From: Thermoanaerobaculia bacterium
GTDB taxonomy: Bacteria; Acidobacteriota; Thermoanaerobaculia; Thermoanaerobaculales; Sulfomarinibacteraceae
Direction: 5' to 3'
Assembly: GCA_027061805.1 (NCBI GenBank)
Contig: JAMOWA010000068.1
Location: 1 to 64,000 of the forward strand
DNA: 64,000 nucleotides
In this document: in pieces, positions 1-64,000 of the stretch
Layout of the letters: each line of letters starts with the position of its first letter
How positions within the stretch are numbered: the stretch's first letter is position 1
Notes under the pieces: generated by a model
Database searches by the model: none
Told to the model about the DNA's origin: nothing
The model's input: only the letters and a program-made list of their open reading frames with translations
Position numbers and translations under genes: made by a program

Positions 1-83
1 CGGTGGTCGGCGGCGGTGGTCGGCGGCGGTGGTCGGCGGCGGTGGTCGGCGGCGGTGGTCGGCGGCGGTGGTCGGCGGCGGTC
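1..83. repeat. 13-bp GC-rich tandem array
   Basis: The unit CGGTGGTCGGCGG is repeated six times from base 1 to base 78, with a partial seventh copy to 83; the copies look identical and the array probably starts before the window. It runs directly into the left arm of the palindrome at 80-221. It has no credible coding content. Confidence 0.95.
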
Positions 84-221
84 ACCTCCGGGTCGTTCTG
101 TCATGAGAGGCCTAGCTTCCGGGCGCCCCGGTGTCAAGGGTGAACCTCCGGCCGCTGCGCGGCCCCTGACACCGGGGCGCCCGGAAGCTGAAGGGCCTCC
201 ATGAACGACCCGGAGGTGACC
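80..221 (+). repeat. Three-tier nested palindrome in front of an S23-type gene
   Basis: The outer arms are GGTCACCTCCGGGTCGTT (80-97) and its exact reverse complement (204-221). The middle arms (114-136 and 167-189) are perfect 23-bp complements. The centre holds GGCCGC-tgc-GCGGCC (150-164). The right outer arm contains the GGAGGT Shine-Dalgarno of the following gene and ends at the base before its ATG (222). Transcribed, it would fold into one long hairpin hiding the ribosome binding site. The same architecture, with different arm sequences, recurs at 49882-50033 before the other S23-type gene. Role unknown: translational control and a mobile-DNA end are both possible. Confidence 0.9.
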
Positions 222-581
222 ATGACCGACTCCCTTCCAGCCAACCACCCCCTTGATGCCGTCAACCTCGCCATGGAAGCCGCCAGCATCGCACTCGCCT
301 TGGCTCGCAGGGTTCCCGCACCATTGCGGCCCGTGGCAGACCAGCTCATCAGGGCCGTCAGTTCGGTGCCCGCCAACCTCGCCGAGGGTCACGGCCGAAC
401 AGGCCGCGACAGGCTCCACCACTGGCGCATCGCCTACGCATCCGCAAAGGAAGCCGATATCCACCTCAGGCTCCTCCTCGGCGCCGGTGCGGTGGATGCA
501 GGGCAAGCCAGCACTGCTCTTGAGCTCCTGGATCGGAGCCGCGGCGCCACGTGGAGGCTCCTCCACCCGCCTGCCCGGTGA
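222..581 (+). CDS. S23-type four-helix-bundle protein
   Basis: 119 residues, all helical by composition. The core contains LRPVADQLIRAVSSVPANLAEG followed by a GRTGRD turn, the hallmark of the 23S rRNA intervening-sequence / four-helix-bundle family (usual length about 115-125). Its function is unknown; relatives include the Avd accessory protein of diversity-generating retroelements. I chose ATG 222 because GGAGGT sits at the right distance; an in-frame ATG at 201 would add seven residues and lies inside the palindrome arm. The second copy in the window (49531-49881) shares the SVPAN(L/I)AEG and GRDR..HWR.AY.SAKE..(I/V)HL motifs. A MITE-like repeat follows immediately. Confidence 0.85.
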   Translation: MTDSLPANHPLDAVNLAMEAASIALALARRVPAPLRPVADQLIRAVSSVPANLAEGHGRTGRDRLHHWRIAYASAKEADIHLRLLLGAGAVDAGQASTALELLDRSRGATWRLLHPPAR

Positions 582-630
582 AGAAGTGAAGACGGAAGAT
601 ACGCTCCCCTTCAGCTGGAAGTACCTCATT

Positions 631-778
631 CGTTTCACGTGAGACACTTGCACAATTCTCTGAAGGTCATGCCCATCGGCAAAGCGTGAAATCGAAGGTA
701 TATCCGGATTCTTGCTATCTTCTTCCTGATCCGATCAATCCGTGTGATCCGCGGTTCATTTTCCCGGGTGTGTTGAGG
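631..778 (+). repeat. MITE-like intergenic repeat, copy A (right end missing)
   Basis: Non-coding sequence shared with copies B (10539-10860), C (17381-17580) and D (40018-40213, inverted). It begins with the terminal motif CACGTGAGAC.CTTGC and contains the shared inner string GATCCGATCAATCCGTG followed by TTCATTTTCCCGGG. Copy A stops soon after that string and lacks the right terminal repeat seen in B, C and D. Confidence 0.8.
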
Positions 779-831
779 CCTGTCGCACCTCGCACGCGTG
801 GGCGTCGCACCCGCAGCTGTGGGCGAGCAGC

Positions 832-1785
832 CTACGCCTGCCTCCGGCGGAGCTCCTCGAAGTACAGGATCGTCCTCGCCAGGCCCTCCTCCAGTGAGAC
901 CCTGGGCTCCCAGCCCAGCACCTTTCGGGCCAGGGTGATGTCGGGCTGGCGGACCTTGGGGTCGTCCTCCGGCAGCGGCTCGAAGGTGATCTCCGAACCG
1001 GCGCCGGTGATCCGGACGATCTCCTCGGCGAACTGGAGCACCGTCATCTCCGCCGGGTTCCCGATGTTCATGGGATCCGAGTACTCGCTGTTGAGGAGCC
1101 GCCAGATCCCCTCCACCAGGTCGTCCACGTGGCAGAAGGAGCGGGTCTGGGACCCGTCACCGAAGACGGTGAGGGGCTTGCCGTCCAGCGCCTGTGTGAT
1201 GAACGTGGGCACCACCCGGCCGTCGCCGGCCCGCATCCGTGGACCGTAGGTGTTGAAGATCCTCACGATCCTGGTGTCCACGTCGTGGAAGCGGTGGTAG
1301 GCCATGGTGAGGGCCTCGGCGAAGCGCTTGGCCTCGTCGTAGACGCCACGGGGACCCACGGGGTTCACGTTGCCCCAGTAGGATTCGGGCTGCGGGTGGA
1401 TCTGCGGGTCCCCGTAGACCTCGGAGGTGGAGGCCAGCAGGAAGCGCGCGCCCTTGGCCTTGGCCAGCCCCAGCGCCTTGTGCGTCCCCAGGGAGCCCAC
1501 CTTCAGCGTCTGGATGGGAAGCTGCAGGTAGTCGATGGGCGAGGCCGGCGAGGCGAAGTGCAGGATCACGTCCAATCGCCCCGCCACGTGAATGTAGTTG
1601 GTCACGTCGTGCTTGACGAACACGAACCCCTCCCTGCCGAAGAGGTGTTCGATGTTGCCCACGCTCCCTGTGATGAGGTTGTCCATGCACACCACGGCGT
1701 ACCCCTCGGCGAGCAGTCGCTCGCACAGGTGGGATCCCAGAAAGCCAGCACCGCCCGTCACCAGGGCCCGGGGTTGATCGGCCAT
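832..1785 (-). CDS. UDP-glucuronate decarboxylase-like NAD-dependent epimerase/dehydratase
   Basis: 317 residues, an extended short-chain dehydrogenase. The N-terminal Rossmann motif [10 protein letters not shown] binds NAD, the catalytic pair is YDEAKR (YxxxK), and a Ser/Thr patch ([10 protein letters not shown]) precedes it. The pattern [15 protein letters not shown] and FNTYGPRM matches UDP-glucuronic acid decarboxylases (UDP-xylose synthases), which make nucleotide sugars for surface polysaccharide. ATG 1785 is preceded by GGAGGT at good spacing; an upstream in-frame ATG at 1827 would add residues not typical of the family. It stands alone, with no glycosyltransferase next to it. Substrate is inferred from family resemblance. 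Confidence 0.85.
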
Positions 1786-2177
1786 GCGCACCTCCGTCCG
1801 CCACCCTACCGCAGACGGGCCGTGCACGTCACGCTCTGGCCCGGGTCATTCATTCATCATGCCTTGACTGCGTGGCACCACCCACCTTTCCTGGCTGCGT
1901 TGTCTCGACCCGGTCACTCCATGTGCCGCAGGCACGCCCTCGCTCCCTCGCCGTTCGAGAGCACGGCCAGTGACGGCGCCTCGCACCGCTCGCCACGAAC
2001 CATCGTGAACGGTCCGGGCCAGGGCGGGACACCTTCTTCCACCGATGTCCCAGACCGGAACAGGCTGACATCCTCACCGTTCCAGAACCATGATCAGATT
2101 CCGGCACGGAGATTGCTTCGTTCCCCGATGCCCGAAGCGGAACGAGGCTCATCACGGACGATTCATGGGGAGGCATC
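1786..2177. other. Intergenic, nothing recognised
   Basis: About 390 bases between the divergently placed epimerase gene and a possible small membrane-protein gene. I see no tRNA, terminator or convincing open frame. A stretch near 1869-1895 (CACC..CC.TTCCTGGC) loosely resembles sequence near 14325 and 25490, too weakly to call a repeat. Confidence 0.5.
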
Positions 2178-2663
2178 ATGGACAGGGACCTCGCACACGG
2201 AATCAGGGTGGGCAATCGGCGCTGGGAACACCTGTCACCCATTCCCAGAGAGGAAAGCTACGTGTGGCTGGCGTTCCTGGTGATCATCGTGATGCTCATC
2301 GCCGCCTCTGTCATGGCGGGTCCTCGCGAGGTCCCCGGCGGTACAGCGTCGGCATCCAGCGCGGTCGTGCGCCCGGGTCGGACGTCGGCGGTTCCTGACC
2401 CGGCACGGTATTCCACTTCCGTCCCGGGATCTCGGCCACGAGCCGCGTGGGAACCCGGTGTGCCGTGTCCCGACGGGACACGATGCTCGCCGGAGACCCG
2501 GGAACCCGGATGTCCCTCGGCTGTGCCGATGCGGATACACACGACCGGTCCCGGGCGTTGCCGCCGGCAGATCCTGATGGCCCACCGCCTCCTGAAGGGG
2601 CTCCCAGCCCCCTCCCGACCCGCCACGACGATGCATGGAGAGAGGGCCGCCGTGACGAGCTGA
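2178..2663 (+). CDS. Possible small membrane protein, hypothetical
   Basis: 161 codons open from ATG 2178, which has GGGGAGG just upstream. Residues 1-26 are charged; about residues 28-47 (YVWLAFLVIIVMLIAASVMA) form a convincing single membrane segment. The remainder is Pro/Arg/Gly-rich and looks like GC-rich noise, so the true product may be much shorter, or the gene may have decayed. No family recognised. The only real support is the ribosome binding site plus the membrane segment. Confidence 0.35.
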   Translation: MDRDLAHGIRVGNRRWEHLSPIPREESYVWLAFLVIIVMLIAASVMAGPREVPGGTASASSAVVRPGRTSAVPDPARYSTSVPGSRPRAAWEPGVPCPDGTRCSPETREPGCPSAVPMRIHTTGPGRCRRQILMAHRLLKGLPAPSRPATTMHGERAAVTS

Positions 2664-2799
2664 AACCTCCTCGAGCTTTCCGTGGACCGTCCGACCGGAA
2701 GTTGCCGGCTCGTGGCCCGGGCCGGCAGAGGTGGACTCCAGACCCGAGACACCTGCACGTCCTCCGGAACTGGCCTCCTTCTCCGGGGAGGGCCTCATG

Positions 2800-2808
2800 T
2801 GGTATAAG
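2800..2808 (+). promoter_or_regulatory. Possible extended -10 promoter for the 3006 gene
   Basis: TGG-TATAAG matches the extended -10 form TGnTATAAT in a region otherwise poor in A/T. It would give a leader of about 190 bases before ATG 3006. There is no clear -35 box. Confidence 0.3.
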
Positions 2809-3005
2809 AGAGGCAATACGATTCCTCGTGACGCTTGGGGAATTTCCCATGGGGGGATGGGTCTTGCATGTCGAGGGAGGCCGGGCATTACCGGTCGGTC
2901 GAGGATGGATGGGTCCGGGTCACGCCGCGGCCCGTGGCTGGGCGTCCGTCTCTTCCTCTCATCACAACCTGATCCCACCCCTGCACGACAGCGAAGGGGG
3001 CTGAA

Positions 3006-6000
3006 ATGAATCGGAGTGCGTGTTTCCCTGTCATCCTGACCATCGCTTCCCTGGTGGCTTCGCCCCTGGAGGCCCAGAGAGGTCCCCAGGAGCCGGGAGG
3101 GAAGGTTCGATCGACCCGGGTGATCGTGAAGTACCCGGACCACTTCGATCTCTCACCACCACTGCGAGAGATCCGTCCGATTCCTCCCAGTCAGGGCCCC
3201 GAACGGCTGATCCCGGACCTCGAGCCTCCGGAAGGTACCACCAACCGGCATGTGGATATCACCGCACCCCAGCCTCCTCCTCCCCATCTCCTCCAGACGT
3301 GGCAGGGAAAACGCCTCATGCCCGCACCGATCACGAGCTTTGAAGGAGTCGGAGAGGGCCTGCAGAACTACAACGCCACCGTGGCGCCACCCGATGTGCA
3401 GGGGGACGTGGGATCGGACTACTACATGCACTGGGTCAACGTGGACTTCGCCATCTTCAACAAGGCCGATGGCTCCGTTGCTCAGAACCCCGCAGCCGGC
3501 AATACTCTCTGGTCCAATTTCGGAGGCCTCTGCGAGAACCGAAACGACGGAGATCCCATCGTCAAGTACGACCAGCTCGCGGAACGGTGGGTGGTGACCC
3601 AGTTCGCCGTGGATACGGACAACAACAAGTATGCCGAGTGCATCGCGGTCTCCCAGACAAGCGATCCCACCGGCTCGTGGTACCGCTACTCCTACTCATT
3701 CTCGGACATGAACGACTACCCCAAGCTGGCCGTCTGGCCCGATGGTTACTACATCAGTTACAACATGTTTCACAAGGGCTTCCTGGGATTCAGCTTCGCC
3801 GGTGCCATGATCTGTGCCTATGACCGGGCAGCAATGCTCAACGGCAATACCGCCACCTCGCAATGCACCACGGCCAATTCAGACTACTTCAGCTACTTGC
3901 CCTCCGACCTCGATGGGACCACGCAGCCACCGTCCGGGACACCGAACTACGTCATGGCCCTGGGTACGGACCAGCTCCTGCTGTGGAAGTTCGACGTGGA
4001 CTGGTCCACTCCGTCGAACACCACCTTCGACGGCCCCACGGCCATCAACGTGACCGCATTCACCAAGGCCTGCGAGGGCACGACCCGCCGTGCGTGTATC
4101 CCCCAGGAAGGAACCGCGGTCAAGCTGGAGTCCCTCGGGGGCCGGCCCATGTTCCGCCTTCCTTACCGGAAATTCGGAAACCACGAGTCGCTCGTGCTGA
4201 CCCACTCGGTGGACGTGGACGGGAGCGGGTCGAGCGAGGTCACCGGTATCCGCTGGTACGAGATCCGAGATCCCGGCGGGACACCCACCATCCACCAGTC
4301 GGGAACCTACTCACCAGACAACCATTACCGATGGATGGGAAGCGCGGCCATGGACAAGGATGGCAACCTGGCCATAGGGTACAGCGTCTCGGACGGCACC
4401 ATGAACCCTTCCATCTGGTATGTGGGACGTCTCGCCACCGATCCTCTCAACCAGCTTCCGCAGGCCGAATCCATCATCCAGAACGGGACAGGATCTCAGA
4501 CGACCTCGTCGTCTGGTACGGCCCTTCACCGATGGGGTGACTACTCCTCCATGAGCGTGGATCCCGATGATGACTGCACCTTCTGGTACACACAGGAATA
4601 CCTGACAGCCGATGGTACCTTCAACTGGCACACGCGCATTGCCTCGTTCAAGTACCCCTCGTGCGGGTGCACATCCGTCGTGCCATCTGGCGTGGCTGCC
4701 GCCGCCTCGGGCAACAATGCCATCGAGATCACCTGGAACGCGGCTTCCGGCGCCACGGAGTACAGGATCTACCGCTCGGAGATCAGCAGCGGACCCTACA
4801 CCCGGGTGGCCACGGTCACACCCCCCGACACCTCGTACCTCGACCGTGACGTGCACGGTGGGATCACCTACTACTACGTGGTCACGACCTTTTTCTCGAT
4901 CTCGACCAACACCTGGTGCGAGTCCTCGTACTCCTCCGAGGTCTCTGCCACCGCGCAGGGCCCCTGTGACCTCCCGCCCGAGTTCCAGGGGATCTCCGCC
5001 GCCACACCTGACAACTGCTCCATCGACATCACCTGGACGGCTGCCTCTGCCAGGTGCGGGGGTCCGGTACGGTATTCCATCTACCGTTCCACGGATTCGA
5101 GCTTCACACCGGACCTCTCCAGCCGGATCGCCAGCGGCCTGACGGGAACTTCCCACTCCGACCGGGACGGCATTGCCGTGGGGACCTCGTACCACTACAT
5201 CGTCCGGGCGACCGACGACTCCAACGGGCAGGAGGATGACAATACCGTCCGGGACGAGGCCCACACGAATGCTGCCACGGACTGGTTCGACGATGTTGAG
5301 GCCTACTCGGCCATCGCCGACGCCGAGAACGCAGGATGGGCCCACGGCATGGCCAAGGGAACCGATGACTGGGCCGTGAGTAGCGACGACAACCATACCT
5401 CCGGCGGCACGAGGTCCTTCGCCTCCGAGGACGTGAACACCATCACCGACAAGTGGCTGATCACACCACCCATCGATGTGACGGGAAGCAGTGAGCTCAT
5501 CTTCTGGCACCAGTACGCTTTCGAGGAAGGCTCGGGATCGACCGCCTTCGACGGCGGTGTCCTCGAGATTTCCACCGATGGTTCGACCTGGTCCGACCTC
5601 GGGGACCACATCACCACAGGCGATTACACGCACACCATCTCTTCCAACTACAGCAATCCCCTGGCCGGTCGGGAGGCCTGGTCCGGTGACCAGAACAGCT
5701 TCACCGAGGTGAAGGTGGACCTTTCCGGCTATTCCGGACACGCCGTCCGGATTCGATGGCGCATGGGTTGCGACAGTTCCACGGGGGATGGCACCTGGAA
5801 CATCGACGACATCAAGGTCACCAATGTGGCCGGCGGTGGTTGTTCTTCAGCGCCTTCCGAGGTGGCGGCCTTCACGGCTCGTTCCACCTCCGGCTCGGTG
5901 AAGCTCGAATGGATGAACCCGTCGGGGACCTACGGATCGACGAAGATCTGCCGCGACACCTCCAGCTACCCCGAGCCCGCCAGCTGCACTCCCGTCGCCA

Positions 6001-7298
6001 CGCGATCCGGGACCGCCGGCGCCTATGACAGCTGGACCGATACGGGCGTGAGCAACGGCACCACGTACCGATACACCGCCTTTGTGGACAACGGGTCGGG
6101 CTATCACTCTGGCGGCCGGCACGCCTGGGCCTACCCCTTCGACACCTCGGGCAGGGCCAAGTGGGCCTACTCCTCTGCAGCCACGGCCCTGGCCCCCACC
6201 GGGGTGCGGCCCGGCGCCATCGGAACCGGTGGCACCTGGGCGGTCTCCAACGACCGGATGCTCCACGGGATGAACCCCACCTCGGCGGGGGGTGACTGGC
6301 CGAGGACCGGGACCTTCTCCTGGGCCCCGGCCGCCATGAACGGCCCCGCCCAGGCCCGTCCCCCCGTGGTGCCCACCACCGCGATCTCCGGTGCCAGCCA
6401 GGTCATCTTCCTGGGCTCGGAGGACGGCCACGCCTACGCCGTGAACGCCGAGACGGGCACCACGCTGTGGCAGAGTCCGGCCCTGGGCAACATCCTCCTG
6501 GCCTCGCCCTCGGGGATCTTCACGGACTTCGGTGGAGCAAACAACCTGCTGTTCATAGGCTCCCGCGATGCCACCGCCGACAACGTGATGTACATGCTGA
6601 AACCCGCCGATGGGACCATCATCACATCCTTCAACAACGGCGGCGGCACCGGCGGTATCGGGATCATCAACTCCGCGGCAACGGTGGATTACGCCACCAG
6701 TCGCATCTACTTTGCCACGAGGGAACGAGCCGGCGGATCATCCGACACCCTCTGGTGCCTCGAGTTCACCGGGACCACCTTCACCAGGGTATGGTCCGTC
6801 CCGCTGGGCGACATCGACGGGGCCCCCGTGCTCTACTCCGGCCGCCTCTACGTGGGCAACAACTCGGGAACCGTCTTCGCCATCGACCCCACCGACGGGA
6901 GTACGCTCTGGCAGTACGCCACCACCGACGGGCCGGTGAAGGGTTACGTGACCCCGGAGGCGACAGATACCGTGCCAAGGAAGCTCTTCTTCTCCACCAC
7001 GAACAGGGTCTGGGCCCTCACCGACAACGGGACCTCGGCGACCCAGGCGTGGCAGCAGACGGGGGTATCCGGTCCCTCCATCCCGGTCGTGCCCTACGGC
7101 GGCACCGCTCTCTATGTGGGGTCCAGCGATGGCAAGCTGTACCAGCTGGGCGTCGCCGACGGATCCGTCGCCACCTCGGTGACGCTCGGTGACGGAAGCG
7201 CCACCATCGGCAGCCCGGCCCTCGACGTGATCAACACCATGGCCTACGTGGGTTCGGAGTCCGGCGCCGTCTACGGCATCGCACTCCCATTGAAGTAG
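3006..7298 (+). CDS. Large secreted multidomain protein (FN3, jelly-roll and PQQ-like propeller)
   Basis: 1430 residues. A signal peptide (about 1-23, ending near SPLEAQ) is followed by a roughly 450-residue N-terminal domain I cannot name (about 100-555). Two fibronectin type III domains follow (about 556-650 and 653-742), then a MAM/jelly-roll-like domain (about 757-945, starting DWFDDVE), a third FN3 domain (about 948-1045) and a C-terminal beta-propeller with PQQ-like blade repeats (GSEDGHAYAVNAETGTTLW, FAIDPTDGSTLW, LYQLGVADG). Probably extracellular or surface bound and involved in binding; no catalytic motif seen. Start supported by GAAGGGGG before ATG. A second secreted gene follows after 9 bases with its own strong ribosome binding site. 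Confidence 0.85.
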   Translation: MNRSACFPVILTIASLVASPLEAQRGPQEPGGKVRSTRVIVKYPDHFDLSPPLREIRPIPPSQGPERLIPDLEPPEGTTNRHVDITAPQPPPPHLLQTWQGKRLMPAPITSFEGVGEGLQNYNATVAPPDVQGDVGSDYYMHWVNVDFAIFNKADGSVAQNPAAGNTLWSNFGGLCENRNDGDPIVKYDQLAERWVVTQFAVDTDNNKYAECIAVSQTSDPTGSWYRYSYSFSDMNDYPKLAVWPDGYYISYNMFHKGFLGFSFAGAMICAYDRAAMLNGNTATSQCTTANSDYFSYLPSDLDGTTQPPSGTPNYVMALGTDQLLLWKFDVDWSTPSNTTFDGPTAINVTAFTKACEGTTRRACIPQEGTAVKLESLGGRPMFRLPYRKFGNHESLVLTHSVDVDGSGSSEVTGIRWYEIRDPGGTPTIHQSGTYSPDNHYRWMGSAAMDKDGNLAIGYSVSDGTMNPSIWYVGRLATDPLNQLPQAESIIQNGTGSQTTSSSGTALHRWGDYSSMSVDPDDDCTFWYTQEYLTADGTFNWHTRIASFKYPSCGCTSVVPSGVAAAASGNNAIEITWNAASGATEYRIYRSEISSGPYTRVATVTPPDTSYLDRDVHGGITYYYVVTTFFSISTNTWCESSYSSEVSATAQGPCDLPPEFQGISAATPDNCSIDITWTAASARCGGPVRYSIYRSTDSSFTPDLSSRIASGLTGTSHSDRDGIAVGTSYHYIVRATDDSNGQEDDNTVRDEAHTNAATDWFDDVEAYSAIADAENAGWAHGMAKGTDDWAVSSDDNHTSGGTRSFASEDVNTITDKWLITPPIDVTGSSELIFWHQYAFEEGSGSTAFDGGVLEISTDGSTWSDLGDHITTGDYTHTISSNYSNPLAGREAWSGDQNSFTEVKVDLSGYSGHAVRIRWRMGCDSSTGDGTWNIDDIKVTNVAGGGCSSAPSEVAAFTARSTSGSVKLEWMNPSGTYGSTKICRDTSSYPEPASCTPVATRSGTAGAYDSWTDTGVSNGTTYRYTAFVDNGSGYHSGGRHAWAYPFDTSGRAKWAYSSAATALAPTGVRPGAIGTGGTWAVSNDRMLHGMNPTSAGGDWPRTGTFSWAPAAMNGPAQARPPVVPTTAISGASQVIFLGSEDGHAYAVNAETGTTLWQSPALGNILLASPSGIFTDFGGANNLLFIGSRDATADNVMYMLKPADGTIITSFNNGGGTGGIGIINSAATVDYATSRIYFATRERAGGSSDTLWCLEFTGTTFTRVWSVPLGDIDGAPVLYSGRLYVGNNSGTVFAIDPTDGSTLWQYATTDGPVKGYVTPEATDTVPRKLFFSTTNRVWALTDNGTSATQAWQQTGVSGPSIPVVPYGGTALYVGSSDGKLYQLGVADGSVATSVTLGDGSATIGSPALDVINTMAYVGSESGAVYGIALPLK

Positions 7299-7307
7299 GA
7301 GGACCAC

Positions 7308-7880
7308 ATGCGAAACATGCGAACGACACGCCTTGCGATTCTCTCGGGCATGCTGGTGCTGGCCGCCGCCCTGCCCGTGGCAGCGCAGACCGGCCCACCC
7401 GGAGGGGGTGGGAGCACCATGCCTCCCGAGACGAGCTGCCCGATGATCACCGTGAGTGGCGTGGAAAAACCCACGGAGCTCTCACGGAGCCGCTTCTCCG
7501 CGGTGGAGACTCCGGATCTGGTGTTCCACGTGATGTTTCCCTGGGAGATCACGGAGGACCTCGTGGTGACCCTGAAGGTCTACACGCCGCACGGGCACCT
7601 CTACCGGACGCTGGATGTGCCGGTGGCACCACCGAAGGGCACGGAGATCACCGGGAATACCACACGGCGCCTCCCCGGGTATCCTTACCCTGTCAGGGTG
7701 AAGACGCCACGGAATGTCACCTACAATGATCGACGATACCAGACAGTTGACGTGAGCCTCCCGGTTGCCGGCTCGGTCATCGTGACGAGCTCGTTGTACG
7801 GGCAATGGAGCGTGGAGGTCATCATGGACGGCGCCTCCACGCCATGCCCCGAACGGACGAGGTTCGTGATCTTCCAGTAG
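7308..7880 (+). CDS. Secreted protein of unknown function
   Basis: 190 residues with a signal peptide (about 1-26, ending PVAAQ) and a mature part of probable beta-sandwich character (alternating hydrophobic strands such as VVTLKVYTPHGHLYRTLDVPV). Two cysteines (SCPM near 44, PCPE near 180) could form a disulphide. AGGAGG lies five bases before ATG 7308. It starts nine bases after the 1430-residue secreted protein and ends 23 bases before the PqqD-like gene, so all may share a transcript. No family recognised; I see no leader-peptide features suggesting it is the substrate of the downstream modification enzymes. Confidence 0.75.
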   Translation: MRNMRTTRLAILSGMLVLAAALPVAAQTGPPGGGGSTMPPETSCPMITVSGVEKPTELSRSRFSAVETPDLVFHVMFPWEITEDLVVTLKVYTPHGHLYRTLDVPVAPPKGTEITGNTTRRLPGYPYPVRVKTPRNVTYNDRRYQTVDVSLPVAGSVIVTSSLYGQWSVEVIMDGASTPCPERTRFVIFQ

Positions 7881-7903
7881 CGCCCTGAGGGAGCCCGGTC
7901 CCG

Positions 7904-8359
7904 GTGGCCGGGGGGCAGAGATGGGGGGAAACATTGAGATCAGTTACCATTTCGAGGCAGCAACAGGTGGCCTGGCGACGGGTCGGCAGTGAGACCATCG
8001 TGATCCACCTGGCCCGAAAGATGATGTTCGGGCTCAACCCGGCGGGAGGCAGAGTGTGGGAGGCGCTGGACGGACCGGCCACATTCGAGGAGCTCGTCCG
8101 CCTGGTGCCGGTGGAGGCCTGCAACGGTCCCACGGCAAAGGCCGCACTCGCCGCCTTTCTCGCGGACCTCGCCGCCGAGGACCTGGTGATCGTGGAGCCC
8201 GGCCTGCCGGAGACCGGTGACCGGGAGGCACACCCACACCCGGAGTCCACTTCCCTTCCCTCCGTCACATGGCGGGAGGAGGTCCGGCGCTTCGCGGGAG
8301 CGTGCGCCTTCTACCCCGGCGTGAGTGTGATCTGCGACCAGCAACCCTTCAGTTCCTGA
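7904..8359 (+). CDS. PqqD-family peptide-binding protein (RRE) with a C-terminal extension
   Basis: 151 residues from GTG 7904, or 141 from TTG 7934; the start is uncertain. Residues about 15-100 match the PqqD / RiPP recognition element fold (LNPAGGRVWEALDGPATFEELV, then LAAFLADLAAEDLVIVEP), a winged helix that binds precursor leader peptides for modifying enzymes. A typical PqqD ends there. Here a Pro/His-rich linker is followed by a roughly 30-residue tail (TWREEVRRFAGAC, then a second Cys, ending PFSS) that could be a tethered substrate. The ATPase, radical SAM and protease genes follow with gaps of 2, -4 and 3 bases. Confidence 0.8.
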   Translation: MAGGQRWGETLRSVTISRQQQVAWRRVGSETIVIHLARKMMFGLNPAGGRVWEALDGPATFEELVRLVPVEACNGPTAKAALAAFLADLAAEDLVIVEPGLPETGDREAHPHPESTSLPSVTWREEVRRFAGACAFYPGVSVICDQQPFSS

Positions 8360-8361
8360 CG

Positions 8362-9111
8362 ATGGACCCCGGAACCACGGGGCCCGAGCCGCGCCCCGTC
8401 CCGGGGGGGCCTGGATCCCTGAAGGTGGACCTCGGGGGAGCCGTGGTGGAGCTCGAGCTCACCGATCCTGCGCTCCTCGAGCAGATGGTCGGACGGTACC
8501 GGGGGTTCACCACGGAGGCCACTGGAGCCGACCTCGTCCTCAGCCAGGATGCCGGCGTGCGGGGAACCCTTGCGGCGGGTGGGACGGCCCTGCGGGTCCC
8601 CGTGGAGCTCGGCGTGGACTCCGGGTACGTGGACGGACTGATCCGGACATGGCTCCCCGAGCTCGTCACGCCCTCCCTGATGGCCCACGGCGCACTCCTC
8701 ACCGACGGCGAGATGACCTTCCTCTGCTGCGGTTCCTCGGGCTCCGGCAAGAGCACGCTGGCCACCTTGCTCCGGGACAGGGCTCTGTGCGACGAGCTGG
8801 CACTTCTCCGTCCCACCACGGACGGGTTCCACGGGGTCTCCCTCCCCTTCTGGGCCGCCCGGCCCGGTGGCGGTCCCCTGGGCGGGGTATTCGTGCTGGA
8901 ACACGCTTCGGAACACCGGCGCCACCGTCTGCGACCCGCCGATGCCGTCCGCGAGCTCCGGCGCCACGTCTACTGGCCCACTCGGAGTCCCACCGCCATG
9001 GCCGCCGCCCTCGGCAATCTGGTCACCCTTGCGGGCAGCATCCCCACCTGGCGGCTGGGGTTTCGGAGAGATGCGGGTATCTGGCAGGTGATCCGGGAGC
9101 CGGCCGCATGA
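8362..9111 (+). CDS. HPr-kinase-like P-loop ATPase of a RiPP cluster
   Basis: 249 residues. A Walker A motif GSSGSGKST at about 127-135 and an acidic motif (CDELALLRP) about 15 residues later match the HPr kinase/phosphorylase C-terminal-like ATPases found in lasso-peptide and related clusters. Some of these phosphorylate the C-terminal serine of the peptide (paeninodin type). ATG 8362 begins two bases after the PqqD stop; its own stop overlaps the radical SAM start (ATGA, 9108-9111), indicating translational coupling. The peptide substrate is not identified. Cytoplasmic by the absence of signal or membrane segments. Confidence 0.8.
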   Translation: MDPGTTGPEPRPVPGGPGSLKVDLGGAVVELELTDPALLEQMVGRYRGFTTEATGADLVLSQDAGVRGTLAAGGTALRVPVELGVDSGYVDGLIRTWLPELVTPSLMAHGALLTDGEMTFLCCGSSGSGKSTLATLLRDRALCDELALLRPTTDGFHGVSLPFWAARPGGGPLGGVFVLEHASEHRRHRLRPADAVRELRRHVYWPTRSPTAMAAALGNLVTLAGSIPTWRLGFRRDAGIWQVIREPAA

Positions 9112-10139
9112 CCACCCGGAGCGCATTTCGTGCGGTGGTGGACCGGGCTGCACGGGAGCACATCCCCCTGGACGTGAGCCTGGAGCTCACCTGGCGGTGC
9201 AACTTCCGCTGCGCCCACTGCTACATCCCGGATTTCCAGACCCCCGACGGTCTTTCCACCGGACGGATCCTCCGGCTCCTGGACGAGCTGGCGGAGATGG
9301 GGACCCTCTTTCTCGCGCTCACGGGCGGGGAGCCGCTCCTGCGGCGGGACTGGGAGACCATCGCCCGGAGGGGCCGGGAGCTGGGGTTCCTCGTGACGCT
9401 GCTGACCAACGGTGCCCTGGTTGACCACGCCACGGCCGCCACGCTCGCCGGGCTGGGAGTCGTGACCGAGGTGAGCTTCCACAGCGCCGACCCCGGGGTG
9501 TTCGACCGCGTCACCGGGAAGCCGGGATCGTTCCACCGGGTCCTCTCCGGCGTGAGGCGCCTGCGGGACGCCGGCTGCGCCGTGGAGCTCACGACCCCCG
9601 TCTCCCGTCTCAATCCCGACGGTGCCTCGGGGGTCTCCGCTCTCGCGCGGGAGCTGGGAGTGGAGTGCCGCACCTTCACGAAGATCTTTGCCGCCAAGGA
9701 CGGCGGCCTCGGCCCCCTCCAGCTGCGCCTGCCCGAGGAGGAGGTCCTCGCCCTCCAGGCCGTGCCCGCCACGGACTGCCACATCCCGGAAGGCACCGGG
9801 GACCACCCGGCGGAGGACGGCCCGCCGTGCGCCGCCGGCGTCCGGTATGCCAACGTCACCGCCTCGGGCGAGGTGCTGGCCTGCAACGTCCTCCCCGGTT
9901 CCGCCGGCAACCTCAACGAGCGGAGCTTCCGGGAGATCTGGGAGGATTCGCCCTGGTTCGCAACGCTGCGCGGCATCACCGCGAGGGATCTCCCCGTGTG
10001 CTCCACCTGCAGCAAGCTCGCCTGGTGCGGCCGCTGCCACGCCCAGGCGCTGGTGGAAGACGGTGACCTTCTCGGCCCGTCCCGGGCGGCCTGCGACCAC
10101 GCGGCCGCCGTGGAGCGGGCCGTACAGCGGAGGGCCTGA
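9108..10139 (+). CDS. Radical SAM/SPASM peptide-modifying enzyme
   Basis: 343 residues. The CxxxCxxC [4Fe-4S] motif is C31-C35-C38 in CNFRCAHC, followed by the GGEPLL motif. The C-terminal SPASM region has further cysteines: CNVLPG and CSTCSKLAWCGRC (CxxCx5CxxC), which bind auxiliary clusters. Such enzymes install thioether or carbon-carbon links on ribosomal peptides guided by a PqqD-type partner, which is encoded two genes upstream. The start overlaps the preceding stop by four bases. The chemistry and substrate cannot be told from sequence alone. Confidence 0.88.
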   Translation: MTTRSAFRAVVDRAAREHIPLDVSLELTWRCNFRCAHCYIPDFQTPDGLSTGRILRLLDELAEMGTLFLALTGGEPLLRRDWETIARRGRELGFLVTLLTNGALVDHATAATLAGLGVVTEVSFHSADPGVFDRVTGKPGSFHRVLSGVRRLRDAGCAVELTTPVSRLNPDGASGVSALARELGVECRTFTKIFAAKDGGLGPLQLRLPEEEVLALQAVPATDCHIPEGTGDHPAEDGPPCAAGVRYANVTASGEVLACNVLPGSAGNLNERSFREIWEDSPWFATLRGITARDLPVCSTCSKLAWCGRCHAQALVEDGDLLGPSRAACDHAAAVERAVQRRA

Positions 10140-10142
10140 GCG

Positions 10143-10541
10143 GTGCGCCACCACCTCGGGGACCTCGCGTTCCTGCCCCTGGTGGCCCTCGCCGCCCTCC
10201 GCGTGACGCGCCTCTACCCCCGTCTTCCCCTGGACGGCGTGGTCACTCGCCTCGGTACCGTCTCCGTGCTGCCACGCCCACTGCGCGATCCGCACCGCAT
10301 CCAGAAGGTCGTGAACCACTGGCTCCCCTGGCTCCCCCCCCGCGGGCTCCGGACCTGCCTCCGTCGCTCCCTCATCCTGGTGGACCTGTGGTCCCGCTGC
10401 GGCCTCCCGGTGGATCTCCACCTGGGAATGCAGCCCGGTGACACCGGCCTCACAGGCCATGCGTGGGTCGGCACGCCCGGCTCCTGCGGCGAGACGGCCC
10501 GCGGCTGCATCCCCGTCGTGACGATGTCCACCGGCACCTGA
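10143..10541 (+). CDS. Lasso-peptide B2-like transglutaminase-fold protease
   Basis: 132 residues from GTG 10143, three bases after the radical SAM stop. It has the small transglutaminase-like fold of lasso-peptide B2 leader proteases: a Cys in GLRTCLRRSLIL (about residue 77), His in LTGHAWV (about 111) and a downstream acidic position expected for a Cys-His-Asp triad. B2 proteins cut the leader from a peptide delivered by the PqqD-type B1 protein. No asparagine-synthetase-like lasso cyclase is present, so the product is probably not a classical lasso peptide. Last gene of the cluster; a MITE-like repeat overlaps its stop. Confidence 0.82.
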   Translation: MRHHLGDLAFLPLVALAALRVTRLYPRLPLDGVVTRLGTVSVLPRPLRDPHRIQKVVNHWLPWLPPRGLRTCLRRSLILVDLWSRCGLPVDLHLGMQPGDTGLTGHAWVGTPGSCGETARGCIPVVTMSTGT

Positions 10542-10860
10542 GCCACTTGCAGAACTCTCTGGGATCATGCCCATCGGCGATGGCATGAACTTGAAGGTAG
10601 TTCCGGATTCTTACCAAGGGGAACGAAACGCACCAGACTGAGCCACCAAGGCTCCGATGGCCAGTCATCGGTGCAAGAACGCCCCGGCAATCTTGAGATT
10701 GCCAGTCGTCTGTGTCGGGATGCTTTCCTTCTCCTTAGTACTATCTTCTTCCTGATCCGATCAATCCGTGTGATCCGTGGTTCATTTTCCCGGGTGTGTG
10801 GGGGCCGCTACCGCAGGAATCCACCTCGATCCATGACTCTTGCAACAGGCTCACGTTTCA
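10539..10860 (+). repeat. MITE-like intergenic repeat, copy B, with a 127-bp insertion
   Basis: The left terminal motif (TGAGCC.CTTGCAGA) overlaps the stop codon of the B2-like gene, and the right terminal motif (GCAACAGGCTCACGTTTC) ends near 10860. Relative to copies A, C and D it has about 127 extra bases (about 10614-10740) containing two perfect hairpins: CCGATG/CATCGG (10654-10671) and GGCAATCT-tg-AGATTGCC (10686-10703). Confidence 0.8.
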
Positions 10861-10903
10861 GGAACGGGCGGGTGGGCGGCCGTCGCCCCCCGACCATCCG
10901 GGC

Positions 10904-10909
10904 TATACT
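10904..10909 (+). promoter_or_regulatory. -10 box (TATACT) of a leaderless promoter
   Basis: TATACT ends seven bases before ATG 10917, which places the expected transcription start at or beside the start codon. There is no Shine-Dalgarno sequence. Confidence 0.65.
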
Positions 10910-10916
10910 CGGCCCC

Positions 10917-11993
10917 ATGGCACGCACCGCACCACGGCGGAAGGAAAGGAACAGCCGGACACCCCGCCCGGCGGACCGTCTCGCCAAGCTCAACACCGTG
11001 CTCGACGGTGCGCGGACTCTCCTGGTGGTCATGCAGAACAACCCGGACCCCGACGCCATCGCGGCGGCGGCGGGCCTCCGGGAGATCGCCAACGAGCTCC
11101 ACGGCATCTCCTGTTCCCTGGCCCACGGGGGTGCCATCGGCCGCGCCGAGAACATCGCACTGGTGAAGTACCTGGGCCTCAACCCCCGTTCGCTGAACGA
11201 CCTGGACCTTGACCGTTTCGAACGGATGGCCATGGTGGACGCCCAGCCCGGGGCGGGCAACGTCTCCCTGGACCCCGGAAGGCCCCTGGACATCGTCATC
11301 GACCACCACCCCATCCGCCGGGAGACCCGCTCCGCCCGCTTCACCGACGTCCGCAGCCGCTACGGCGCCACCTCCACCATCGTCTACCAGTACCTCGAGG
11401 CCGCCGGCCTCGAGATCGAGGTGCCCCTGGCCACCGCCCTGGTGTACGGCATCCGGTCGGACACGCAGGATCTGGGGCGGGAGAGCACCCGCGCCGACGT
11501 GGAGGCCTTCCTGGCGCTCTACCCCCACGCCAATCCGAGGGTCCTGGGCCGCATCGTGGCGGCACCGCTCCCCCGGGAGTACTTCGGCCAGCTCCGCACC
11601 GTCATCGACAACGCCACCATCCACGGCGAGGCCATCGTGTCCCACCTGGGGAGCCTCCCCTCGCCCGAGATGATCGCCGAGTCGGCCGACCTGCTCCTCC
11701 GCGTGGAGGGCATCGCCTGGTCCCTCTGTTCCGGTGTGGTGGACGGCTGGCTCCACCTGAGCCTCCGGACGTCACGGCGGGAGCTCCACGCCGGGGCGGT
11801 GGCCCGCCGCCTGGCAGGCCGGCGCGGGCACGGCGGGGGGCACCAGGCCCTCGCCGCCGCCCAGATCCCCCTCCGCAACGGCGAACGGGAGGGCTCCCCC
11901 GCCCTCGGCAGGCTCCTGGAAACCCTGGTGACACGCTTCCTCAGGGCCACGGGCAACGGCACCGCGCCCGCCGAGCCGCTCTGTTCCCGGTGA
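10917..11993 (+). CDS. DHH-family phosphoesterase (NrnA/RecJ-like)
   Basis: 358 residues. The metal-binding motifs of the DHH superfamily are all present in order: NPDPDAIAAA (about residue 42), VDAQPG (about 104) and DHHP (about 125), followed by a DHHA1-like C-terminal part with a GGGHQ-like loop (RGHGGGHQALAAAQI). Relatives degrade short oligonucleotides, dephosphorylate pAp or hydrolyse cyclic dinucleotides; which applies here is undecided. The frame stays open upstream through the MITE-like repeat, but ATG 10917 is the natural start because a TATACT box lies just before it. Cytoplasmic. Confidence 0.85.
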   Translation: MARTAPRRKERNSRTPRPADRLAKLNTVLDGARTLLVVMQNNPDPDAIAAAAGLREIANELHGISCSLAHGGAIGRAENIALVKYLGLNPRSLNDLDLDRFERMAMVDAQPGAGNVSLDPGRPLDIVIDHHPIRRETRSARFTDVRSRYGATSTIVYQYLEAAGLEIEVPLATALVYGIRSDTQDLGRESTRADVEAFLALYPHANPRVLGRIVAAPLPREYFGQLRTVIDNATIHGEAIVSHLGSLPSPEMIAESADLLLRVEGIAWSLCSGVVDGWLHLSLRTSRRELHAGAVARRLAGRRGHGGGHQALAAAQIPLRNGEREGSPALGRLLETLVTRFLRATGNGTAPAEPLCSR

Positions 11994-12033
11994 GGCCGGG
12001 CGGGCGGGGCGCGGGGCCCCCGGCCCCTGCGGC

Positions 12034-12834
12034 TCAGGGACCGGCGTCGCGCTCGGCGGCCTTGGCCCGCTCCCACATGCCGTCGAGCTCGGCGAGGTCG
12101 CGTTCCCGGAGGCTCCGGCCCTCCCGCCTGGCCTCCTCCTCCATGGCGCGGAACCGCCGCATGAACTTGGCGTTGGTGCGCTGCAGCGCCGTCTCCGGCT
12201 CCACCCCCAGGTGCCTGGCGAGGTTGGCCATGACAAAGAGCACGTCGCCCAGCTCGTCACGGAGCCTCGCGACGGCCCCGGGATCCTCGCTGGCCACCTC
12301 GGCCTCCAGCTCCTCCACCTCCTCGTGGAGCTTGTCCACCACGTCACGGGGCCGCTCCCAGTCGAACCCGAGGGCAGCCGCCTTCTCCGTCATCCGGAAG
12401 GCCTTCAGGAGCGCCGGCAGGGACCCGGGGATCCCGTCGAGGGCGGATCCCTGCGCCCGCCCTTCTCGCTCCGCCTCCTTGATCTCCTCCCAGTTCCGGG
12501 TCACCTCCTCCGCGCCCGACACCGAACGGTCACCGAAGACGTGGGGATGGCGCCGGACCATCTTCTCCGAGATCCCCTCGCAGACGCCATCGAAGTCGAA
12601 CCAGCCGTTCTCCTTCCCGATCCTCGCCATGAACACGATCTGGAGGAGGAGGTCCCCGAGCTCCTCACGGAGCTTCTCGGGATCGCCCGCCGCCACGGCG
12701 TCCACAACCTCGTGGGCCTCCTCGAGCAGGTAGCCCGTGAGGCTGTCCAGCGTCTGCTCGCGGTCCCAGGGGCAGCCCCCGGGCTCCCGCAGGCGGTCCA
12801 TGATGCCGACGAGGCGATCCAGGGCTTCCGACAT
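12034..12834 (-). CDS. mazG: Nucleoside triphosphate pyrophosphohydrolase MazG
   Basis: 266 residues with two MazG repeats: GGCPWDREQTLDSL and LLEEAHEVVDAV near the N terminus, and LHEEVEELEAEV plus LRDELGDVLFVMANLARHLG in the second half. The EExxE and ExxD metal ligands of the all-alpha NTP pyrophosphatase fold are intact. It hydrolyses (d)NTPs to monophosphates, clearing aberrant nucleotides. ATG 12834 is preceded by TATCAT at six bases, suggesting a leaderless message. It converges on the DHH gene, with 40 bases between stops. Confidence 0.92.
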   Translation of the reverse strand: MSEALDRLVGIMDRLREPGGCPWDREQTLDSLTGYLLEEAHEVVDAVAAGDPEKLREELGDLLLQIVFMARIGKENGWFDFDGVCEGISEKMVRRHPHVFGDRSVSGAEEVTRNWEEIKEAEREGRAQGSALDGIPGSLPALLKAFRMTEKAAALGFDWERPRDVVDKLHEEVEELEAEVASEDPGAVARLRDELGDVLFVMANLARHLGVEPETALQRTNAKFMRRFRAMEEEARREGRSLRERDLAELDGMWERAKAAERDAGP

Positions 12835-12840
12835 GGGACG

Positions 12841-12846
12841 ATGATA
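12841..12846 (-). promoter_or_regulatory. -10 box (TATCAT) of a leaderless promoter
   Basis: TATCAT on the minus strand ends six bases before the mazG ATG (12834). No ribosome binding site lies between them. Confidence 0.6.
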
Positions 12847-12992
12847 CTCCGACCCCGCCACCGGGGGGGGACAGGGACGGGGACAGGGGCGGAAAAAACC
12901 CGCGAGCCCCCATGCCGGCCGCCATCGTTCCCCGGCACGGATTGACAGGCGGCCACCGTGCCTCCAGCATGGGCGGACATGGAGCCGTCCTC

Positions 12993-13430
12993 ATGACCCC
13001 CACCGGCGGTCCGGAGCAGACGCCGCCGCTCACCCTGGTGGTGGCCGCCGTCCTCACCGACGGCGAGGGCCGTGTGCTCCTGGCCCGGAGGCCCCGGGGG
13101 AGCCACATGGCGGGCCTCTGGGAGTTCCCCGGCGGCAAGGTCCACCCCGGGGAGGAGCCCGAGGCCGCCCTGGCCCGGGAGCTCCGGGAGGAGCTCGGCA
13201 TCGGGATCGGGGTCGGGGAGCCCCTCACCTTCGCCCTCCACAGGGAGCCGGACCGACGCATCCTGCTCCTCTTCTTCCAGGCCACCATCACGGATGGCCG
13301 GCCGGAGGGCCGCGAGGGCCAGGAGTTCCGGTGGATCCCGGCCGCGGACCTGGACCGGTACCCGACGCCTCCCGCGGACGCTCCCCTCGTGGAGCTCCTG
13401 CGGGGTGGCGGGTGGCCGCGCCGCGCCTGA
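12993..13430 (+). CDS. Nudix hydrolase, MutT-like
   Basis: 145 residues from ATG 12993 (ATG 12969 is an alternative). The Nudix box reads GGKVHPGEEPEAALARELRE followed by ELGI, an exact fit to Gx5Ex7REUxEExGU. The context VLLARRPRGSHMAGLWEFPGGKV matches MutT/8-oxo-dGTP diphosphatases, which remove oxidised nucleotides. It is divergent from mazG, another nucleotide-pool cleaning enzyme, across about 150 bases. Substrate preference is inferred from similarity. Confidence 0.88.
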   Translation: MTPTGGPEQTPPLTLVVAAVLTDGEGRVLLARRPRGSHMAGLWEFPGGKVHPGEEPEAALARELREELGIGIGVGEPLTFALHREPDRRILLLFFQATITDGRPEGREGQEFRWIPAADLDRYPTPPADAPLVELLRGGGWPRRA

Positions 13431-13474
13431 CGCACCACATTATGGAAAGAGAACGAGGAACGAAGGAGGTGCCC

Positions 13475-14299
13475 ATGGCCAGCACCATGGTGAGAGAGCC
13501 TGCCGTCGCCGGCATGTTCTACCCGGGTGGGGCCCGGTCCCTGGAACAGGAGGTGGCACGCCACCTCCGGGAGGACACATCCCACCACGACCTCCTGGGC
13601 TGCGTGGCGCCCCATGCGGGCTACATGTACTCGGGGCCCGTGGCGGGGCGGCTCTACGGCCACCTCCGGATCCCGAGACGGGTCGTGATCCTCGGCCCCA
13701 ACCACACCGGGCTGGGATCCCGCGTGGCCGTGGCCCCCCACCTGAGCTGGAGGACCCCGCTGGGCCCGGAGCCCCTGGACCGCGAGCTGGCGGACCTCCT
13801 GCTCGCGGAGTACCCGTCGGCCGTGCCCGACGAGCTCGCCCACGGCAGGGAGCACTCGCTGGAGGTCCAGCTCCCCTTCATCCAGGTCCGGCGCCCCGGC
13901 GCCCTGGTCCTGCCGGTGGTGCTGCAGCACCTGAGCCTCCCGGAGTGCCTGGAGCTCGGCGCGGCGCTGGCCCGGGCCATCCGGAGGGCCGGCGAGCCCG
14001 TGGGCATCGTGGCCTCCTCGGACATGACCCACTACGAGCCCGACCCCGTGGCCCGCGAGCGCGACCGCCTCGCCATCGACGCGGCGCTCACCCTCGACCC
14101 CGCCGAGCTCTACGACACCGTCCACGCGAACCGCATCAGCATGTGCGGCGTGGTCCCCGCCACGGTGATGCTGGAGGCCGTCCGGCACCTGGGCGTCACG
14201 GGCGGGCACCTGGTGGACTACGCCACCTCCGGCGACACCGGCGGGGACCGGTCCTCGGTGGTGGGCTACGCGGGCCTGTGCTTCCACGGCGGCGTCTGA
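13475..14299 (+). CDS. MEMO-family protein (AmmeMemoRadiSam system protein B)
   Basis: 274 residues. REPAVAGMFYPGG at the N terminus, VAPHAGYMYSGPVAG, GPNHTG, EHSLEVQLPF and ASSDMTHYE are the conserved blocks of the MEMO1 family, whose fold resembles class III non-haem iron dioxygenases. Its partners in the AmmeMemoRadiSam system (an AMMECR1 protein and a radical SAM protein) are not in this window. AAGGAGGT lies four bases before ATG 13475. Function in bacteria is not established. Confidence 0.9.
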   Translation: MASTMVREPAVAGMFYPGGARSLEQEVARHLREDTSHHDLLGCVAPHAGYMYSGPVAGRLYGHLRIPRRVVILGPNHTGLGSRVAVAPHLSWRTPLGPEPLDRELADLLLAEYPSAVPDELAHGREHSLEVQLPFIQVRRPGALVLPVVLQHLSLPECLELGAALARAIRRAGEPVGIVASSDMTHYEPDPVARERDRLAIDAALTLDPAELYDTVHANRISMCGVVPATVMLEAVRHLGVTGGHLVDYATSGDTGGDRSSVVGYAGLCFHGGV

Positions 14300-14444
14300 G
14301 ACATCCCCACGGCGCGGCGTGATTCACCGTTCCTGGCGTCGCGGGCATTGACCGATCGCGTCCCCTCTCCCCTGCTCATCCTCTCCCGCACCTCCAGCGT
14401 CACCCTTCACGATGCGGCCGGTGGTGCGCTGCTCCTGGGGCCAC

Positions 14445-14470
14445 GAGAAAGCCACCCCCGAGGGGGCGGC
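14445..14470 (-). terminator. Probable terminator of tRNA-Thr
   Basis: On the minus strand, GCCGCCCCC-tc-GGGGGTGGC is followed by TTTCTC. A strong stem with one G-T pair but an imperfect T tract, 12 bases past the tRNA end. Confidence 0.5.
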
Positions 14471-14482
14471 TCGTGGAAGCGA

Positions 14483-14558
14483 TGGAGCCAACGGCCGGAC
14501 TCGAACCGGCGACCTGCTGATTACGAATCAGCTGCTCTACCAGCTGAGCTACGTTGGC
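14483..14558 (-). tRNA. tRNA-Thr (anticodon CGT)
   Basis: Read on the minus strand the gene begins GCCAACG and its acceptor pairs with CGTTGGC. The D arm contains AGCTCAGCTGGTAGAGC, the anticodon arm CTGATT-CGT-AATCAG and the T arm GCCGGTTCGAGTCCGGC. The discriminator T is followed by an encoded CCA (included in the coordinates). 76 bases in all. Confidence 0.97.
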
Positions 14559-14697
14559 ACGCGGCGCAATCTACCACCGGTCCGCCCGGGGTGCAAGGGG
14601 GGTCCGGTGACGCGGGGCCGGTCCGGGGGCCGGCGCTCCCCCGGGGGCCTCCCCTCGCCCGGTGCGGGTTTCGTGGCCCTTCGATGGCACCGGAGGA

Positions 14698-15564
14698 TCA
14701 TCCGCCGCCGATGGCCCTGAGGAGGCCGCCGAGGCCCGTGGGCCTCTCCTTGCCCTCCTCGCCCTCGGGCTGTCCGGCACCCTCGGGGACCAGGGGTCTC
14801 TCGGTGTAACCCTCCGGGATCTGGAACATGGAGTCGTCCACGGTGGTCTCATCGAGGGAGGTGACCTCCATGATGGAGACCGTGGTGGTGGACTTGCCCT
14901 TGGGATCCGAGCTGGTACTGCGGGTCACCTGCTTGAGCACCACACCGTCGATGTCCTTCATGCCGGCCTCGATGAGGGCGTCCAGGTCGGCATTGCCGGT
15001 CCTGGCCGGCTTCTTGCGGAGCCACGCGCCGAAGCCAGGGTCGGCCAGCTTGTCGGTGGTCCAGATCTCTTCATGGCTCTCCACGTGCATGCTCTTGCCC
15101 ATGCCGAGGACCTTCATGACCATGGTGTAGGAGGTGTCGAAGACATACCTGGTGGTGGGGTAGCCCGCGACCTCCCCGCCGGGGACGGGGTCGGCGGCCT
15201 CGACCTTCCTGTCCCGGACCTCCATCTTCACCACGCCGCCCATGGCGTTCATCATGGCGCCCGCACCCCGCAGCATGGCCTCCATGTCCCAGGCACTGTA
15301 CGTCTTCTCCTCGGGGTTCACCAGGTACATGGTCTTCCCGCCGTCGGTGGAGATGATGTAGGAGCCCTCGGGCACGCCGGCGCCCATGGAGGAGCCCTTG
15401 AAGACGACGCGGGCCCTGTCGCCCTCGACCCACCCCTCGACGGTGAAGAGGTTGGGCTTCTGGCCGGCGGCCTCGGTGCGGTTCTCGGCCACGAAGTGGT
15501 ACCCCGCCAGCACGTTGCCGGCCGCGAGGATCATCATCAAGAAAAGAACTGTACTCTTTCTCAT
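14698..15564 (-). CDS. Secreted protein, DUF4412-like
   Basis: 288 residues with a signal peptide (about 1-20, ending GNVLAG). The mature part has the pattern of DUF4412-type periplasmic or surface proteins: a β-rich fold with EGWVEGDRARVVFKG, YIISTDGGKTMYLVNPEEKTYSAWD and a late MEVTSL block. The C terminus is acidic, then Gly-rich. AGGAGGT lies seven bases before the ATG. It sits alone between tRNA-Thr and malQ. Family assignment is by eye and tentative; no enzymatic motif is visible. Confidence 0.7.
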   Translation of the reverse strand: MRKSTVLFLMMILAAGNVLAGYHFVAENRTEAAGQKPNLFTVEGWVEGDRARVVFKGSSMGAGVPEGSYIISTDGGKTMYLVNPEEKTYSAWDMEAMLRGAGAMMNAMGGVVKMEVRDRKVEAADPVPGGEVAGYPTTRYVFDTSYTMVMKVLGMGKSMHVESHEEIWTTDKLADPGFGAWLRKKPARTGNADLDALIEAGMKDIDGVVLKQVTRSTSSDPKGKSTTTVSIMEVTSLDETTVDDSMFQIPEGYTERPLVPEGAGQPEGEEGKERPTGLGGLLRAIGGG

Positions 15565-15732
15565 TTATCTACCTCCTGTGGTGATCCCCCGGGTCGCTCC
15601 CGGCTCCTGCGGATCGCAGGTTGTGTGGGGACAAACACAGGATAGCACGGCAGGGAGGTGGTGGGAGAGACCGGTCCGGGCGCTGTCGAGGACGGCAAAG
15701 CAGGTCCGGGGGCCATGACCCCGGCGTCTCCC

Positions 15733-17238
15733 TCATCCGCGGCCGGGCCACCGCCCGTAGGTGTCCACCAGCTCCGCCAGGCGAGCCTGGAGGGCTGCGT
15801 CCAGCATCCACGGGGTGATGCGAAATCCCCAGTTGCCCTCGGCCTTCCCGGGGGTGTTCATGCGGCAGTCGGACCCCAGGCCGGCCAGGTCCTGGTGGGG
15901 CACGATGGCACGATCGGCCACGGAGGCCATGGCCGCGCGCACCAGATCCCAGTGGATCTCGGCTCCATCGGTGGCCAGGTAGCGTCGCACCAGATCCCGC
16001 TCGTCCTCGGTGGCCTCCTCCTGCCACCAGCCCACCGTGGTGTTGTTGTCATGGGTGCCGGTGTAGACCACAAGGTCCCGGGTGTGGGCGTAGGGAATGT
16101 AGGTGCTGCGCGGCTCGGGGCTGAAGGCGAAATGAAGGACCACCATGCCGGGAAGGCCCAGCTCGCGGCGAAGCTCGTGCACATCCTCGGTGATGGTGCC
16201 CAGGTCCTCGGCCACGAAAGGCAGGCCGCCCAGGGCCTCCCCCACCGCGTCGAAGAGCTCACGGCCGGGGCCGGACACCCAGCGGCCGTTGACGGCGGTC
16301 TTCTCTCCAGCGGGCACCTCCCAGTGGGCCACAAAGCCCCGGAAATGGTCCAGGCGCACGGCATCACAGAGCCGCGTGGCGTGGTGCAGGCGCGCGATCC
16401 ACCAGGCGAAGCGCTCCTCCCGGTGACGATCCCAGGCATAGAGAGGATTGCCCCAGAGCTGGCCGGTCTCCGAGAAGTGGTCGGGCGGGACGCCGGCCAC
16501 CACCGTGGGCCGCCGTTCGGCATCCAGCAGGAAGAGCTCGGGGCGGGCCCAGACCTCGGCAGAGTCCAGGGCCACGAAGATGGGCACGTCACCCAGGATG
16601 CGCACGCCCACCTCCCGCGCATGGCGCTGCAGGGCGCGCCACTGGCGGAAGAAGAGGAACTGGCAGAACCGGGAAAAGCCGATCTCCATGCAGTTGGCTC
16701 CGGCCCAGGCTTCCAGGGCTGCAGGATCCCGCAGTCGGAGCCTTTCCGGCCACTCGGGCCAGGGGGCACCCCCGTGGGCCCGCTTCAGCGCGTCGAAACG
16801 GCACCAGTCCTCCAGCCAGGAGGCCTCGGTCACTGCGAAGGACTCGAGCTCGTCGGCCAGGTGATCCGGGGGACGCTCCGAAAAGCGCTCCCAGGCGGCA
16901 CGAAGAAGACTCTCCCTGGCGGGCACCACACGGGACCAGTCCACCCACTCCGAGGGCAGACCGGGAATCACCGCCAGGTCATCCTCGCTGACCAGGCCGT
17001 CCTCGAGGAGAAGCGCCGGAGAGACCAGCAGGGGATTCCCGGCAAAGGTGGAGGCGGCCGAGTAGGGCGAGTGGCCGGGCCCGGGCGGATTCAGCGGCAG
17101 CACCTGCCACCAGCGGACACCAGCTCCGGCCAGCCAGTCCACCCACGCGTGGGAGGCCGGCCCCAGGTCCCCGATCCCGAAGGGTGACGGGAGACAGGTG
17201 GGATGCAGCAGCACGCCGGCCGAGCGTTCGGAGTCCAT
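15733..17238 (-). CDS. malQ: 4-alpha-glucanotransferase (amylomaltase)
   Basis: 501 residues, the normal size of short GH77 amylomaltases. Conserved blocks: LLHPTCLPSPFGIGDLG at the N terminus, WWQVLPLNPPG, PYSAASTFAGNPLLVS, ILGDVPIFVALDSAEVW, CDAVRLDHFRGF (catalytic Asp in RLDHF), FVAEDLGTITEDV (catalytic Glu) and YTGTHDNNTTVGWW. It transfers alpha-1,4-glucan segments between maltodextrins and supplies long chains for phosphorolysis. It is divergent from glgP across about 520 bases holding MITE-like copy C, so the two form a maltodextrin/glycogen-use pair. ATG 17238 has TACGAT six bases upstream and no ribosome binding site. Confidence 0.95.
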   Translation of the reverse strand: MDSERSAGVLLHPTCLPSPFGIGDLGPASHAWVDWLAGAGVRWWQVLPLNPPGPGHSPYSAASTFAGNPLLVSPALLLEDGLVSEDDLAVIPGLPSEWVDWSRVVPARESLLRAAWERFSERPPDHLADELESFAVTEASWLEDWCRFDALKRAHGGAPWPEWPERLRLRDPAALEAWAGANCMEIGFSRFCQFLFFRQWRALQRHAREVGVRILGDVPIFVALDSAEVWARPELFLLDAERRPTVVAGVPPDHFSETGQLWGNPLYAWDRHREERFAWWIARLHHATRLCDAVRLDHFRGFVAHWEVPAGEKTAVNGRWVSGPGRELFDAVGEALGGLPFVAEDLGTITEDVHELRRELGLPGMVVLHFAFSPEPRSTYIPYAHTRDLVVYTGTHDNNTTVGWWQEEATEDERDLVRRYLATDGAEIHWDLVRAAMASVADRAIVPHQDLAGLGSDCRMNTPGKAEGNWGFRITPWMLDAALQARLAELVDTYGRWPGRG

Positions 17239-17244
17239 GGAACC

Positions 17245-17250
17245 ATCGTA
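17245..17250 (-). promoter_or_regulatory. -10 box (TACGAT) of a leaderless malQ promoter
   Basis: TACGAT on the minus strand ends six bases before the malQ ATG. Weaker than the TATACT boxes elsewhere, but at the same spacing. Confidence 0.5.
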
Positions 17251-17380
17251 CCGCGAATCGTGGCCGGAGTGGAGCCGTGGGGTGCGACACCTGCCCTCCC
17301 GCCCGCGCGACGGCCACCCGACCGTGCAACACCCACCCCTCCGCCCGTGCACGGTACGACGCCCGTCCACCCGCTCATCA

Positions 17381-17580
17381 TGAAACGTGAGCCGCTTGCA
17401 AGACCCTCTGAAGGTCATACCCATCGGCCTGGCGTGACATCGAACGTGGATCCGGATGTTCTTCTATCTTCTTCTTGATCCGATCAATCCGTGTCATCCG
17501 TGGTTCATTTTCCCGGGCGGGTGGGAGCCGATCCGCGAGAATCCTTCTCGATCCAGGACTCCCGCAACAGGTTCACGTGA
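17381..17580 (+). repeat. MITE-like intergenic repeat, copy C (complete)
   Basis: About 200 bp with imperfect terminal inverted repeats: left AACGTGAGCCGCTTGCAAG, right (reverse complemented) CACGTGAACCTGTTGCGGG. The inside has the shared GATCCGATCAATCCGTG string. It lies between the divergent malQ and glgP genes and encodes nothing. About 95 bases on either side show nothing else, apart from a pyrimidine-rich stretch at 17655-17700. Confidence 0.82.
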
Positions 17581-17755
17581 AAGGCAAAACGAATGAGGCG
17601 CTTCCGATGTGAGCGCAAAAGACTGGTGCGGCCAGTGCGGGTGGGTCCATCGCGCCCTGCTCCCCTGCCCCTCCGCTCCCCTGCCCCCCTGCTCCCTCCG
17701 TGCTACCCTTTCCCATGGAGCGCCCCTGCGGCGCTCCAGGCCGTTGGAGGCACCG

Positions 17756-20230
17756 ATGGAGATGCCCGTGACCACATCACCCATGACCGCGGAGGAGTTC
17801 CGGGAACGCTTTCTCCACTATCTGCGGTACATCCGCGGCCTGGAGCTTGCGGACGCCGGCCCGGCGGACCATCTGGCCGCGGTGGAGCTGGTGGTGCGCG
17901 AGACGCTCATCGACCGGGCGGTGGAGACCCGGTGCGCCTGGCGGCGGGTCCGCCCCAAGACGGTCCACTACCTCTCCATGGAGTTCCTGATCGGGCGGCT
18001 GCTCACCAACAACCTCATCGCCACCGGCCTCGAGCGGGCCGCACGGGAAGCGCTGGACGACCTGGGGCTCAGCCTGGCCGCCATCACCGAGGAGGAGGCC
18101 GACCCGGGCCTGGGCAACGGCGGCCTCGGGCGCCTGGCGGCCTGCTTCCTGGACTCGCTGGCCACCCTGGACTACCCCGCCTTCGGCTACGGGCTGCGCT
18201 ACGACTACGGCATGTTCCGGCAGGAGTTCGAGAAGGGCTGGCAGGTGGAGCTGCCCGACACCTGGCTCAAGGGCGGCTACGCCTGGGAGATTCCCCGCCC
18301 CGACCTGACCGTGCCCGTGCGCATCGGCGGGCAGGTGGAGTGGCACGAGGGCGCCCACGGCAGGTTCCGGCCGCGCTGGGTGGGCTGGCGCTGCTTCTAC
18401 GCCGTCCCCCACGACGTCCTGGTGGCCGGCTACGGCACGCACACGATCTCCGTGCTGCGCCTGTGGTCCGCCGACGCCCCCAGCGAGTTCGACTTCCACA
18501 TCTTCTCCCAGGGGGACTTCCTCAAGGCGGTGGCCGACCGCGAGCGGGTCCAGGCCATCACCAGGGTGCTCTACCCCGCCGACCACGTGGAGGCGGGCCG
18601 CAGGCTGCGGCTCCTCCAGGAGTACCTCCTGGTGGCGGCCTCGGTGCAGGACGCCGTGAACCGCTTCCGGCTGCACCACGGCGAGGCGTGGGAGCTGCTG
18701 CCGGAGAAGGTGGCCTTCCAGCTCAACGACACCCACCCCGCGCTCACGGTGGCGGAGCTCATGCGCTTCCTGGTGGACGACGCCGATCTCCGCTGGAGCA
18801 CCGCCTGGGAGATCGTCCGGGCCACCTGCTCCTACACCAACCACACCCTCCTCTCCGAGGCGCTGGAGACCTGGCCCGTCTCCCTCATGGAGGAGATCAT
18901 CCCCCGGCACGTGCAGATCATCTACGAGATCAACCGGCGCTTCCTGGAGAGCGTGGGCAACGGTGCCTCCGGCGACATGGACCGGCTCGGGCGGCTGTCC
19001 ATCGTGCACGAGGACGGCGAGAAACGCTTCCGGATGGCCAACCTGGCCATCGTGGGCTCCCACAGGGTCAACGGCGTGGCGAGGCTCCACACCCGGCTGC
19101 TGACCACGCGGGTGGTGCGGGACTTCGCCGAGCTGTGGCCGGAGCGCTTCGTGGCCATCACCAACGGCATCACGCCCCGCCGCTGGCTGGGTGCGTGCAA
19201 CCCGCGCCTTGCCTCCGCCATCACCCGCCGCATCGGCCCGGACTGGCTGCGGGACCTGGACCGGCTGGCGGAGCTGAGCGGGCTGGCCGGCGACGAGGAG
19301 TTCCAGGCGGAGGTGGCCAACGTCAAGGAGGCCAACAAGCAGGACCTGGCCGTGGTGATCCGGGAGCTGTGCGACCTGGAGGTGGACCCGGCGTCGCTCT
19401 TCGACGTGCAGATCAAGCGGCTTCACGAGTACAAGCGGCAGCTCCTCAACGCGCTGCACATCATCCATCTCCACCAGCGCCTCAAGGACGACCCCGGCCA
19501 GGAGATCACGCCGCGCACCTTCATCTTCGGCGCCAAGGCGGCCCCGGCCTACCACATGGCCAGGCTCATCATCCGGCTCATCAACGGGATTGCCGAGGTG
19601 ATCAACGATGACCCGGAGGTGGCCGGCCGCCTGAAGGTGGCCTTCCTGCCCGACTACCGGGTGACCCTGGCCGAGAAGATCATCCCCGCCGCCGACCTCT
19701 CCGAGCAGATCTCCACGGCGGGCTGGGAGGCCTCCGGCACCGGCAACATGAAGCTGGCGCTCAACGGGGCCCTGACCATCGGAACGCTGGACGGCGCCAA
19801 CGTGGAGATCCGGGACGCCGTGGGCGAGGAGAACATCTTCATCTTCGGGCTCACCGCCGACGAGGCGGCCCGCCTCCCGGCCTCGGGCCAGTACAGCCCC
19901 TGGGACCACCACCGTGCCGACGAGGACCTGGCCCGCGTTCTGGACGCCCTCCGGGACGGCGTGTACACGCCCGGGGACGAGGGGGTCTCCCGCCAGATCT
20001 GGTCGTCGCTCATGGAGCACGGGGACCGCTACCTCCACCTGGCCGACTTCCGCTCCTACGTGGACACCCAGCAGCGGGTGGCGGACCTGTACCTGGACCG
20101 TCGGGCGTGGTCGGAGAAGGCCATCCGCAACATCGCCGCCATGGGCTACTTCTCCTCGGACCGCGCCATCCGCGAGTACGCGGCAAAGATCTGGAACCTC
20201 CAGCCCGTCCCGCTGCGGCCCGGGAGCTGA
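17756..20230 (+). CDS. glgP: Glycogen/maltodextrin phosphorylase
   Basis: 824 residues, full length for GT35. KTVHYLSMEFLIGRLL, GNGGLGRLAACFLDSLATL, QLNDTHPALTVAELMR, NGITPRRWL, QIKRLHEYKRQLLN and EASGTGNMKLALNG are the diagnostic blocks; the lysine of the last carries pyridoxal phosphate. It releases glucose-1-phosphate from alpha-1,4-glucans in the cytoplasm. ATG 17756 is preceded by TTGGAGG. The divergent malQ provides the companion transferase. Regulation is not evident, though a repeat element occupies much of the shared intergenic region. Confidence 0.95.
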   Translation: MEMPVTTSPMTAEEFRERFLHYLRYIRGLELADAGPADHLAAVELVVRETLIDRAVETRCAWRRVRPKTVHYLSMEFLIGRLLTNNLIATGLERAAREALDDLGLSLAAITEEEADPGLGNGGLGRLAACFLDSLATLDYPAFGYGLRYDYGMFRQEFEKGWQVELPDTWLKGGYAWEIPRPDLTVPVRIGGQVEWHEGAHGRFRPRWVGWRCFYAVPHDVLVAGYGTHTISVLRLWSADAPSEFDFHIFSQGDFLKAVADRERVQAITRVLYPADHVEAGRRLRLLQEYLLVAASVQDAVNRFRLHHGEAWELLPEKVAFQLNDTHPALTVAELMRFLVDDADLRWSTAWEIVRATCSYTNHTLLSEALETWPVSLMEEIIPRHVQIIYEINRRFLESVGNGASGDMDRLGRLSIVHEDGEKRFRMANLAIVGSHRVNGVARLHTRLLTTRVVRDFAELWPERFVAITNGITPRRWLGACNPRLASAITRRIGPDWLRDLDRLAELSGLAGDEEFQAEVANVKEANKQDLAVVIRELCDLEVDPASLFDVQIKRLHEYKRQLLNALHIIHLHQRLKDDPGQEITPRTFIFGAKAAPAYHMARLIIRLINGIAEVINDDPEVAGRLKVAFLPDYRVTLAEKIIPAADLSEQISTAGWEASGTGNMKLALNGALTIGTLDGANVEIRDAVGEENIFIFGLTADEAARLPASGQYSPWDHHRADEDLARVLDALRDGVYTPGDEGVSRQIWSSLMEHGDRYLHLADFRSYVDTQQRVADLYLDRRAWSEKAIRNIAAMGYFSSDRAIREYAAKIWNLQPVPLRPGS

Positions 20231-20383
20231 CCGGATCCACCGGACGGCCGCCGGTGGTACCATGGCATGAGAGAACCTGTCCGGTTCGGGAACAGAGGGT
20301 GCAGAACGCTCCGGAACCGAGCACACCCGCGTGAGACGTCGCACCCGGCACGGGAGATGGGGCATGGCGGCAGGAGATAGACC

Positions 20384-22726
20384 ATGAGTCGGACGGGCCG
20401 GCCCGAGCAGCGGGATGATCATCCCGATTTCCGGCCGGAGGAAACCGTCCAGGATGCGGGCAGTTTCCGTGCGCTGTTCGAGAACGCACCGGAGGCCATC
20501 TACATCCAGGCCCAGGACGGGACCTTCCTCGACGTGAACCGTGCGGCCTGCGAGATGTACGGCCTGCCGCGGGAGGAGCTGCTCCGGAAGAACCCCGCCG
20601 ACCTCTCGGCCACCGACATGAACGACCTGGAGGCCGTGGAGGCCATGGTCCGGGACACCTTCGAGAACGGGACCATGCACGCCTTCGAGTTCTGGGGCGT
20701 CCGTGCGGACGGCACCCCGTTCCCCAAGGACGTCCGGATCGTCCCGGGAACCTACAGGGGGAACCGGGTGGTGGTGGCCTTCGCCAGGGACATCACCGAG
20801 ACGAAGGCCGCCCAGGCGGCGCTCCGTGAATCCGAGGAGCGGCTGCGGACGCTGATGAACGCCAGCCCGGACGCCATCTGTTTCAAGGACGGCGAGGGAC
20901 GCTGGATCGAGTCCAACGATGCCAACCTCGAGGTGTTCGACCTGGTGGGCGTGGACTTCCGGGGCAGGACGAACGCCGAGCTGGCAGAGCTCACCCCCTT
21001 CTTCCGTGAGGCCCTCCTCACCTGCCGGTCCACCGACGAACAGGCCTGGTCCACGGGCAGGGCTTCCAGGAGCCGGGAGGTGATCCCGCGTCCGGACGGC
21101 ACCACCAAGGTCTTCGACGTGATCAAGGTCCCTCTGTACCATTCCGACGGATCCCGGAAGGGGCTGGTGGTCTTCGGACGGGACATCACCGAGCAGGTGG
21201 CAATGGAGACCGCGCTCAAGGAGTCTGAGGAGCGCTACAGGGACCTGGTGGAACGCGCGGGGGTGGCAATCCTCACCGATGACAGGGAGGGCCGGATCAC
21301 CTTCCACAACAGGCGTGCCCTGGAGCTCTACGGCCTGATGGAAGACGAGATCTCGGGCATGAGCATCCTGGACTTCGTCCATCCCGAGGACCGTGAGCGG
21401 GTCTGGGCGAATCACCAGTCCCATCTCTTCGGAACCGGGTCCACGGGCAGTTACGAGTTCCGGGGCCTCACCCGAGACGGGCAGGTCCTGCACCTGACCG
21501 TGGACGTGACTCCCCTCCTCGTGGACGGGAGACCGGTGGGAACCCGCTCCTACATCCGGGACGTGACACGGGAGAAGCGCCTCCACGAGCAGCTCCTCCA
21601 GGCCCAGAAGCTGGAGACCGTGGGCCGGCTCGCCGGAGGAATCGCCCATGATTTCAACAACGTGCTGGCCGCCATCCGCTCCTATGCCGAGCTCCTCCAG
21701 CTCCGCTTTCCTCCGGAAGTGGAGCCGGACAATGCCATCACGGGGATACTCCGCGCCACCGAACAGGGATCACGCCTCACTCGCCAGCTTCTGGCCTTCG
21801 CCCGTCGTCAGCCGGGAGCCCTGGAGGAGATGGACCTGGACGAACTCATCACCGGCATGGAGAACACCCTGCATCGGATCGTCGGCGAGGACGTGGAGCT
21901 CATCATCCGGCCCGGCGCCGGCCACGCCCCGGTGCTCGCGGATCCCGGCCAGATGGAGCAGGTCCTGATGAACCTCGTGGTGAATGCCCGGGATGCCATG
22001 CCTGATGGGGGACGACTCGAGATCGAGACCGACATCCTGGAGCTCGTGGAGGAGACCTCCGTCCGGCCGGACCCGGAGCAGTGGGTGGTCCTCCGGGTGA
22101 CGGACACCGGAACCGGCATGTCCGACAAGATCCAGGAGCACATCTTCGAACCGTTCTTCACCACCAAGACACCGGAGAAGGGCACCGGTCTCGGCCTGTC
22201 CACCTGCTACGGGATCATCTCGGATGTGGGGGGCCGGATCGAGGTGGACAGCGAGCCCGGGAGGGGTACCACGGTCTCTGTCCTGCTGCCCCGGATCGTA
22301 GGGGACCCGAACACGGCGGCCGAGCCTCCGGAAGAGGCGCCGCTACCCTCCGGGACGGAGATCATCCTCCTCGTGGAGGACAACCACCAGCTCAGGGAGA
22401 GCCTCGCCGAGGTGCTCCGCGTGCTGGGGTACCAGGTGCTGGAGGCGGAGGACGGCCACCGTGCCCTCGAGCTGGTGGAGTCCCCTGACACCACCATGGA
22501 TCTCCTGATCACCGACGTGGTCATGCCCGGGATTCCGGGCACCACCCTGGCGAACCAGCTTCGCCAGCGGTTCCCGGGCCTTCCCGTGATTCTCATGTCG
22601 GGCCACCTCCACGGGCACGAACGGCCCGACGACGGGGATCCCGACGTGATCCTCCTCCCCAAGCCCACCTCCGTGAAGGATCTCGCTGCCACGATCCGGA
22701 AGCTGCTTGACGAGCGCCGGGCCTGA
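20384..22726 (+). CDS. Soluble hybrid histidine kinase with three PAS domains
   Basis: 780 residues without membrane segments. Three PAS domains (about 28-140, 150-275, 280-400), each ending in a DIT- or DVT-type motif, are followed by HisKA with the phospho-acceptor His in [13 protein letters not shown] (about 422), then HATPase ([30 protein letters not shown]) and a C-terminal receiver with phospho-acceptor Asp in [10 protein letters not shown] (about 711) and the KPTS lysine. The GGIAHDFNN form is typical of PAS hybrid kinases of the HK4-like group. No output regulator gene is adjacent, so the partner and signal are unknown. Starts 153 bases after glgP with GGAGAT upstream. Confidence 0.92.
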
Positions 22727-22940
22727 GCTCACCGGCGATGTCCGGTCCGATCCACGAGCATCGGCGGGTCGGGGCCGAACAGCCACCGCCCGGAACCCAG
22801 GAGAGCGCGGGCGGCCAGGTCGTCGCCGAGAAACCCCACACCGGGCCCCGGCAGCGGGAGTGCCGGGGCCAGAAGCCACGCCCACCGAGGGGAAACCCGC
22901 CGCGGTGGATGCTCCGGCAGCGGGTGGCCCCCAGGCCTTC

Positions 22941-24239
22941 CTACACCAGGTTCCTGGCCCGGGCGGCGGCCTCCAGCTCCTCCCGGAAGTCGGGGTGGGC
23001 GATGTCGATGAGCTGGCGGGCCCGTTCCCTCAGGCTCCTGCCGTAGAGGTCGGCGATGCCGTACTCGGTGACCACCCAGTGGACGTCAGCCCTGGTGGTG
23101 ACCACACCGGAGCCGGGCAGGAGGGTGTCCACGATCCGGGAGATCTTCCCACCCTTCGCCGTGGAGGGCAGGGCGATGATGGGCACGCCCCCCCTGGAGC
23201 GGGCGGCGCCACGGATGAAGTCCAGCTGGCCGCCGAAACCCGAGTAGATCGAGGTGCCGATGGAGTCGGCGCAGACCTGCCCGGTCAGGTCCACCGCGAT
23301 GGCCGAGTTGATGGCCACCATCCGGTCGTTCTGGGCCACGATGAACGGGTCGTTCACGTACTGGTTGGGGTGGAACTCCATGAAGGGGTTGTTGTCCACG
23401 AAGTCGAAGGCCTTGCGCGTCCCGATCACGAAGGAGGCCACGATCTTGCCCCGGTGGAGGGTCTTCTTCTCGTTGGTGATGACCCCCATCTCGAAGAGGT
23501 CCACCAGTCCGTCGGAGAACATCTCCGTGTGGACCCCCAGGTGCCTCTTCTCCTCCAGGAAGAGGAGGACGGCGTCGGGGATCTCGCCAATGCCCATCTG
23601 GAGGGTGGCACCGTCGGGGATCAGCGAGGCGATGCGTTCCCCGATGGCCTTCGCCACGTCGGAGATCTCCGGAGCCATGGGGTGCTCGATCACGGGCTCG
23701 TCCACCTCCACCACGTGGGTGAGCTTGGAGACGTGGACGAAGCTGTCGCCCAGGGCCCTCGGCATGCGCTGGTTCACCAGCGCGATGACGGACCGGGCGT
23801 TCTCCACGGCGGCCTTGGTGGCGTCCACACCCACCCCGTAGGAGCAGAAGCCGTGCTCGTCGGGGGGGGAGACGTGGATCAGCGCCACGTCGATGGGCAG
23901 CCGGCCCGAGGTGATCAGCCGGGGCACCTCGTGGAGGTGGATGGGCACGAAGTCGGCCCGCCCCTCGTTCACGGCGGCCCGCACGTTGCCACCGGTGAAG
24001 AGCGCCCGGTGACGGAAGTGGGCCTCCATGCCGGGCTCGGCGTAGGGCGCCGGCCCCAGCGTCAGGATGTGGACCACCTCCACGTTCTCGAGCTCGGAGG
24101 CGCGGGCCACCATGGCCTCGATGAGCTTCACCGGGGTGTTGCAGCCCGGGTGAATCCAGACGTGGTCCCCGGAGCAGATCCCCCGCACGGCTTCCTCCGC
24201 GGTGGTGACGTGGGACCGGTACCGTTCCATCCATTTCAT
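22941..24239 (-). CDS. Acetyl-CoA hydrolase/transferase family CoA-transferase
   Basis: 432 residues, the size of 4-hydroxybutyrate/butyrate:acetate CoA-transferases. It shows IHPGCNTPVKLIEAM, DVALIHVSPPDEHGFCSYGVGVD, the catalytic-Glu region (HTEMFSDGLVDLFE) and the acyl-CoA binding glycine loop (SIYSGFGGQLDFIRGAARSRGG). It moves CoA between an acyl-CoA and a carboxylate. ATG 24239 has GGAGGT upstream and overlaps the alanine dehydrogenase stop by four bases (ATGA), so the two are translationally coupled. A joint role in amino-acid fermentation or in disposing of acyl-CoA from deamination is an inference. Confidence 0.88.
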   Translation of the reverse strand: MKWMERYRSHVTTAEEAVRGICSGDHVWIHPGCNTPVKLIEAMVARASELENVEVVHILTLGPAPYAEPGMEAHFRHRALFTGGNVRAAVNEGRADFVPIHLHEVPRLITSGRLPIDVALIHVSPPDEHGFCSYGVGVDATKAAVENARSVIALVNQRMPRALGDSFVHVSKLTHVVEVDEPVIEHPMAPEISDVAKAIGERIASLIPDGATLQMGIGEIPDAVLLFLEEKRHLGVHTEMFSDGLVDLFEMGVITNEKKTLHRGKIVASFVIGTRKAFDFVDNNPFMEFHPNQYVNDPFIVAQNDRMVAINSAIAVDLTGQVCADSIGTSIYSGFGGQLDFIRGAARSRGGVPIIALPSTAKGGKISRIVDTLLPGSGVVTTRADVHWVVTEYGIADLYGRSLRERARQLIDIAHPDFREELEAAARARNLV

Positions 24240-25360
24240 GGCGATACCTCCACGTCCTCCACCGGCGTGAAGGGCACCCCGAAGGCCTCCGAGAGGCTCT
24301 CCCGGACACAGGCTCCGTTGTAGGTGTAGGTTCCCCGGCGCAGGGCGGAGTTCTCGCGCACCGCCCGGTCGAAGCCCTTGGCTCCGATCTCCTCCACGAA
24401 GGGCAGGATGGCGTCGGTCAGCGCCCTGGTGGAGGCCCGGGAGGCCTGGGAGGGCAGGTTGGGCACGCAGAAGTGGATGATTCCCTCCTCCTCGTAGGTG
24501 GGGTTGGAGAAGTCGGTGGGCCGGGAGGTCTCGCAGCAGCCCCCCTGGTCGATGGAGAGGTCCATGATGATGGAGCGGGGTTTCATGGACTTCAGCATCT
24601 CCCGGGCCACCAGGATCGGCGCGCGCTCGCCGTGGACCGCAACGGCGCAGAGGAAGATGTCGGCGAACTCCAGGGCCTTCTCGATGCTGGCCCGGGTGGC
24701 GAGCATGGTGGGCACATTGTTCCCCACCCGGTGCTGGAGGCGTCTGAGGGCGTTGATGTCCCGGTCCAGGACCACCACGTGGGCACCGATGCCGCGGGCC
24801 GTGGCAGCGGCACATGTCCCCAGCGTCCCCGCACCCAGGATCACCACCGAGGCCGGCGGGATCCCCGGGGCCCCGCCGATGAGCATGCCCTTGCCGCCGA
24901 ACTCGTTGAGCAACAGGCCCGAACCCATGATGATGGCGATCCGGCCGGCGATCTCGCCCATGGCCTGAAGCACGGGGGCGTTGCCCTCGTCGTCCTCGAT
25001 GATCTCGAAGCCCACCGTGGTGATGCCCTTCTCCAGGAGCCCCACGAAGCGCTCCCGCGGGGCCACCGCCAGGTGCCATGAGGACATCACCACCTGCCCG
25101 GGCTGGAGCAATGCGAACTCCGCCGGCCTCGGTGGAGAGACGCGCACCAGCATCTCCGAGCGGAGCACCACCTCCTCCTCGGAGAAGACGATGGTGGCCC
25201 CCGCGGCCTCGTAGGCCTCGTCGGAGAAGCCGGCGTCCACCCCGGCCGAGCTCTCCACCCAGACCCTGTGGCCGTCACCGGTGAGCGCCCGGACGCCACC
25301 GGGTGTCAGCCCCACCCTGTACTCGAACGGCTGGCGTTCCTTCACGAGCCCGAAATCCAT
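24236..25360 (-). CDS. ald: Alanine dehydrogenase family protein
   Basis: 374 residues. N-terminal KERQPFEYRVGLTPGGVRALTGDGHRVWVESSAG matches alanine dehydrogenase/transhydrogenase alpha; the Rossmann motif GAGTLGTCAAA is followed after two strands by LDRD, whose acidic end favours NAD over NADP. A substrate-binding K is in the MLVRVSPP region and the NLPSQASRASTRAL block is typical. The usual reaction is reversible oxidative deamination of L-alanine to pyruvate. Some relatives act on other amino acids, and a few positions (for example FHWHL-type variant SSWHLAVAP) differ from classical Ald, so the substrate is likely but not certain. First gene of a two-gene operon with the CoA-transferase. 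Confidence 0.8.
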   Translation of the reverse strand: MDFGLVKERQPFEYRVGLTPGGVRALTGDGHRVWVESSAGVDAGFSDEAYEAAGATIVFSEEEVVLRSEMLVRVSPPRPAEFALLQPGQVVMSSWHLAVAPRERFVGLLEKGITTVGFEIIEDDEGNAPVLQAMGEIAGRIAIIMGSGLLLNEFGGKGMLIGGAPGIPPASVVILGAGTLGTCAAATARGIGAHVVVLDRDINALRRLQHRVGNNVPTMLATRASIEKALEFADIFLCAVAVHGERAPILVAREMLKSMKPRSIIMDLSIDQGGCCETSRPTDFSNPTYEEEGIIHFCVPNLPSQASRASTRALTDAILPFVEEIGAKGFDRAVRENSALRRGTYTYNGACVRESLSEAFGVPFTPVEDVEVSP

Positions 25361-25547
25361 GGATCATCCTCCATCCGGCCGGTCCCGCCGGCCTTCCCCG
25401 GTTCCCGCGGATTCCATCACAGTCGGGAGCGGGGGGCAAACCCCGGTCCAGCCCGGACTATCCATGGTGTTTCGGCTGTGCGGCGCAATCCACCATTCCT
25501 GGCGACGTTTCGCGCCGCTCGCTGCGAACCGTCCTGAATGATCCGGC

Positions 25548-26219
25548 CTAGCCGCCGACAGCCTCCAGGTGCGCCCGCATCCGGTCCAGCAGGCCCGCCA
25601 CCGCCTCCCGGCCTCCGGGGCCCATGTGGAGCTCCACCCTCCAGAGCACCCCGGCCTCCCGCCGGACGAAGGCCACCGCGGCCCACCAGAGGGGCGCGAG
25701 CGGTGCGGCCAGCGCCTCACCCGCCCCCTCCCCCTCCGGGTCGAAGTCCACGGGGTCCACGTGCTCCCCCAGCCGGATGCCGGAGGGCAGGACGAGCCAG
25801 AGCTGGGTGAGCCCCTCGAAGGCGCCGTGGGACAGGCCGTGGTCGAGGCGGGAGGCGACGTCCTGGACGCGGCCGAAGGCCACCATCTGGCACTCGGGCT
25901 CTCCCGGCTCGCGGTACACCAGGTTGTAGACGTACCCCGGCCCGGACAGTGACTCCGCCACGCGCACCAGCGTGTCCACCAGCACCGCCCGACCCCGGGA
26001 CTCGAGCTCCGCCGGGACGTCCACCGCAACCGAGGCCACGGCCCGGTCACTCTTCTCGCGCCAGCCCACCTCCACGCGGACGGCATCCCCCCTTCGCCGG
26101 GCCTTCCACCAGCGCACCGCCGCCACCCAGGGCGCCATCACCACCAGCGCCACGGACCCCAGGACCAGCCCCAGGCACCCACGGCGCGGACCGTCTCCGG
26201 CCGTCGTATCCCGCTCCAC
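25548..26219 (-). CDS. Membrane-anchored protein of unknown function
   Basis: 223 residues from GTG 26219. Residues about 14-36 (CLGLVLGSVALVVMAPWV) form one membrane segment after a short charged N terminus, followed by a Trp/Arg-rich boundary (RWWKARRRGD) and a soluble α/β-like domain of about 180 residues, rich in Val/Glu and ending in a helix. No family recognised. The start is supported by TATACT six bases upstream; an upstream in-frame start at 26411 would precede this promoter. Monocistronic between ald and the repeat region. Confidence 0.7.
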   Translation of the reverse strand: MERDTTAGDGPRRGCLGLVLGSVALVVMAPWVAAVRWWKARRRGDAVRVEVGWREKSDRAVASVAVDVPAELESRGRAVLVDTLVRVAESLSGPGYVYNLVYREPGEPECQMVAFGRVQDVASRLDHGLSHGAFEGLTQLWLVLPSGIRLGEHVDPVDFDPEGEGAGEALAAPLAPLWWAAVAFVRREAGVLWRVELHMGPGGREAVAGLLDRMRAHLEAVGG

Positions 26220-26225
26220 GCCGCG

Positions 26226-26231
26226 AGTATA
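26226..26231 (-). promoter_or_regulatory. -10 box (TATACT) of a leaderless promoter
   Basis: Minus-strand TATACT ends six bases before GTG 26219; no Shine-Dalgarno sequence is present. Confidence 0.65.
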
Positions 26232-26235
26232 GCCG

Positions 26236-26623
26236 GGGGATATGGGAGGTGAAGGAGTGAAGACGTGAAGACGTCCCCCGCCCGCCCGGGAGGGCAGGGG
26301 GGCAGGGGCGAGGGAGAGAGGCTCGCAGAAGCCAGCGCGCGGAGGGGCACAGCCCCGGCGGTGTGTGGAGCCGGGACGGCGGACGCTCGCGTCCGCCAGC
26401 CACGGCGCCACACACCGCAGGCGCGGCCCTGCCGTGCCCCGCGCGCCACACCGTCACGGCCACGGCCACGGTCGCGGCCAGGGTCACGGACAGGGCCGGG
26501 GTCACGGACGGGGGCACGGTCACGGACGGGGGCACGGGACAGGGGCGCGGAGGAGCAGGGGAGCAGGGGAGAACGCGCTGCGTCCACCCTTGACATCCAC
26601 ACCGGAAGTGCTTCATTCGTTTC
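26236..26623 (+). repeat. Composite low-complexity repeat (nonamer block, palindrome, hexamer block)
   Basis: It begins with a GTGAAGGAGTGAAGACGTGA-type nonamer array, then the shared CGTCCCCCGCCCGCCCGGG string, then the nested palindrome listed separately (26335-26446), and ends in degenerate six-base units related to GTCACGGAC and GGACAGGGGC (about 26452-26560). Related blocks occur at 33450, 40811, 49381, 50076 and 57132. No coding function. Confidence 0.75.
26335..26446. repeat. Nested palindrome
   Basis: Three tiers of complementary arms share one centre: GCGCGC + GGGGCA (26335-26340, 26344-26349) with TGCCCC + GCGCGC (26435-26446); CGGTGTGTGG (26359-26368) with CCACACACCG (26408-26417); GGCGGACG (26378-26385) with CGTCCGCC (26390-26397) around a CTCG loop. 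The layout resembles the palindromes before the S23-type genes, but no gene follows. It could be a structured RNA or a REP-like DNA element. Confidence 0.85.
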
Positions 26624-26647
26624 ACGTTTCACGCTTCACGTTTCACG

Positions 26648-26679
26648 AAAAAAAACAGCCGCCCCCTCGCGGGGGCGGC
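26648..26679 (-). terminator. Intrinsic terminator of the cytochrome/porin operon
   Basis: On the minus strand, GCCGCCCCC-gcga-GGGGGCGGC is followed by TG and then eight T residues. It lies about 25 bases past the stop of the outer-membrane barrel gene at 26705 and is the clearest intrinsic terminator in the window. Confidence 0.92.
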
Positions 26680-26704
26680 CGGGTGTGCCTGGCGCCGTGA
26701 CCGG

Positions 26705-27955
26705 TCAGAACTTCCAGCTCGTGTACGCCCAGACCTTGCTCACGTCGCGGGAGTACTCGTCCGCGTCGTAGAAGGCGGCCTTGAGCGCGAAGGTCTGCTT
26801 CCAGCTGGTGGTGTAGGACGCCAGGAGGTCCCACTCCGAGCCGTAGCTGGCACCACCGGTGTTGGCGGAGAAGTCGTGGTAGATGGCGGCGAACTTCCAC
26901 GCCGCGGCCCTGTAGGCCAGGGAGAGGTAGAAGTCCTCGAGGCCGTTGGCCGGCGTCTTGAGGAAGATGTCGGCCCAGCCGTTCCAGGCGTGGAGCGTGG
27001 CCAGCGGCGTGGAGAAGGCGCCCTTGCCCGGCTCGCCCTCCAGCACCTCGTAGGCGAGCTTCGCGGTGAAGCCGCCGAAGGTTCCACCCACACCCGCCCG
27101 GTGGTACCAGGCGTCCACGTTGCCGGGGTTGTCACCCGCATCGCTCTGCCTGGCGATCTCGGCGTCGTAGAGGAGCTTCCAGGAGGAGAACGGCACGTTG
27201 CCGTGGTCCCTCACGCCGAAGGTCAGCGTGGAGGCGCCCGAGTCGGCCAGCCGCTCGTAGTCCACCAGGTAGCCGTAGCCCGTGAGGGTGTTGTTCTTCC
27301 CGAGCTTCCCCCCCAGGTTGAGCAGGTGGGTCCCCATGGGCTTCTGGTCACCGAAGATCCGGTTCTGGTTCCACACGTAGGCGTAGGTGAGCGTCACCCC
27401 GGGGATGAGCCCGGTGCCGAAGCGCAGCGCGTCGAAGGACTGGTGGAACTGGCGCCAGCCCACGTTGCCCACGAAGCGGACGTTGTCCAGCAGGATGGGC
27501 TGCCGGCCGAACTTGAGGAAGGTGTTCTCCGAGGCGAAGCGCCACTTCAGGAAACCCTGGTAGAAACCGGTGATGGATGGGTCGGCGATGACCGGACGGT
27601 CCGACACCCCGTTCCAGTCCCCGCCGGCCCCCTTGTCGTTGTGGCGGTTCTCCAGGCCCAGGTCCAGCACGCTCTGGAACTCGGCCGTGACGGAGAAGCC
27701 CTTCCACTCCCTGGTGGCGTAACCGAGGGCGAAGCGCAGGGTGGAGGCCTGCCCGGTGTCGTCGAAGCTGTCGTCGTCCACGTTCTCGTACCGGTACCGC
27801 AGGTTCAGCAGCACCTTCCCCCTGGTGATGGCGTCGCCGAAGGTGGCGGCGTCCTCGTCGGCCGCGGCCGCGGGCAGGGCGAGGGTGGCGCCGACCAGCG
27901 CCAGGGCCAGCGCCAGGGCGGTGACCCGCTTCGTTGTGAAGATTCTCGTTCTCAT
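26705..27955 (-). CDS. Outer-membrane beta-barrel, alginate-export-like porin
   Basis: 416 residues with a signal peptide (about 1-31, ending ALPAAAADE). Alternating amphipathic strands run throughout (LLNLRYRYENVDDDSF, WKGFSVTAEFQSVLDL) and the protein ends in Lys-Phe, the usual C-terminal aromatic of barrels. LRFGRQPILLDNVRFVGNVGWRQFHQSFDALRF-like sequence is characteristic of the alginate-export/AlgE-like family. It is the last gene behind the octahaem and NapC-like cytochromes, and a terminator follows, so it may admit or release the nitrogen compound they handle. The substrate is not inferable from sequence. Confidence 0.82.
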   Translation of the reverse strand: MRTRIFTTKRVTALALALALVGATLALPAAAADEDAATFGDAITRGKVLLNLRYRYENVDDDSFDDTGQASTLRFALGYATREWKGFSVTAEFQSVLDLGLENRHNDKGAGGDWNGVSDRPVIADPSITGFYQGFLKWRFASENTFLKFGRQPILLDNVRFVGNVGWRQFHQSFDALRFGTGLIPGVTLTYAYVWNQNRIFGDQKPMGTHLLNLGGKLGKNNTLTGYGYLVDYERLADSGASTLTFGVRDHGNVPFSSWKLLYDAEIARQSDAGDNPGNVDAWYHRAGVGGTFGGFTAKLAYEVLEGEPGKGAFSTPLATLHAWNGWADIFLKTPANGLEDFYLSLAYRAAAWKFAAIYHDFSANTGGASYGSEWDLLASYTTSWKQTFALKAAFYDADEYSRDVSKVWAYTSWKF

Positions 27956-28034
27956 GGTCTCTCGGTCCTCCTTGATGGACGTGGATTGCTCTGGAAAACG
28001 GGCTCCCCGCCCCGCGGCGGGGAGCCCGGGGCGG

Positions 28035-29519
28035 TCAGTGTCGGAACGAGCGGAGGAACTCCTGCCGGAGGTACTCCTGCTCGAACCGGAGGGGATCCTT
28101 CTCCCCGGGTGTCTCCAGGTTCCTGAAGGGGCCCGGAGCGTCGGTGGCGAGAATCGAGTGGCAGAGGGTGCAGTCGTCGGAGATCCAGTGTCCCCCCTCG
28201 TCCACCAGGTCCCGGTTGTGGCATCGGAAGCAGCCCTTGCTCTCCCGGTGGCCCATCAGGCTCGGGTAGGTGCCCCACGAGAGGTTCATGTAGGGGTGGA
28301 CGTTCCGTGTCCACGCCTCCTGCAGCGCCCCGATGGCCTCGTCGAGAGCCCTGGCCTGGCCTGCCAGGAGGTCGGGGTGGTTGCGCCGGTAGTAGCTCGC
28401 GACGCCGGAGGCGATGCCCCGCCGGGCCGCCTCCGCATCCGGGTACTCCGCCATCAGGGCCGCCACGGCCACCTTCTTGATGTGGGGCAGCGAGCGGTCG
28501 ATCCTCCCGAGGCGCATTCGCGTCTCGACCGCGCCCTCGGGTGTCTCGTAGATGTGGGTGGCGCGGTTGTGACAGTCCACGCAGTCCATGGTCCGGATGT
28601 CCTCGGCCCGCGGCTCCTCGTCCAGCCGGCGGTTCACGTACCGGGAGGTGGTGCCGTCCGGCCGGTCCACCTCCACCCAGATCATCTCCTGGCGCTCGTC
28701 GTCCAGCGAGGCGTACCGGACGTGGACGTCCCTGGCCACGTGCCAGTGGATGCCCCCCTCGTCCACGGTGCCGTTGACCTTCAGGCTGAGGGTCGTGTAG
28801 CGGGGCGTGGAGGCCTCGTCGTCGCCGTAGTGGACGATGGTCTTCAGGCGGTTGCCGTAGAACTTCTCCGGCCAGTGGCACTTCTCGCAGGTCTCCCGTG
28901 CCGGACGGAGCGTGTGGACCGGCGTCGGGATGGGACGCCGGTAGGTGTTGAAGGTGGCCAGCCAGATCTGCCGCAGGCCGTTGAGCTTGGCATCGATGTG
29001 GGCCCTGACGCCCTCGCCCACGTGGCACTCCACGCAGGCCACCCGGGCGTGGGGCGACTGCTGGTAGACCACCCACTCAGGGTTCATGACCTTGTGGCAG
29101 GCCGTGCCGCAGAAGTTGGGCTGGTCCATGAAGTGGAGCCCCGCCACGCTGGCCACCACGAGGATGAACACGTTGATGGTCGTCATGACCAGCAACGTCC
29201 GGATCAGCGGGGCGCCCAGTGGCGTCTCCTCCAGCTCCTCCTCGCCGAAACGCTGCGCCACCAGCTCCCTGAGGCTGAGGCCGGCCTCCTTCCTCGTGCG
29301 GTACCAGCCGATGGGAATCAGCAGGAGCCCCAGGACGAAGAGGGCCGGGAGGGTCATGAAGCTGATGAGGCCAACGTAGGCGTTGGTGACCACGCCGGTG
29401 AGGTTCGCCGCCAGGAACAGCAGGAACATCACCGCCGTGGAGGTCACCAGGACCACGCCGATCCGGCCCAGCCGGTCGATGGACAGGGCCCGTACGAACT
29501 TGAGATAGCGCCGGAACAT
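28035..29519 (-). CDS. NapC/NirT-type multihaem c cytochrome (quinol dehydrogenase)
   Basis: 494 residues. Three hydrophobic segments (about 20-42, 48-72, 110-130) anchor a periplasmic domain with six haem motifs: CGTACH (a CX3CH variant), CVECH, CEKCH, CVDCH, CFRCH and CTLCH. FCGTACHKVMNPEW matches the NapC/NrfH signature, whose methionine is a haem ligand or quinol-site residue. It probably passes electrons from menaquinol to the octahaem cytochrome encoded just upstream (8-base gap). Longer than ordinary NapC because of two extra N-terminal membrane helices and extra haems. Start has GAGGACC upstream. Confidence 0.88.
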   Translation of the reverse strand: MFRRYLKFVRALSIDRLGRIGVVLVTSTAVMFLLFLAANLTGVVTNAYVGLISFMTLPALFVLGLLLIPIGWYRTRKEAGLSLRELVAQRFGEEELEETPLGAPLIRTLLVMTTINVFILVVASVAGLHFMDQPNFCGTACHKVMNPEWVVYQQSPHARVACVECHVGEGVRAHIDAKLNGLRQIWLATFNTYRRPIPTPVHTLRPARETCEKCHWPEKFYGNRLKTIVHYGDDEASTPRYTTLSLKVNGTVDEGGIHWHVARDVHVRYASLDDERQEMIWVEVDRPDGTTSRYVNRRLDEEPRAEDIRTMDCVDCHNRATHIYETPEGAVETRMRLGRIDRSLPHIKKVAVAALMAEYPDAEAARRGIASGVASYYRRNHPDLLAGQARALDEAIGALQEAWTRNVHPYMNLSWGTYPSLMGHRESKGCFRCHNRDLVDEGGHWISDDCTLCHSILATDAPGPFRNLETPGEKDPLRFEQEYLRQEFLRSFRH

Positions 29520-29527
29520 GGCGGTCC

Positions 29528-30862
29528 TCAGTCGGACTCGAACAGGTTCTCGTACGTCTTCTGCATCTCGCCGGAACGGATCTCCTTCTTGAGCTCCTTG
29601 GTGGGCCGGTCAAGCCAGTCGTGCATCGGGTTCCTGGTGATCAGCTTCTCGATGAGCGCGTTGACCTCGGGGTCGTTGTAGGCCTCGGCCTCGGGCAGGA
29701 ACTTGAAGTAGAAGTGCTGGGCCACGTCGTAGAAACCGTGCCACCAGGTGTAGTCCGGCCCCATCATGGCGGCACCGTGACGTGCCCTGCGTCCCTCGTG
29801 GTGCCAGAGCTCCCAGTAGGTCCACTCGATCTTGTTGGAGAAGGCCGCCTTGTGCTTCATGAGACCCTTCTTCCGGATCAGGTTCATGATCTCTGTGGCG
29901 GGCTCGGCGAACTTCACGTTGTAGAGGCGCACCGTGGCGTCGAACTGGTAGAAGTGGCCGTCCACGAAGCGGTTCTCGTGGCACGCCGTGCACACCTCCT
30001 TCATGTTCTTGCGCTTGCGCTCGTGCTCCGGCTTGTACCTGGAGATGGGCGGCCGCAGGGTCCAGGCGATGCGCTGGCCCACGTCGTGGGTGACCTTCTG
30101 GGTCGAGGTGGCCGACATGTGGCAGGTGGCGCAGGTGGGGGCCGCGTTGTAGCTGACACCGGGGATCCAGACCGCCGCGTCCAGGTTCATCTCGTCGATG
30201 TTGGTGAAGTAGGCGTTGCCGTGCTTGGACTCCTCGTAGATCTCCTTCTGGGGATGGTCCGGGCCCAGGTGGCACTTGGAGCACGCCTCCGGCTGCCGCG
30301 CCTGCGCCCGCGAGAAGGCGTGGCGGGTGTGGCAGGCCGTGCACGAGCCCTTGGAGCCGTCGGGGTTCAGGCGGCCGATGCCAGAGTTGGGCCAGGACTT
30401 CTTCGGAAGCTTGTTGGGCGCCTTCTTGTCCACCACCACCCTGGTCCCGTGGCAGTTCTCGCAGCCCTGGATGGCCACGGGGGCCCCGCCCGCCACGTGG
30501 GCCAGGTAGGCGTCCTTGGAGTCGAGGATCTCACCAGCGGTGGCGTGGTAGGAGCTGGCCACCTCCTCGGCCTCCCTCTTGTGGCAGCGCCCACAGTCCC
30601 TGGGCGTCACCAGTGTGGCGATGAAGGCACCGTAGTGCTCGTAGGCGTCCGGCTCACGGCGCTCGGCCCGGTGGCAGTCGAGACAGGTCACGCTGTTGGC
30701 CGCGTGCTGGGAACCCAGCCACTGCTGGTAGAGCCCGGGGCTCTTCTCCTTGTGGCAGGTCATGCACTTGCCGGCCACCGTGGTCTTCTCCGTGGCGGCC
30801 CGCGCGCCCACCGCCAACCCGAGCATCACCACCACCAACACCACTCCACGGAATCCACGCAT
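29528..30862 (-). CDS. Octahaem c cytochrome, hydroxylamine oxidoreductase-like (probable nitrite/NO reductase)
   Basis: 444 residues with a signal peptide (about 1-22, ending ARAAT). Eight CxxCH motifs are present: CMTCH, CLDCH, CGRCH, CENCH, CTACH, CSKCH, CATCH and CTACH. The block HGAAMMGPDYTWWHGFYDV near the C terminus is characteristic of the HAO family. In non-nitrifiers such proteins paired with a NapC-like cytochrome are thought to reduce nitrite or hydroxylamine to ammonium. There are no other nitrification genes here, so a reductive role is favoured (inference). First gene of a three-gene operon; ATG 30862 is preceded by AAAGGAGG, and a TTGACCCGGGTCAA palindrome lies upstream. Confidence 0.88.
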   Translation of the reverse strand: MRGFRGVVLVVVMLGLAVGARAATEKTTVAGKCMTCHKEKSPGLYQQWLGSQHAANSVTCLDCHRAERREPDAYEHYGAFIATLVTPRDCGRCHKREAEEVASSYHATAGEILDSKDAYLAHVAGGAPVAIQGCENCHGTRVVVDKKAPNKLPKKSWPNSGIGRLNPDGSKGSCTACHTRHAFSRAQARQPEACSKCHLGPDHPQKEIYEESKHGNAYFTNIDEMNLDAAVWIPGVSYNAAPTCATCHMSATSTQKVTHDVGQRIAWTLRPPISRYKPEHERKRKNMKEVCTACHENRFVDGHFYQFDATVRLYNVKFAEPATEIMNLIRKKGLMKHKAAFSNKIEWTYWELWHHEGRRARHGAAMMGPDYTWWHGFYDVAQHFYFKFLPEAEAYNDPEVNALIEKLITRNPMHDWLDRPTKELKKEIRSGEMQKTYENLFESD

Positions 30863-30956
30863 CACTCTCCTCCTTTCGCACACCGGCACCCCACGGGCCA
30901 TACGCCTGGAGGACGACCGGAGAGCTGGATCACGACCTTGTCCCTCATTCGTCTCC

Positions 30957-30997
30957 ATTGTTGAACAACCACGAATCCGTGCATTGACCCGGGTCAA
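30957..30997 (-). promoter_or_regulatory. FNR-type operator and -10 box before the octahaem cytochrome operon
   Basis: TTGACCCGGGTCAA (30984-30997) is a perfect 14-bp palindrome matching the TTGAN6TCAA form used by FNR/DNR-type regulators. On the minus strand a candidate -10 box AACAAT (30962-30957) lies where a class II FNR promoter needs it: the palindrome centre falls about 41.5 bases before the predicted start near 30949. Arms GAATCCGTGC (30973-30982) and GCACGGATTC (31013-31022) flank the palindrome as a further inverted repeat. Confidence 0.55.
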
Positions 30998-31042
30998 GGA
31001 ACACCGGGAAACGCACGGATTCCTTCCGCCGTTGCTTCCCCA

Positions 31043-31585
31043 TCACAGCGGGGGAAACTCCGCGAGGATCCTGTGGACGGCCACCCGGATCTGCTCCTCC
31101 GTCCGCAGGCCGCCGGCCCCCGAGCCCGCGGCCACCGCGGACCAGACGGGCCTGTCGCGATCGCCCATCCAGACCGAGATCGTCAGGGACCCGGAGCGCT
31201 TCATGCCGAGCCCCACCGGAGCCGCCTCGGTGGACCCGCTCGAGGGCGCCTGGTTGCTCCGGCTCGCCGTGTGGTACTGGGACAGGCGGAACGAGACCCT
31301 GAAGTCGCAGGGAGCACCCTCCTTCTGGAGATAACCGCGCTGTTCCAGCTCCTCCTGGAGCGCCCGGCGCGCCATGTCCGCCGTGGCCTTGAGCGACTCA
31401 CCCTCACCCCGCTCGGCCCCACGGATCGTCGCCGGCGCCCAGCAGTAGGTCTTCATCCCGGAGAAGTCCACCCCCGGTGTCACGTCCGTCTTGACCTCGA
31501 AGTTCGAGGTGCTGGTGCTGGTGGAGCACCCCGTCCCCAGCACCGCCAGCATCACGCCCAGCCCCATGAGCAGCGCTCGTCGCAT
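31043..31585 (-). CDS. Lipoprotein, DUF4136-like
   Basis: 180 residues. The lipobox VLGTGC (Cys about residue 20) marks a lipoprotein signal; the mature protein begins with a Ser/Thr linker. VDFSGMKTYCWAP and the later LQEELEQRGYLQKEGAPCDFRVSFRL resemble DUF4136 proteins, small envelope lipoproteins of unknown function. ATG 31585 has GGAGGCGG upstream; the frame stays open further upstream but those starts would bury the signal peptide. Stands alone between the cytochrome operon and the divergent lnt. Confidence 0.78.
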   Translation of the reverse strand: MRRALLMGLGVMLAVLGTGCSTSTSTSNFEVKTDVTPGVDFSGMKTYCWAPATIRGAERGEGESLKATADMARRALQEELEQRGYLQKEGAPCDFRVSFRLSQYHTASRSNQAPSSGSTEAAPVGLGMKRSGSLTISVWMGDRDRPVWSAVAAGSGAGGLRTEEQIRVAVHRILAEFPPL

Positions 31586-31952
31586 CTGGTCCGCCTCCCC
31601 GTGCCACATCTCGTTGGTCTCCATCTGTGATGGTACTCCCATTATGCGCCTCCGGACACCGTTCCACCACCCCCCGGGAGGACAGTGACGGAGGGTGGCA
31701 GCGAGAGCCGAGGGAGGGGGAAGCGACCCTGGAAATGGAAATGGCGACAGGAATATCCGTCCGCGGATCCTCCGGACGGACGAACATGAACCAGTGGAGG
31801 CCGCACACCCTTCCCCTGAATTGGAGATCAGCCCTTCCGAGGCACGGGCACGTTCTTCGGGGCGGACCTCCAGCTCTGCCGGGAAGCATCCCTGGAGCCG
31901 AATCCAGCGGCCGTCCATCACCGCCGACGCGGGACTCCCCTATACTTCTGCC
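31586..31952. other. Intergenic between divergent genes
   Basis: About 370 bases. Contains one strong hairpin, TCCGTCCG (31756-31763) with CGGACGGA (31773-31780), and the lnt promoter at its right end. I see no further gene. Confidence 0.6.
31941..31946 (+). promoter_or_regulatory. -10 box (TATACT) of a leaderless lnt promoter
   Basis: TATACT ends six bases before GTG 31953 and there is no ribosome binding site in between. No matching -35 box at 17 bases. Confidence 0.65.
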
Positions 31953-33449
31953 GTGATTGCAGCCATGCTCGCCGCCACCTCGGGCCTCGCGCTGGCCCTC
32001 GCCCTGCCCGGGGCCGGCTGGGCCCCCCTGGTGCTGCTGTTCCCCGGCCTCCTGCTCGAGGCCGTCCACCGGAGCACCACCTGGCGGAGGGCGGCCCTGG
32101 CGGGCTGGCTGGGCGGCACGGTCCACTGGCTGGTGGCCACCAGCTGGATCCTCCCCGTCATGCACCACTACGGTGGCCTCCCCCTTGCGGCCGCGGTGGC
32201 GAGCCTGATGGCCATGTCCCTCCTGCTGGGGCTGACGTGGGCGGTGGCCGCGGGTGCCACCCGCGTGCTGCCGCCGGGGCTCCGGCCGTGGTTCTTCCCC
32301 CTCGCCTGGATCGCCGTGGAGGTGCTGCGGGAGCTCCCGGTCTACCGCTTCCCCTGGAACACCACGGCCTCGGTGCTCGCACCGTGGCCGGAGCTGCTCC
32401 AGTCGCTGCCCGTCTGGGGGGCCTCCGGCCTGGGGTGGGCGGTCACGGCCCTGGGCGCGGGGGCCTGGGCGGCCCTCCGCCGGGACACCCGTCTCTCCGG
32501 GGTCCTCCTCGCCCTCGTCGCGACCGCCGCCACTGCCGGCCTGACCCTGGTCTCGCCGGGACCGGGTGCCCCCGCGGGGCCGGCCCTGCGGGTGGCCGCC
32601 CTGCAGCCCGGCACCACCCTGGAGGAGAAGTGGGACCCCTCCCAGGCGGCAACCCTCGCCTCACGGGTCCTCGCCCAGACCCGGGACGCGGCCGCCTCCG
32701 GGGCGAGACTGATCCTCTGGCCGGAGAGCGCCATCCCCTACACGCTGGAGGCGGACCGCCGCTACCGGCACTTCGTGGAGGACCTCGCCTCGGACCTGGA
32801 CGTGACCCTCGTGCTCAACTCCATCGGCGCCGCCCCCACGGGGGGCTACACAAACTCGGCCTACGTGGTGACCCCCCGGGGCCTCTCCCCCCACCGCTAC
32901 GACAAGATCCGGCTCGTGCCCTTCGGCGAGTACGTCCCCGTGGTGGGCCGCTTCGCCTTCGCCGAGCCCCTGGTCCGCGAGGTGGGCCGCTTCACCCCCG
33001 GCACCGACTCGCGCCCCGTGGAGGCTGCGGGAACCCGGCTGGGGCTGGCCATCTGCTACGAGATCGTCTTCCCCTCCCTGGTGACCCGCGAGGTCCGGCA
33101 GGGTGCGGAGCTCCTGGTGACGCTCACCAACGACGGGTGGTACGGGTTCTCCTGGGCCCCCCGCCAGCACTTCGCCCAGGCCGTGCTCCGGGCCGTGGAG
33201 ACCCGCCGGTGGGTGGCCCGCGCAGCCCTCACCGGCATCTCCGGTTTCATCGACCCCACGGGCCGGGTGGTGAAGACCCTCCCCGTCGGTGCCTCCGGCA
33301 TCCTCGTGGCGGACGTTCAGCCCCTCACCGGCCTCACCCCGAGGGTCCGCCGGGGCGACTGGTGGGCCCTCCTCTGCGCGCTCGCCGCCGTCTTCCTGCT
33401 CCTGAGGGCGGCCCGGCAGCGCCCCGGCCCCCACCCACCCGCCCGGTGA
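31953..33449 (+). CDS. lnt: Apolipoprotein N-acyltransferase
   Basis: 498 residues. Six or so membrane helices in the first 210 residues precede a nitrilase-like periplasmic domain with the catalytic triad Glu258 (LWPESAIP), Lys318 (YDKIRLVPFGEYVP) and Cys368 (AICYEIVFPS). A last helix (WALLCALAAVFLLLRAA) closes the protein. It adds the third acyl chain to lipoproteins in the inner membrane, fitting the lipoproteins found nearby. GTG 31953 is preceded by TATACT at six bases, so the start is read as leaderless. Monocistronic; repeat sequence follows. Confidence 0.95.
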   Translation: MIAAMLAATSGLALALALPGAGWAPLVLLFPGLLLEAVHRSTTWRRAALAGWLGGTVHWLVATSWILPVMHHYGGLPLAAAVASLMAMSLLLGLTWAVAAGATRVLPPGLRPWFFPLAWIAVEVLRELPVYRFPWNTTASVLAPWPELLQSLPVWGASGLGWAVTALGAGAWAALRRDTRLSGVLLALVATAATAGLTLVSPGPGAPAGPALRVAALQPGTTLEEKWDPSQAATLASRVLAQTRDAAASGARLILWPESAIPYTLEADRRYRHFVEDLASDLDVTLVLNSIGAAPTGGYTNSAYVVTPRGLSPHRYDKIRLVPFGEYVPVVGRFAFAEPLVREVGRFTPGTDSRPVEAAGTRLGLAICYEIVFPSLVTREVRQGAELLVTLTNDGWYGFSWAPRQHFAQAVLRAVETRRWVARAALTGISGFIDPTGRVVKTLPVGASGILVADVQPLTGLTPRVRRGDWWALLCALAAVFLLLRAARQRPGPHPPAR

Positions 33450-33590
33450 AGACGTGAAGGGGTGAAGAGGTCCCCCACCCGGAGATGGCTCCGTCTCGAC
33501 GTCCGGGACCGTGACGGTGTCCGGGACCGTGTCCGTGTCCGTGACAGGGTCGGGGTCCGCGTCAGGGCCCGTGTCCCCCCGGGGGTGGGA
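33450..33590 (+). repeat. Nonamer/hexamer composite repeat
   Basis: Directly after the lnt stop come GTGAAGACG-type nonamers, the shared GGTCCCCCACCCGG string, then six-base units of the GTGTCC/GACCGT type to about 33575. It follows a plus-strand gene end, as do the blocks at 40811, 49381 and 57132. Confidence 0.75.
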
Positions 33591-33600
33591 ATGGAGGATC

Positions 33601-33683
33601 TGCCGGAGGTGGGGGTCGAACCCACACGGCCTTGCGGCCAGGGGATTTTAAGTCCCCTGCGTCTGCCATTCCGCCACTCCGGC
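33601..33683 (-). tRNA. tRNA-Leu (anticodon TAA)
   Basis: Read on the minus strand it starts GCCGGAG and its acceptor pairs with CTCCGGC. The anticodon arm is GGGGACT-TAA-AATCCCC, the long variable arm is TGGCCGCAAGGCCGT and the T arm GTGGGTTCGACCCCCAC. 83 bases, class II. CCA is not encoded (the discriminator A is followed by GATC), unlike tRNA-Thr. Confidence 0.96.
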
Positions 33684-33719
33684 GCCCTTCGTGGCCCCAT
33701 GGTACCCCACGTCCCGGGC

Positions 33720-33725
33720 TATACT
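33720..33725 (+). promoter_or_regulatory. -10 box (TATACT) of a leaderless promoter
   Basis: TATACT ends six bases before ATG 33732. The promoter region overlaps the presumed upstream region of the divergent tRNA-Leu gene. Confidence 0.65.
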
Positions 33726-33731
33726 GGCGCC

Positions 33732-34472
33732 ATGGCAGAACCGGAGACCCCGGACGGCACGTGTCCCGAGTGCGATGGCACGGGGTGGGTGCTCGTGGCC
33801 GAGGACGGCGTGGAGCTGGTCCGCCGGTGCGCCTGTGCAGAGGCCAGGCTCCGCAGGCGCCACCTGGAGGCGTCGGGCATCCCCCGGCGGTACCGCCACT
33901 GCACCCTGGAGAACTTCGAGCTCTGGGACCCGGAGAACCCCACGCTGCGGCGGGCCCACCGCATCGTCCGCGAGTTCGTGGACCTCTACCCGGAGGTGGA
34001 CAAGGGGATCCTGTTCATGGGACCTGTCGGTACGGGCAAGACACACCTTGCTGTGGCAGCCCTCCGGGAGCTCATCGAGGCGAAGGGGGTCCGGGGGCGC
34101 TTTGCCGATTTCACGTCGCTGGTGCTCGAGATCCAGATGACCTTTGACGGGCCGGGCACCGCCCGGGAGATCCTGGAGCCCCTGGTCGGGGCCGAGGTGC
34201 TGGTCCTGGACGAGCTGGGGGCGGGCAAGGTCACGCCCTGGGTCATGGACCTGCTGTACTTCCTGGTGAACTCGCGGTACCTCCAGAACAGGGTGACGCT
34301 GTTCACCACGAACTTCCTCGACACGCCCCCCGAGGGCATGGAGTCCCTGGCGGACCGGGTCAGCACCAGGATCCGCTCGCGGCTCTACGAGATGTGCCGC
34401 CGTGTGGAGCTGCGCGGGAGCGACTACCGGCGGCGCCGCCTGGCCCACCGGGCGGAGCGGGGACAGGGGTGA
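33732..34472 (+). CDS. DnaC/IstB-like AAA+ ATPase
   Basis: 246 residues. An N-terminal zinc-ribbon-like CPECDGTGWV...CACAE motif is followed by the DnaC-type ATPase: Walker A GPVGTGKTHLA (about residue 99), Walker B VLVLDELGAGKVTPW, a sensor-1 Asn in TLFTTNF and an Arg finger in RVSTRIRSRLYEMC. The layout matches DnaC/DnaI helicase loaders. No transposase is adjacent, so an IstB role is unlikely. Its last bases overlap the start of the SpoIID gene (GTGA). Read as leaderless from TATACT. Confidence 0.88.
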   Translation: MAEPETPDGTCPECDGTGWVLVAEDGVELVRRCACAEARLRRRHLEASGIPRRYRHCTLENFELWDPENPTLRRAHRIVREFVDLYPEVDKGILFMGPVGTGKTHLAVAALRELIEAKGVRGRFADFTSLVLEIQMTFDGPGTAREILEPLVGAEVLVLDELGAGKVTPWVMDLLYFLVNSRYLQNRVTLFTTNFLDTPPEGMESLADRVSTRIRSRLYEMCRRVELRGSDYRRRRLAHRAERGQG

Positions 34473-36583
34473 GGCGCCTCCCCGCCCTGGCACTGGTCCT
34501 CCTCGCCACCGGCTGCGCCACCACGCGCCCGGTTCCACCCCCCGCACCCACACCGACTCCGGCCCCCACCGCCGTTCCGGTGCCGCCCACGCCCACCCCG
34601 GTTCCCACGCCCCCGCCTCCGCCCGAACCGGTTCCCATGCCCACCGGCGACGTGGACCCGCCGCTGATCCGGGTGCTGCTCGGCTCGGACACGGAGGTGG
34701 TGGGCTTCACGCAACCGGGGCGCCCCTTCCGCGTGGGCTGGGAGGGTGGGGAGCGCTGGATGTGGGGTCCGCTGGAGGCCCGGCCAGGCTTCACCCGGAC
34801 GTGGCAGGTGGGCGCGTGGAGCGAGGAACGGTGGGCCGGCGAGGCCGTCGAGCGGCTGAGGGCGGGTCTTCCCGGGGAGGCGGAGGTGACCACGGAGGCA
34901 GGGGAGGACGGGCTGATCCGCGTCCGCGTCCGGTGGGACGTCCCCCTGGCCGAGGCGCGGACCCGCCTGACCGCCCTGGGCTTCGAGGAGGCGCTCCCCC
35001 TCAGGGGCTCCGGGACGGTCACCCTCGAGGACGGCACGGGAGCGGAGGTCCGGGCTCCGTGGTTCCGGGTGGTCCCCAACGGTCCGTGGCCCACGCGGGT
35101 GGCCGTGGGGCCGCGCGAGGGCCGGCGGTACCGGGGCCGCTTCGTGGTCCGTGCGGACGGCGAACGCGTGCTGGTGATCGACGAGCTCAACCTGGAGAGC
35201 TACCTCCGGGGCGTGGTGCCCGCGGAGATGGGTCCCCTGGCCTTCCCCCAGCTGGAGGCGCTCAAGGCCCAGGCCGTCGCGGCGCGGACCTACGCCGTGG
35301 CCCACCGGGGGGACCACGAGGACCTGGGGTACGACCTGTGCGCCACGCCGGCCTGCCAGGTCTACCGGGGTGTGGACGTGGAGCACCGGCTCACGGACCG
35401 TGCGGTGGAGGAGACGGCGGGCATCATCGCCACCTTCGACGGCGAGCCCATCGACGCCATGTACACCTCCACCTGCGGCGGCCACACCGAGGACGCCTCG
35501 GTCCTCTTCTCCGGCCGGGCCCAACCCTACCTCAAGGGGGTGGCCTGCGCGTGGGACCGTCCCCTGGAGCTCGCGGGTACGGGCCCCGCCACCGGCTGGC
35601 TGGACCGGACGGCCTTCATGGCCCGCCTGGCGGAGGCGGTTCTGGACCTGGGGCCCTCCCCCACCCCGGGCGGCGTCCTGGCCCGCGTGGCGGAGCTCAC
35701 CGGGGGAGCCGCGCCGGAGGCGCCCCCGGCGGACGATGGGGCCTACCTGCAGGGCCTGGTGGAGGCCGCGCGCCTGGACGCCGCGGCGCGGGTCCTCGTG
35801 GGGGCCACGGGCCCCGTGCCCCCCCTGCTGGAGCTGGCCGACCTGGTGGAGGTCCCCCTCGACCCACCAACCGGGGCGTGGGACGACGGCTGGCACCTGG
35901 CCGCGGCCCTGGCCGCGCTGGAGATCCAGGGGGTGGTGCGGCACGACACCGGCGAGGCAGTGCCCCGCCCGGAGGGTGTGGGGATCTTCCCCCGGAGGGC
36001 AAGGGCGTCCGAGCCCCTGGAGGGCCCCTTCGCCCTCTGGGAGCGTTGGGACGGGGGGTGGCGGAGTGTCCGGACGACCACCGTCCTCCCCGGTACGCTG
36101 CTCGAGCGGTGGCGCCTGGGGGACCGCGTGCTGGCCGTGGCGGTCCGGCGTTCGCGGGGCGACGGCGAGGCCGACCGCCGCTCGGCGTGGCGGAGCTGGG
36201 TCCGGGAGAAGACCTGGGCGGAGCTGGCCGAGCGGATGGGGATGCCGGACCTCCTGCGCCTGGAGATCACCCGGCGCGCGGCCACGGGCCGCGTGGTGGG
36301 GCTCGCCGCGGTGGGACGCTCCGGGAGACGGAAGGAGTGGGAGGGGTTCGCCGTGCGGCGCGCGCTGGGCCTTCCCGAGACCTTCGTGGCCTTCCAGCGG
36401 GTGAAAACGCCGGAGGAGGGCGACGTGGTCCGGTTCATCGGGCGGGGCTGGGGGCACGGCGTGGGGCTCTGCCAGAACGGCGCCTACGGCCTGGCCCGGG
36501 CCGGGATGACCTACGACAGGATCCTGCGGCACTACTACACGGGGATCGAGCTCGAGCTGCTGGAGCCGGCCCCGGGGCCCTGA
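34469..36583 (+). CDS. SpoIID/LytB-domain lipoprotein (probable peptidoglycan hydrolase)
   Basis: 704 residues from GTG 34469, overlapping the preceding stop by four bases. A lipoprotein signal ends at LATGC (Cys about 15), followed by a Pro/Thr-rich linker (about 18-60). Residues about 215-370 hold the SpoIID core: ESYLRGVVPAEMG (catalytic Glu), LKAQAVAARTYA, CQVYRGVD and TSTCGGHTED. A C-terminal GRGWGHGVGLCQNGAYGLA completes the family signature. SpoIID is a lytic transglycosylase of denuded glycan; outside spore formers these proteins act in wall remodelling. About 300 residues between the two conserved blocks are longer than usual and unrecognised. Confidence 0.88.
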   Translation: MRRLPALALVLLATGCATTRPVPPPAPTPTPAPTAVPVPPTPTPVPTPPPPPEPVPMPTGDVDPPLIRVLLGSDTEVVGFTQPGRPFRVGWEGGERWMWGPLEARPGFTRTWQVGAWSEERWAGEAVERLRAGLPGEAEVTTEAGEDGLIRVRVRWDVPLAEARTRLTALGFEEALPLRGSGTVTLEDGTGAEVRAPWFRVVPNGPWPTRVAVGPREGRRYRGRFVVRADGERVLVIDELNLESYLRGVVPAEMGPLAFPQLEALKAQAVAARTYAVAHRGDHEDLGYDLCATPACQVYRGVDVEHRLTDRAVEETAGIIATFDGEPIDAMYTSTCGGHTEDASVLFSGRAQPYLKGVACAWDRPLELAGTGPATGWLDRTAFMARLAEAVLDLGPSPTPGGVLARVAELTGGAAPEAPPADDGAYLQGLVEAARLDAAARVLVGATGPVPPLLELADLVEVPLDPPTGAWDDGWHLAAALAALEIQGVVRHDTGEAVPRPEGVGIFPRRARASEPLEGPFALWERWDGGWRSVRTTTVLPGTLLERWRLGDRVLAVAVRRSRGDGEADRRSAWRSWVREKTWAELAERMGMPDLLRLEITRRAATGRVVGLAAVGRSGRRKEWEGFAVRRALGLPETFVAFQRVKTPEEGDVVRFIGRGWGHGVGLCQNGAYGLARAGMTYDRILRHYYTGIELELLEPAPGP

Positions 36584-36657
36584 CCCGGGGTGCGGGTGGC
36601 TGTTCGCGAGGGACGGTGCGGACCCGGGCACCGTGAAGAATCCGGGACGGGGTGGGC

Positions 36658-36663
36658 TACAAT
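36658..36663 (+). promoter_or_regulatory. Probable -10 box for the acyl-CoA dehydrogenase/meaB pair
   Basis: TACAAT lies 28 bases before the chosen start, leaving room for a short leader with an AAGGGGG ribosome binding site. A weak TGAAGA is 18 bases upstream. Confidence 0.45.
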
Positions 36664-36691
36664 CCCCTCGCCACGGAACAAGGGGGTGCGT

Positions 36692-37852
36692 GTGGACTTC
36701 GACCTGACCCAGGAACAGCAGGCCATTCGCGACATGGTCCGGGATCTTGCCCGGAAGGAGATCGCTCCCCGTGCCAGGGAGTGGGACGAGGCCGAGACCT
36801 TCCCTGCGGAGCTCTTCGGCAGGCTCGGCGAGCTCGGGATGCTGGGGGTGCTGATCCCCGAGGAGTACGGAGGTGCCGGCCTGGGCTACGTGGAGTACGT
36901 GGCCATCCTCGAGGAGATCGGTGCCGCGGACGGGAGCGTGGGCCTGGGAGTGGCCGCCCACAACTCCCTCTGCACGAACCACATCTACACCTTCGGTTCG
37001 GAGGAGCAGAGGCGGACCTGGCTTCCGAAGCTGGCCACGGGCGAGTGGATGGGCGCCTGGGGGCTCACGGAACCCCTGGCCGGCTCCGACGCCGGGGGCA
37101 CCCGGACCACGGCGCGCCGGGACGGGGACTCCTGGGTCCTCGACGGCGAGAAGACCTTCATCACCCACGCCTCCGTGGGAAAGGTGGCCGTGGTGATGGC
37201 ACGCTCCCAGCCCGAGAAGGAGAAGCACCACGGGATCTCGGCCTTCATCGTGCCGCTGGACGCACCCGGCGTGGCGCCGGGCAAGAAGGAGTCCAAGCTT
37301 GGGATGCGGGCCTCCGACACGGCCACGCTGGTGATGGAGGACTGCCGGATCCCGGCGGAGAACCTGCTGGGTGAGGAGGGCGACGGCTTCATCCAGGCCA
37401 TGAAGATCCTGGACGGCGGCAGGATCTCCATCGCGGCGCTGGCCCTGGGCATCGCCCGGGGCGCCCTGGACACGGCGCTGGCCTACGCCCCGGTGCGCGA
37501 GCAGTTCGGCCGGCCCCTGGCGGCCAACCAGATGATCCGCGCGAAGCTGGCCGACATGGGCACCCTGGTGGAGGCCGCCCGCCTGCTCACCTACAAGGCC
37601 GCCGTGCTGAAGGACCGTGGCCAGACCGTGACGCAGGAGTCCTCCATGGCCAAGGTCTTCGCCTCGGAGGCGGCGGTGAAGGTGGCCGAGGAGGCCATCC
37701 AGATCCTGGGCGGTTACGGCTACACCCGGGACTACCCCGTGGAACGGGCGTGGCGCGACGCCAAGCTGTGCACCATCGGCGAGGGCACCAGCGAGATCCA
37801 GCGGCTGGTGATCGCCCGCGAGCTGCTCCGCGGAGCGCAGGGGACGGTGTGA
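36692..37852 (+). CDS. Acyl-CoA dehydrogenase
   Basis: 386 residues from GTG 36692 (GTG 36686 is also in frame; AAGGGG favours the later one). The family blocks are [14 protein letters not shown] (FAD/substrate loop), [47 protein letters not shown] and GEGTSEIQR. The Glu in IGEGTSEIQ aligns with the catalytic base of short/medium-chain enzymes. It oxidises an acyl-CoA at the alpha-beta bond and hands electrons to ETF. The stop overlaps the meaB start (GTGA), so the two are coupled; this links it to branched-chain or propionyl-CoA catabolism (inference). Confidence 0.92.
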
Positions 37853-38790
37853 CCCCGGCCGAGCTGGCCGCCGGCGTGAGGGCCGGCTCGCAGCGGGCCC
37901 TGGCCCGGGCCCTGTCGGTGGTGGAGCGGGGTGGTGACACCGCGCGCCTCCTCCTGGCCGAGCTCGCCACGGAGGGAAGGCCGCCCCACGTCACGGGGAT
38001 CACGGGGCCGCCCGGCGCGGGCAAGAGCTCGCTGGTGGAGCTGCTGGGGCTCGAGATGGCCGAACGGTCCGGCCGCGTGGCCGTGCTGGCGGTGGACCCC
38101 TCCAGCCCCTTCTCGGGCGGGGCCGTGCTGGGCGACAGGGTGCGGATGCCACGGCTGGCCGCCCGGGAGGGCTGCTTCGTCAGGTCCATGGCCACCCGAG
38201 GGGCCCTGGGGGGCCTCACCGCGGCGGCGGCCGACGCGCTGGACGTCTTCGCGGCGGCCGGGTTCCCCGAGGTGCTGGTGGAGACCGTGGGCGTGGGGCA
38301 GGACGAGGTGGACGTGGTGCACCTGGCGGACACCGTGGTGGTGACCCTGCCACCCGGTCTCGGGGACGACATCCAGGCGGCCAAGGCGGGCGTCATGGAG
38401 ATCGCCCACGTCTTCGCCGTGACCAAGGCGGACCTGCCGGGAGCCGACCAGGCGGCCGCCCACATCCGCGCCATGCTGGAGCTGGGCGAGCCGGGGCCGT
38501 GGCGCCCCCCCGTGGTCCCCGTCTCCGCGGTGGAGGGGTGGGGGATCACCGAGCTGGCCGACGCCATCGCCGGCCACGCCCGGCACGCCCTGGAGGACGG
38601 CCGCCAGGAGGCCCTGCGGCTGGCCCGGGCGCGCCGGAGGCTCCGCAGGGCGGTGGAGGATCTGACCTGGCGGACCCTCACCGAGGACGCTGCCGACGGC
38701 CTCGAGGAGATCGCCGCCGCCGTGGCCGGGCGGAGGCTGGATCCCTACACGGCCGCCGAGCGGCTGCTGGAACGCCTGCGGAAGCCCTGA
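37849..38790 (+). CDS. meaB: MeaB/ArgK-family GTPase
   Basis: 313 residues. Walker [13 protein letters not shown] (about residue 51), [35 protein letters not shown], the switch-like [12 protein letters not shown] and the NKxD-equivalent VTKADL match MeaB, the G-protein chaperone that protects and reloads adenosylcobalamin on methylmalonyl-CoA mutase. The mutase is not in this window. Start GTG overlaps the acyl-CoA dehydrogenase stop. A hairpin (CGCTCCA 38795-38801 with TGGAGCG 38815-38821) follows the stop but lacks a T tract. Confidence 0.93.
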
Positions 38791-38872
38791 CGCCCGCTCC
38801 ATCCGCCGCGGGCGTGGAGCGCACGCCACACGGGAACGGTGGAACTGCGCGCGGTCCGTGACCGGGAGGCGG

Positions 38873-39622
38873 CTACCTCAGGATCGCGGGGGCAACGAAG
38901 GTGGCGGCGCCGGACCTGGTGTCCACGAAGGAGGCGTACCCTGCCACCGTACCTGTCGCCGTGAACACGACCCGCCAGGCGTCGGCCCGGCGGACCTTCT
39001 GCGTCAGCAGGAAGTCGTTCACCTGCATGTGGGAGCCCGGTTCCACCGTGTAGGTCACCGTGGTCACCGTCTCACCCTTCTCGTTCTGGAGCTCGAGATT
39101 CACGGTCACCGGCCTGCGGTTGGGGTTGAAGAACCCGATGTTGGTCCGGTACTGGCCCTTGCGGACGACGGGGACGAGGACCGCCGTGGTTCCTCCCGGG
39201 ACCATCTCCCCCACCTGGAGGGCGGGAACGAGCTGGCCCGAGGTGGCCCGGCCCTTCGCGTTGAAGAGACGGCACCGCACCACCACGTCGTCGCTGCTGG
39301 TCACGACCCGGAGGGCCCCAACGTGACCTGGGGGAACCACCCCGTTGAGATGCACGGTCTCGCCGGCCTCCAGGGTCCTCTCCTCCGGCGGCATCACCAG
39401 GTAGGGCGTGTTGTCGGTCCCCGAGGGGAGGAAGGTCAGGGCGTAGGTCGCCCGTCCGCCGGAGAGGTTGGCGATCCAGAGCTCGGTGTTCCAGTAGGAC
39501 CCGTCGGACCCTCCCGCCTGGGCCACCACCGGGATGAACATCTCGCCGGCCGCAGCCGTGACCGCGCCACCCATCACGGCCAGCACGGCGACCACCACGA
39601 CGATCCGGAACGACCGGTTCAT
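38873..39622 (-). CDS. Secreted beta-sandwich-like protein of unknown function
   Basis: 249 residues with a signal peptide (about 1-25, ending VTAAAGE). The mature protein is β-rich with regular strand spacing (YWNTELWIANLSGGRATYALTFLP, GFFNPNRRPVTVNLELQNEKG, AWRVVFTATG). The WNTELWIANLS motif recalls a family of secreted repeats I have seen mainly in Acidobacteriota, but I cannot name it. The start is fixed by TATAGT six bases upstream. Convergent with meaB across 82 bases. Confidence 0.75.
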   Translation of the reverse strand: MNRSFRIVVVVAVLAVMGGAVTAAAGEMFIPVVAQAGGSDGSYWNTELWIANLSGGRATYALTFLPSGTDNTPYLVMPPEERTLEAGETVHLNGVVPPGHVGALRVVTSSDDVVVRCRLFNAKGRATSGQLVPALQVGEMVPGGTTAVLVPVVRKGQYRTNIGFFNPNRRPVTVNLELQNEKGETVTTVTYTVEPGSHMQVNDFLLTQKVRRADAWRVVFTATGTVAGYASFVDTRSGAATFVAPAILR

Positions 39623-39628
39623 GGGCCC

Positions 39629-39634
39629 ACTATA
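39629..39634 (-). promoter_or_regulatory. -10 box (TATAGT) of a leaderless promoter
   Basis: Minus-strand TATAGT ends six bases before ATG 39622; no ribosome binding site in the gap. Confidence 0.6.
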
Positions 39635-40017
39635 GTCCGCCGGGGTGCCGAGGACAAGACAGCCGGCACGGAGGCCGTCGTGCTGTTGACCGCCTTCGGG
39701 CCGGGATCCATGGAGCGCGGGCTTCGGCCCGCATCCCCCCGGGTCGCAGGAGGATGGGGACGGATGATGGTCCCTGCGGACGGAAGTCCATGCTCCAGAA
39801 TATCGGCCTCCACGGCGTGGACGGACCTCACGACTTCGAGGCAACACAGACGCCGATGCCGTTGCATCTCCATGCACCCGAGCATGTTGGGGAGTTGCGG
39901 CAGACACGGAGCTTGCGGGCCGCCCGTCCCCCTGTCAACGCCTCGGCCACGTCCTCACGGACGCATCCGCATGACTCGGGACCAGCGCGGAGCGCCGTTC
40001 CTTCCCTGTCTCGGACT
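39635..40017. other. Intergenic, nothing recognised
   Basis: About 380 bases before MITE-like copy D. I found no convincing frame, RNA gene or repeat. The following 40214-40414, upstream of the superoxide reductase gene, is likewise empty except for the ribosome binding site. Confidence 0.5.
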
Positions 40018-40213
40018 CTCACCTGAGCCTGTTGCAAGAGTCCTGGATCGGGAAGGATTCCCGCGGCATCGGCCCCCACCCACCCGGGAAAAGGAACCAC
40101 GGATGACACGGATTGATCGGATCAGGAAGAAGATAGAAAAACTCCGGATATACGTTGGATTCCACGCCAGGCCGATGGACATGACCTTCAGAGAGTTCTG
40201 CAAGCGGCTCACC
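40018..40213 (-). repeat. MITE-like intergenic repeat, copy D (inverted, complete)
   Basis: Same element as copies A-C in the opposite orientation. Its ends read CACCTGAGCCTGTTGCAAG on the left and CTGCAAGCGGCTCACC on the right, which are the two terminal motifs of copy C reversed. The inner string CACGGATTGATCGGATC is the reverse complement of the shared core. Confidence 0.82.
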
Positions 40214-40414
40214 CTGCTCCTTGCCGACTTGCCCGGCGCGCCGGCGCAACAATCTCGGACGGGCAGGGGACCCTGGAGGGAACAAACACCGGGGTTGGAG
40301 TGTTGCTTTTTCCCGGAAGCCTGTGGAGCGACGACCCAGATCAACGGGCACGACACGATCCGCGGCGGGAACACACCCACAGGCAGGGGTTGAACCCCGG
40401 AAAGGGAGGCGGCA

Positions 40415-40810
40415 ATGGCGTTTGGTGAGATGATCCGCACTGGAGACTTCAAGGGAGAGAAGCACGTTCCGGTGATCGAGGCCCCGGCCACGGTGTCGGC
40501 CGGAACCCCGTTCGAGGTGACCGTGAGCGTTGGCAGGGAGGTGCCCCACCCCAACACCACGGAGCACTTCATCGCGTGGATCGATCTCTACTTCAAGCCC
40601 GCGTCCGGAGGGTTCCCCTTCCACGTGGGCCGCTTCGAGTTCATGGCCCACGGCGAGTCGCCGAAGGGGCCGAACCGGGGTCCGGTCCATGCCCACCCCT
40701 CGGTGACCTTCCCGGTCCAGGTGGGCGAGGCCGGCACCTTCGTGGCCGTGTCCATGTGCAACATCCACGGTCCCTGGGAGTCCACGCACGAGGTCACCGT
40801 CGGAGGCTGA
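40415..40810 (+). CDS. Class II superoxide reductase (neelaredoxin)
   Basis: 131 residues, the size of single-domain SORs lacking the desulfoferrodoxin N-terminal FeCys4 domain. The catalytic iron ligands are visible: EKHVP (Glu/His), HPNTTEH (two His) and CNIHG (Cys and His). It reduces superoxide to peroxide without releasing oxygen, typical of anaerobes and microaerophiles. GGGAGG precedes ATG 40415. The gene stands alone, with MITE-like copy D upstream and repeat sequence downstream. Cytoplasmic; no signal peptide. Confidence 0.94.
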   Translation: MAFGEMIRTGDFKGEKHVPVIEAPATVSAGTPFEVTVSVGREVPHPNTTEHFIAWIDLYFKPASGGFPFHVGRFEFMAHGESPKGPNRGPVHAHPSVTFPVQVGEAGTFVAVSMCNIHGPWESTHEVTVGG

Positions 40811-41092
40811 CGCCCCCCCGCCCGCCCGGTGAAGGGGTGAGGGAGTGAGGACGTCCCCCACCCACCCGGAGGAGGGTCCGTGGCCGTATCGGTGTCCGTG
40901 ACCGGGTCAGGGACAGGGTCAGGGTCAGGGTCACGGTCACCGTCACGGTCACGGCCAAGGTCGGGGGCTGCTGCGCCTGGGGTCCCTGTCCGCGTCCGTG
41001 GCGGTGTCCGGGTCGGGGTCCGTGTCCGTGACGATGTCAGTGTCCGCGTCCGTGTCACTGCCCGTGACCGTGTCCTCTCCGCGAGCACCGGC
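40811..41092 (+). repeat. Nonamer/hexamer composite repeat
   Basis: After the superoxide reductase stop come CCCGCCCGGTGAAGGGG-type nonamers, the shared GACGTCCCCCACCCACCCGG string and about 210 bases of degenerate six-base units alternating between GTGTCC-like and GTCACG-like forms. No gene. Confidence 0.78.
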
Positions 41093-41149
41093 ACGAACGG
41101 ACGGCGTGGCGGTTCATCCACCCCGCCCCGGTGACCGGTTCATGCCGCC

Positions 41150-41755
41150 TCAGGAGGCGAGGGGGATGGACCAGACGGCCTTGATGGCCAGACGGATCAG
41201 CACGCCCCACTCGTCATGGCGATCCTGGACGCCCCCGAACTCCAGGGCCATGGACAGGTGGCCCCCACCCACCTCGCTTCCGAGGGAAAAGGACTTCCTC
41301 TGCGAGGTGTCCTTCCTGTCGCTGAAGCGACGGTACCGGACGAAGGCACCGAAGAATCCGCTCTGGTGCCCCGCCACCTGCACGCGCCGGACGCCGCCCC
41401 AGCCCAGCGTGAAGACGGCGGCGTCCACGTTCTCCCTCCCCTCCACACCCACACCACCGAAGACGGAGAACGACCTGGCGTCGCTGATGGAGATGAAGAC
41501 CTCGCCGAGCCCCACCAGCACCTCCGGCGTCCCAACCTGGACCCCGAACCCGGGGTACAGGGCAAACCTGAGGGTCTCCTTCTCCTGGGGGACGTTCTCG
41601 ATCCCGTAGTACCGCCGTTCCTCGTGCCAGCGGTCCACCGCGCCCCTGTCATCCCGGCGGTCTTGCGTCACACGGGGCGGGGCCGGCCGGTCCGCACCCG
41701 TGGCAGGGGAGCAGCACGCCACCAGGAGGATCGCAACGGTCAGCACACGGCGCAC
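41150..41755 (-). CDS. Secreted protein of unknown function
   Basis: 201 residues from GTG 41755, which opens a signal peptide (VRRVLTVAILLVACCSPATG). The mature part after a charged segment is β-rich with Gly-Val strands (LYPGFGVQVGTPEVLVGLGEVFISI, GGGHLSMALEFGGV), perhaps a small barrel. An alternative start, GTG 41887, overlaps the preceding PLD-family stop (GTGA) but would put 44 unlikely residues before the signal. No family recognised. Probably cotranscribed with the PLD-family gene. Confidence 0.65.
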   Translation of the reverse strand: MRRVLTVAILLVACCSPATGADRPAPPRVTQDRRDDRGAVDRWHEERRYYGIENVPQEKETLRFALYPGFGVQVGTPEVLVGLGEVFISISDARSFSVFGGVGVEGRENVDAAVFTLGWGGVRRVQVAGHQSGFFGAFVRYRRFSDRKDTSQRKSFSLGSEVGGGHLSMALEFGGVQDRHDEWGVLIRLAIKAVWSIPLAS

Positions 41756-41883
41756 CCGGGTTCCGCCACGGAGGGTCCCTGCGATGCGGGAGCCGGCACA
41801 CCGAGAGGGGTGACGCCTCGGGGAAGGTGGAACGGAGCCGGTCGGCCGGTCCCCGGGCGGGACCGGGGCTCGACGAAGCACGC

Positions 41884-43359
41884 TCACTGGAGGAAGCTCC
41901 AGGTCTCGAGCTTGCCCACCTCGTCCCGGTGGGTCTCGAATTCCTCCAGGAGCTCGCCGTTCCGGGCCCTCCGGGCGGCCCGCGAGATGCAGAGGTCCGG
42001 ACCGCCCGCACCCACCAGCGCGTCCACCATGCCGGCCACCCCCCGGGCGAACCCCTCACCGAGGACCAGGACTCCCGCCTCCGTGTTGTAGAAGGTGGAA
42101 CGGACGTTGAAGTTGGAGGAGTGGATCATGGCCATCCTGCCATCGATCCTGACGAACTTCGCATGGAGCATGACGCCCGGCATTCCCGGGTCGTTGCATC
42201 CCACGCGCCGTACCGCCCCCTCGGCGAAGCCTCCCGGGTTCCACGTGAAGACGGAGACCCCCGCAGCCGACAGCCTGGTGAGGGTTCCCAGGGAGGCGAG
42301 CCACGTGTCCTCGCCGTGGTTCACGGACTCCCTGGAGTTCACGAGGAGGCGCACCCGCACACCCCGTCCGACGGCCTCCTCCAGCGTCCTCTCGAATTCC
42401 CGGGTGAAGGTCGGGTAGGGGGTGACGATGTCCACCTCGCTCTCGGCCCCCTCCACGAGCCGGGCGAGGAGGTCCATGGTGGGGGCCCGGTCGTGGACGA
42501 AGGGGTTGTCGAAGAGAACGGCCACGTCCAGGTCACCCGGCCGGCCGGACACGGGGGGGAAGAACTCGTCGTTCAGGTACTTCTCCAGCGGGCTGTGGCC
42601 GGGCCTCTGCTTCCCGAAGTGGCCCGTTCTCCAGAACCGCCGTGCCTGCCGGTAGAGGGCCTCCTGCGGCCGGATGGCGTTGTGGGGAAGGTTCCAGTGC
42701 CCCATGAGCACCCACGCCTTCAGGAAGTGCATCTGGAGCTCGTGGACCGCCTGCCCCTCCAGGAGCACGTCCACGTCGAACCAGTGGCGTTCCGGGGAGA
42801 AGTAGACACTGCCGACGTTGCGGTCCCCCACGATGGCCCAGCGCCCGTCGACGATGAGGATCTTGTCGTGCTGGCGCGCGGCGTAGAGCGGAGCGGCCAC
42901 CCACGTGGTGGGGTTGAAGAACCTCACCCTGGCACCGGCCTTCCGCAGGGTCCGCTTGACGACCCCCATCCAGTCGCGGGACACGATGAAGGTCACGGTG
43001 TCCAGCTCCACAAAGGCCAGGAAGCCCGGGTTCTCCTCCCGCTTCTCCCGGACAATCCGGGTCACCGCCTCCAGGAACCGCATCCCCTCCCCGTCCAGCT
43101 CCCAGATGGGAACGCTGAGGAAGACGTGGTGTCGCGCCCGCCGGAGAAGCTCCAGGCGTTTCTCGAGGGCCTCGCCGGGGTCGCTCAGGATCCTGACGGC
43201 GTTGCCGGAGGTGACCACCGTGTGCCCCAGCTCCTGGATCTCCTCGATGGACACCGGTGCCGCACCACCCCACGCCGGACCGGCGGACCATGCGAGGAGC
43301 ACCACCAGGCCCCAGGTCCGGAAGACACGGAAACCACGAAACCTCTGCCGCCGTCGCAC
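41884..43359 (-). CDS. Exported phospholipase D-superfamily protein
   Basis: 491 residues with a signal peptide (about 1-32). Two HKD motifs are intact: HDKILIVD at His164 and HAKFVRID at His399, each followed by a Gly and an Asn-containing strand (GDRNVGS; SSNFN). This layout is that of cardiolipin synthase-like transferases, but the N-terminal signal rather than two membrane helices suggests a periplasmic or secreted enzyme such as a phosphodiesterase. Substrate unknown. GTG 43359 is preceded by TAGAAT at six bases. It is divergent from the hydrogenase operon. Confidence 0.85.
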   Translation of the reverse strand: MRRRQRFRGFRVFRTWGLVVLLAWSAGPAWGGAAPVSIEEIQELGHTVVTSGNAVRILSDPGEALEKRLELLRRARHHVFLSVPIWELDGEGMRFLEAVTRIVREKREENPGFLAFVELDTVTFIVSRDWMGVVKRTLRKAGARVRFFNPTTWVAAPLYAARQHDKILIVDGRWAIVGDRNVGSVYFSPERHWFDVDVLLEGQAVHELQMHFLKAWVLMGHWNLPHNAIRPQEALYRQARRFWRTGHFGKQRPGHSPLEKYLNDEFFPPVSGRPGDLDVAVLFDNPFVHDRAPTMDLLARLVEGAESEVDIVTPYPTFTREFERTLEEAVGRGVRVRLLVNSRESVNHGEDTWLASLGTLTRLSAAGVSVFTWNPGGFAEGAVRRVGCNDPGMPGVMLHAKFVRIDGRMAMIHSSNFNVRSTFYNTEAGVLVLGEGFARGVAGMVDALVGAGGPDLCISRAARRARNGELLEEFETHRDEVGKLETWSFLQ

Positions 43360-43365
43360 GGGGAA

Positions 43366-43371
43366 ATTCTA
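43366..43371 (-). promoter_or_regulatory. -10 box (TAGAAT) of a leaderless promoter
   Basis: Minus-strand TAGAAT ends six bases before GTG 43359; no ribosome binding site in the gap. Confidence 0.55.
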
Positions 43372-43433
43372 CACGATGGAGAACCGGGGAGGCACCGCGG
43401 CGCACATGGCCTGATTGAGTCTATTTCTCTTGT

Positions 43434-43462
43434 TTGACTGATATTGCGACAATATCTAGATA
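43434..43462 (+). promoter_or_regulatory. Upstream hydrogenase promoter with a palindrome filling its spacer
   Basis: TTGACT (43434-43439) and TAGATA (43457-43462) are separated by 17 bases that are exactly a perfect palindrome, GATATTG-cga-CAATATC (43440-43456). The region is strikingly A/T-rich for this window. A dimeric regulator bound there would lie between the two promoter boxes, where repressors or MerR-type activators work. The regulator is not known. Confidence 0.6.
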
Positions 43463-43464
43463 TG

Positions 43465-43493
43465 TTGACTGGATGCTAATACTTCTTCATAAT
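43465..43493 (+). promoter_or_regulatory. Downstream hydrogenase promoter
   Basis: TTGACT (43465-43470), a 17-base spacer and CATAAT (43488-43493) form the best sigma-70-type promoter in the window. Transcription would start near 43500, giving a leader of about 43 bases before ATG 43543, with GAGGAGG as ribosome binding site. Confidence 0.7.
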
Positions 43494-43542
43494 CGGATGC
43501 AGCTGCCCAGAGACGAGAGAAGAGATACGAGAGGAGGAGGCC

Positions 43543-44667
43543 ATGGATCGGAGCGTCATGGGGCGAGTGATCGCCGACACGGAACGTTCGAACAATGGTG
43601 TGGACCGGAGAGACTTTCTCAAGGTCTGCACCATGGCTGCGGCGGCGGTGGGGCTTCCCGCCTCCGTCGCGGTGCAGTGGGCCGAAGCGGCAGAGAGCGG
43701 CGGGTTGAAACCGTCCGTCATCTGGCTCCACGGCCAGGAATGCACCGGCTGCACCGAGTCGTTGCTGCGGACCTCGAGACCCGGACTGGCCGAGCTCATC
43801 CTGGATCTGATCTCCCTCGACTACCACGAGACCCTCTTCGCGGCGGCGGGCCACCAGATGGAGGCGGCCCTCCAGCAGGCCATGGAGGCCAACGCCGGGA
43901 AGTACGTGATGGTGGTCGAGGGCTCCACGCCCGTGAAGGAGAACGGCATCTACTGCAAGATCGGCGGCACGACCATGCTCGACCTGGTCCATGAGGTTGC
44001 GGAGAAGGCCGGTGCCATCATCGCCATCGGCTCCTGCGCCTCCTGGGGCGGCGTCCAGTCCACCCCACCCAACCCCACGGGGGCCACGGGACTGCCCGAG
44101 GTGCTCGAGGGGAAGACCGTGGTCACCATCCCCGGCTGCCCGGCGAACCCCTACAACTTCCTCGGGACCGTGCTCCAGTTCGTGACCCTGGGGACGCTCC
44201 CGGCGCTGGACGCCAAGGGACGGCCGGCCACGGCCTACAGCAAGACCATCCACGAGCACTGCCCGCGGCGGCCGCACTTCGATGCGGGCCGCTTCGCCCA
44301 GGAGTTCGGCGACGAGGGCCACCGCCAGGGATGGTGCCTGTACAAGCTCGGCTGCAAGGGGCCCGTGACCCACGCCAACTGCTCGGTCCTGCATTTCGGC
44401 GAGATCGGCACCTGGCCCATCGGCACCGGCCACCCGTGCATCGGGTGCACCGAGCAGCACGTGGGCTTCGAGACCTTCATCCATCAGACGGTGGAGATCG
44501 AGCGGCCCACGCCCCCCGACACCTATCCTCCCGTCGAGGAGGTGCGGCACGGCATCAGCCCGGCGGCCGCAGGCGTGGCGGGCCTCGTGGGCGGTGCCCT
44601 GGTGGGTGCCGGCTACATGGCCGCCAGGAAGGCCGCGGAGAGCGGCGGGGAGGAGGAGGAGTCATGA
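43543..44667 (+). CDS. hybO: [NiFe]-hydrogenase small subunit, group 1 (HybO-like)
   Basis: 374 residues. Twin-arginine signal RRDFLK (22-27) with a hydrophobic stretch ending near AEAAES. The proximal cluster ligands are ECTGC, GSCASWGG and PGCPANP; medial and distal cluster cysteines include the C-terminal CIGC block (GHPCIGC). ECTGC lacks the extra cysteine of oxygen-tolerant enzymes, so a standard, oxygen-sensitive type is expected. A C-terminal helix (GISPAAAGVAGLVGGALVG) anchors it in the membrane. It carries electrons from the NiFe site to HybA. First gene of an operon ordered as in E. coli hybOABCD; its stop overlaps the hybA start. Confidence 0.95.
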   Translation: MDRSVMGRVIADTERSNNGVDRRDFLKVCTMAAAAVGLPASVAVQWAEAAESGGLKPSVIWLHGQECTGCTESLLRTSRPGLAELILDLISLDYHETLFAAAGHQMEAALQQAMEANAGKYVMVVEGSTPVKENGIYCKIGGTTMLDLVHEVAEKAGAIIAIGSCASWGGVQSTPPNPTGATGLPEVLEGKTVVTIPGCPANPYNFLGTVLQFVTLGTLPALDAKGRPATAYSKTIHEHCPRRPHFDAGRFAQEFGDEGHRQGWCLYKLGCKGPVTHANCSVLHFGEIGTWPIGTGHPCIGCTEQHVGFETFIHQTVEIERPTPPDTYPPVEEVRHGISPAAAGVAGLVGGALVGAGYMAARKAAESGGEEEES

Positions 44668-45545
44668 GCGTGGACCGACGGACGCTGCTCAAGGGGCTCG
44701 TCGTCGGTGGAGCCGCCGCAGCAGCCGGTCCGGCGGAGGCCTCGGAGGCCCGGCGGCCGGAGGCCCCCCCGGACGCCGTGGGGATGCTCTACGACGCGAC
44801 CCTCTGCATCGGCTGCAAGACCTGCGTGGTGGCCTGCCGCGAGGCCAACGGCCTCCCCCCCGAGACCCCCGAGTGGACGGAGGGACTCTGGGACGCCCCG
44901 CCGGGGCTCGACGAGTACACCAAGAACATCATCCAGCTCTACCGTGAGGGGGACGAGCAGTCCTACGTGAAGCACCAGTGCATGCACTGCCTCGACCCCG
45001 GCTGCGTCAACGCGTGCATGATCGGGGCCCTCCAGAAGCGCGACTTCGGCATCGTGACCTGGGAGTCGGACCGCTGCATCGGCTGCCGGTACTGCCAGGT
45101 GGCCTGCCCGTTCGAGGTGCCCAAGTTCGAGTTCCACTCCGCCAACCCCAAGATCGTCAAGTGCGAGCTCTGCATCCACAGGATCAAGGAGGGCAAGCAG
45201 CCCGCCTGCTGCGAGGTCTGCCCCAGGGGCGCCATCATCTACGGCACGTACGACATGCTCCTCGAGGAGGCCCACCGCCGCATCGAGGCGAGCCCGGACA
45301 GGTACATCCAGAAGGTGTACGGCGAGACCGACGGTGGCGGGACCCAGGTGCTCTACATCTCCCACGTGCCCTTCGAGAAGCTCGGCTTCCCGCAGGGCCT
45401 CGGGGACGAGCCCGTGGGCAAGATGGCCCGGGACGTCCAGCACGGGGTCTACAAGGGCTTCATCGCCCCCACCGTCCTGTACGCCGTGCTGGCAGGTGTG
45501 ATCTGGCGCAATCGGCGCTCCGCCGGAGAGGAGGAGTCGTCATGA
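44664..45545 (+). CDS. hybA: Hydrogenase-2 ferredoxin-like subunit HybA
   Basis: 293 residues. A Tat motif (RRTLLKG, 5-11) leads a periplasmic protein with four [4Fe-4S] cluster motifs: CIGCKTCVVAC, CMHCLDPGCVNAC, CIGCRYCQVACPFE and CELC plus CCEVCP. A C-terminal membrane helix (GFIAPTVLYAVLAGVIW) anchors it. It relays electrons from HybO to the quinone-reactive HybB. It overlaps both neighbours by four bases (ATGA), indicating tight translational coupling. Confidence 0.94.
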   Translation: MSVDRRTLLKGLVVGGAAAAAGPAEASEARRPEAPPDAVGMLYDATLCIGCKTCVVACREANGLPPETPEWTEGLWDAPPGLDEYTKNIIQLYREGDEQSYVKHQCMHCLDPGCVNACMIGALQKRDFGIVTWESDRCIGCRYCQVACPFEVPKFEFHSANPKIVKCELCIHRIKEGKQPACCEVCPRGAIIYGTYDMLLEEAHRRIEASPDRYIQKVYGETDGGGTQVLYISHVPFEKLGFPQGLGDEPVGKMARDVQHGVYKGFIAPTVLYAVLAGVIWRNRRSAGEEESS

Positions 45546-46723
45546 TTCATCGAGCTGAACCTGTCGGTGGCCCCATCATCAACCGGTTCACGAGCTTCCT
45601 GCTGGGGCTCGTCGGCATCTCGGTCATCCTGCTGATCTGGCGCTTCGCCGCCGGGCTGGGCGCCACGACGGCCCTGAACGACGGCTACCCCTTCGGCCTC
45701 TGGATCGCCTTCGAGGTGGTGGCCGGGACCGCGCTGGCGTGCGGCGGCTACGCCGTGGCCATTCTCCTGTACGTCTTCAACAAGGGGGAGTACCACCCCC
45801 TCATCCGGCCGGCCCTGCTCACCAGCGCGCTGGGCTACTCCATGGCGGCCTTCGCCATCATCATCGACGTGGGCCGTCCCTGGTTCATCTACCGGATCCC
45901 CATCCGCGTGGGCCAGTGGAACCTCAACTCGCCGCTGCTGGAGGTGGCCCTGTGCGTGATGGCGTACGTGGGCGTGCTCTGGATCGAGCTGGCGCCCGCC
46001 TTCCTCGAGAAGTGGAAGGAGACCGGCTCCGGGGGGCTCCGGCGCTTCGCCGAATCGGGGCTCCGTTTCTTCGACAAGGCCATGATCTGGATCGTGTCCC
46101 TCGGCATCCTCCTGCCCACCATGCACCAGTCCTCGCTGGGCACCGTGATGCTGCTCGGCGGACCCAAGCTCCACAAGCTCTGGAACACGCCGCTGATCCC
46201 CCTGCTCTTCCTCGTCTCGTGCATCGCCATGGGGTACGCCGTGGTGATCTTCGAGTCCGGGGTCTCCGGCGCCGTCTTCGGCCGGCCCCGCCACACGGCG
46301 ATGCTGGCGAAGCTGTCCGGAGCCATGGTGGTGGTGCTGGCGCTGTTCCTGGTGATCCGTTTCGCGGACCTGATCCTGAGGGGCCGCCTCGGCCTGATGT
46401 TCCACGACTGGTACAGCGTCCTGTTCTGGGCAGAGATGGCGCTCTTCGCCGTGCCCCTGGTGATGCTGTCCAACGCCCGGCGCCGTCAACACTTCCCAAC
46501 GCTGTTCAAGGCGGCGTCGCTCATGCTGTTCGCGGGCATCCTGTACCGCTTCGACACCTACCTGGTCGCCTTCAACCCGGGACGCCAGTGGACCTACTTC
46601 CCCTCCCTGGTGGAGATCCTGGTCTCCGTCGGGGTCGTGTCCCTGGAGATCCTGCTCTACATCGCCATCGTCAAGCGCTATCCCATCCTGGCCGGCAGAG
46701 CGACGGCCCCCGAGAAAGCCTAG
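45542..46723 (+). CDS. hybB: Hydrogenase-2 integral membrane subunit HybB (NrfD family)
   Basis: 393 residues with about ten membrane helices, the usual size for HybB/NrfD-type quinone-interacting subunits. It couples HybA to menaquinone and may contribute to proton movement. Conserved features include the YPFGLWIAFEV helix, DVGRPWFIYRIP and LPTMHQSSLGTVMLL. Its ATG overlaps the hybA stop, and the large-subunit gene follows after 12 bases with GAGGAGG. No haem-binding histidine pattern of the HyaC type is seen, consistent with hydrogenase-2 rather than hydrogenase-1. Confidence 0.94.
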   Translation: MIHRAEPVGGPIINRFTSFLLGLVGISVILLIWRFAAGLGATTALNDGYPFGLWIAFEVVAGTALACGGYAVAILLYVFNKGEYHPLIRPALLTSALGYSMAAFAIIIDVGRPWFIYRIPIRVGQWNLNSPLLEVALCVMAYVGVLWIELAPAFLEKWKETGSGGLRRFAESGLRFFDKAMIWIVSLGILLPTMHQSSLGTVMLLGGPKLHKLWNTPLIPLLFLVSCIAMGYAVVIFESGVSGAVFGRPRHTAMLAKLSGAMVVVLALFLVIRFADLILRGRLGLMFHDWYSVLFWAEMALFAVPLVMLSNARRRQHFPTLFKAASLMLFAGILYRFDTYLVAFNPGRQWTYFPSLVEILVSVGVVSLEILLYIAIVKRYPILAGRATAPEKA

Positions 46724-46735
46724 AGGAGGTCACGA

Positions 46736-48436
46736 ATGACCAAGAGAATCGTCATCGATCCCATCACTCGCATCGAGGGCCATCTCCGCATCGACGTGGA
46801 GGTGGGCGGCGGAAGCGTCAGGAACGCCTGGTCGTCCGGCCAGATGTGGCGGGGCATCGAGGTCATCCTTCAGGGACGTGACCCCAGGGACGCCTGGGTG
46901 ATCACCCAGCGGATCTGCGGCGTGTGCACCACGGTCCACGCCATCGCCTCCGTCCGGGCCGTGGAGAACGCGCTGGAGCTGGAGATCCCGCTCAACGCCC
47001 AGCTCATCCGGAACGTCATCCTGGCCTCCCACGCCCTGCACGATCACATCGTCCACTTCTACCACCTGTCGGCACTGGACTGGGTGGACGTGGTCTCGGC
47101 CCTCAAGGGGGACCCGAAGAAGACCGCGCGGCTCGCCCAGAGCCTCTCTCCCTGGCCCCGGAACAGCGTCAAGGAATTCAAGGCCGTCAAGGACAAGCTC
47201 ACCGCCTTCGTCCAGCGGGGCCAGCTGGGCCCGTTCACCAACGGGTACTGGGGGCACCCCGCCATGAAGCTCTCGCCCGAGGTGAACCTCCTGGCCGTCA
47301 CCCACTACCTCCAGGCCCTGGAGTACCAGCGGAAGGCCAACCAGGCCGTGGCGGTGCTGGGCTCCAAGACCCCCAACATCCAGAACCTGGCCGTGGGCGG
47401 CGTGGCCAACGCCATCAACCTGGACGACGACCAGACCCTCAACATGGCCAAGCTCTACTGGATCAAGGACCTCCTGGAGGAGGTCAAGACCTTCGTGGAG
47501 CAGGTCTACCTCATCGACGTGGCGGCCATCGGCGCCATGTACCCCGAGTGGCTGGGCTACGGCGCCGGCGTGAAGAACTACCTGTCGGTGCCCGACATGC
47601 CGCTGGACACCAGGGGCACGAAGTTCGACATCCCCGGGGGCACGATCTTCAACGGAAACCTCAAGGGAGCGAAGCTCTTCGAGAGCTTCGAGGACCCCTA
47701 CTTCCGGGACAACGTCACCGAGTGCATCGCCCACTCGTGGTACGACGGGGACTGGACGCGGCATCCCTACGAGGAGGAGACCGTCCCCCACTACACCGAG
47801 TTCCAGGACAACGGGAAGTACTCCTGGGTCAAGTCGCCGCGCTTCCAGGGCAAGCCCATGCAGGTGGGCCCGCTGTCCCAGATCCTCGTGGCCTACGCCT
47901 CGGGCCACGAGCTCACGAAGAAGTACCTCACCCAGGCCATCTCGCTGGCCTCCAAGATCGCGGGCGTGCAGCTGGGGCCCAAGCACCTGCACTCCACCCT
48001 GGGCCGGCACCTCGCCCGGGCCGTGCGGGCCGCCGTCCTGGCCAACCAGGCCATCGGCCACTGGCAGCTGCTGGTGAACAACATCGCCACCGGTGACGTG
48101 GCCACCTTCAACGCGCCGGTCTTCCCCAAGGGCGAGGTCCAGGGCTTCGGCTTCCACGAGGCCCCGCGGGGCACGCTGTCCCACTGGGTGGTCATCAAGA
48201 ACGGCAAGATCGTCAACTACCAGTGCGTGGTCCCGACCACGTGGAACGCCGGCCCCCGGGACGACAGGGGTGTGAAGGGTCCCTACGAGGCCTCGCTCCT
48301 GGGCAACCCCATCGCGGACCCCGAGCGGCCCCTGGAGGTCCTCAGGACCGTGCACTCCTTCGACCCGTGCCTGGCCTGCGCCATCCACACCCTGGACCCC
48401 GCAGGAAAGGAGATCGTGAAGGTCCGGGCCCTGTGA
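46736..48436 (+). CDS. hybC: [NiFe]-hydrogenase large subunit (HybC-like)
   Basis: 566 residues. RICGVC (about 59-64) and DPCLACAIH near the C terminus give the four cysteines of the Ni-Fe site. The 15 residues after the final His (TLDPAGKEIVKVRAL) are the peptide removed by the maturation protease encoded next. The opening DPITRIEGHLRIDVEV is also diagnostic. It oxidises H2 in the periplasm, exported with HybO by the Tat system. Maturation genes hypA-F are not in this window. The stop overlaps the protease start. Confidence 0.97.
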   Translation: MTKRIVIDPITRIEGHLRIDVEVGGGSVRNAWSSGQMWRGIEVILQGRDPRDAWVITQRICGVCTTVHAIASVRAVENALELEIPLNAQLIRNVILASHALHDHIVHFYHLSALDWVDVVSALKGDPKKTARLAQSLSPWPRNSVKEFKAVKDKLTAFVQRGQLGPFTNGYWGHPAMKLSPEVNLLAVTHYLQALEYQRKANQAVAVLGSKTPNIQNLAVGGVANAINLDDDQTLNMAKLYWIKDLLEEVKTFVEQVYLIDVAAIGAMYPEWLGYGAGVKNYLSVPDMPLDTRGTKFDIPGGTIFNGNLKGAKLFESFEDPYFRDNVTECIAHSWYDGDWTRHPYEEETVPHYTEFQDNGKYSWVKSPRFQGKPMQVGPLSQILVAYASGHELTKKYLTQAISLASKIAGVQLGPKHLHSTLGRHLARAVRAAVLANQAIGHWQLLVNNIATGDVATFNAPVFPKGEVQGFGFHEAPRGTLSHWVVIKNGKIVNYQCVVPTTWNAGPRDDRGVKGPYEASLLGNPIADPERPLEVLRTVHSFDPCLACAIHTLDPAGKEIVKVRAL

Positions 48437-48966
48437 GCACCATGACACCGGTGGCCGTGCTGGGCCTCGGCAACGTCCTCCTTGCCGACGACGCCGCGGG
48501 ACCCAGCACGATCCACTGGCTCCAGAACCACTACGAGTTTCCGCCGGGCGTCTCGGTCGAGGAGATCGGGACGCCCGGTCTCGATCTCCTCCCCTACATC
48601 TCCGGGCGGGAGGCGGTGATCATCGTGGACGCCGTGTCCGCCGACGCCCCCCCCGGGAAGGTGCTCGTGTACCACAAGGACCAGATCGCCATGGCGCTGA
48701 CCCGGCCCCGCCTCAGCCCCCACGACCCCGGCCTGGCCGAGGCGGTGGCCTGCGCCGAGCTTGCGGGCGAGGCTCCGGAGCACCTCGTCGTTGTGGGCAT
48801 CGTTCCGGCGTCCACGGAAACCGGCATGGGCCTGAGCCCCCAGGTGAGGGAGGCCATACCGGTGGCGGGGGCCCGGGTGGTGGAGGAGCTCGAGCGGCTC
48901 GGCCACGCCCCGAGGAGCCTGCCCGACCCCCTGCCGGACAGACCCTGGTGGGAGGCCGGAACGTGA
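48433..48966 (+). CDS. hybD: Hydrogenase maturation protease HybD
   Basis: 177 residues from GTG 48433, which overlaps the hybC stop (GTGA); ATG 48442 is an alternative. VLGLGNVLLADDAAGP has the nickel-binding acidic residue of the HybD/HyaD family; VDAVSADAPPG and SPHDPGLAEAV carry the second acidic residue and His. It removes the C-terminal peptide from HybC once nickel is inserted. The Pro/Trp-rich C terminus (PDPLPDRPWWEAGT) is longer than in E. coli HybD. Confidence 0.93.
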   Translation: MSTMTPVAVLGLGNVLLADDAAGPSTIHWLQNHYEFPPGVSVEEIGTPGLDLLPYISGREAVIIVDAVSADAPPGKVLVYHKDQIAMALTRPRLSPHDPGLAEAVACAELAGEAPEHLVVVGIVPASTETGMGLSPQVREAIPVAGARVVEELERLGHAPRSLPDPLPDRPWWEAGT

Positions 48967-49343
48967 GCCGGGGCGCCCTTCCCTGGCCGGGGATCGAGCG
49001 CTGGCTCGTGGTGCTGGTGGCGCTCCACAGCGTCGGGGTGGGCCTGATCCTCCTGGCGGCTCCCGAGGCGGGAGTCCGCTTCGGAGGCTGGCCGGGCGCC
49101 GAGCCCCTCTTCTTCGTGCTCCAGGCCGGCGTCTTCCACTTCGTCCTCGCCGCCGGCTACCTGCTGGAGCACGTCCTCTACCGCGGGATCTCGCTCCTGG
49201 TGGTGGCCAAGCTGTCCGCCCTGGTCTTCCTGACGGCCTGCTGGATCTTCATGGACGTCCCCTGGTCCGTTCCCTTCTCGGGGTTCGCGGACGGCGCCAT
49301 GGGCCTCGCGGTGCTGGCCGTCCACCGGCTCGCCAGACCGTAA
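48963..49343 (+). CDS. Small integral membrane protein at the end of the hydrogenase operon
   Basis: 126 residues from GTG 48963, overlapping the hybD stop by four bases. Four hydrophobic segments are visible (about 15-35, 50-68, 73-95 and 100-120), with almost no loops longer than ten residues. No family recognised. Translational coupling to hybD implies it is made with the hydrogenase, perhaps as an assembly or anchoring factor, but nothing in the sequence proves this. Confidence 0.75.
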   Translation: MSRGALPWPGIERWLVVLVALHSVGVGLILLAAPEAGVRFGGWPGAEPLFFVLQAGVFHFVLAAGYLLEHVLYRGISLLVVAKLSALVFLTACWIFMDVPWSVPFSGFADGAMGLAVLAVHRLARP

Positions 49344-49380
49344 CCCCGATCGCCCGCCGGGGGTTCGTGTGGCCGCGCCA

Positions 49381-49530
49381 CCCCCCCACCCACCCCGGTG
49401 AAGAGGTGAGGAGGTGAAGACGTCCCCCGCCCACCCGGGGAGGGTTTCGTCCATGGCCCGTGTCGGTGTCCGTGTCCGCGTCCGTGCCGGTGTCCGCGTC
49501 GGTGCCCGGGTCACGGCCGGAGCCGGGGCC
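49381..49530 (+). repeat. Nonamer/hexamer composite repeat, left of the second S23-type locus
   Basis: Begins CCCCCCCACCCACCCCGGTG, then GTGAAGACG-type nonamers, the CGTCCCCCGCCCACCCGGGG string and GTGTCCGTG-type units. Bases 49381-49474 are nearly identical, in the same orientation, to 50076-50170 on the other side of the S23-type gene. Confidence 0.82.
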
Positions 49531-49881
49531 TCACCCCCTCTGGATCATCCGCCACAGCATGGCGCGGACCTCGTCGAGGAGCGCCAGGGCACGCCGAGTG
49601 CGGGCCGCGTCCACCGAGCCGGATGCCAGGAGGAGCTGGAGATGGACGTCCAGCTCCTTCGCCGAGCCGTACGCCACACGCCAGTGGTAGCTCCGGTCCC
49701 TCCCGGAACGTCCCTCGCCCTCGGCGATGTTGGCGGGAACCGACGCGGCGGCCCGCACCACCTGGTCGGACAGGGACCGGAGCGGCGCCTTCACCGCAGC
49801 GGCCAGTGCGAGCGCGATCCCGGCGGCCTCGAGGGCCTTCGCCAGGGCCGGGGGCTTCGATCCGTGGAGCGCGTGGGGCAT
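49531..49881 (-). CDS. S23-type four-helix-bundle protein (second copy)
   Basis: 116 residues, homologous to the protein at 222-581: LRSLSDQVVRAAASVPANIAEG, GRSGRDR..HWRVAYGSAKELDVHLQLLL and a C-terminal LLDEVRAMLWRMIQ helix. ATG 49881 has GGGAGGA in front; ATG 49902 would add MNEREET, paralleling MNDPEVT in the first copy, and lies in the palindrome arm. No rRNA gene is nearby. The gene plus palindrome is bracketed by near-identical direct repeats. Function of the family is not established. Confidence 0.85.
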   Translation of the reverse strand: MPHALHGSKPPALAKALEAAGIALALAAAVKAPLRSLSDQVVRAAASVPANIAEGEGRSGRDRSYHWRVAYGSAKELDVHLQLLLASGSVDAARTRRALALLDEVRAMLWRMIQRG

Positions 49882-50033
49882 GGTTTCCTCCCGTTCGTTC
49901 ATGCCATCAAGAAAGCCCCCGGGCCGCCCGGAGTCAGGGGTCGCGCAGCGACCGGCCGCAGGCCGGCGTGCCCTTGACGCCGGGCGGGTCCGGGCGCCAT
50001 CTCCCCCATCACAGGAACGAACGGGAGGAAACC
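49882..50033 (-). repeat. Three-tier nested palindrome in front of the second S23-type gene
   Basis: Outer arms GGTTTCCTCCCGTTCGTT (49882-49899) and its exact complement (50016-50033); middle arms CCGCCCGGAGTCA (49924-49936) and TGACGCCGGGCGG (49975-49987), one mismatch; centre with two small hairpins, GTCGC-gca-GCGAC and CCGGCC-gca-GGCCGG. As at 80-221, the outer arm contains the Shine-Dalgarno of the S23-type gene and ends against its ATG. Arm sequences differ from the first locus but the middle arms share a TGACnCCGGGCG core. Confidence 0.9.
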
Positions 50034-50075
50034 GGCCGCGCGCGATGAGGCGGGAGAGGCCGGAACGGTGACCGT

Positions 50076-50350
50076 GCCCCCCCACCCGCCCGGTGAAAAG
50101 GTGAGGGGGGTGAAGACGTCCCCCGCCCACCCGGGGAGGGCTTCGTTCAGGGCCCGTGTCGGTGTCCGTGACGGTGTCCGGGTCCGTGTCCGGGTCCCCT
50201 GCCCCTCTTCTGCTCTGCACCACTGCTCCCCTGCTCCCCTGCTCTCCTGCCCGTGTCCGTGACGGTGTCCGTGACAGTGACTCGGTCCCCTGCCCCCCCT
50301 CTCCTCTGCGCCCCTGCGCCCCTGCTCCCCTGCCCGTGCCCGTGTCAGGG
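50076..50350 (+). repeat. Nonamer/hexamer composite repeat, right of the second S23-type locus
   Basis: Bases 50076-50170 repeat 49381-49474 with only a handful of differences. The rest is GTGTCCGTGACG-type units and pyrimidine-rich stretches (CCCCTGCTCCCCTGC-like) running up to the stop of the next minus-strand gene. Confidence 0.82.
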
Positions 50351-51211
50351 TCAGGGAGGCGGCAGCTGGATCTTCGACGTGGGCATCACGGGGGCGCCCC
50401 TCTTGGGCTGGTTCCGCTCGGGGAAACCACCGTCCAGGCTCACCACGATGGTGGGGCCCCTGTGGCCCGCCGGCGTCGGCAGTGGCGTGGGCACGAGCCC
50501 CCCTCCCGACCCCCAGACCCAGGCGGCCAGGTTGGCCATGTCGGTCATGGCGTGGGAGAGGCTCACGCCCGCGATCCCGAAGGCCACGGAGCGGTCGTCG
50601 AAGGTCCGCCAGTCACGGAGGGACCCCGTCCTGTAGAACTCCTCACCGAGGAGGGAGTACCAGCTCCGGCTCCTGTTGAGGGTGGTCCCCACGAAGTCGT
50701 CGAGCTGCCCTCTGCCCACCAGCCGGGGATCCCGGCCGTAGTACACCACGCGCACACGGTCCAGGATGGAGTCGGCGTAGTCCTGGTAGCTCCCCGCGTA
50801 GGAGCTCTCCCTCGGGTCGGTGTGGGTCACGGCGAGGGGGTCGTTGGCGTCCGCCACGAGCACCGCCAGCGTGCCCAGCTCGCGCACCAGGTCGCGGAGG
50901 GGTACGGGACGCCGCAGGTCGTCGGAGCACTTCCGGGCCTGGGCCAGGAGCGCGTCCCGGAGCTTGCCAGGCGGGCCCGCACGCCACGCCGGGGGCAGCC
51001 GGAGGCCGTCCTGGATCCCCTGGTCGTAGAGGCGGTGGTGCTTCCTGACCTGGCGTGCCAGGTCGGGAGGGAAGAAGCCCACGGCCTTCCACGCCACGTG
51101 GCGGGTGGTCCCGGGACTCCAGGCCAGGCTCGCCAGCCCCGCCAGGACCACCACGGCCGTGGAGACCCGCCGTGCGGTGGACCGGGTCACGGCCTCAGGC
51201 ACCCCCGCCAC
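50351..51211 (-). CDS. Membrane-anchored protein, possibly S1-P1/phospholipase C-like
   Basis: 286 residues from GTG 51211 (GTG 51202 possible). One N-terminal hydrophobic segment (about 14-32) anchors or exports it. The mature part is mostly helical with scattered His/Asp (KHHRLYDQGIQDG, VADANDPLAVTHTDP, DYADSILDR, SHAMTDMANLAAW), a pattern reminiscent of zinc-dependent phospholipase C/S1-P1 nucleases, but I cannot align the full ligand set. The C terminus is Pro-rich. It begins inside the end of the TlpA gene (17-base overlap), so the two are cotranscribed. Confidence 0.65.
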   Translation of the reverse strand: MAGVPEAVTRSTARRVSTAVVVLAGLASLAWSPGTTRHVAWKAVGFFPPDLARQVRKHHRLYDQGIQDGLRLPPAWRAGPPGKLRDALLAQARKCSDDLRRPVPLRDLVRELGTLAVLVADANDPLAVTHTDPRESSYAGSYQDYADSILDRVRVVYYGRDPRLVGRGQLDDFVGTTLNRSRSWYSLLGEEFYRTGSLRDWRTFDDRSVAFGIAGVSLSHAMTDMANLAAWVWGSGGGLVPTPLPTPAGHRGPTIVVSLDGGFPERNQPKRGAPVMPTSKIQLPPP

Positions 51212-51725
51212 CCTGCTCCCGGTCCAGCAGGGGCTCCAGCTCCCGGCGGAGCTCGTGGACCATGCCGGGGCTGTATCCGCGGTAGAGCTGCACGACGCGC
51301 CCGTCGGCGTCCAGCAGCACGTTCATGGGAATGCTCCGGACGCCGAGCCTCGCCAGGACACCCTCCTCCAGCCGGTATACCGGCAGGGTGAGCTTCAGCC
51401 TCTCGAGGAAGGCACCCACGCCCCTCGGAGACCGGTCCACGTTGACGGCCACCACCACGAAGCCCCTGCCCGCCAGCTGGTCGTAGAGGCGCTGGATCTC
51501 GGGCAGCTCCGCCCGGCACGGGCCGCACCACGTGGCCCAGAACGTGACCAGCGTGGGACGGCCCCGGAAGGTCTCGATGGGCACGGCGTCACCGCCATCC
51601 AGCGGCCTGAGCACGATACTGGGGAAGACGGGCCCCCGGTCCCCCGGCTGCCCATCCCCCGCATTCACCGGCAGTCCGGACAGCACGAGCAGGGCCAGAA
51701 CGACGATCGGCACAACACGCTTCAT
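51195..51725 (-). CDS. TlpA-like periplasmic thioredoxin
   Basis: 176 residues with a signal peptide (about 1-22, ending PVNAG). The redox motif is WCGPC in VTFWATWCGPCRAELPEIQRLY, and the cis-Pro lies in VRSIPMNVLLDADGRVV. TlpA/ResA-type proteins keep periplasmic cysteines reduced, for example for haem attachment; the two multihaem cytochromes in this window would need such a service (inference). ATG 51725 is preceded by TATGAT at six bases, so it reads as leaderless. Confidence 0.9.
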   Translation of the reverse strand: MKRVVPIVVLALLVLSGLPVNAGDGQPGDRGPVFPSIVLRPLDGGDAVPIETFRGRPTLVTFWATWCGPCRAELPEIQRLYDQLAGRGFVVVAVNVDRSPRGVGAFLERLKLTLPVYRLEEGVLARLGVRSIPMNVLLDADGRVVQLYRGYSPGMVHELRRELEPLLDREQGGGGA

Positions 51726-51731
51726 TGGCGC

Positions 51732-51737
51732 ATCATA
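51732..51737 (-). promoter_or_regulatory. -10 box (TATGAT) of a leaderless promoter
   Basis: Minus-strand TATGAT ends six bases before ATG 51725. A divergent leaderless promoter lies only 77 bases away. Confidence 0.62.
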
Positions 51738-51814
51738 GTCCACCCACAACCTCCCAACAAGGAGTGTCCCGTCACGAGCCATCCCCCGGCAATGGCGAAA
51801 CAGCTGAGAACCTG

Positions 51815-51820
51815 TATCAT
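51815..51820 (+). promoter_or_regulatory. -10 box (TATCAT) of a leaderless promoter
   Basis: TATCAT ends six bases before ATG 51827; no ribosome binding site in the gap. Confidence 0.58.
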
Positions 51821-51826
51821 TCATCC

Positions 51827-52183
51827 ATGGCGGCGACCGTCCACAACCCCCGTTACCGGACGTGGTCCCGGGCCTCCCGTGGGCTGCGGCGGGAGCTGTC
51901 CGCGGTGATCCCGGTTGCGGAGCTCCGCGGGCTTCACCGGAAGAGGTCCTGGCGGCACGTCCTCGTCACCGCGCGCCAGGCCACCATCCTGGCCCTGGCC
52001 TCGTGGAGCCTCTGGGCCCTCTCCGATCCACTCCTGTGGGGCCCGCTCGTCCTTCTCCAGGGTCTGGTCATCTTCGACAGCACCGTCCTGCTCCACGAGG
52101 TGCTCCATCGCCTGGTCTGGCAGAAACGCCACCCCCGGGCCGGGCGGCTCCCGGCCCTGGCGACCGCGGTGGAAACCGTGTGA
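51827..52183 (+). pseudogene. Truncated fatty-acid-desaturase-like fragment
   Basis: 118 codons. After a basic N terminus there are two hydrophobic segments (about 50-66 and 70-86) and then LLHEVLHRLVW, which looks like the first histidine box (HxxxH) of membrane desaturases and hydroxylases. The reading frame ends about 25 residues later, whereas such enzymes run to 300 or more residues with two further His boxes. None of the following sequence resembles the missing part, so this looks like a remnant. A good -10 box still stands in front. It could also be a short orphan membrane protein. Confidence 0.5.
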
Positions 52184-52201
52184 GCTCCCGTCGCTTTCTG
52201 C

Positions 52202-52207
52202 TATATT
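52202..52207 (+). promoter_or_regulatory. Probable -10 box for the large secreted-protein gene
   Basis: TATATT in an A/T-rich patch (52198-52215), 58 bases before TTG 52266; the leader carries GGGAGG five bases before the start codon. Confidence 0.5.
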
Positions 52208-52265
52208 TTCAACAGAACACCTTCTCAGCTCGGATCCCACAACGGGGACCCTACGGGAGGACCGG

Positions 52266-55200
52266 TTGACACGATCCCTTTCGCGGTGCATCGCCTCGAT
52301 CCCACTCCTCTTTCTTGCCCTGGCCTCCGGGACAGGCCGTGCGGCAGACCCGCCGGACTACGACATCCGCGCCGAGCGCCGTGCCCTCCGGGAGCGCTAC
52401 TACCAGGAGGTGCAGCGTGTGGAGGACGCGGTCCGCCAGGGCACGCTCTCCCGCGAGGAGGCCTCCCGCAGGCTGGCCGAGCTCAATGCCCGCCGTTTCC
52501 AGACGGCACGAAGCGGTGCCTCCCGCTACACCACGGCCTACCGGGAGCTCATGGAGGAGGCCCGGCAGATCCGGGAGGAATGGTCCGCGGGCTACCGGAC
52601 ACGTACGGGGCGGCCGGATCCCGGCTGGAAGCCCCCCGTGAACTCGGGCACTCCGCTCGACAGCCCGTCGAGCCGCGGAATCTTCGGCGACCAGGACCTG
52701 ACCTTCGCCAGCGAGGCCGACCGCGCCGCGCTCGTGGAGGCCGCCCGCCGGAAGGGCTACACCGTGAAGGGCCGGCTCAGCGACGGTTACGTGGTGATCG
52801 AGGAGCTGGACATCGCGGCCCACGGCCCCACCGTCCGGCCCGCAAACCCCGTGAGCCCCCAGGGACGGCTCCACACCGCGGAGCTGGTCCAGGGGCACGA
52901 GAGCTTCGCCACCCCGGGCTCACGGCAGCTCTGGATCCCCGGCGAACGCACGGAGTGGACCCGCCGCGACACCCTGGGCCAGGTGGCGGACAACATCAAG
53001 AAGGCGGAACACGACCTCCGCAGGGACCCCTCCGGCCTCCGCAGCTGGGCCGAGCGGGAGGAATGGGCCCAGAACCTCTCCAAGGCCACGGGCCGGGCCA
53101 TGGACGCCGCCGGCAAGAGCGAGCAGGAGCTGGAGGCGGCCCTGGCGGCGGCCCGGCGGGAGGGGCGGCCGGCGACCGTCATCCGGAACCTGGAGAAGGA
53201 CCTGGCCTTCCGGCGTCAGCTCGCCGCCATCAAGACCCGCATGGACCCCAGGGCCGCGGGTCTGGTCCCGCCCGGTGCCAGCCCGGAGGAGACCCGGCGC
53301 ATCCTGAAGGAGTTCCAGGAAAAGGCCCTCCGGCAGTTCCACGAGGCCTACCGCACCGGCGTCGCCCAGAACCGCAAGCTCCTGGCCGAGATGGACGCCC
53401 GCATCTCCCGGCTCCGGGCCGCCGGGAAGACGGCCGAGGCCGACGCCCTGCTCATGGAGCGGGCCTGGATCGCCGATGCCGACGCCCAGGCGCTCCGGCA
53501 CCTCGCCACGAGCCCCGACGACGGAGGACGGCTCCTGGCCGAGATCGTCTCCGGCTCGAAGCTCGAGGCCGTCCGGACCCCCCGGGGAATCCGCTACCGC
53601 ACACCCACGGGAGAGCTGCTGACCGCGGACGACGTGAAAGCCATCGCCCGGCGGGCCGCGGAGGCCCCCGGCGGTGGGACCCACGCCGGCGGAAAGGGGT
53701 GGTCGAAGGCCCAGATCGCCGACGCCGTCCTGACCTTCGTGATCCTGCCGGCCATCCACGGAACCGAGAAGGAGCTCGAGGATGCGGCCCGCGAGGGGCG
53801 GGATCCCCGCGCCCTCTACGCCCTGGTCAACACCGCCTGGGAATCCACCCAGATCCCGGAGATCCAGCGGTCCTACTCCAGGGGCCAGGCCATCTCCCGC
53901 GACGAGATCCGGAAGGAGCTGGACCGGATCAAGGCCATGATCGACCGGGGCGAGCAGCCCAGCGCCATCGAGTCGGCCCTCCGGGCCGTCCTGTTGAGCA
54001 TCGGCCGGGTCACGGGCATCACGGACATCCTGGAGGCGGGCGGCGAGTTCGCCGGTCTCCTGGAGGCCACATGGAACGAGCTCGGCGGACCCCCGGGCGA
54101 CGTGGACGCCCTGGTGCGCCAGCGCTCCGGGAAGATGCTGGCCTTCGTGGAGCGGGAGACCGCCGAGATCGAACGGATCCGGGACGAGATCTCGGGGCTC
54201 CTGGACCGCGCCGCGGATCCCATGGAACGGATGCGGAAGGCCGAGCTGGAGCTCTACTCCATGAAGGCCCGGCTGGAACGCTCACGCCAGGCCCTCATGG
54301 ACCTCCGGACCCGCTGCACCGACGCCCGGCGCTTCAGGAGCCAGTTCGACGCCGAGGAACCCAACCTCACACCGGAACGGGAACGGGCACTCAGGGAGCT
54401 GAAGGCCTTCGCGGCGGCGGTGGAGGAGCTCTGTGCGGCGGCCCCCGGCGAGCGGAGCGCGGCCCTCGCGGTGGCCACCGGAGCCCGGGAGTCCACCGGC
54501 GACGCCCTCGAGACCTGGGAGACCACGCTGGCCTCCCTCCAGGAGACCGCCGGCTCCCTGAAGGACGAGCTGGACGCCATGGAGAGGATCCGGCAGGAGT
54601 CGGATCCCGGGGGTCTCCTCGCGGCGGCTCCGGAGGTCCTGGAGCGGGCCCGGGGCGCCGGTGAGGAGGCCGCCACCTCCATCGAGCCGGCCATCGCCCT
54701 CGCCGCCGAGGTGGCGGAGCGGGAGAAGAAGGTCCGCCTGTACCTCCGGATGCTCGCGGAGGCCCGGGCCGAGGAGGAGCGGACCCGGCGCGACGAGCAG
54801 CGCCTGGAATCCGCCATCGACGCCATCATCGACCTGGCCCCGAAGGTGGCCGGCAACCGGGTGAACAGCACGGTGGAGTCCGCCTACGCCTCCTTCGAGG
54901 GCATGCGGAGCGCCCTGAACCTGGACACCCTCCAGGCCGAGTGGGACGCCGCATGCGAGCCCGGCGTCTCCCTGCCCGACCTGGAGGCCCTCGAGGACGA
55001 GGGCCGCCGCGTCACCGAGGCGAGGACCCGCATGGAGGGGCTCCTCGGCAGGGTGGCCGACTGCTCGAACCCCACGCACATCATCGGTGGCGCCATCCGG
55101 CCCACCCGGGATGCCGCGGGGATCGAGACCCTCCACCGGGCCCTGCCGGGCCAGGAGATCTTCCTCCAGGTGGAGCTCACCGCCCACAACCTGGACCGGT

Positions 55201-57131
55201 CCGACTCCGTGGCGGTGGACCTCGAGGCCGTACTTCCCGACGGGACGATCGTCCCCCTCCACCCCCCGGCGATCGTGGTCCGCCCCGGTCAGGAGGAGGG
55301 CCACGGCACCACCGCCTCCCTCACCCTGGACACCGGCCTCGAACCGGGAACCTGCTCGGTGAGGGGTTCGGCCCGCCTGCAGGGCCGTTCCTTCCCCCTC
55401 CAGGGGACGAGCTTCGAGATCGTCCGTCCGGCCTTCGAGGTGGGGCCCCTGTACATCGCCTCGGCACCGGGGGCGCTCGACCTCGACCAGCGTTTCGCCG
55501 TCGGCGAACCCATCTCCATGTGGGTGGACGTCAGCGGTCAGGCCGCCGAAGATGCGCTGCCGCCCCTCACCGCGCTGTGGCGGATCGTCTCTCCCACCGG
55601 CACCCTCACCGAGCTCGGTCCCACCGGGCTCACGGACGCCGTGCTGGAGGGCGAAGGCGTCCTGGGTTCCCTGCTGGGCACCATCGGGACACGGGGCGGT
55701 CTTCCCCTGGGCGAGTACACCGTGGAGGCCGTGGTCCTCCTGGACGGTACGGAGATGGCACGGAGGACCGGCACCTTCGAGCTCGTGCCCCTCTTCGAGG
55801 ACGGCTGGATCCTCATCACCGACGACCCCGACAACACCCTGCCGATGGAGCGTTTCCGCCCCGGGGACCCCCTCGTGGTCATTGCGAAGATGACCTACAA
55901 CGGCAAGGACCCCGGCCGGCAGGTCCATGTCACCGTGGACTTCGGCGGGCCCGACGCCGCCATCGAGGACCTGGACATCGAGGGTGACCGCAGCTTCGAG
56001 CAGGGACCCGACCGCGGGACCGGTGCCGCCAGGACGGTCCCCCAGGTGATCCAGGAGGGCGTCTACACCGTCACCGTCACCCTCGACGGCGGGGAGGGCC
56101 AGGTGATGGAGGTCTCGGACAGCTTCACCATCGTCTGGCCCGTCCAGTTCGACGGTATCTACACCCGGGACGGGACCCCCCCCCACAACTACAGGGACCG
56201 CTTCGCCGGTGGGGATGGGTACCGGTGGTTCATGGGGTACCACTTCGTGGAGGTCCGCCCCGGCGACGAGTACTCCAGTGCCTTCCGCTGCCACGTGCAG
56301 GAGTACGACGTGGAGGTGCTGAGCTCCCCGATCCTGGGAACCGATGTCCCACGTCCCGGCCCGGCCACATCCACCTTCGACGGCGTGATCCCCCCGGACA
56401 TGCCGGCAGGGGTCTACGAGCTCCAGGGTATCGTCTGGTACAACGGCATCGGGTACACGAGCCAGGACCTGCAGTTCAGGATCGGCCAGGACCCCACCAT
56501 CACCATCACCTCGCCCGAGAGCGGCTTCATGGTGGACACGAAGGTCCTCGTCGTCACGGGCACCTGCGCCGACCGCAGCCTCACCCAGGCCACCATGATC
56601 ACCAACGGCGAGGCCGTCCCCATCAAGCTCGACAACGGCTCCTTCTCGGCCAAGACCGTGCTCCGGCCGGGCCAGAACACCATCCGGGTGGTGGCCGAGA
56701 ACGACTCGGGCACCGGCGAGGACAGCGTGTGGGGTACCGCCGACATCAACGCTGCCGCCCTCAAGATCGTGCTGAGCTGGGAGGCCCGGGGCACGGACAT
56801 CGACCTGTGGGTCACCGACCCCGAGGGCGCGACCACCAACTACCACCACAAGCGTCCCGCCGAGGGCAGGAACCTGGATGTTGACGACACCAGTGGCCCC
56901 GGCATGGAGACCTACACCATCGAGGTGCCCCTCCGCGGGCAGTACACGGTGGCGATCCACTACTACGCCGACCACGGTTACTCGGGTTCCGTGCCGTTCC
57001 GGGTCCAGGTGACCACCTGGGAGGCCACCTACCGGGAGCGTCGTTCCGGCACCACCGGCACGCTCCACGTGGCCGCGGGCGACCGCGACGAGCCCGGCGC
57101 GGTGGTCCGGTTCACCGTGCCGTTGTGGTGA
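52266..57131 (+). CDS. Giant secreted protein with coiled coils and DUF2135/YfaP-like C terminus
   Basis: 1621 residues from TTG 52266 (GGGAGG five bases upstream). A signal peptide (about 1-24, ending GRAADP) is followed by roughly 900 residues of charged helical and coiled-coil sequence rich in Glu/Arg/Ala. Then come several β-sandwich domains (about 950-1400), an Ig-like domain (TITITSPESGFMVDTKVLVVTGTC, about 1410-1490) and a C-terminal DUF2135/YfaP-like domain (IVLSWEARGTDIDLWVTDPEG, about 1500-1600). Probably an extracellular structural or adhesive protein. No catalytic motif seen. Convergent with the HEAT-repeat gene. Confidence 0.82.
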   Translation: MTRSLSRCIASIPLLFLALASGTGRAADPPDYDIRAERRALRERYYQEVQRVEDAVRQGTLSREEASRRLAELNARRFQTARSGASRYTTAYRELMEEARQIREEWSAGYRTRTGRPDPGWKPPVNSGTPLDSPSSRGIFGDQDLTFASEADRAALVEAARRKGYTVKGRLSDGYVVIEELDIAAHGPTVRPANPVSPQGRLHTAELVQGHESFATPGSRQLWIPGERTEWTRRDTLGQVADNIKKAEHDLRRDPSGLRSWAEREEWAQNLSKATGRAMDAAGKSEQELEAALAAARREGRPATVIRNLEKDLAFRRQLAAIKTRMDPRAAGLVPPGASPEETRRILKEFQEKALRQFHEAYRTGVAQNRKLLAEMDARISRLRAAGKTAEADALLMERAWIADADAQALRHLATSPDDGGRLLAEIVSGSKLEAVRTPRGIRYRTPTGELLTADDVKAIARRAAEAPGGGTHAGGKGWSKAQIADAVLTFVILPAIHGTEKELEDAAREGRDPRALYALVNTAWESTQIPEIQRSYSRGQAISRDEIRKELDRIKAMIDRGEQPSAIESALRAVLLSIGRVTGITDILEAGGEFAGLLEATWNELGGPPGDVDALVRQRSGKMLAFVERETAEIERIRDEISGLLDRAADPMERMRKAELELYSMKARLERSRQALMDLRTRCTDARRFRSQFDAEEPNLTPERERALRELKAFAAAVEELCAAAPGERSAALAVATGARESTGDALETWETTLASLQETAGSLKDELDAMERIRQESDPGGLLAAAPEVLERARGAGEEAATSIEPAIALAAEVAEREKKVRLYLRMLAEARAEEERTRRDEQRLESAIDAIIDLAPKVAGNRVNSTVESAYASFEGMRSALNLDTLQAEWDAACEPGVSLPDLEALEDEGRRVTEARTRMEGLLGRVADCSNPTHIIGGAIRPTRDAAGIETLHRALPGQEIFLQVELTAHNLDRSDSVAVDLEAVLPDGTIVPLHPPAIVVRPGQEEGHGTTASLTLDTGLEPGTCSVRGSARLQGRSFPLQGTSFEIVRPAFEVGPLYIASAPGALDLDQRFAVGEPISMWVDVSGQAAEDALPPLTALWRIVSPTGTLTELGPTGLTDAVLEGEGVLGSLLGTIGTRGGLPLGEYTVEAVVLLDGTEMARRTGTFELVPLFEDGWILITDDPDNTLPMERFRPGDPLVVIAKMTYNGKDPGRQVHVTVDFGGPDAAIEDLDIEGDRSFEQGPDRGTGAARTVPQVIQEGVYTVTVTLDGGEGQVMEVSDSFTIVWPVQFDGIYTRDGTPPHNYRDRFAGGDGYRWFMGYHFVEVRPGDEYSSAFRCHVQEYDVEVLSSPILGTDVPRPGPATSTFDGVIPPDMPAGVYELQGIVWYNGIGYTSQDLQFRIGQDPTITITSPESGFMVDTKVLVVTGTCADRSLTQATMITNGEAVPIKLDNGSFSAKTVLRPGQNTIRVVAENDSGTGEDSVWGTADINAAALKIVLSWEARGTDIDLWVTDPEGATTNYHHKRPAEGRNLDVDDTSGPGMETYTIEVPLRGQYTVAIHYYADHGYSGSVPFRVQVTTWEATYRERRSGTTGTLHVAAGDRDEPGAVVRFTVPLW

Positions 57132-57350
57132 GGGGAGAGGTGAGGGCGTCAGGGAGTCAGGACGTGAGGGCGTGAGGACGTGAGGACGTGATGGGGCGCC
57201 GTCCTGGCGAGCGAGGTGTGCAGCCCGGAACCCAGCCAGCCACCCGCCAACGGGACCCACGGCCACGGATCCACCTTCACCTCTTCACTTCTCTACTTCC
57301 TACCGTCCTACCGTCCTGACGTCCTATCGTCCTAACGCCCTCACGTCCTC
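57132..57350. repeat. Paired, oppositely oriented nonamer arrays between convergent genes
   Basis: The left block (57132-57190) is GTGAGGACG-type nonamers; the right block (57275-57350) is the reverse complement (CGTCCTCAC/CGTCCTACC-type). About 80 bases of ordinary sequence separate them. The two arms could pair into a large imperfect hairpin between the converging genes, perhaps acting as a two-way transcription stop. Confidence 0.7.
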
Positions 57351-58278
57351 ACCTTCCCCGCCCTCCACCGGTATACCTCGCCGCACAATGAGCCACGGCG
57401 GGGTCGGGGTCGCTGCGGGCGGCCCGGAGGCGGGCCAGTGCCCCGGGATCGCCGCTCTCTCCCAGCAGCGTGCAGATCTCCACCCGCCGGGCGGTCTCCG
57501 GGTATTCGGGGTTGTACTCGCCGAAGGCCTCCAGGAGCGCCGGCACGGCCAGGAGCCCGAGGCCACGCAGCCCCGCGAGCGCCGCCTCCCGGACCTCGGG
57601 TTCCTCGCCCTCCTGCAGGGCATCGAGCAGCGGCTCCGCCACCCGCGCGTCGTGGAAGCCGGCCAGGGCCCGGATGGCGTCGGCCCTGGTGTCCGCCCGG
57701 TACGCCGCCGCGGTCAGCGCGGGGATGGCCTCGGGATTCCCGATCTCCCCCAGGGCCCGGGCCGAGGCCTCCCGGCCCAGCCAGAACTCGTCCAGGTCGT
57801 TCAGGGTCCCGATGAGGAGGGGCACGGCCTCGTCCGCCCGCAGCGCTCCCAGGGCCGGAATGATGGAGGCCCAGAGCCCCGTCCGCTCGCGCAGGTCCCG
57901 CCGGAGGGCCTCCACCAGCGGCGCTGCGGCCCGGGGGTCCGTGGTGTCGCAGAGGATCAGAACCCCCTCCCGGTACCGTTCGGGGTCGGTGGACTTCACG
58001 AGCTCCAGCGCCCGGTCGACCCGGCACGACTCCCGGCACCGGGCGAGCAGCACCTCGTACCCCACCGCCACCATCTGGTTCTCGTGGAGACACGCCTGGA
58101 CGCAGGCATCCCCCGCCACGAGCTCGTCGATCCCCACCACGCTCGCCCCCGGCGGAATCTCCGGGGCGGGCGGCTCCTTTGCCACCTCGCCACCTCCGTC
58201 AGCCACCTGCCCGGCGGCCGTTCCCACCAGGAGCAGGATGGTTCCAAGGACCACCGACAACCGGCACATCGACCCCAT
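57349..58278 (-). CDS. Secreted HEAT-repeat protein
   Basis: 309 residues with a signal peptide (about 1-23). After a Pro-rich linker and a Cys-containing segment (GDACVQACL, CRESC), residues about 110-300 form HEAT-type helical repeats (DPRAAAPLVEALRRDL, ADEAVPLLIGTLND, NPEAIPALTAAAYR, DARVAEPLLDALQEG, EVREAALAGLRGLG, DPGALARLRAARSD). These are protein-binding scaffolds. No PBS-lyase catalytic role is implied. GGGAGGA precedes the ATG. Unknown partner. Confidence 0.8.
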   Translation of the reverse strand: MGSMCRLSVVLGTILLLVGTAAGQVADGGGEVAKEPPAPEIPPGASVVGIDELVAGDACVQACLHENQMVAVGYEVLLARCRESCRVDRALELVKSTDPERYREGVLILCDTTDPRAAAPLVEALRRDLRERTGLWASIIPALGALRADEAVPLLIGTLNDLDEFWLGREASARALGEIGNPEAIPALTAAAYRADTRADAIRALAGFHDARVAEPLLDALQEGEEPEVREAALAGLRGLGLLAVPALLEAFGEYNPEYPETARRVEICTLLGESGDPGALARLRAARSDPDPAVAHCAARYTGGGRGR

Positions 58279-58361
58279 CGCGTGTCCTCCCTTACCCCGA
58301 AACGGGTTCCCTCACAACCATACCCCATCCCGGCGGGAGACCACCCGGGCCACTCCCACGC

Positions 58362-59192
58362 TCAGGCGGAGCCGGGGCTTTCCCGCATCCTCCTCCAGCT
58401 CCAGGTGACGATCAGCATCAGGCCGAGGACCACCACGATGGCGGGGCCCGTGGGCATGTCCCACTGGTACGAGGCCACCAGACCCAGGGCCGATCCCAGC
58501 CAGCCCACGAGCCACCCCAGGATCAGCCGGGTGCGCATGGAATGGGCCAGCAGGATGGCGATGCATGCGGGGATCACCAGGTAGGCGAAGACCATGAGCA
58601 CCCCTCCGATCTCCACCGAGAAGGTGATGATGACCCCGAAGGAGAAGTAGAACAGGAAGTCCCACCACCGCACCCACCACCCCCGCCGCCAGGCCTCCTC
58701 GGGGTCGGTGGTGATCAGCATGAAGCGCCTGCGGAAGATCCAGTGGAAGAGCCCCACGGCCGAGTAGATCACCAGATCCTTGATCACGGTGGGCCACGTC
58801 ACCCAGAGCAGCGCCCCCGCCAGGGTCTCCTTGATGTGCTCGGCCCCCTCGGGCGCCCGGTCCGCCACGAGGATGGCCGCCGCCGAGGCCACCACGAAGG
58901 TGATCCCGATGATGGCCTCCTGGGGGATCCGCTCGTCCTTTGCGCGGGTCACCGCAAAGAGCACCGCCGCCAGGGTGGCGAAACCCATGCTGTAGAGCGT
59001 GGATCCCGGCTCCCCGGGGTGGTGGCCCGCGGCGAAGCCCACCACGGCGCCCAGCGCGGCGAACTGGGCCACCGCCAGGTCCACGAAGAGCACGCGCCGC
59101 TCGATCACGTGGATCCCGAAGTAGGCGTGGATGCCCACCAGGACCAGGCAGGCCACGAAGGGCGCCGCCATGAAGGTGAGCATGTCCGTCAT
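58362..59192 (-). CDS. Metal ABC transporter permease (ZnuB/MntB-like)
   Basis: 276 residues with about eight membrane helices. The pattern IERRVLFVDLAVAQFAALGA and the late VLMVFAYLVIPACIAILLA are typical of the ABC-3 (zinc/manganese/iron) permease family. It overlaps the substrate-binding protein gene by four bases (ATGA). No ATPase gene is found on either side, so the transporter must borrow one encoded elsewhere. Last gene of the operon that starts with the 126-residue His-containing protein. Confidence 0.88.
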   Translation of the reverse strand: MTDMLTFMAAPFVACLVLVGIHAYFGIHVIERRVLFVDLAVAQFAALGAVVGFAAGHHPGEPGSTLYSMGFATLAAVLFAVTRAKDERIPQEAIIGITFVVASAAAILVADRAPEGAEHIKETLAGALLWVTWPTVIKDLVIYSAVGLFHWIFRRRFMLITTDPEEAWRRGWWVRWWDFLFYFSFGVIITFSVEIGGVLMVFAYLVIPACIAILLAHSMRTRLILGWLVGWLGSALGLVASYQWDMPTGPAIVVVLGLMLIVTWSWRRMRESPGSA

Positions 59193-60313
59193 GGGCGGCC
59201 TTCCCCGTGGTGCTTGCCGCCGTGGTGCTCCCCGTGATGGTCATCATGGTGATCACCGTGGTGCCCCCCGGACGGTCCGGAGGCGCCGCCTTCCGCCTCC
59301 TCGAAGGCCGCGGCCAGCCGCCCCACCCAGGTGTCGATGAGGTCGAAGTAGGTGTCCACGCCCGGCTCCCCCTTCACGGAGGTGGGCACGATCACGGGGA
59401 TGATCCCCGTGCGGTCTGCGATGAGCTGGGGCTTGCGCCGCTCGAAGTAGTTGGCCGCGAGCAGCACCTTGATGTGCTCCGTCTGGATGGTGCGGATCAG
59501 CTCCGCCACGTGGCGGGCCGTGGGCGGGATCCCCGGCTTCGGCTCCACGTAGGCCGCCACGTCCAGGCCGAAGAGCGTGGTGAAGTACACCCAGTTCTTG
59601 TGGTAGCAGACGATCCGTTTCCCCCGGAAGACCATCCCCTCGGCGAGCCACCCTCCCAGCCGGTCCACGAGCCCGTGCTCCTCGAGGAAGGGGATCAGCT
59701 TCCCGTGCGTGGCCAGCGGGTTCAGGGTGTCGACACCCAGCAGCTCCACGAGCTCGTCCCCGTAGAGGCGCCGGGCCAGGCGGGCGTTGAAGTCCGCCAG
59801 CCCGGCCCTGTAGACGGTGCACCCGTCCGGGTCCACCTTGCACAGTCCCGTGGCGATGTTGCGGGCGATGATCATGGCGTTGACGGGTGAGGTCTGGATG
59901 TGGGGGTTGCCGTAGATGTGGATGTCGCCCCCGGACCGGTCCAGGGAGACCGGTTTCTGGAGCAGCTCCACACCGTGGGCCGCCGCCACGTAGCCCGGCG
60001 CCCCGTCCACGATGCGCCGGTTCCCCGACTTGTTCACCAGGGTGGGCGCCCAGAGCTCCAGGTCGAGCCCGGTGCTCACGAAGAGGTCGGCATCCCGGAG
60101 CATCATGGCGTAGGAGGGCTTGGGCTTGATGAAGTGCGGGTCGGCGTTCCCAGCCACGATGGCCTCGGCCTCCACACGGTCGCCGCCCACCTCCCGGGCG
60201 ATGGCGGCGTAGTCCTGGAGCGTGGTCACCACGCGGACCTTCGCCACGGCGGTGACCGGGATCCCCAGCATCAGAACGACGGACATCAACAGCAGGGTTC
60301 GAAGGTGTCGCAT
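59189..60313 (-). CDS. Metal ABC transporter substrate-binding protein with His-rich tail (ZnuA-like)
   Basis: 374 residues with a signal peptide (about 1-24, ending AVAKV). The cluster A-1 metal site is visible as His in GNADPHFIKPKPS, His in IYGNPHIQTSP, His in CYHKNWVYF and an acidic residue in the last third. The C terminus is an unusual His/Asp/Gly tail (about 26 residues with ten or more His), of the kind that buffers Zn2+ in ZnuA proteins, though there it is normally an internal loop. Zinc is favoured over manganese by the tail (inference). Coupled to the permease. Confidence 0.88.
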   Translation of the reverse strand: MRHLRTLLLMSVVLMLGIPVTAVAKVRVVTTLQDYAAIAREVGGDRVEAEAIVAGNADPHFIKPKPSYAMMLRDADLFVSTGLDLELWAPTLVNKSGNRRIVDGAPGYVAAAHGVELLQKPVSLDRSGGDIHIYGNPHIQTSPVNAMIIARNIATGLCKVDPDGCTVYRAGLADFNARLARRLYGDELVELLGVDTLNPLATHGKLIPFLEEHGLVDRLGGWLAEGMVFRGKRIVCYHKNWVYFTTLFGLDVAAYVEPKPGIPPTARHVAELIRTIQTEHIKVLLAANYFERRKPQLIADRTGIIPVIVPTSVKGEPGVDTYFDLIDTWVGRLAAAFEEAEGGASGPSGGHHGDHHDDHHGEHHGGKHHGEGRP

Positions 60314-60322
60314 ACGCCCCCC

Positions 60323-61663
60323 TCAGTAGCTCTCGTGCTTGTGGGGCCCGGCGGCGAAGGTCAGCTGGAGCTCGAAGCGCCGGTCGGTCCCGTGGAGGTT
60401 GTCCTTGCGCCAGCTCGCCTGCCCCCTGAGGCGGACGAACTCGGACTGCCAGAAGGTCAGGTAGGGGGAGAGCCCCCAGTAATCGTGGCCGGCTTCGCGC
60501 TGGTCCTGGACCGAGTCGTAGCGCATCCCCACGATCCAGTGGGGTGAGAAGCGGAACTGTCCGTAGAGGTACCCGCCCCAGGCGTTCCGGGAGCCCCCGT
60601 CCGCCAGGTCCCGGCTGGAGTGGAGCAGCATGCCGCGGACGGTCACCTCGCGGTAGAGCTCCTGGCCTGCCGGATACCAGTTGTAGGTGGCATCCAGGGC
60701 CCAGAAGTCGTGGTTCAGGTGTCCGTCGGGATCGGCCGAGCCGTGGAGGCCGTCGAGGCCCAGCTCGAAGTAGCTGTCGGAGCTCAGGTCCCAGTAGCTC
60801 TTGAGGCGTGCCAGCAGTGCGGGGTGCGTCCAGTCGCCCCCGGCGAAGGCCACGCCGTTGTCCCCGTTGGTGAGCTCCACGGTCAGCTCGTTGGAGTCCG
60901 CCCACAGGCGGGGCATGAGCCAGTCCACGGAGACGCCGGTTCCCACGAGGCCGTGGTCGCCGAAGCTCTCCTGGAGGACCCAGGGCAGGTCGGTCTGATC
61001 CAGGGCGTGGAGGTGCCAGCGGTTCAGCACACCGAACTGCTGGCGCTTCTTGCCCACCGTCAGGGCGAGGTGGCCGGGGAGCTGCATCCAGGTGATGTAG
61101 CCCTCGCCCAGGTCGAAGCCTCCGTGGGCATGACCACCCTCCTCCTCGCCCTCTCCCGGCCCGAATGTGGACTCACTCATGGGACCGTGGTACCCGAGCA
61201 CCACGTGCATCCTGGTGTAGGGGTCCAGGTACGACTGGATGTCCAGCTCGAAGTGGCGGGCCTGGAGCTCCTCCTCCTTCTGGTGGTTGCCCCCCACGGC
61301 GAAGAGGTCGCCCACCACGGAGATCTCCGGGTTGAGCTGGGGTTGCATCCGTGTTCCGGAGACGAAGGTGGTGGTGGTGTCCACCTCCTGACCCGCCTCC
61401 GCACCGCTCGCCGCGGCCGCCTTCGCCTGGCTCCTGAGGTGCTCCAGCTCTGCCTGACGGGCCGTTTCCTCCTGCTGGGCCCTGAGCCGCGCGAGCTCGG
61501 CCTTCACGGCCTCGAGCTCACGGGAGAGCCTCTCCACCGTCTGCTCCAGGCGCCGGACGGTCTCCCCCTCCGGCGGCCCGGCCGGGGGGGTCTGTTCCAG
61601 GCCGGGGGCGGCCTGGACCATCAACACGATGACACTCACGATGAATGGGACACGCAGGTGCAT
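60323..61663 (-). CDS. Outer-membrane barrel with N-terminal coiled coil, metal-operon associated
   Basis: 446 residues: a signal peptide (about 1-22), a coiled coil (about 35-80, VRRLEQTVERLSRELEAVKAELARLRAQ), then a β-barrel of the phosphate-porin-like type ending in a Tyr. A His/Glu-rich loop (GEGEEEGGHAHGGFD) lies near residue 175. It is nine bases upstream of the ZnuA-like gene, so it likely forms the outer-membrane entry for the same metal. It lacks TonB-dependent receptor features. GGAGGAA precedes the ATG. Confidence 0.8.
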   Translation of the reverse strand: MHLRVPFIVSVIVLMVQAAPGLEQTPPAGPPEGETVRRLEQTVERLSRELEAVKAELARLRAQQEETARQAELEHLRSQAKAAAASGAEAGQEVDTTTTFVSGTRMQPQLNPEISVVGDLFAVGGNHQKEEELQARHFELDIQSYLDPYTRMHVVLGYHGPMSESTFGPGEGEEEGGHAHGGFDLGEGYITWMQLPGHLALTVGKKRQQFGVLNRWHLHALDQTDLPWVLQESFGDHGLVGTGVSVDWLMPRLWADSNELTVELTNGDNGVAFAGGDWTHPALLARLKSYWDLSSDSYFELGLDGLHGSADPDGHLNHDFWALDATYNWYPAGQELYREVTVRGMLLHSSRDLADGGSRNAWGGYLYGQFRFSPHWIVGMRYDSVQDQREAGHDYWGLSPYLTFWQSEFVRLRGQASWRKDNLHGTDRRFELQLTFAAGPHKHESY

Positions 61664-61706
61664 GGTTCCTCCCTGTTGTTCTCCCGGGACGTCGTTCGGA
61701 CGGACC

Positions 61707-62087
61707 TCAGGAACGGACGGGAGGAGCCCTCAGGCGGAGCACCACCATCCGGCGGACGGCCGCCGGGAGGTGGGGGATGTCCGGGCCGGCGGCCGGGCCG
61801 GCTTCCGTGAAGGGCAGGCGCAGTCCCTGCGGCAGCACCGGTGCCGTGCCCGCCGCCAGGCAGGCGAGGCACCCGTGGGCCGGTACCGCGCCGGGGATGC
61901 GGTGCAGGTGATACTGCCCCGATCCCGGGAAGGCCACGGAGCAGTCGGCGGCGTAGCTCGGGACGTCCCGGTCCGCGTGGGTGTGGGGCAGGGACAGGAG
62001 CATCCCATGCCACACCGCCAGGACGGCTGCGGCCATGGTCACCACGTGCAGGAACCGGCGTCTCCTCACAGCGCCACCGCGGACCAT
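61707..62087 (-). CDS. Small exported His/Cys protein of unknown function
   Basis: 126 residues from ATG 62087 (GTG 62069 is possible). An N-terminal arginine-rich segment and hydrophobic stretch (FLHVVTMAAAVLAVWHGMLLSL) are followed by LPHTHADRD, a single Cys, HLHR and AHGCLACLAAG. The combination of His pairs and CxxC suggests metal binding; DUF2946-like proteins have a similar N terminus. It leads the metal uptake operon (43-base gap to the barrel gene). Function inferred only from context. Confidence 0.6.
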   Translation of the reverse strand: MVRGGAVRRRRFLHVVTMAAAVLAVWHGMLLSLPHTHADRDVPSYAADCSVAFPGSGQYHLHRIPGAVPAHGCLACLAAGTAPVLPQGLRLPFTEAGPAAGPDIPHLPAAVRRMVVLRLRAPPVRS

Positions 62088-62114
62088 CGTGTGCAGGAAG
62101 ACCCCTGTTGTCAA
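62086..62114 (-). promoter_or_regulatory. Possible promoter of the metal uptake operon
   Basis: On the minus strand TTGACA (62114-62109) and CACGAT (62091-62086) are 17 bases apart. The -10 box overlaps ATG 62087, so if it is used translation would begin at GTG 62069. No Zur-like operator recognised. Confidence 0.35.
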
Positions 62115-62170
62115 TGGAATGACCTGCTCAAACGAACGAGCGTGGAGGCGGCCCCGCCTGGCGGGACCCT

Positions 62171-62860
62171 TCACTCCACGGGGCCGACGGCCAGCTGGCG
62201 GAGGCGGTCCGGGGTCAGCACCACGATCCGGTGCCCCTCGGCGCGGATCACGCCGTCCTCCTCCAGGCGCCTCATGGTCCTGGAGAGCACCTCGGGGGCG
62301 GTGCCGCACTGGGCCGCCACCAGGTTGCGGGCCTCGGGGATCTCCACCACGTCGCCGGCCTCCAGCTCCCGGTCCCCGGCCCGGGCCAGGAGGAACACCG
62401 CCAGCCGTTCCTCCACGCGGCGCTGGGTCAGCAGCTCCAGCTTCGCGGCCAGGTGGCGGGCCCACAGCGAGACGGAGCGGACCATGCCCAGCGCCAGCTC
62501 GGGTTCCTCCCGGAGCAGGGCGAGCAACACCTCCCGGGACCACGACCACACCACCGAGGGCTCCAGCGCCACGGCCGTGGCCGGGTAGGTCCCGTCACCG
62601 AAGACGGCGGCCTCGGCGAAGGTCTGGCCGGGGTCCACCAGGTGCAGGAGCAGCTCACGCCCCCCCGGGGAGTACCGGACGAGCTTGATCCGGCCCTCGA
62701 GGAGGGCCAGCACGGACTCGGCGGGGGTCCCCTCGGTGAAGAGCACCTCGGTGCGCGCCACGCTGCGCTCCCTCCCCGCGGCGATCACGCGCTCCTGCAG
62801 CTCCCGGGGCAGGTGCCGGATGAGCGGCACCTGGCGCAGCGTCTCCCGTGCGTCGATCAT
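62171..62860 (-). CDS. Crp/Fnr-family transcription regulator with FNR-type recognition helix
   Basis: 229 residues: an N-terminal cyclic-nucleotide-binding-like β-barrel (about 10-125), a dimerisation helix (about 128-150) and a winged helix with recognition helix GTAPEVLSRTMRRLEEDG. The ExxSR pattern is that of FNR/DNR proteins, which bind TTGA half-sites, rather than the RxxxR pattern of CRP. The N-terminal cysteines of FNR are missing, so it does not sense oxygen through that Fe-S cluster. A matching TTGAN6TCAA palindrome stands before the octahaem cytochrome operon at 30984. Read as leaderless from TATACT. Confidence 0.88.
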   Translation of the reverse strand: MIDARETLRQVPLIRHLPRELQERVIAAGRERSVARTEVLFTEGTPAESVLALLEGRIKLVRYSPGGRELLLHLVDPGQTFAEAAVFGDGTYPATAVALEPSVVWSWSREVLLALLREEPELALGMVRSVSLWARHLAAKLELLTQRRVEERLAVFLLARAGDRELEAGDVVEIPEARNLVAAQCGTAPEVLSRTMRRLEEDGVIRAEGHRIVVLTPDRLRQLAVGPVE

Positions 62861-62867
62861 CCCCCCG

Positions 62868-62873
62868 AGTATA
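62868..62873 (-). promoter_or_regulatory. -10 box (TATACT) of a leaderless promoter
   Basis: Minus-strand TATACT ends seven bases before ATG 62860; the gap is a G run that is poorly placed for a ribosome binding site. Confidence 0.58.
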
Positions 62874-62896
62874 GCCCGATTCGTTGCGTCCGGGTC

Positions 62897-64000
62897 TCAG
62901 CGGTGGAGGGCGCCGTAATCCGCCGCGATGGGGTACCGGCGCCCGACACCGAAGGCCTTGGTGGTGATCCTGAGGCCGGGGGCGGCCTGGCGGCGCTTGT
63001 ACTCGTTGCGGTCGATGAGCCGGATCACCTCGCGGACCACCCCCTCGTCGAGGCCCTCCTCCACCATCTCCCGGAGCGAGGCGTTCCGCTCCACGTAGAG
63101 CTCGAGGATCCTGTCCAGCACGTCGTAGGGCGGCAGGGAATCCTGGTCTGTCTGGCCGGGACGGAGCTCCGCCGAGGGCGGCTTGGTGATGATGGTCTCC
63201 GGGATCACCTCGCGCTCCCGGTTCAGCCAGCGCGCCATCTTCCAGACCATGGTCTTGGGCACGTCGCTGATCACGGCGAGACCGCCGGACATGTCGCCGT
63301 AGAGTGTGCAGTAGCCCACCGCAAGCTCGGACTTGTTGCCCGTGGACAGCAGCAGCATCCCGAACTTGTTGGACAGCGCCATGAGCACGTTGCCCCGGAC
63401 CCTGGCCTGGATGTTCTCCTCCGTCACGTCGGGCTCCCGCCCCTCGAAGTGCTCCGCCATGGTGTCCAGGTAGCTCTGGAAGATCCCGTCGATGGGGATC
63501 ACCCGGTACCCGATGCCGAGGTTCCGGGCCAGCGCCTCGGCGTCGGTCAGGCTGGAAGCCGACGAGTAGCGGGTGGGCATGGCCACGCCCAGGACGTTCT
63601 CCGGGCCCAGGGCCTCCGCCGCGATGACCGCCGTGAGGGCCGAGTCGATGCCCCCGGAAAGCCCCAGCACCACCCGCCGGAAGCCGCACTTGGCGGTGTA
63701 GTCCCGGAGGCCCAGCACCAGGGCCCGCCAGGCCTCCTCCACGGGCCCCCTCGACACCGGCCGGAGGTGCCCCGGCTCGCCCGCGGCGCAGGAGCGCTGC
63801 CGGAGCGCCCCGTCCGGGATCTCGTGGACCAGGAGGTCCTCGGCGAAGTCCCGGGCCCGGGCCACCACCGTTCCCGTGGGGTCCAGCACCAGCGAGTGGC
63901 CGTCGAAGACGAGCTCGTCGTTGCCGCCCACCTGGTTGGCCACCACCATCCACCGGCGGTGCTTGGCGGCCTCGGCGGAGAGCATCTCCCGCCGCAGCCC
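62897..64000 (-). CDS. nadE: Glutamine-dependent NAD+ synthetase (5' end outside the window)
   Basis: At least 367 residues visible; the gene continues past the right edge, so the N-terminal part of the nitrilase-like glutaminase domain is missing here. The synthetase domain has the ATP-pyrophosphatase loop LGLSGGIDSALTAV, MPTRYSSASSLTDAEALA, FGMLLLSTGNKSELAVGYCTLYGD and RRQAAPGLRITTKAFG. It amidates nicotinic acid adenine dinucleotide to NAD+. Starts upstream of the Crp/Fnr regulator gene in the opposite genomic order: its stop lies 24 bases from that regulator's promoter. Confidence 0.95.
   Translation of the reverse strand, partial: GLRREMLSAEAAKHRRWMVVANQVGGNDELVFDGHSLVLDPTGTVVARARDFAEDLLVHEIPDGALRQRSCAAGEPGHLRPVSRGPVEEAWRALVLGLRDYTAKCGFRRVVLGLSGGIDSALTAVIAAEALGPENVLGVAMPTRYSSASSLTDAEALARNLGIGYRVIPIDGIFQSYLDTMAEHFEGREPDVTEENIQARVRGNVLMALSNKFGMLLLSTGNKSELAVGYCTLYGDMSGGLAVISDVPKTMVWKMARWLNREREVIPETIITKPPSAELRPGQTDQDSLPPYDVLDRILELYVERNASLREMVEEGLDEGVVREVIRLIDRNEYKRRQAAPGLRITTKAFGVGRRYPIAADYGALHR

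Follow-up and report, generated by a model that had tools for sequence, protein, structure and literature searches.

A three-tier hairpin and S23 gene unit, multiplied within one acidobacterial family, as a new form of stem-loop-borne S23 element

Three-tier hairpins followed by S23 genes form a multi-copy unit that is real and under selection, and that represents a new form of the stem-loop-borne S23 element. In the reading that we favour, and to which as a whole we give about an even chance, hairpin and S23 gene make up one ~0.55-kb unit that was multiplied and spread through a bacterial family and whose protein recognises its own stem. The S23/IVP proteins are a large protein family of unknown function, one relative of which, Avd, is essential in diversity-generating retroelements (DGRs). 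To our knowledge, a link between S23/IVP proteins and a self-complementary stem has been known only from rRNA insertions.

Two such units are present in the window, by which we mean the whole stretch of 64,000 nucleotides analysed (Table 1). The first-pass annotation had placed both S23 genes of the window behind nested palindromes, and these are real: the RNA folds reach -123.3 kcal/mol for hairpin 1 and -107.5 kcal/mol for hairpin 2, with z-scores of -13.7 and -9.2, respectively, and 0 of 200 shuffles fold equally well. These z-scores, together with the covariation relative to shuffles described below, exclude chance or GC background as the origin of the palindromes. Some of the dimensions first given require correction, as the outer arm, reported as 18 bp, measures 19 bp at both loci, and instead of ending one base before the ATG it abuts the ATG (222; 49881), and even runs on through the equivalent ATG in many sister copies. 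The TGACnCCGGGCG core, described as shared by the middle arms, is present, but it is only part of a near-invariant core, GTCAAGGG...CC(T/C)TGAC. The Rfam scan of the window detects no rRNA, both S23 loci being intergenic, and the hairpins match no family at gathering score, thus no described cis-regulatory RNA or riboswitch family; the matches below threshold are to unrelated hairpins, mostly microRNAs, and a known RNA family was rejected as their identity.

Table 1. Positions of the hairpins, S23 genes and repeat arrays of the two units in the window.
Feature	Position	Strand	Basis or remark
Short tandem repeat array 5' of hairpin 1, unit ~CGGTGGTCGGCGG	1..79	+	Start of contig
Three-tier hairpin, S23 unit 1	80..221	+	Own fold and 47-sequence covariation
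Outer arms, hairpin 1	80-98 / 203-221	+	19 bp, perfect
Middle arms, hairpin 1	114-140 / 163-189	+	27 nt, 96%
Near-invariant core GTCAAGGG, 5' strand of middle stem	133..140	+	47-hairpin alignment
Inner hairpin, hairpin 1	150-164	+	
3' strand pairing with the core, CCCCTGAC (most copies: CCCTTGAC)	163..170	+	
S23 / 23S_rRNA_IVP (PF05635) gene 1	201..581	+	In-frame ATGs at 201 (in 3' outer arm) and 222
Degenerate hexamer array (GTGTCC/GTCCGT type), 3' of S23 gene 2	49459..49530		
S23 gene 2	49531..49902	-	In-frame ATGs at 49902 (inside arm) and 49881
Three-tier hairpin, S23 unit 2	49882..50033	-	Own fold
Outer arms, hairpin 2	49882-49900 / 50015-50033	-	19 bp
Middle arms, hairpin 2	about 49914-49940 / 49971-49998	-	
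Degenerate hexamer array, 5' of hairpin 2	50150..50260		

With two in-frame ATGs per gene, one of them inside the 3' arm, the true start codon of the S23 genes (201 or 222; 49902 or 49881) is uncertain. Nearly all sister copies retain the upstream in-frame ATG (201; 49902), with which the 3' outer arm begins; in sister copy L008 a CTG replaces the downstream ATG, and sister copy L058 is without the upstream one. If translated from the first ATG, the 3' arm would read MNDPEVTM at locus 1 and MNEREETM at locus 2, and it may code for the first seven residues of the S23 protein, whose first 12 residues are predicted to be disordered in the AlphaFold2 model.

Both genes match PF05635 (E 4e-12 and 46.7 bits for gene 1, E 7e-16 and 58.9 bits for gene 2; curated cut-off 33.8) as well as TIGR02436, “four helix bundle protein” (45.9 and 63.8 bits; cut-off 24). 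AlphaFold2 predicts a confident four-helix bundle (pLDDT 90), for which Foldseek returns as the closest structures the S23 proteins 2gsc and 2rld (TM 0.73-0.76 by query, best E 2e-5), followed by the DGR Avd proteins 4dwl and 8ub7, and at the sequence level the match to 2gsc has an E of 1.5e-24. By this predicted structure, the hairpin-linked protein is shown to have the S23/Avd fold. Homology between PF05635 and Avd is considered likely (PMC10053308), and by that homology the proteins of the hairpin subfamily may bind nucleic acid.

The genome from which the window derives (G000; 3.1 Mb, 68 contigs) encodes 25 PF05635 proteins, of which 22 are of the short type and accompanied by a hairpin, and 3, on contig C56, are canonical and without one. 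A covariance model recognises 29 hairpin places in this genome, 22 with an S23 gene, 3 with a broken S23 gene (contigs C26, C65, and C59), interrupted in all three by one common insert, and 4 at contig ends; none of the 29 is free-standing, the candidates all being contig ends or broken S23 units. The proposed tie between the hairpin and the S23 genes is thus borne out, every hairpin having a gene, a remnant or a contig end beside it. The hairpin copies fall into four sequence subfamilies, and the loci that hairpin and gene occupy together in the genome are unrelated. At one of them (L016, G000:C64:27416-27509) the middle stem is largely deleted, with the outer arm and the S23 gene intact. Many contigs of this genome terminate at S23 units, and degenerate hexamer arrays of the GTGTCC/CAGGGT type occupy many of its intergenic regions, whether an S23 unit is present there or not.

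The covariance model also matches 15 of 19 genomes of the same family, versus 3 of 40 others, those 3 being weak matches; one of the 15, in G004, is a different hairpin without an S23 gene. Named relatives belong to Thermoanaerobaculales / Holophagae of the Acidobacteriota, and with respect to viral carriage no relative was found in IMG/VR. In a tree that includes four canonical S23 proteins, all hairpin-bearing proteins make up one clade (100/100), expanded within genomes. The hairpin and S23 unit is essentially limited to one acidobacterial family. The hairpin of G004 (L268, G004:C52:5106-5226) is another long one, with a GTCAAGG...CCTTGAC core, no S23 gene, and a putative integrase gene nearby.

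Pairing, more than sequence, is what these copies conserve, as had been proposed from the two loci of the window. For 47 hairpins from several genera, aligned by sequence and not by structure, the covariation score is 0.352 versus 0.107 in shuffles, paired cells make up 93.9% versus 79.2%, and cells changed on both sides number 359 versus 106; shifting the partner by one to three columns reduces pairing to 30-45%. Changes on both sides are seen in 35 of the 56 pairs. Within the subfamilies of this genome, four-fold sites have diverged by 26-42% and hairpin loops by 20-40%, whereas the figures for the outer arms and the variable middle stem are 2-6% and 2-8%, respectively. Hairpin and protein distances are correlated (Mantel r 0.58, 0 of 2000 permutations). 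The S23 genes show a dN/dS of 0.10-0.17 within the genome, and of 0.09-0.18 with two relatives added, with dS among copies within subfamilies of 0.3-1.2; the copies are old, yet still under purifying selection. Such dS values speak against a recent burst, and the unit is therefore possibly fixed at present, having been mobile only formerly.

As to mobility, we have several examples of units that were copied or differ in occupancy. Tandem duplicates of the S23 unit occur on C57 and in G007. Three composites (L245, L246, and L247, on contigs C26, C65, and C59 of G000) carry a common foreign repeat module inserted in the S23 gene and share about 340-550 bp of common sequence between unrelated outer flanks, and a broken S23 composite has multiplied at three loci. 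One gene pair, whose members in the congener G014 are 48 bp apart with a terminator-like hairpin between them, is separated in G010 by an S23 unit between hexamer arrays, divided between two contigs, and in G002 by a gap of 384 bp with a different repeat but without an S23 unit. At a second site G002 possesses the unit and G010 does not, although a neighbouring gene is missing from G010 as well, and for the flanks of G010:C52 no alignable flanks were found in congeners for an empty-site comparison. In the comparison of empty sites, advocated in the first-pass annotation as a way to locate insertion boundaries, occupancy differs among G014, G010, and G002, but, tandem arrays flanking the copies, neither a boundary nor a target-site duplication can be read. 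Dispersal, presence or absence between congeners, and the multiplied broken composite together indicate mobile or once-mobile behaviour, and the S23 unit behaves as such an element. The earlier suggestion of a mobile hairpin element that uses or carries the S23 protein agrees with this in that the unit is dispersed and multiplied, but within this genome the hairpin is never found without either an S23 gene, intact or as a remnant, or a contig end next to it.

Two candidate partners in movement were rejected. Spread driven by a reverse transcriptase within this genome is one, as no RVT_1 match is found in it or in most of its hairpin-rich relatives. The two Y1_Tnp genes of the genome (C48 and C68:88674) lie away from all hairpin places, and no Y1 transposase match is found in G006, which has many hairpins, so that Y1/RAYT as a dedicated partner is uncorrelated with hairpin copies. 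On the minus strand of the window, at 39908-40019, there is an Rfam match to Group II intron D1D4-6 (66.6 bits), likely a remnant or a chance match.

What the stem may do can be considered in terms of the reading that we favour. By homology, the S23 protein would assemble from four-helix bundles into a pentamer and, like Avd, bind structured nucleic acid. It would recognise its own long stem, either as RNA or in the single-stranded DNA that replication exposes, while the catalytic copying step would be performed by something else, a host or transposon enzyme. Since the Shine-Dalgarno sequence and the two candidate start codons are all contained in the 3' arm, folding of the transcript would restrain S23 translation, and the same stem would provide autogenous control, such self-restraint being likely a side effect of arm position. 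The unit would then be a differently built form of the stem-loop S23 element of the 23S rRNA intervening sequences (IVSs), the gene lying elsewhere in the loop and here behind the arms. Binding, repression and present-day movement of the unit are what we infer.

A rival explanation, which we regard as rather unlikely, sees in the hairpin a cis-acting RNA leader only, belonging to an old paralogous family without mobility of its own and hiding the ribosome binding site, for autogenous control by S23 or for RNase III processing. A covarying structure does lie beside the translation start, and, as first claimed, the Shine-Dalgarno sequence is inside the outer arm: in the main subfamilies the 3' arm covers it along with the start codons even though the arm sequences differ, making it plausible, judging by arm position, that the ribosome binding site is hidden. 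The purifying selection on the copies, their long-past divergence, and the constant company of hairpin and gene also fit a leader. However, a leader does not account for dispersed presence and absence or for multiplied broken composites, the 3' arm is itself part of an open frame and has an in-frame ATG where it begins, and a fold of about -100 kcal/mol far exceeds what is needed to hide a ribosome binding site. Wobble pairs, moreover, are not favoured. A constraint on nothing but the coding-strand RNA should make G.U better tolerated than A.C, and the opposite is observed on the transcribed strand, with 16 G.T (the coding-strand wobble) versus 44 A.C among isolated stem mismatches and 12 versus 23 in comparisons within genomes, counts that are indicative, as they come from related sequences and as alignment noise is above zero. 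Of the RNA switch envisaged in the first-pass annotation, the position of the arm over the ribosome binding site stands, but the lack of wobble preference, the ambiguous start and a fold near -100 kcal/mol, with which switching is hard to picture, do not favour it, and more than a switch the hairpin would seem to resemble a powerful brake, a stem bound by protein or a substrate of RNase III.

The mismatch pattern, indicative as it is, allows a role as single-stranded DNA, or template-switch correction alongside selection. It is unlikely, in our view, that the stem is a DNA-level recognition hairpin that acts as single-stranded DNA, in the manner of REP/IS200 ends or attC sites, with a transposase or recombinase moving the unit in trans and with translational effects incidental. 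The near-strict Watson-Crick compensation with few wobbles, the multiplied composites, the two Y1 transposase genes of the genome, and the TAGC at the foot of the middle stem, which recalls the GTAG tag of REPs (PMC3733652), would all agree with it, but the hairpins, unlike REPs, are never free-standing, the Y1 genes do not adjoin them, G006 is rich in hairpins without a Y1 match, and the placement of the arm is linked to the gene's start codon. Considerably less probable is the possibility that the arms are kept complementary by a mutational process, template switching that corrects quasi-palindromes, and not by selection on structure. While close paralogues do show paired changes with few intermediates (in the G010 set, four two-sided changes and no wobble), with 83 two-sided versus 35 G.T or A.C changes overall, arm divergence of 2-8% is far below the neutral 26-42%, the internal loop is left open, without pairing, in every copy, some mismatches (for example the A.C at columns 67/127) persist in several lineages, and the length and position of the outer arm are fixed.

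The inverted flanks of canonical S23 genes are possibly the more general discovery. In a sample of database hits of uneven phylogenetic weight (loci L026-L051, L175-L194, and L300-L328), short tandem repeats, mostly heptamers, are found beside canonical S23 genes of many phyla in 33 of 55 upstream and 26 of 52 downstream gaps, versus 8 of 62 other gaps in those loci. Units of equal length are present on the two sides in 32 cases, and of these 19 have the same unit inverted and 1 has it in the same orientation. The repeats AGGGATC (L028), CGGGAAA (L048), and AGGGCAGT (L192) each stand opposite their own reverse complement across the S23 gene. The complementarity of 5' and 3' flanks has a mean score of 23.1 within a locus versus 9.1 between loci (0 of 5000 permutations), and inverted complementary flanks above threshold are present at 40 of 69 canonical loci versus 0 of 130 control positions drawn from the same loci (p 1.4e-23); in a further control with neighbouring ORFs, 1 of 10 is above threshold. 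The wider genome-scan set, mostly from other phyla, has such flanks at 11 of 17 loci. This means that S23 genes outside rRNA usually occupy the loop of a long stem, like that of the 23S IVS, and the comparison with 23S rRNA intervening sequences drawn in the first-pass annotation is apt, given the inverted complementary flanks at those 40 of 69 loci. Around the S23 genes of the hairpin subfamily, inverted arrays are absent, the flanking arrays in this genome run in the same direction, and the whole stem is 5' of the gene. No report of S23 genes linked to tandem or inverted repeats outside rRNA was found in the open-access literature. Canonical S23 genes of Rhizobiales look inserted just after the stop codons of upstream genes, presumably directly behind respiratory-complex genes (L178, L182, and L190) and glutamine-synthetase-like genes (L186 and L192).

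Overall, the hairpins described here and the complementary repeats in other phyla suggest that the S23 protein family travels with its own stem-loop. We would tentatively go further, to a generalisation that is possible though on balance doubtful, in which the S23/IVP proteins, rather than being ribosomal, supply the protein half of very widespread stem-loop elements, each protein recognising its own long stem, and in which many intergenic heptamer repeats are by-products of such elements. If this is true, in most phyla the stem would consist of inverted heptamer arrays on both sides of the gene, in the IVSs of rRNA helix extensions, and here of a three-tier hairpin ahead of the gene. A lineage possessing many natural variants of a protein and its cognate stem would permit a direct assay of what S23 proteins bind, and the inverted-repeat rule around S23 genes outside rRNA would offer a route to how such elements and heptamer arrays arise.

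Among known systems, DGRs have in Avd the same four-helix-bundle fold (PDB 4dwl, 8ub7), but differ in that no reverse transcriptase gene is detected in this genome. The REPs and REPtrons, GTAG repeats with RAYT transposases (PMC3733652), likewise are conserved multi-copy hairpins tied to a gene, with TAG(C) at the hairpin foot, whereas the hairpin of the window is of about 150 nt and three tiers, always accompanies an S23 gene or remnant, and has no RAYT associated, the S23 gene being without a transposase fold. The heptamer repeats of bacteria (TAACTGA, PMC4679880) are intergenic arrays like those beside canonical S23 genes; no S23 link is drawn in that work, while here the arrays are inverted pairs around the gene. 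The 23S rRNA IVSs of Coxiella and Leptospira (PMC4990558) encode the same protein family, have long complementary ends that form a stem of tens of base pairs (28 bp in Coxiella, with the S23 ORF in the loop), and are viewed as selfish and possibly mobile. They differ in being inserted in the 23S rRNA gene, while the units of the window are intergenic and of a kind present in many copies per genome; the Coxiella S23p is apparently not made (PMC4990558), whereas a strong Shine-Dalgarno sequence is inside the arm here; and their ORF is between the arms, whereas here both arms are 5' of the gene.
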